Both the position numbers and the translations under genes were made by a program. Shown piece after piece: positions 1 to 14,891 of a DNA stretch of 14,891 bases; the stretch's first letter is position 1, and each line of letters begins with the position of its first letter. The notes beneath the pieces were generated by a model, which made no database searches, was not told the DNA's origin, and was given only the letters and a program-made list of their open reading frames with translations. The stretch spans positions 1-14,891 of the forward strand of contig JAJPZP010000076.1 in assembly GCA_021204285.1 (NCBI GenBank), given 5' to 3'. The DNA is from Lachnospiraceae bacterium (lineage in GTDB: Bacteria > Bacillota > Clostridia > Lachnospirales > Lachnospiraceae).

Positions 1-7
1 GTGTTAT

Positions 8-13
8 TATAAT
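8..13 (+). promoter_or_regulatory. -10 box of the hicAB promoter
   Basis: TATAAT lies 20 bases upstream of the hicA start and is followed by a strong GGAGGG ribosome binding site at 21-26. The matching -35 box would fall before the window, so only half of the promoter is visible. HicB usually represses its own operon from sites near here, but I see no clear operator. Confidence 0.4.
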
Positions 14-33
14 ATTGTCAGGAGGGAAAACAA

Positions 34-231
34 ATGAAAAGCTACTCATCAAGAGAAGTGATCAAGATACTTAAAGCGGATGGCTGGTATGAAGTGAATG
101 TTGTTGGTAGTCACCACCAATTCAAACATCCAACCAAAAAGAAGCGTGTTACTGTAAAACATCCTGACAAAGACATCCCACGCAAGACGCTGGACAGTAT
201 CGAAAGACAGTCGGGGCTAACATTCAGATAG
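34..231 (+). CDS. hicA: HicA family toxin (mRNA interferase)
   Basis: This is a 65-residue protein with the HicA pattern: an N-terminal serine/arginine helix, then G-S-H-H-Q-F at residues 25-30, then a lysine-rich strand ending V-K-H-P. HicA toxins have a double-stranded-RNA-binding-like fold and cut mRNA; the histidine after G-S (H27) is the expected catalytic residue. Length and motif are normal, so the toxin looks intact. The start is fixed by GGAGGG eight bases upstream. It stops with TAG at 229-231, 35 bases before hicB, so the pair is an operon. It lies in element B, the left intervening element in cotJC, where a toxin-antitoxin pair could select against loss of the element. The family call is confident; activity is inferred. 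Confidence 0.93.
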   Translation: MKSYSSREVIKILKADGWYEVNVVGSHHQFKHPTKKKRVTVKHPDKDIPRKTLDSIERQSGLTFR

Positions 232-266
232 CTCCGGCATCCAATATATATCATGGAGGTATCAAA

Positions 267-671
267 ATGAAAAAAGTTGAACGTTACTTCTACCCGGCAG
301 TATTCACTTATGAACCGAATCAGGAAATTGCCATTACCTTCCCCGATCTGGACTGTGCCACCAGCGGCGTAAATGATGATGATGCTCTCTTATCTGCCAG
401 AGAACTTCTTGGCTGCGTGATTTTCGGACTGGAAGAAGATGGAGAACCGATTCCTGCTCCCACTGCGCTCGCAGATGTGAAGCTGGAATCCAATGAGCGC
501 GTAGTGTTGGTCGATGTTTATATGCCTTCTGTACGTCTGGCACACGTTAATCGTTCTGTCAACCGTACTGTAACCCTCCCGGCATGGCTGAATGCCGCTG
601 CACTGGAAAGGAATATCAACTTCTCCCAGGTGTTGCAGGATGCCTTAAAAACACAGCTCCATCTGGGATAA
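267..671 (+). CDS. hicB: HicB family antitoxin
   Basis: This is a 134-residue protein directly downstream of hicA. Residues 1-70 show the HicB partial RNase-H fold: an aromatic Y-P-A-V-F strand, then I-T-F-P-D-L-D-C and the helix with A-R-E-L-L. The C-terminus (V-T-L-P-A-W-L-N followed by N-I-N-F-S-Q-V-L-Q-D-A-L) looks like a ribbon-helix-helix DNA-binding domain, which lets HicB repress its own operon. The protein should bind and neutralise HicA. The start has GGAGG about eight bases upstream and the gene ends with TAA just before a hairpin terminator at 678-721. It appears full length and functional. Confidence 0.93.
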   Translation: MKKVERYFYPAVFTYEPNQEIAITFPDLDCATSGVNDDDALLSARELLGCVIFGLEEDGEPIPAPTALADVKLESNERVVLVDVYMPSVRLAHVNRSVNRTVTLPAWLNAAALERNINFSQVLQDALKTQLHLG

Positions 672-677
672 CTGAAT

Positions 678-721
678 AAGAAATAGCGCCCCTGCTCTGG
701 TAAAGTAAGGCGCTATTTCTT
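678..721. terminator. Hairpin terminator after hicAB, possibly bidirectional
   Basis: A perfect 13-bp stem is formed by AAGAAATAGCGCC (678-690) and its complement (709-721), with an 18-base loop. It begins seven bases after the hicB stop. Both sides are followed by T-containing but interrupted tracts, so it could end hicAB transcripts on the plus strand and a leftward transcript from the promoter at 789-816. Confidence 0.7.
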
Positions 722-783
722 ATGGTTTAAAGCTTTATTCGCCGGGTCGGGTGACTCGCACTCACCTTCCGGCTGTCCTGTTA
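678..783 (-). ncRNA. Candidate small structured RNA between hicB and the recombinase
   Basis: No protein is evident here, but a near-consensus promoter (789-816, minus) points into the stretch and a strong hairpin closes it at 678-721, predicting an RNA of about 105 bases. Inside is a two-tier hairpin: outer arms GCCGG/CCGGC at 741-745 and 769-773, inner arms GGTGA/TCACC at 750-754 and 762-766. Beside it is a 10-bp palindrome, TAAAGCTTTA, at 728-737. I do not recognise the family. The hairpin could instead be a DNA site for a recombinase or for transfer. The candidate RNA is inferred from promoter, structure and terminator only. Confidence 0.3.
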
Positions 784-788
784 AGTAC

Positions 789-816
789 ATTATAGCAGGC
801 CCTACAGATTTGTCAA
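789..816 (-). promoter_or_regulatory. Strong vegetative promoter pointing leftward
   Basis: On the minus strand TTGACA (816-811), a 16-base spacer and TATAAT (794-789) with an extended TGC in front form the best sigma-A promoter in the window. It lies 34 bases upstream of the recombinase start but faces away from it. The predicted start near 782 leads only into the structured region and terminator at 678-774. Confidence 0.6.
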
Positions 817-849
817 AGATTTTTAACAGACAGACAGGAGGCAGGAATC

Positions 850-2433
850 GTGTTCGAGGACGTCACCTACAACTTCGGCTCCGGCCGCTATGCGATCTAC
901 CTCCGCAAGAGCCGGAAGGACATGGATCTGGAAGCCCGCGGCGAGGGTGAGACGCTGCAGCGCCACATGGAGATTCTGAAGGACCTGGCGCAGCGGATGC
1001 GCCTGAACGTGGTCCGCATCTATGCGGAGGTGGTCTCCGGCGAGTCGATCGAGGCGCGGCCGCAGATGCAGCGGCTCCTGAAGGACGTGGAGGCGGACCT
1101 CTACGACGGCGTGCTCGTGGTGGAAGTGGAGCGCCTGGCCAGGGGCGACACATCCGATCAGGGGCGCGTGGCCAAGACCTTCAAGTTCTCCGGCACGCTG
1201 ATCATCACCCCCGCCAAGACCTATGATCCCAACAATGAATATGACGAAGAGTATTTCGAGTTTGGCCTCTTCATGTCCCGCCGGGAGTACAAGACGATCC
1301 GGCGCCGCCTGAGCGCGGGCGCGGAGGCTTCCTGCAGGGAGGGAAAGTACACGGGGAACATTGCGCCCTATGGCTACGAGCGCTACAAGCTGAAGAAGGA
1401 AAAGGGCTGGTCCCTGCGCATCGTCCCCGAACAGGCCGCCGTGGTGCGCATGATCTTTGACATGTACGCCAACGGGCTGAACGGTATCCCGGTCGGCTAT
1501 GGCCGCATCGCAGAGGAGCTGAACCGGATCGGCACGCCTGCTCCTTCCGGCGGAAACTGGACAGCCTACGGCACGCAGAACATCCTCCGCAATCCGGTCT
1601 ATGCCGGATATATCAAGAATGGCCGCCGCAGGCAGGTGAAGCGCCTGGAGAACGGCAGGACGGTCGTCAGCCGCCCGGTCAACCACGACTGCAAGCTCTA
1701 CCAGGGACGGCACGAGGCGATCGTTTCGCAGGAGCTCTGGGACACGGTCAGCCGCCGCATGGCGTCGCGCCGGGCAGGCTCCTCCACGCGCGTGCGCCCG
1801 CAGCAGAACCCGCTCGCGGGCCTTGTCGTCTGCTCCCAGTGCGGCCGCATCATGCAGCGCAGGCCTTATCAGGACGGCTCGCCCGCGTCGCTGCTTTGTC
1901 CGACGAAGGGCTGCCCCACGGTCTCGAGCTTCCTCTCCCTTGTCGAGCAGCGCGTCCTGGATTCCCTCGAGGAGTGGCTTACCACCTATTCCCTGCCGGA
2001 CCCGGATGCAGAGCCGCAGAATGCGGAGCGCATCGCAATCCTTCAGGGAAACCTGGACACTTGCCAGGCGGAGCTGCAGGAAGCGCGGGAACAGATCGAG
2101 CGGCAGTATGATTTTCTGGAACGGGGAATCTATACCGAAGAGATGTTCTTTGAGCGGAATGCCCTGCTCCGGAAGCGGAGCGCCGAGCTGGAGGATCACC
2201 TGGCGGAGCTGCAGGAGGAACTGCGAAAAGAAACCGGGCGCGACGACGCCATCCGCCGCCTGCTCCCGAAGCTGACGACGATCCGCGACTCCTATTCCCA
2301 GATCGATGATCCCGCAGCGCGCAATGCCCTCCTGAAAGAAGTCGTCGATCACATCGAATACACAAAATCCGAGGACGGACGGCACGGAAATCCCGGACTT
2401 TTTTCCATCGAAATTTACCCCAAAATCGGGTAA
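850..2433 (+). CDS. Large serine recombinase of element B
   Basis: This 527-residue site-specific recombinase is probably the integrase/excisionase of the element that cuts cotJC at about 2535. The N-terminal resolvase domain starts Y-A-I-Y-L-R-K-S, with S21 as the expected nucleophile, and includes E-R-L-A-R-G near residue 96. The recombinase domain follows (from about residue 170, with N-P-V-Y-A-G-Y near 252). A zinc ribbon has Cys pairs at 328/331 and 350/355, and a long charged coiled coil occupies about 390-470. GTG 850 is chosen as start because AGGAGG ends eight bases upstream. Length and domain order are complete. The stop lies about 100 bases from the att junction. It is only distantly related to the recombinase at 2872. 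I see no sporulation-type promoter upstream. Confidence 0.93.
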   Translation: MFEDVTYNFGSGRYAIYLRKSRKDMDLEARGEGETLQRHMEILKDLAQRMRLNVVRIYAEVVSGESIEARPQMQRLLKDVEADLYDGVLVVEVERLARGDTSDQGRVAKTFKFSGTLIITPAKTYDPNNEYDEEYFEFGLFMSRREYKTIRRRLSAGAEASCREGKYTGNIAPYGYERYKLKKEKGWSLRIVPEQAAVVRMIFDMYANGLNGIPVGYGRIAEELNRIGTPAPSGGNWTAYGTQNILRNPVYAGYIKNGRRRQVKRLENGRTVVSRPVNHDCKLYQGRHEAIVSQELWDTVSRRMASRRAGSSTRVRPQQNPLAGLVVCSQCGRIMQRRPYQDGSPASLLCPTKGCPTVSSFLSLVEQRVLDSLEEWLTTYSLPDPDAEPQNAERIAILQGNLDTCQAELQEAREQIERQYDFLERGIYTEEMFFERNALLRKRSAELEDHLAELQEELRKETGRDDAIRRLLPKLTTIRDSYSQIDDPAARNALLKEVVDHIEYTKSEDGRHGNPGLFSIEIYPKIG

Positions 2434-2534
2434 ATATTATGTAAATCAAAAATTTTTCAAAACCGCTTTTCAAAAGTTCACTTTTCCTTGATTTTACAGG
2501 GAAAATTGACATTCTCTAAGGTCATGGGACCACG

Positions 2535-2644
2535 TCTTCCGTGCCGATATCTATCAGCACAGCCGCGCATTCCTTATAAGGCATTGTGTAGCGCTGCGAA
2601 AGGTAGCGCATGCTCGCACCCAGCTCCCCATCGGGACCTCCGAA
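2535..2644 (-). pseudogene. cotJC: cotJC, middle piece (codons 29 to about 65)
   Basis: The minus strand reads F-G-G-P-D-G-E-L-G-A-S-M-R-Y-L-S-Q-R-Y and continues to I-D-I-G-T-E-D, which is manganese-catalase/CotJC sequence. Joined to the first piece at the shared 11-bp repeat, it gives an uninterrupted product across I-S-Q-F-G-G-P-D-G-E-L-G. By family knowledge E35 (in G-E-L-G-A) is a manganese ligand, and the next ligand should be the second Glu of G-T-E-E-L-A-H. Here that codon is GAC and the homology stops, so the break lies inside or at a metal-ligand codon. The piece has no start of its own and is useless unless both elements are excised. I infer it is either an 'exon' restored during sporulation or a dead remnant. 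Confidence 0.88.
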
Positions 2645-2661
2645 TCGCGGCAGGTTATACA
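2624..2661. repeat. Left attachment junction of element A
   Basis: The 11-bp core GGACCTCCGAA at 2634-2644 also occurs in the same orientation at 6980-6990. To its left is cotJC; to its right, inside the element, is the arm GCGGCAGGTTATACA (2647-2661), the exact inverted copy of the arm at 6960-6974. The predicted crossover dinucleotide, at the centre of symmetry, is CC at 2637-2638. Confidence 0.85.
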
Positions 2662-2816
2662 CTGCCACCCATTTTCTTCCTCTGTCTTTCCAGTTCCCTT
2701 CGCATCTGCCGCAGCACCGCCTTTCGCTCCCGCTCCATGAGGCTCTCCCAGCTTCTCTCGCCCTGCTCCGTGGCAATGCGCGAGGGAAGCGCCGTCAATT
2801 TCCTCGATCTTCCCAT
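2655..2816 (-). CDS. Small charged protein, candidate recombination directionality factor
   Basis: This is a 53-residue ORF starting M-G-R-S-R-K-L and ending K-K-M-G-G-S-V. It has 15 Arg/Lys and seven Glu and is probably helical from about residue 22 onward. GGAGG ends four bases before the ATG. It is transcribed away from the recombinase gene, starts 55 bases from it, and its TAA falls inside the attachment-site arm (2647-2661). I do not recognise the family. Position between attP and the integrase, small size and charge fit a directionality factor such as SprB of SP-beta, which allows excision, but that role is inferred. It could also be a regulator or a chance ORF; the ribosome binding site argues against chance. 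Confidence 0.5.
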   Translation of the reverse strand: MGRSRKLTALPSRIATEQGERSWESLMERERKAVLRQMRRELERQRKKMGGSV

Positions 2817-2838
2817 ACTCCCTCCGTTTTTTTACAGT

Positions 2839-2866
2839 ATATGCCGCCACTTTCCCGCATAGATTA
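2839..2866 (+). promoter_or_regulatory. Possible sporulation sigma-E/sigma-K promoter of the element A recombinase
   Basis: ATATG (2839-2843), a 14-base spacer and CATAGATTA (2858-2866) resemble the sigma-E pattern. The -10 part also matches the sigma-K form CATA-N3-TA. The predicted start of transcription falls at or next to the ATG at 2872, and no ribosome binding site precedes that ATG, so the mRNA may be leaderless. Mother-cell expression would suit excision from a coat gene, but this rests on short motifs only. Confidence 0.35.
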
Positions 2867-2871
2867 AAGTC

Positions 2872-4032
2872 ATGAAAACCGCAGCCGCCTACATCCGCGT
2901 CTCCACCGAGGAGCAGCTCGAATTTTCCCCGGACAGCCAGCTGAAACGCATCGAGGAATACGCCCGGGCACACGACATGCGCCTGCCGGACGAATACATC
3001 TATCTGGACGAGGGCTTCAGCGGCAGAAAGGCGCAGAACCACCCCGCTTTTCTGCGCATGATCGCCGAGGCGAAGCGAAAGCCCCGCCCCTTTGACGTGA
3101 TCCTGCTCTGGAAATTTTCACGCTTCGCGCGGAACCGTCAGGACAGCATCCTCTACAAATCCATGCTGCGCCGGGAGTGCGGCATCGACGTGCTCTCCAT
3201 CACAGAACAGCTCTCGGGCGACCCGACCTCCATCCTGATCGAGGCGCTGCTCGAGGCCATGGACGAGTACTACTCTATCAACCTCGCGGAGGAAGTGCGC
3301 CGCGGCATGAACGAAAAATTCTCACGGGGCGGCGTCGTCTCCGTCCCGCCCTTCGGCTACCGTATGGAAAACGGACATTTCGCCCCTGACCCTGCGCGCA
3401 CTTCTGTCGTATCCATGATCTATGAGGATTTTCTAAACGGAAGCTCCTGCCGCGCGATCGCGCGGAAACTGAATGAAAGGGACATACGGACCACGCGCGG
3501 GAATCCCTTCGAGCCCCGCGCCGTCCGCTATATCCTGAGCAATCCGGTCTATACCGGAAAGCTGCGCCGAAACGTGCAGGGCGAGATGAATCTCGTGCCG
3601 GGCGGCCATCAGCCGCTGATTTCAGAAAGCACTTTTCAGAAAGTGCAGGCAAAACTCTCAGAATCAGGCGCCACACACATTCCACTGCCCGTACCCTCCG
3701 CCTTCCTGTTCCAGGGACTTGTGCGCTGCAGCTGCTGCGGCGGCGCACTCACCAGGAGTTCCCGAACCGGCGCTCTTCAGTGCTGCCGCTACGCGAAGGG
3801 AACCTGCCCACAGAGCCACTACCTCTCCATCCAGGAGCTGGAAGCGACCACGCTCCACACTGTCAAACAGGATCTGGCCGACACGGGCGAGGCTTTCGCA
3901 CTTCTCTACGCATCCGTCCCGGAAATCCGGTAGAAAAACGAACTGCTCCGGAGCCTGATCGAGAAGATCGTGTTCCGGAGCAGCGACAAGAATATCTGTA
4001 TCTGTTATCGCACTTTCTTTCTCGCGAGATAG
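2872..4032 (+). CDS. Large serine recombinase of element A (in-frame TAG near the C-terminus)
   Basis: The resolvase domain opens M-K-T-A-A-A-Y-I-R-V-S-T-E-E-Q with S11 as nucleophile. F-S-R-F-A-R-N lies near residue 83, the recombinase domain covers about 150-280 (N-P-V-Y-T-G-K near 225), and a zinc ribbon begins C286-S-C-C289. A TAG stop at 3931-3933 ends the open frame at 353 residues. The same frame then continues K-N-E-L-L-R-S-L-I-E-K-I-V-F-R and stops with TAG at 4030-4032. That tail is typical of the family C-terminus, so the TAG interrupts a gene of 386 codons. The full frame overlaps the convergent trkH end by 28 bases. The first 353 residues may or may not be active alone. No ribosome binding site precedes the ATG. 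It is the likely enzyme acting on the 2634/6980 sites. Confidence 0.88.
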
Positions 4033-5450
4033 ACGGCGGGAATCAACATCGGGAAGATCTCGAGCCTGCCAGCCAGCATATCAAAGCAGAACACCAGCTT
4101 CGACAAGTTGGAAAATGCAGCAAAGTTCTGCGTCGCGCCGACGCCGTTCAGACCGGGACCGATATTGTTGATCGTCGCGGCCATGGCGGTAAAGTTCGTG
4201 ATTCCATCGAAATTATCGAGCGAGATGATCAGCAGCGAGGTCACAAAAATGGCGATATAGGTGACCAGGAAAACGTTGATCGAGCGCAGCACCTCATGCT
4301 CCACCGTCTTCCCTTCAAAGCGGATCTTCCGCACATTGCGCGGATGGATGATAAAGTCCAGCTCCTTCAGCACCGTTTTCGCCATGATTTTCACGCGCAT
4401 CACCTTAATGCCGCCGCCGGTGCTGCCCGCGCAGGCTCCGATGAACATCAGCAGCACCAGGATCGTCCGCGACAGCTCCGGCCACTGGTCAAAATCCGCG
4501 GTCGTGAAGCCGGTCGTCGTGATGATCGAGGCCACCTGGAAGGCCGCATGGCGCAGGGTCACGCCCACATTCTGGTAGATATGGTAAATATTGACCACGA
4601 TCACGAGGACGCTCACGCCGATAATCCCGAGATAGGTCCGCAGCTCCTCGCTGCGCAGGCCGTCCCTGAACTTCTTCATATAGAAGAGGAAATAGACGTT
4701 GAAATTCACGCCGAACAGGATCATGAAAACAGTGAGTATCCACTGCGTCACGGCGTTATAATCCGCCGCGCTGCTGTTCAGCACACCGAAACCGCCGGTT
4801 CCCGCCGTGGCAAAGGCCAGGTTAATCGAGTCAAAAACCGGGCAGCCGGAAACAAGCAGACAGACCATCTCGACAACAGTCAGAAACATATAGATCAGAT
4901 ACAGAAGCTTCGCCGAGCCGCGCACCTTTGGCACCAGCTTGCCGACGGACGGTCCGGGGCTCTCCGCCTTCATCAGATACATGCTGGACGCACCTGTCGA
5001 GGGCAATACCGCCAGCACGAAGACGAGAATTCCCATGCCACCGATCCAGTGCGAAAAGCTTCTCCACATCAGCACCGCGCGCGGAGCCGACTCTACATCC
5101 GCCATGACCGTGGAACCGGTCGTCGTGAAGCCGGAGATGATCTCAAAGAGCGCATCCACCGGATTGGGAAAGGAACCGCTGAGGTAAAGTGCCAGCGCGC
5201 CAAAGAAACTCATGACGATCCAGCAAAGTGCCACACTCGTGTAGCCTTCCACAGAGAAAATCGTCGTGTTCTCCGGTTTTTTCCGACCCCGCATCAGCCA
5301 GCCGCATACAATACAGATCAGCGATGTCGCCAGAAAAGCCCACAGACACTTTTCCCGGTAAATCAGGGCGGTCAGTGCCGGAAGTAGCAAAAACAAAGCC
5401 TCCAGCAGCACCACACTTCCGATGATATAGCGTACCATTTTCCTGTTCAT
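4005..5450 (-). CDS. trkH: TrkH/KtrB-family potassium transporter, membrane subunit
   Basis: This 481-residue polytopic membrane protein forms the K+ translocation pore of the Trk system. All four pore-loop signatures are visible: T-T-T-G-S-T, A-T-A-G-T-G-G-F-G, T-T-T-G-F-T-T and N-N-I-G-P-G-L, each with the filter glycine, plus H-W-I-G-G-M-G-I after the first loop. The gene starts 15 bases after the trkA stop, with GGGAG ahead of the ATG, so the two form an operon. It is cargo of element A, an unusual place for a housekeeping-type ion transporter. If the element is excised in the mother cell, this copy is lost there. The 3' end overlaps the read-through end of the recombinase gene by 28 bases. 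Confidence 0.95.
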   Translation of the reverse strand: MNRKMVRYIIGSVVLLEALFLLLPALTALIYREKCLWAFLATSLICIVCGWLMRGRKKPENTTIFSVEGYTSVALCWIVMSFFGALALYLSGSFPNPVDALFEIISGFTTTGSTVMADVESAPRAVLMWRSFSHWIGGMGILVFVLAVLPSTGASSMYLMKAESPGPSVGKLVPKVRGSAKLLYLIYMFLTVVEMVCLLVSGCPVFDSINLAFATAGTGGFGVLNSSAADYNAVTQWILTVFMILFGVNFNVYFLFYMKKFRDGLRSEELRTYLGIIGVSVLVIVVNIYHIYQNVGVTLRHAAFQVASIITTTGFTTADFDQWPELSRTILVLLMFIGACAGSTGGGIKVMRVKIMAKTVLKELDFIIHPRNVRKIRFEGKTVEHEVLRSINVFLVTYIAIFVTSLLIISLDNFDGITNFTAMAATINNIGPGLNGVGATQNFAAFSNLSKLVFCFDMLAGRLEIFPMLIPAVYLARKKVR

Positions 5451-5465
5451 CGCCGCTCTCCCGCC

Positions 5466-6842
5466 TTATCCCGCCGCTCGCGTTTTTTTCAGAATATCCC
5501 GCAGATCCTTCAGCTCGCCGGTGCTCGTCGTGATGACAATGACGGAATCACCGACCCGCAGGCAGTCCTGCCCTTTTGGAATAATGGTCTTTCTCTTCCG
5601 GTAGATCGCGCAGACCAGCAGGTCGTCCCTCAGCTTCAGCTCCTGCAGCGGTATGTCCGTCAGCTCGCTCTGTTTGTGAATAATGAACTCCAGCGCCTCC
5701 GCTTTTCCATCCACAAGCCGGTACAGCGACTGCACATTGCTGTCGATCGAATTCTGCATCGCGCGCACATACTGGATGATCGTCTCAGCGGTGATATGTT
5801 TCGGATAAATCAGACTTCCGATGTCGAGAGATCCAATGATTGCGTGATAGGTATCCTGATCAACCTTGGTGATAATCTTTGCCCTGCTCATATGCTTGGC
5901 ATAGAGGGACATCATGACATTCTCCTCGTCCTGATTGGTCAGGGCCGCAAAGCCCTCCACCCGCGCCAGCCCCTCCTCTGCGAGAAGCGCCTCATCGCGC
6001 CCGTCTCCGTAGATAATCGTAGCCTTCGGCAGCAGATCGCTCAAAAGCTCGCAGCTCGCGCGGTCCTTCTCCACGATTTTCACCTGAATACCCATCTCGA
6101 TCAGGCGCTTTGCCAGATAGAAGGCAACCTTGCCCCCGCCGATCAGCATGGTATTCTTTACCTGGTTGGTCTCGATGCCGATCATGCGGAAAAAGCGGCT
6201 CGCGTTCGCAGGCGAAGCCACAATGGAAATCGTATCGCCCTCCATAAGTTCCATATCTCCATCCGGGATCAGCGTCTGTCCCTGCCGCTCCACGATGCAG
6301 ATCAGAACCTCACAACGGGAGAGTTCCTCCAGGTTGCGGATCTTCTTCGCGCAGAGCGGATTGTCCGGCTGTAAGTGAAAAGGCAGCAGCTCAATCCGGC
6401 CATTCGCGAAGGTGTCAATGTCAATCGCAGACGGGAAGCGAAACAGTCTTGAGATCTCCATCGCAGCTGTCAGTTCCGGGTTGATGACCATTGAAAGGCC
6501 GAGATCTTCCTTAAAGTGATGAATTTCCTGATGATAGACCGGATTGCGCACGCGTGCGATCGTCTGACAGCCGCCGGACTTTTTCGCGATCAGACAACAG
6601 AGCAGATTCACCTCATCCGCATTCGTCACCGCGATCAGCAGGTCTGCCTTATCAATGCCCGCCTCCATCTGAATACTCAGGCTGGCGGCATTGCCAATCA
6701 CACCTCTGGCATCTGCCGTATGAACGACACGCTGCACTGCCTCTGAACTCTCATCAATCACCGTCACGTCGTGTTCGTCCTTACAGAGCTGCTCCGCAAG
6801 CACCTGTCCAACCTGCCCACAACCTGCGATAATAATATTCAT
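5466..6842 (-). CDS. trkA: TrkA potassium-uptake regulatory subunit
   Basis: This 458-residue cytoplasmic protein gates TrkH by binding NAD(H) or related nucleotides. It has two tandem RCK modules: the first opens M-N-I-I-I-A-G-C-G-Q-V-G with D-E at the end of the second strand, and the second has M-L-I-G-G-G-K-V-A near residue 230. Each is followed by a TrkA-C domain; the second ends near residue 450. The open frame reaches to 6917, but ATG 6842 is chosen because GGAGG lies eight bases upstream and the Rossmann fold begins at that residue. Length fits the family. It is the first gene of trkAH, with its own promoter at 6883-6911 inside element A. Confidence 0.95.
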   Translation of the reverse strand: MNIIIAGCGQVGQVLAEQLCKDEHDVTVIDESSEAVQRVVHTADARGVIGNAASLSIQMEAGIDKADLLIAVTNADEVNLLCCLIAKKSGGCQTIARVRNPVYHQEIHHFKEDLGLSMVINPELTAAMEISRLFRFPSAIDIDTFANGRIELLPFHLQPDNPLCAKKIRNLEELSRCEVLICIVERQGQTLIPDGDMELMEGDTISIVASPANASRFFRMIGIETNQVKNTMLIGGGKVAFYLAKRLIEMGIQVKIVEKDRASCELLSDLLPKATIIYGDGRDEALLAEEGLARVEGFAALTNQDEENVMMSLYAKHMSRAKIITKVDQDTYHAIIGSLDIGSLIYPKHITAETIIQYVRAMQNSIDSNVQSLYRLVDGKAEALEFIIHKQSELTDIPLQELKLRDDLLVCAIYRKRKTIIPKGQDCLRVGDSVIVITTSTGELKDLRDILKKTRAAG

Positions 6843-6882
6843 CCTTCGCCTCCATCTCTCCCCGCTTTTCAAAGATAACCTA

Positions 6883-6911
6883 ACTATAGCACCGCCGTCC
6901 AAAAACTGCAA
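6883..6911 (-). promoter_or_regulatory. Vegetative promoter of trkAH
   Basis: On the minus strand TTGCAG (6911-6906), a 17-base spacer and an extended -10, TGC-TATAGT (box at 6888-6883), lie about 40 bases upstream of the trkA ATG. It lies inside element A, so trkAH need not depend on the cotJ promoter. The -35 match is weak. Confidence 0.45.
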
Positions 6912-6959
6912 TCCCAAACAGCCACGTCCAGTCGAAGTAAAGCCACATTTTCCTGTATA

Positions 6960-7000
6960 TGTATAACCTGCCGCAGTCCGGACCTCCGAACTGGGAGATG
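6960..7000. repeat. Right attachment junction of element A
   Basis: The arm TGTATAACCTGCCGC (6960-6974) is the exact inverted copy of 2647-2661. Five bases later comes the shared core GGACCTCCGAA (6980-6990), followed by cotJC sequence. The predicted crossover dinucleotide is CC at 6983-6984. Confidence 0.85.
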
Positions 7001-7074
7001 ATCAGCTTTGCCATCTCCGGATTGGGATTGGTAATGTTTACGGGATATTCCAGTCTCTTTTCATAATTCCACAT
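6980..7074 (-). pseudogene. cotJC: cotJC, first piece (codons 1-32)
   Basis: The minus strand starts M-W-N-Y-E-K-R-L-E-Y-P-V-N-I and reads to S-Q-F-G-G-P, the N-terminus of CotJC, a manganese-catalase-like spore coat protein made in the mother cell. After the 11-bp core the frame runs into element A and stops at 6880-6882, so the uninterrupted product would be a 64-residue chimera with 31 foreign residues. The start is strong: AAGGAGGTG lies about nine bases upstream, and the ATG directly follows the cotJB TGA. A maintained start and ribosome binding site fit a gene still used after excision. Middle piece: 2535-2644. The last piece lies outside the window. Confidence 0.9.
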
Positions 7075-7347
7075 TCAGCAGGCACCTCCTTCCCAGGGCC
7101 ACGGCTGGCTTACCCAGTCCCATTTCCCATCCATGCCGGTCGCACAGTCGATATTCAGCGGCCCGTAGAGTGCCGCATAGTCTTTCAGTGCCTGTTCGCG
7201 GAGCATTTTATTTTCCTCAAAATAGGCCAGGGCCGCGGGATCCTCCGGATGCGTGTCGAGATAGAGGTTTGACTCCACGACCGCAAAGCTGACCATATCC
7301 ACCCAGTCCAGCATCTGTTTCCTGCTCGGTTTACTGTTCTGTGCCAT
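7075..7347 (-). CDS. cotJB: CotJB spore coat assembly protein
   Basis: This is a 90-residue protein with the CotJB pattern: M-L-D-W-V-D-M-V-S-F-A-V-V-E followed by L-Y-L-D-T-H-P, then Y-A-A-L-Y-G-P-L and a C-terminal W-D-W-V-S-Q-P-W-P-W-E. CotJB is a small soluble partner needed to place CotJA and CotJC in the inner coat. The ATG immediately follows the cotJA TAA and the TGA is immediately followed by the cotJC ATG, so the three genes are tightly coupled. The gene is intact although its partner cotJC is split. Confidence 0.94.
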   Translation of the reverse strand: MAQNSKPSRKQMLDWVDMVSFAVVESNLYLDTHPEDPAALAYFEENKMLREQALKDYAALYGPLNIDCATGMDGKWDWVSQPWPWEGGAC

Positions 7348-7548
7348 TTACCTGCACCCTCCTCTCACGCCGAGAAACGGCTTAAAAAGCTCCGGAAAAA
7401 TTGTGCCGCGGAGGAGGCCTTTCTCCAGATCATAGACTGTATGCCAGTGCTGCCAGGGGACATAATCCATGGCGAGCGGATACTCTTCCCTGCTCATACG
7501 CATGGCCATACCGCCACGATTCGCGGGACATCCCTTAAATTGTTCCAT
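7348..7548 (-). CDS. cotJA: CotJA spore coat-associated protein
   Basis: This is a 66-residue protein containing P-L-A-M-D-Y-V-P-W-Q-H-W and then L-E-K-G-L-L-R-G-T-I-F-P-E-L-F-K-P-F, the usual core of CotJA. It is first in the cotJABC operon, whose products form part of the spore coat and are made in the mother cell. A GGTG motif lies close before the ATG; other starts are possible within the first 16 residues (M14, M16). The stop TAA abuts the cotJB start. Intact. Confidence 0.92.
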   Translation of the reverse strand: MEQFKGCPANRGGMAMRMSREEYPLAMDYVPWQHWHTVYDLEKGLLRGTIFPELFKPFLGVRGGCR

Positions 7549-7584
7549 TTTTCACCAGAATCCTTTCTTTTTCTTCTTTCCCTT

Positions 7585-7612
7585 TATCTTATGTAAGCGC
7601 AAAAAAAAGGTG
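7585..7612 (-). promoter_or_regulatory. Sporulation (sigma-K-like) promoter of cotJABC
   Basis: On the minus strand CACC (7612-7609), 15 bases, then CATAAGATA (7593-7585) fit the sigma-K form mACm-N16-CATA-N3-TA with one base less spacing. It lies about 40 bases upstream of cotJA. In Bacillus cotJ is sigma-E dependent; the -10 also partly fits sigma-E, but I see no good sigma-E -35. The -35 lies in the stem of the upstream terminator. Confidence 0.4.
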
Positions 7613-7635
7613 ATAGAAATGGTTCTACCACCTTT
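7601..7635 (-). terminator. Rho-independent terminator of the rhomboid-like gene
   Basis: On the minus strand AAAGGTGGTAGAA (7635-7623) pairs with TTCTATCACCTTT (7618-7606) as a 13-bp stem with one G-T pair and a four-base loop, running into eight T at 7608-7601. It ends the upstream transcript just ahead of the cotJ promoter. Confidence 0.9.
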
Positions 7636-7649
7636 TGAGCCTGGTATCA

Positions 7650-8519
7650 TCACTTCCGATGCTCGTGTGTGAAAAGATGATCCTGACAATATTCATAGTT
7701 GCCGACGCATTTGGAGCAGAAGCGGAATTCGAGATCATCGCCGTCTGCCTCCGTACGGCCGCAGATGGCGCAGCGATGATGCCCCTGGCTCTGCGCGGCT
7801 GTGCGTACCTGCTTCGTGTAGGTTCTGCGGCGCTTCGCCTGCTTCGGCGAGAACTTCTCCCTTCGGCTGCTCAGGAAAAAGATGATAAAATTCAACAGCG
7901 ATACGAGCGCCGCCACGCTGTTCGCCCGGTAGGCGAAGATGCCCGCATTCAGCAGTGAAAACCAAAGCGAACTTCCAACCGGTACAAAAAATCCTGCCAG
8001 GATCGTCAGCCCATAATAGACGCCCTCAATGATTCCAAGCCACTTTGCCTTGATCGGAATGATAAAGAAGAGCATAAACTGCACATCCGGAAACAGCGCC
8101 GCGTACACAAGGAAAAGCGACAGATTCAGGTAAAAGGAGCCAAGCGACAGGTTCACGCCCATAATCAGATAAATCAGAAGGCAGGCGATCACATGCAGCA
8201 GCATCCCCGAGAAGAAATACAGGTTGAAGCGGAAGGCGCCCCACTGGTACTCCAGCGCCCGCCCGATCAGGTAGTAAAGATAGAGGGCGAACAGGATGAA
8301 CAGAATACTCGACGAGGGTGGCTGAATGATAAAGGTAAAAATGCGCCAGATCTGCCCGTGCAGAATTGCCTTCGCGTCAAGCGCCAGCCACGTACTGTAG
8401 AGATTCGGCGCGAAAATATCGATTACAAAGCCCGCCGCATACAGCATGATAATATAATTCATCAGGTTGTGAATCGCGTATTTCCCGAACCTGCGCTCCA
8501 TCCTGTCAAGCCACTTCAT
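7650..8519 (-). CDS. Rhomboid-like membrane protein with C-terminal zinc ribbon
   Basis: This is a 289-residue protein. The first 215 residues contain about six hydrophobic spans in a rhomboid-like arrangement (an initial short span, L-H-G-Q-I-W-R-I-F-T-F, then several helices). A basic linker (R-R-E-K-F-S-P-K-Q) leads to a cysteine-rich tail with C-A-I-C near residue 249, F-C-S-K-C near 270 and a further Cys/His cluster (Y-C-Q-D-H). I do not find the G-x-S-G of active rhomboid proteases, so it is probably a non-proteolytic relative. The substrate is unknown. The start has AAAGGAGG ten bases upstream. It is transcribed alone, between its own promoter (8554-8582) and a terminator (7601-7635). 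Confidence 0.8.
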   Translation of the reverse strand: MKWLDRMERRFGKYAIHNLMNYIIMLYAAGFVIDIFAPNLYSTWLALDAKAILHGQIWRIFTFIIQPPSSSILFILFALYLYYLIGRALEYQWGAFRFNLYFFSGMLLHVIACLLIYLIMGVNLSLGSFYLNLSLFLVYAALFPDVQFMLFFIIPIKAKWLGIIEGVYYGLTILAGFFVPVGSSLWFSLLNAGIFAYRANSVAALVSLLNFIIFFLSSRREKFSPKQAKRRRTYTKQVRTAAQSQGHHRCAICGRTEADGDDLEFRFCSKCVGNYEYCQDHLFTHEHRK

Positions 8520-8553
8520 CGCAAAAAATCCTCCTTTAGATCAGTTAATTTAC

Positions 8554-8582
8554 AGTATACGCCCGACGCGCCAAAAAAACAA
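8554..8582 (-). promoter_or_regulatory. Promoter of the rhomboid-like gene
   Basis: On the minus strand TTGTTT (8582-8577), a 17-base spacer and TATACT (8559-8554) lie about 35 bases ahead of the ATG at 8519. The -35 is a partial match. Confidence 0.45.
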
Positions 8583-8615
8583 TGCCAGGGGCGGTCTTTC
8601 TTAACGGAAACTTTA

Positions 8616-8644
8616 TAGACTTCACCTGCCTTCATCCATATAAT
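8616..8644 (+). promoter_or_regulatory. Promoter of the activase/dehydratase gene
   Basis: TAGACT (8616-8621), a 17-base spacer and consensus TATAAT (8639-8644) predict a start near 8651. That leaves a leader of about 60 bases containing a tiny ORF (8693-8716) before the main ATG at 8713. Confidence 0.55.
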
Positions 8645-8692
8645 TTATCATGGTTTACGCTGAAAATACGAAAGATGTGAGGTGAAAGGCGG

Positions 8693-8716
8693 ATGAAGCC
8701 GCCGAAAATCATATGA
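8693..8716 (+). CDS. Seven-codon leader peptide overlapping the activase start
   Basis: ATG at 8693 has GAGGTG nine bases upstream and encodes M-K-P-P-K-I-I, ending in TGA that overlaps the activase ATG as ATGA. The activase ATG itself has no good ribosome binding site and no alternative start back to an in-frame stop at 8683-8685. Translation of the main gene is therefore probably coupled to this short ORF. This is inferred from spacing. Confidence 0.4.
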   Translation: MKPPKII

Positions 8717-9867
8717 ATCCATGTTATCGACTGGGAATCGACATCGGTTCCACCACCGTAAAAATCGCGGTGCTCGATGAGGAAAACCATTTTCTGTTCT
8801 CCGACTATGAGCGCCATTTTGCAAATATCCATGAGACGCTGGCAGACCTTCTGGAGCGCGCCACTGAAAAGCTCGGGCCGATCGATATCTGGCCCGTCAT
8901 CACGGGCTCGGGCGGGCTGACGCTCGCACAGTATCTGGACGTTCCCTGCGTACAGGAGGTCGTCGCAGTCGCGGAGGCGCTCGAAACCTACGCGCCGAAG
9001 ACCGACGTGGCGATCGAGCTCGGCGGCGAAGACGCGAAGATCATCTATTTCGAGGGCGGCAACGTCGAGCAGCGTATGAACGGCATCTGCGCCGGAGGGA
9101 CCGGCTCCTTCATCGACCAGATGGCCTCCCTTCTGCAGACTGACGCGAGCGGGCTCAATGAGTATGCAAAAAATTACAAGGCTCTCTACTCGATCGCGGC
9201 GCGCTGCGGCGTCTTCGCAAAGACGGATATCCAGCCCCTGATCAACGAGGGCGCGACGAAGGAAGACCTGGCGGCGTCCATCTTCCAGGCGGTCGTCAAT
9301 CAGACGATCAGCGGCCTGGCCTGCGGTAAACCGATCCGCGGGCACGTCGCCTTTCTCGGCGGTCCGCTGCACTTCCTCTCAGAACTGCGCGAGAGCTTCA
9401 TCCGCACGCTGAAGCTCGATGAGGAGCACACGATCATCCCGAAATTTTCCCATCTCTTCGCGGCTTCCGGCTCGGCTCTCCTCTCAAAGAGAGAGAACGC
9501 CATCCCCGCGAAGGACATGATCGACCGGCTACACGCGAAGATCGAGATCGCCTTCGAGATTGGCCGCCTTGATCCGCTCTTTAAAGATCAGTCCGAGTTC
9601 GAGGCCTTCGAGAAGCGACATGCGCAGGCCACTGTACAGAAGCGGGACCTTGCGAGTTATGAAGGCGACTGCTTCCTCGGCATCGACGCCGGCTCGACGA
9701 CAACGAAGATCGCGCTGGTCGCGGACGACGGCTCACTGCTCTACTCTTTCTATCACAACAACGATGGAAGCACCCTACATATCACACTGGAAGCGCTGAA
9801 AGACCTGTTCGACCATCTTCCCGAGAAAGCGCATATCGTCCGCTCCTGCTCTACCGGCTACGGCTAG
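8713..9867 (+). CDS. 2-hydroxyacyl-CoA dehydratase activase fusion, N-terminal part up to an in-frame TAG
   Basis: These 384 residues are the first segment of a 1,414-codon gene ending at 12957. Residues 7-330 hold one complete ATPase module of the HgdC/BadF type: G-I-D-I-G-S-T-T-V-K at 8-17, G-G-E-D-A-K-I, C126 in G-I-C-A-G-G-T-G and C165 in A-R-C-G-V-F. These cysteines are spaced like the [4Fe-4S] ligands of HgdC. A second module begins G-I-D-A-G-S-T-T-T-K at 323 and is cut at S-T-G-Y-G by TAG 9865-9867. Such proteins use ATP to inject an electron that starts dehydration of 2-hydroxyacyl-CoA or related substrates; the substrate here is unknown. The family normally has Glu at the TAG position (G-Y-G-E), so this is probably a GAG-to-TAG change, a sequence error, or a suppressed stop. 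Confidence 0.88.
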   Translation: MNPCYRLGIDIGSTTVKIAVLDEENHFLFSDYERHFANIHETLADLLERATEKLGPIDIWPVITGSGGLTLAQYLDVPCVQEVVAVAEALETYAPKTDVAIELGGEDAKIIYFEGGNVEQRMNGICAGGTGSFIDQMASLLQTDASGLNEYAKNYKALYSIAARCGVFAKTDIQPLINEGATKEDLAASIFQAVVNQTISGLACGKPIRGHVAFLGGPLHFLSELRESFIRTLKLDEEHTIIPKFSHLFAASGSALLSKRENAIPAKDMIDRLHAKIEIAFEIGRLDPLFKDQSEFEAFEKRHAQATVQKRDLASYEGDCFLGIDAGSTTTKIALVADDGSLLYSFYHNNDGSTLHITLEALKDLFDHLPEKAHIVRSCSTGYG

Positions 9868-9873
9868 GCGCTC

Positions 9874-12800
9874 GTGAAGGCCGCGCTGATGCTCGACGAG
9901 GGCGAGGTCGAGACGATTTCCCACTACTACGCGGCGTCCTTCTTTGACCCGGATGTAGACTGCATCCTCGACATCGGCGGGCAGGACATGAAGTGCATCC
10001 GTATCAAAAATCAGACCGTTGACAACGTACAGCTCAACGAGGCCTGCTCGTCCGGCTGCGGCTCCTTCATCGAGACCTTTGCGAAATCGCTGAACCTCTC
10101 GATCCAGGATTTCGCGCAGGCGGCGCTCTTTGCGCAGCACCCGATTGACCTGGGTACGCGCTGCACGGTATTCATGAACTCACGCGTCAAACAGGCGCAG
10201 AAGGAGGGCGCGGGCGTCGATGACATCTCCGCCGGCCTCGCCTACTCGGTCATCAAGAACGCGCTTTTCAAGGTTATCAAGGTCTCGGACGCCTCCTCGC
10301 TCGGCAGTCACATCGTCGTGCAGGGCGGCACCTTCTACAACAACGCAGTGCTGCGCAGTCTCGAGACGATCGCGGAGTGTGAGGTCGTGCGCCCCGACAT
10401 CGCCGGTATCATGGGTGCTTTCGGCGCGGCGCTGATTGCGCGCGAGCGCTATGAAGGGCAGACGACGACGATGCTGAGCCGCGAGGAGATGGAGGCGCTC
10501 GAATACTCGACCTCCATGACAAAATGCCGCGGCTGCACGAACAACTGCCGCCTGACCATCAACAAATTCTCCGGCGGACGCCACTACATCTCCGGCAACC
10601 GCTGTGAGCGCGGGCTCGGCCAGAAGAAAAAGGAAAATCCTGCACCGAACCTCTTCTCCTACAAGCTGAAACGGCTCTTCAGCTACGAGCCGCTCCCGGA
10701 AGCGGAGGCTGTGCACGGCCTCGTCGGCATTCCGCGCGTGCTGAATATGTATGAGAACTACCCCTTCTGGTTCACCTTCTTTACGAAGCTGAAGTACCGG
10801 GTGGTGCTCTCCCCCGACTCGACCCACGAGATCTACGAGCAGGGCATTGAGTCGATTCCCAGCGAATCCGAGTGTTATCCGGCCAAGCTGGCGCACGGCC
10901 ATATTATGTGGCTATTGCAGCACAACATTCCGTTCATCTTCTACCCCTGCGTGCCCTACGAGCGGCAGGAGTTTGCGGACGCGAACAACCATTACAACTG
11001 CCCGATCGTCACCTCCTACGCGGAAAATATCAAGAACAACGTGGAGGAGCTGAAAAGCGAACAGGTCGATTTCCGCAACCCCTTCCTGAGCTTTGAGTCG
11101 CTCGAGATATTGACAAAACGGCTGATCGAAGAGTTTGAGGGCGAGCAGGGTATGACGGCGGCGGAGATCACGGAAGCCGCGAAGGCGGCCTGGGAAGAAC
11201 TGCGTCAGGAGCGCCTTGACATCACAAAAAAAGGCGAGGAGACCCTGAAATGGATGGAGGAGCACCACGCGCACGGCATTGTGCTGGCCGGTCGCCCCTA
11301 CCATGTAGACAATGAGATTAACCACGGTATTCCCGAGCTGATAAACGGCTACGGACTCGCCGTGCTGACTGAGGACAGCGTCTCACATCTGCTCTCGGGC
11401 GAACGCCCCTTGCGTGTTATGGACCAGTGGATGTACCACTCCCGCCTCTATGCGGCCGCGGACTTTGTAAAGACGCGCGATGACCTCGACCTGATTCAGC
11501 TGAACTCCTTCGGTTGCGGGCTCGACGCTGTGACGACCGACCAGGTGAACGAGATTTTAAGCAATTCAGGAAAAATCTACACCTGCCTCAAAATCGACGA
11601 GGTCAGCAACCTCGGCGCGGCGCGCATCCGCGTGCGCTCGCTGCTCTCAGCCATCCGCGTGCGCGAAAAGAAGCAGGAAAAACGCTGCATCGTACCCTCA
11701 TCCTATGAGCGCGTGCTCTTTACCGAGGAGATGCGGAAAACCTACACCATTCTCTGCCCCGACATGTCGCCGATCCACTTCAATCTGCTGCAGCCGGCCT
11801 TCCGCTCCTGCGGCTACAAGATCGACGTACTGCCGCGGGCCGGCCGGAAAGCCGTAGATCTCGGCCTGAAATATGTCAACAACGACGCCTGCTATCCCTC
11901 ACTGATCGTCGTCGGACAGATCATGGAAGCTGTCCTCTCCGGTCGCTACGACCTTACGAAGACCGCCATCCTGATCACCCAGACCGGAGGCGGCTGCCGC
12001 GCGTCGAACTATATCGGCTTTATCCGCCGCGCGCTGGAAAACGCGGGTTATCCGGATGTTCCGGTCATTTCCGTGAACTTAAGCGGACTCGAGAAGAACC
12101 CGGGCTTCAAGTATACGCCGGAAATGCTGATCAAAGCGCTCTATGGGCTGATCTTTGGCGATCTGTTTATGAAGGTGCTCTACCACACCCGCCCCTACGA
12201 GATCGTACCGGGCGAGGCAAACCGGGTCTATGAGCAGCTGAATGAGCGCTGCAGCCGGTTCCTGATGCAGAAACGTCCATCCTGGAGGGGCTTCAAGCGC
12301 CTGTGCAGTGAGATCGTCGAGGAATTCGACCACATCCTCGTGACGAATGAGCAGAAGCCGCGCGTCGGTGTCGTTGGGGAGATCCTCGTGAAGTTCTCGC
12401 CGTCCGCGAACAACGGCCTCGTGGATCTTCTCGAGGCGGAGGGCGCGGAGGCGGTCGTGCCGGATCTCATGGACTTCCTGCTCTACTGTTTCAAGAATAC
12501 GGAGTTCAAGGCGCAGTACCTGGGCAAGAAAAAAAGCACTGCCCGCATGGGGCGGCTTGGCATCCGGGCGCTCGAATTTTTCCGCGCTCCGGCAAACAAA
12601 GCGCTGGCAAAAAGCCAACACTTCTATCCTGCCTCAAATATCGACCATATGGCCGATATGGCAAAGGAGATCGTCTCCCTCGGCAACCAGACCGGCGAGG
12701 GCTGGTTTCTGACCGGCGAGATGCTCGAGCTGATCGAGAATGATACGCCGAACATCGTCTGCACGCAGCCCTTTGCCTGCCTGCCGAACCACATTGTCGG

Positions 12801-12957
12801 CAAGGGCGTCATCAAGGAGCTGCGCCGCCGTAACCCGGAGGCAAACATCGTTGCGATCGACTACGACCCCGGCGCGAGCGAGGTCAACCAGCTGAACCGC
12901 ATCAAGCTGATGCTGAGCACAGCCTGGAAGAACCTGGAACGGCGGAAAGAAGCCTGA
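9874..12957 (+). CDS. 2-hydroxyacyl-CoA dehydratase activase fusion, C-terminal part after the TAG
   Basis: The same frame continues beyond TAG 9865; GTG 9874 is the first possible restart but has no convincing ribosome binding site. Numbering along the full gene, it completes the second ATPase module (D-I-G-G-Q-D-M-K; C445 and C484, spaced 39 like C126/C165). A cysteine cluster follows (C605, C608, C612, C631). Next come a DUF2229-type domain starting V-G-I-P-R-V-L-N and an HgdB-like domain with G-R-P-Y-H and T-Q-T-G-G-G-C1095-R. The whole resembles the long single-chain activase/dehydratase proteins of about 1,400 residues common in Clostridia. The part after the TAG has no further stop and good conservation, so loss of function is recent, apparent only, or absent. 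It ends with TGA before the hairpin at 12988-13017. Confidence 0.88.
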
Positions 12958-12987
12958 CAAAGCAAAACACCACACACTGACAGCAGG

Positions 12988-13020
12988 AGAACCATCCAGG
13001 CCTTCTTGGATGGTTCTTCT
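12988..13020 (+). terminator. Hairpin after the activase gene
   Basis: AGAACCATCCA (12988-12998) pairs perfectly with 13007-13017 around an eight-base loop and is followed by a short, interrupted T tract. It lies 30 bases after the activase stop and just before the oxidoreductase ribosome binding site. Because the T tract is poor, it may be leaky, or act as an attenuator for the next gene. Confidence 0.6.
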
Positions 13021-13037
13021 GTAGAATGGAGATTATG

Positions 13038-13985
13038 ATGAAATTAAGATATGGAATCCTCAGTACCTCCTCCATCACCCCGCGCTTCATCGCCGCCGTC
13101 CGCGACACCGACAGCAGCGAGGTGCTGGCGCTCGCCTCCCGTAACCTCGATCACGCCAGGGAAAAAGCACGGCTCTGGAACGTACCACGCGCCTACGGCA
13201 GCTACGAGGAACTGCTCGCCGATCCGGACATTGATATCGTCTATGTCTCGATGGTGAACAGCCTGCACTATCAATATGCGAAGATGGCACTGGAGAGCGG
13301 ACACCACGTTCTCTGCGAGAAGCCCTGCACGCTGTCCGCGGAGGACTCCCATGATTTATTTACGCTGGCGCGGGAAAAGGGGAAATTTTTCATGGAGGCC
13401 GAGAAGGTCGTCTTTCTCCCCGTCATGCGGGAAATCAGACAGATGATCGCGGAAGGCGTCCTCGGGAAGGTTACGATGGCGGATTTCTCCAGCTCCTTCG
13501 ACCCTGGCTACAATTCCTGGTTCTTCAGTGAGGAGCTGGGCGGAGGCCCTCTCTACTCGAACGGCATCTACTGCCTGCAGTTATTACAGTATCTTTTCGG
13601 CAGCAAAGTCACGAGAGCGCAGGGGCTCTGCACGCGCAGCGCTACAGGCGTGGAAGATCAGTTCACCATGAGCTTTCTTCTGGAAAACGGACTGCTCGCG
13701 ACAAATAAAACAAGCACCCGCGCTGAGACTTCCCACTCCGGCTGGCTCTACGGCGAAAAAGCACGCGTTGAGATCCCATCCTACTGGAAAGCGCGTGAGG
13801 CGACGATTCATTTTAAGGACGATACGATAAAGACCATCTCCTGTCCCTGCGAGCACGAGCTCGTCTACGAGGTGGAGCACGTTGCGGACTGTATCAAAAA
13901 AGGGCTCATCGAGAGCCCTGTCATGACAGAAGAGATGACCGTATCGGCTATCCTGGTCCTGCGTTCTGTCAAAGAATCCTTTTAA
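13038..13985 (+). CDS. Gfo/Idh/MocA-family oxidoreductase
   Basis: This is a 315-residue NAD(P)-dependent sugar or cyclitol dehydrogenase-like protein. The Rossmann domain begins L-R-Y-G-I-L-S-T-S-S-I, where the usual G-x-G-x-x-G is replaced by a serine/threonine-rich loop. It continues through D-I-V-Y-V-S-M-V-N-S-L-H and C-E-K-P-C, containing the family E-K-P. The C-terminal substrate domain has G-G-G-P-L-Y-S-N-G-I-Y near residue 165, where the family often has G-G-x-x-x-D-x-G-x-H; the usual catalytic Asp and His are replaced here. The substrate is therefore unclear. The open frame starts at 13026, but ATG 13038 is preferred because GGAG lies six bases upstream and the fold begins there. It converges on ung with a 10-base gap. 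Confidence 0.85.
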   Translation: MKLRYGILSTSSITPRFIAAVRDTDSSEVLALASRNLDHAREKARLWNVPRAYGSYEELLADPDIDIVYVSMVNSLHYQYAKMALESGHHVLCEKPCTLSAEDSHDLFTLAREKGKFFMEAEKVVFLPVMREIRQMIAEGVLGKVTMADFSSSFDPGYNSWFFSEELGGGPLYSNGIYCLQLLQYLFGSKVTRAQGLCTRSATGVEDQFTMSFLLENGLLATNKTSTRAETSHSGWLYGEKARVEIPSYWKAREATIHFKDDTIKTISCPCEHELVYEVEHVADCIKKGLIESPVMTEEMTVSAILVLRSVKESF

Positions 13986-13995
13986 ATTTTTTATT

Positions 13996-14340
13996 CTACC
14001 GGTTCTCGATCTGCCAGTCGATCGGCGTCAGACCGTTTCGCGTAAGGAACTCGTTCGTACGGCTGAAATGCCGACAGCCGAAGAAACCACGGTAAGCAGA
14101 GAGCGGACTCGGGTGTGGCGCCTCGAGGATCAGATGCTTTGGATTATTCAGCATCTCCTTCTTGTGGCGGGCCGGCGTTCCCCAGAGCAGGAAGACGATC
14201 GGGCGATCCTGCTCATTCAGCACGCGGATCGCGGCATCGGTAAACTCTTCCCATCCGATGCCGCGATGGGAATTCGCCTGATGCGCGCACACGGTCAGCA
14301 CGGTGTTCAGCAGCATGACGCCCTGGCGCGCCCACTTTTA
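13996..14340 (-). pseudogene. ung: Uracil-DNA glycosylase, C-terminal part after an in-frame TAA
   Basis: After TAA (14340-14338) the same frame reads [16 protein letters not shown], then A-H-Q-A-N-S-H-R-G and the second catalytic motif H-P-S-P-L-S-A, and ends with TAG at 13998-13996. These are standard family-1 UDG sequences in the right order. The fragment lacks the first active-site motif. An internal ATG at 14316 has no good ribosome binding site. Unless the TAA is read through or is an error, no active enzyme is made. Confidence 0.85.
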
Positions 14341-14670
14341 AAGGTAGCCATTGTTGGGAATATAGCAGCCGCAGTCGTCGTGCAGCTCCTGATAGATATT
14401 CACAAGTGAAGGTGGAATCTCGACGTCCGGCTTCACCGAGAAACACAGGCCGTGCGCCTGTCCCTCTCCGTGGTAAGGATCCTGCCCGAGGATGACGACC
14501 TTCACTTCCTTCAACGGCGTGAACGCGAACGCGTTAAAAATATCATCCGCCGGAGGGAAAATCAGGCGGGTGTTGTACTCCTGTTTGATTGTCTTATAAA
14601 GTTTCGCATAGTATGGTTTGCCGAATTCCGGCTTTAAAGGTTCTAACCAGTCATTCGATATCGCCGCCAT
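14338..14670 (-). CDS. ung: Uracil-DNA glycosylase, N-terminal part (ends at premature TAA)
   Basis: These 110 residues are the start of family-1 UDG, which removes uracil from DNA. The catalytic motif G-Q-D-P-Y-H is present near residue 61 with its Asp, followed by G-Q-A-H-G-L-C-F-S-V. The frame stops at N-N-G-Y-L; the usual next residues, K-W-A-R-Q-G-V, follow in frame after TAA. The whole gene would be 225 codons including that stop, a normal length. The ATG is preceded by GGGAGG and lies 16 bases after hisF, so the two are co-transcribed. Glu or Lys is common at the stop position, so one base change (GAA or AAA to TAA) explains it. Confidence 0.88.
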   Translation of the reverse strand: MAAISNDWLEPLKPEFGKPYYAKLYKTIKQEYNTRLIFPPADDIFNAFAFTPLKEVKVVILGQDPYHGEGQAHGLCFSVKPDVEIPPSLVNIYQELHDDCGCYIPNNGYL

Positions 14671-14686
14671 ATTCCGTTCCTCCCTC

Positions 14687-14891
14687 TCACAGGCGCACCG
14701 GAATGCCCTGCTCCCGCAGATATTCCTTCACCTGCCGGATCTCCAGTTCCTTATAATGGAACAGTGACGCCGCCAGTGCTGCATCCGCCTTTCCATCCGT
14801 CAACGCGTCCCAAAAATGTTCGAGCGTCCCTGCACCGCCCGAGGCAATGACCGGCACCGGCACATTTTCGGCAATCGTCCTCGTAAGCTCG
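14687..14891 (-). CDS. hisF: Imidazole glycerol phosphate synthase subunit HisF (C-terminal part)
   Basis: The last 68 codons read into the window on the minus strand: [15 protein letters not shown], then [13 protein letters not shown] and V-K-E-Y-L-R-E-Q-G, ending in TGA. This is the phosphate-binding end of the HisF barrel, the cyclase subunit that makes imidazole glycerol phosphate in histidine synthesis. The 5' end lies beyond the window. It is followed after 16 bases by ung. Confidence 0.95.

Follow-up and report, generated by a model that had tools for sequence, protein, structure and literature searches.

Predicted reassembly of a spore coat gene, cotJC, split by three large serine recombinase elements in a Lachnospiraceae genome

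How can a spore coat protein be made from a gene that lies in separate pieces? The question is raised by the window analysed here, a stretch of 14,891 nucleotides corresponding to the entire contig C252 of the draft genome, G000, of a gut Lachnospiraceae bacterium (272 contigs, 88.5% complete). An initial annotation had described cotJC as cut by two recombinase elements; independent elements do split this one coat gene, and their number has been revised, since three interruptions and four pieces were found. We consider it probable, from sequence, that cotJC is split by three large serine recombinase elements and reassembled through their excision in the sporulating mother cell.

The genes upstream of the first cotJC piece are cotJA (7348..7548, minus strand; Pfam CotJA, E 9e-18) and cotJB (7075..7347, minus strand; Pfam CotJB, E 3e-27), and the cotJC pieces follow in gene order. 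Piece 1 (6980..7074, minus strand) extends from codon 1 to about codon 32, site-1 core included, and covers positions 1-33 of Pfam Mn_catalase, while piece 2 (2535..2644, minus strand) carries codons about 29 to 65 and covers positions 27-66. The Mn_catalase (CotJC) matches run over 7074-6976 (-) and 2650-2534 (-), the two places where the initial annotation had located parts of the gene. The remainder, rightly reported as absent from the window, is found on another contig, C255, as piece 3 (C255:11566-11336) and piece 4 (C255:5538-5386), themselves separated by another break. The C-terminal portion had been expected to begin with ELAH; the piece on C255 reads NELAHLEIV, and EELAH once rejoined. 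No intact cotJC, the second copy that was to be looked for elsewhere, was found in G000 at its estimated completeness.

Joining the four pieces at their shared cores yields a CotJC of 206 residues without internal stop, which is 79.4% identical, over 204 gapless positions, to the intact CotJC of a relative from the same genus (G012). The three breaks fall where predicted metal ligands are encoded, in the codon blocks for E35, E65/H68 and E138. The site-1 core, TTCGGAGGTCC, is present at piece 1 (6980..6990, minus strand) and at piece 2 (2634..2644, minus strand), accompanied by attP-like arms at 6960..6974 and 2647..2661 (GCGGCAGGTTATACA) that form an exact inverted repeat of 15 bp. At site 2, the core GA (2535..2536, minus strand) lies within the codon of the predicted ligand E65, and the attP-like arm at 2513..2527 has an exact 15-bp inverted-repeat partner on C255 at piece 3; the site-3 arms of G000 are weak (4 bp). 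That both elements of the window would have to leave for CotJC to be made, as had been proposed, follows from this arrangement, and the removal of all inserts is likely to be required.

The same joining was attempted for 43 junctions in 32 genomes. The CotJC profile of this study was built from 24 intact-length proteins, one of which (L021) is a divergent paralogue. In-frame joining at a shared core was obtained for 42 of them, likewise 42 restored GG[PA][DN]GE, [GA]TEELAH or AAEQKA, and the joined product scored higher than the sum of its separate pieces for 34 of the 42. The junction of G084 had no candidate core under the length rule; one of the two junctions of G016 and those of G027 and G032 were left unjoined because a piece was missing. 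The rule for choosing cores weighed length, score and core size, independently of the repeats, and attP-like inverted repeats of at least 9 bp were detected at 19 of the 42 junctions versus 1 of 1038 mismatched controls. An earlier reading of G112 as having two alternative C-terminal pieces was dropped, the pieces being identical and one of them near a contig end.

Judged by dN/dS, the cotJC pieces are under purifying selection, with values of 0.018-0.176 in all 15 pairs among six close split genomes and of 0.08-0.15 between G000 and its five close relatives. The SpoIVA ATPase was found in G000 (as two contig pieces) and in 15 of the 16 genus relatives searched, G010 being the one in which it was not found.

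A recombinase gene is present at each of the three sites, and the two interruptions of the window contain different ones, as first annotated: int1, the site-2 large serine recombinase (850..2433, plus strand), and int2, its site-1 counterpart (2872..3933, plus strand), both with Resolvase and Recombinase domains. The zinc ribbon is above cut-off, together with these two domains, in int2 and int3, and below threshold in int1 (23.2 vs 25.3 bits). Grouping of 37 recombinases gave three groups, one per site, with 2 changes, the minimum possible; of 39 recombinase ORFs, two that derive from the broken int2 of G011 had been dropped as shorter than 250 residues, and the site-1 label of L088 (G084) was manually replaced by site 2 because its break is placed at 69/61. 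The initial annotation had overlooked that the site-1 recombinase of the window is shorter at its C-terminus than its relatives: a TAG stop (3931-3933) removes about 33 residues found in close relatives, including K355, L359, I366 and F368, positions that are at least 90% conserved. Since the int2 reading frame is also disrupted in G011, excision at site 1 may be breaking down in certain lineages. A shortened recombinase occurs in Faecalicatena contorta ET52 as well.

The site-1 element, element A (2645..6979, about 4.35 kb), comprises int2, trkH, trkA and a conserved ORF of 53 codons (2655..2816, minus strand) divergent from int2. This ORF has dN/dS values of 0.14-0.44, and its profile matched 22 of 80 named loci (E below 1e-3), including 7 whose genomes had served to build it. 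We propose it, by position and size only, as a candidate recombination directionality factor for site 1. Between the two genes, a sigma-E-like motif, ATA-N16-CATAGATT (2839..2865, plus strand), precedes int2 and is the sole match in the window. It precedes int2 in 6/6 close genomes and was detected in 8 of 80 upstream regions of the int2 family, four of the eight being close kin, against a background of 0.9%; searches ahead of int1 (3/3 cases) and of cotJA did not find it. Scans for sigma-70 promoters (5 vs 3.0 in shuffled background) and terminators (7 vs 5.0) remained close to background.

Two of the three elements of G000 are seen whole, the third, at site 2, being likely divided between contigs. 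This element B occupies 1..2534 of the window and is likely a single prophage with one end on each of two contigs, joined here by inference. Its putative far end, at about 11570-14107 of C255, encodes a holin and an endolysin, while the end in the window carries a hicA-hicB-like pair (34..671, plus strand; HicA, and a HicB-like PHROG with Pfam HicB under its cut-off).

The split is far from chance: breaks at the same points are seen in more than one family and also in single-contig chromosomes. We counted breaks at these sites in 33 of 75 CotJC-positive relatives, a count from which G032 and G094 are excluded because their breaks coincide with contig ends, and in at least 74 of the 258 CotJC-positive Lachnospiraceae genomes sampled. 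G094 shows no element, although it is among the 42 joined junctions, because both its pieces end at contig ends. All three sites are broken, with all four pieces found, in G000 and G075; breaks at all three sites also lie on one contig of the record UViG 2593339269_000002, and four single-contig chromosomes contain such breaks in rejoinable form. Of the int2 relatives retained from named genomes, the nearest 80 were examined, and a fragment of cotJC lies in the locus of 74.

In the proposed mechanism, each recombinase, with a directionality factor, would cut out its own element. At site 1 this factor would be the product of the 53-codon ORF, the sigma-E-like motif would set the timing of excision to the mother cell, and CotJC production would then require three independent cuts. 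Support for the departure of the elements in the mother cell is indirect: all pieces are under purifying selection, they rejoin in frame and one recombinase is preceded by a sigma-E-like motif. cotJC is listed in a sigma-E regulon table (PMC3416734). In Clostridioides difficile, skin excision is described as triggered by a directionality factor of 72 residues that is controlled by sigma-E and SpoIIID (PMC5025042).

The most serious rival explanation regards cotJC as a mere safe harbour for integration, in which phages or their remnants use site-specific integrases to enter conserved codons of a gene that is dispensable and silent in vegetative cells, and leave only when induced, without developmental rejoining. 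The prophage-like character of element B, with its holin and endolysin, the lysin-like amidase gene of a small site-1 element (L142), the location of the insertions in highly conserved codons and the shortened int2 of the window would all suit it, as would reports that the catalase activity of CotJC appears dispensable for coat assembly in the species tested (PMC3533761, PMC11222575). However, in close genomes that yielded split copies only, all pieces have kept their reading frame and are strongly selected against change, and elements far below phage size persist, as both ends are present in 27 of 80 named loci, with spans of 1.8-10.7 kb; Cuneatibacter sp. NSJ-177 has a 1.8-kb element. A permanently broken gene is disfavoured because it would not show in-frame, selected pieces, and we regard the harbour explanation as unlikely.

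Decay of a cotJC already dead in the lineage, to which the in-frame stop in int2 of the window and the disrupted int2 of G011 could point, is hard to reconcile with the low dN/dS between G000 and its five close relatives and with the absence of internal stops from the rejoined gene, and appears very improbable. We give still less credence to an artefact of assembly or binning: G000 is fragmented, with pieces 3 and 4 on another contig, and the breaks are contig ends in G032 and G094, but identical breakpoints occur in independent named records and single-contig chromosomes, and the UViG record has all three site breaks on one contig.

Programmed excision, the explanation that we prefer, has known parallels. 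As with skin in sigK of Bacillus subtilis and C. difficile, a large serine recombinase element flanked by att sites divides a mother-cell sporulation gene; unlike skin, a single element in a sigma-factor gene, the present case involves a coat-enzyme gene, three sites and three recombinase groups, with excision predicted. Phage and non-phage elements also reside inside spsM (SP-beta), gerE (gin), yabG (yin), spoVFB (vfbin) and spoVR (vrin), with one element per gene as described, and these accounts, as cited here, name neither cotJC nor captured neighbouring host genes (PMC4191935, PMC5595907, PMC10747680). Heterocyst genes are described as carrying several elements each, of the type lost when a cell differentiates terminally, as in Rivularia nifD with four elements (PMC4874684); those are cyanobacterial and use xis recombinases, whereas the recombinases in cotJC, a coat gene of endospores, are serine recombinases that group by site. 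The phi027 prophage of C. difficile is described as lying beside a CotJC-like gene, not as splitting it (PMC11222575, PMC12122855). Here, several independent elements encoding their own recombinases lie inside one coding sequence, and their att cores permit in-frame rejoining. Literature searches returned no report of multi-element interruption of a sporulation gene, an arrangement known for heterocyst cyanobacteria. Should rejoining be confirmed, spore formers would excise DNA in a programmed way much more often than the few genes described so far suggest. The cotJC system also supplies recombinases of three groups, together with their natural target sites, and minimal elements of a single gene.

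The Trk genes of the site-1 element, on which the initial annotation was silent, resemble trapped host genes. They are trkA (5466..6917, minus strand; TrkA_N and TrkA_C) and the potassium-transporter gene trkH (4005..5450, minus strand; Pfam TrkH), the latter being the single match of the genome at E 1e-10, so that no second trkH was detected in G000 at this threshold. In all 14 genus members split at site 1, trkH likewise gave one match, inside the element, which in other members of the genus also contains adhE. The site-1 element of Lachnoclostridium sp. An196 has trkAH and adhE. Since trkA-trkH-adhE directly adjoin the intact cotJC of G012 downstream, the site-1 element appears, from synteny, to have captured neighbouring host genes. 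Among the 30 intact-type loci checked, one (G012) has trkA right after cotJC, as does G027, and trkA as the ancestral neighbour of cotJC hence rests on the two genomes where it was seen free of an element. With trkA-trkH trapped, a germline cell excising the element would therefore lose these genes with it, a loss that the doomed mother cell could afford.

Taken to its full extent, this would amount to a triple lock, to which we give an even chance: three orthogonal recombinase lineages would each own one metal-ligand codon block, catalytic CotJC would appear only once three independent cuts have been made, and the site-1 element, having swallowed the only trkAH of its host (and adhE in sister species), could not be lost from the germline, only the terminal mother cell discarding those genes. 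The trapping of trkAH-adhE suggests a route by which a selfish insert may become undeletable, and bears on why such elements persist. Over the lengths aligned for comparison, at most about 12 kb, the flanks downstream of cotJC in split genomes differ from that of G012, and the order of trkAH-adhE within the element is that of G012 circularly permuted.

A family search across the draft genome to which the window belongs as contig C252 (2,188,130 bases, 272 contigs, 88.5% complete) returned four matches to the manganese catalase (CotJC) family, all on the minus strand: piece 1 at C252:7074-6976 (model positions 1-33), piece 2 at C252:2650-2534 (27-66) and, on a second contig, piece 3 at C255:11566-11336 (62-151) and piece 4 at C255:5538-5386 (147-197). 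The cotJC gene thus lies in four pieces with three interruptions, where the initial annotation had recognized two, and the search detected no intact cotJC in this 88.5% complete genome. Joined at the cores, the four pieces encode a 206-residue protein whose alignment to intact CotJC from a genus relative, G012, is gapless (79.4% identity over 204 positions). Immediately 5' of cotJC are cotJB and cotJA. The upstream neighbours at 7650-12957 of the window, common to G003, G012 and G014, include an ORF for a membrane protein, unmatched in Pfam, and a large ORF resembling, as judged by eye, a 2-hydroxyglutaryl-CoA dehydratase activator.

Each interruption carries its own large serine recombinase (int2, int1 and int3 at sites 1, 2 and 3, respectively). 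Element A (site 1, ~4.35 kb) is entirely inside the window and contains int2 (2872-3933), trkH, trkA and a 53-codon ORF (2655-2816, minus strand), with an exact 15-bp inverted repeat at its ends, close to the shared core TTCGGAGGTCC. Both ends of element B (site 2) are visible: the window end, reaching the site-2 break, carries a hicA-hicB-like pair and int1, while the C255 end, reaching piece 3, carries a holin (r1t type) and a GH25-LysM endolysin. The two ends have in common an inverted repeat (15 bp, exact) flanking a GA core, and we infer that they belong to one prophage whose middle is unassembled. Element C (site 3, ~5.8 kb, on C255; core GCAGCAGA) encodes int3, Fic, HxlR, two FMN-reductase-like genes and a beta-eliminating-lyase-like ORF. 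In this genome the inner arms of element C contain no repeat (4 bp). The lyase ORF (threonine-aldolase-like; L005, C255:10493-11235) adjoins piece 3 and appears truncated or frameshifted here.

Rejoining was assessed on 46 junctions from 34 genomes, reduced to 43 junctions in 32 genomes after removal of three without a piece. All but one (G084, with no candidate under the length rule) rejoin in frame and restore a conserved motif, including a G094 junction that sits between two contig ends. In 34 of these 42 junctions the join scores higher than its separate pieces added together; in the other eight the separate pieces overlap or match a little past the break. Because in-frame joins at a 2-base core are easily found by chance, the argument rests on motif restoration and on the arms: inverted-repeat arms of at least 9 bp occur at 19/42 junctions, versus 1/1038 cross-site arm pairings used as a control. 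Alignment to solved manganese catalases, including 1jku, places the breaks at GGPDGE (E35), IGTEELAH (E65/H68) and AAEQKA (E138), residues that we take from the manganese catalase literature to be metal ligands. Mean conservation across 24 intact-length CotJCs is 0.91, 0.95 and 0.85 at the three break blocks versus 0.69 overall, so that the recombinases target highly conserved codons.

Among this genome and 97 relatives, many of its genus, 75/98 have a CotJC match, and 33 are broken at one or more of the three sites (by our own count, 14 of the 17 in the genus and 19 outside it), a figure that leaves out G032 and G094, where the break falls at contig ends; 21 of the 33 have at least one break with its two pieces on a single contig. 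For G006, the N piece came only from a separate locus scan for int2 relatives. A three-way split is represented by all four pieces here and in G075, from a different family, and by three of the four in G016 and G414. At the family scale, 258 of 396 genomes have a CotJC match, and 74 without a strong full-length match were searched again and judged by eye: 64 hold at least two pieces meeting at these sites, and the other ten single pieces, intact copies or paralogues only. With ten genomes already resolved, cotJC is split in at least 74/258, a count that leaves out most full-length-copy genomes as to a second split copy, seven genomes with a single very weak match, and G456 (one match, 4e-40). 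In 45 of these 74, one break or more has its two pieces on the same contig; in the rest, some breaks may fall at contig ends, where the N piece of G207, for example, stops. Four single-contig chromosomes (G298, G330, G388 and G404) carry breaks and rejoin, and UViG 2593339269_000002 includes a stretch with pieces 2 and 3 in which all three sites are broken. Locus L388 (G112:C68) carries identical C-terminal pieces at 2664-3086 and 6204-6626, 3.5 kb apart; one of them is close to the end of a contig, and duplication during assembly is the probable cause.

In six close split-cotJC genomes (G000, G001, G010, G011, G013 and G016), cotJC dN/dS is 0.018-0.176 in 15/15 pairs (57-182 shared codons) and each of the four pieces has a pooled pN/pS of 0.07-0.15, low values that should not be expected of a gene that is never rejoined. 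The dN/dS ranges are 0.13-0.19 for int2 (five genomes), 0.14-0.44 for the 53-codon ORF and 0.02-0.06 for trkH. As counter-evidence, the window int2 is cut short by 33 residues at a TAG, which removes K355, L359, I366 and F368, each at least 90% conserved, and the int2 frame is disrupted in G011. Some genomes may be impaired in site-1 excision; alternatively, the early stop in the window may be an assembly error. According to passages of two reports (PMC3533761, PMC11222575), the catalase activity of CotJC is apparently unimportant for coat assembly in the species tested. No report of split cotJC was found in the open literature, an earlier one being possible in subscription journals or preprints; "catalase" and "spore coat" are absent from the main text of a large-serine-recombinase survey (PMC10083194).

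The predicted excision of the cotJC elements could be under developmental control. The motif ATA-N16-CATANN[AT]T, which resembles the sigma-E consensus, starts 33 bases 5' of int2 in 6/6 close genomes and has only this one match in the window. It occurs in 8/80 wider int2-family upstream regions, four of them from the same close kin, against 0.9% of background windows. With looser spacing, a sigma-E-like motif lies ~187 bases 5' of int3 in three of five genomes and before none of three int1 genes. We regard the motif before int2 as a lead to excision control, not proof. No ribosome-binding site is visible before int2 (2839-2872), and with the sigma-E-like -10 a few bases before the ATG, a leaderless message is possible. 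The 53-codon ORF, divergent from int2, is a candidate directionality factor. Its profile finds relatives (E < 1e-3) in 22/80 named loci, seven from the profile-building genomes; the best outside these are in L130, L117, L125 and L131 (E < 1e-12), and orientation relative to int2 is identical in all relatives found. No match was found for the ORF of the window itself; a 70-residue relative in G005 matches phrog_26314 (function unannotated; 9e-6). The Clostridioides difficile skin directionality factor is described in PMC5025042 as 72 residues long and controlled by sigma-E and SpoIIID.

The trkA-trkH(-adhE) genes of the site-1 element appear, from gene order, to be trapped host genes. In G012, intact cotJC is followed by trkA, trkH and adhE (AdhE domains found), and in G027, from another genus, trkA and trkH follow the C-terminal piece. 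The 29 remaining intact-type loci have no trkA in their flanks (~1.5 kb at most), so the cotJC-trkA adjacency is not general. Split genus members have the order cotJC-N, trkA, trkH, (adhE), int2, cotJC-C, except that int2 adjoins cotJC-N in G007 and G014. One trkH match each (E 1e-10) was found in 15/17 genus genomes and none at that threshold in G004 and G008; in each of the 14 with a site-1 split, trkH sits within the element. Nine genomes have a single full-length adhE match. Seven of these (G002, G005, G006, G007, G009, G014 and G015) have it within the element, G012 has it downstream of cotJC, and G008 has it but no cotJC match. In G003 adhE is in pieces, and several genomes also carry half-length relatives.

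With a quick tree method, 37 position-labelled recombinases form three groups by site, with the minimum of two changes (0/200 label shuffles as low) and branch supports of 98 for site 1 and 100 for site 3. Site-2 rows together reach only 17 because the G046 enzyme is a very long branch; the ten others group at 100. That enzyme (L071, 3174-4814), unlike other site-2 recombinases and at best 27% identical to int3, may represent an additional lineage that shares their target. An alignment scan confirmed at least 489 int2 relatives in named genomes, and of the best 80 loci fetched, 74 contain a cotJC fragment; these come from Lachnospiraceae and from records labelled Ruminococcus and Oscillospiraceae. 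In viral contigs the fragment accompanies 16/80 int1-like, 6/47 int3-like and 19/80 int2-like loci, low shares probably due to trimmed contig ends, and includes the expected site in 15/16, 6/6 and 16/19, respectively; the four exceptions look like alignments overrunning the break. Site-1 elements vary in cargo: that of Faecalicatena contorta ET52 (L161, 9951-12615) has a recombinase shortened to 273 codons and a gene for a sulfate permease (SulP), the 2.6 kb element of Marvinbryantia formatexigens isolate S23_Bin3 (L142, 6724-9332) a recombinase and an Amidase_3-SH3 lysin-like gene, and the 1.8 kb element of Cuneatibacter sp. NSJ-177 (L126, 9344-11146), whose sole recognizable gene is a 384-codon recombinase, is a minimal DNA intron.
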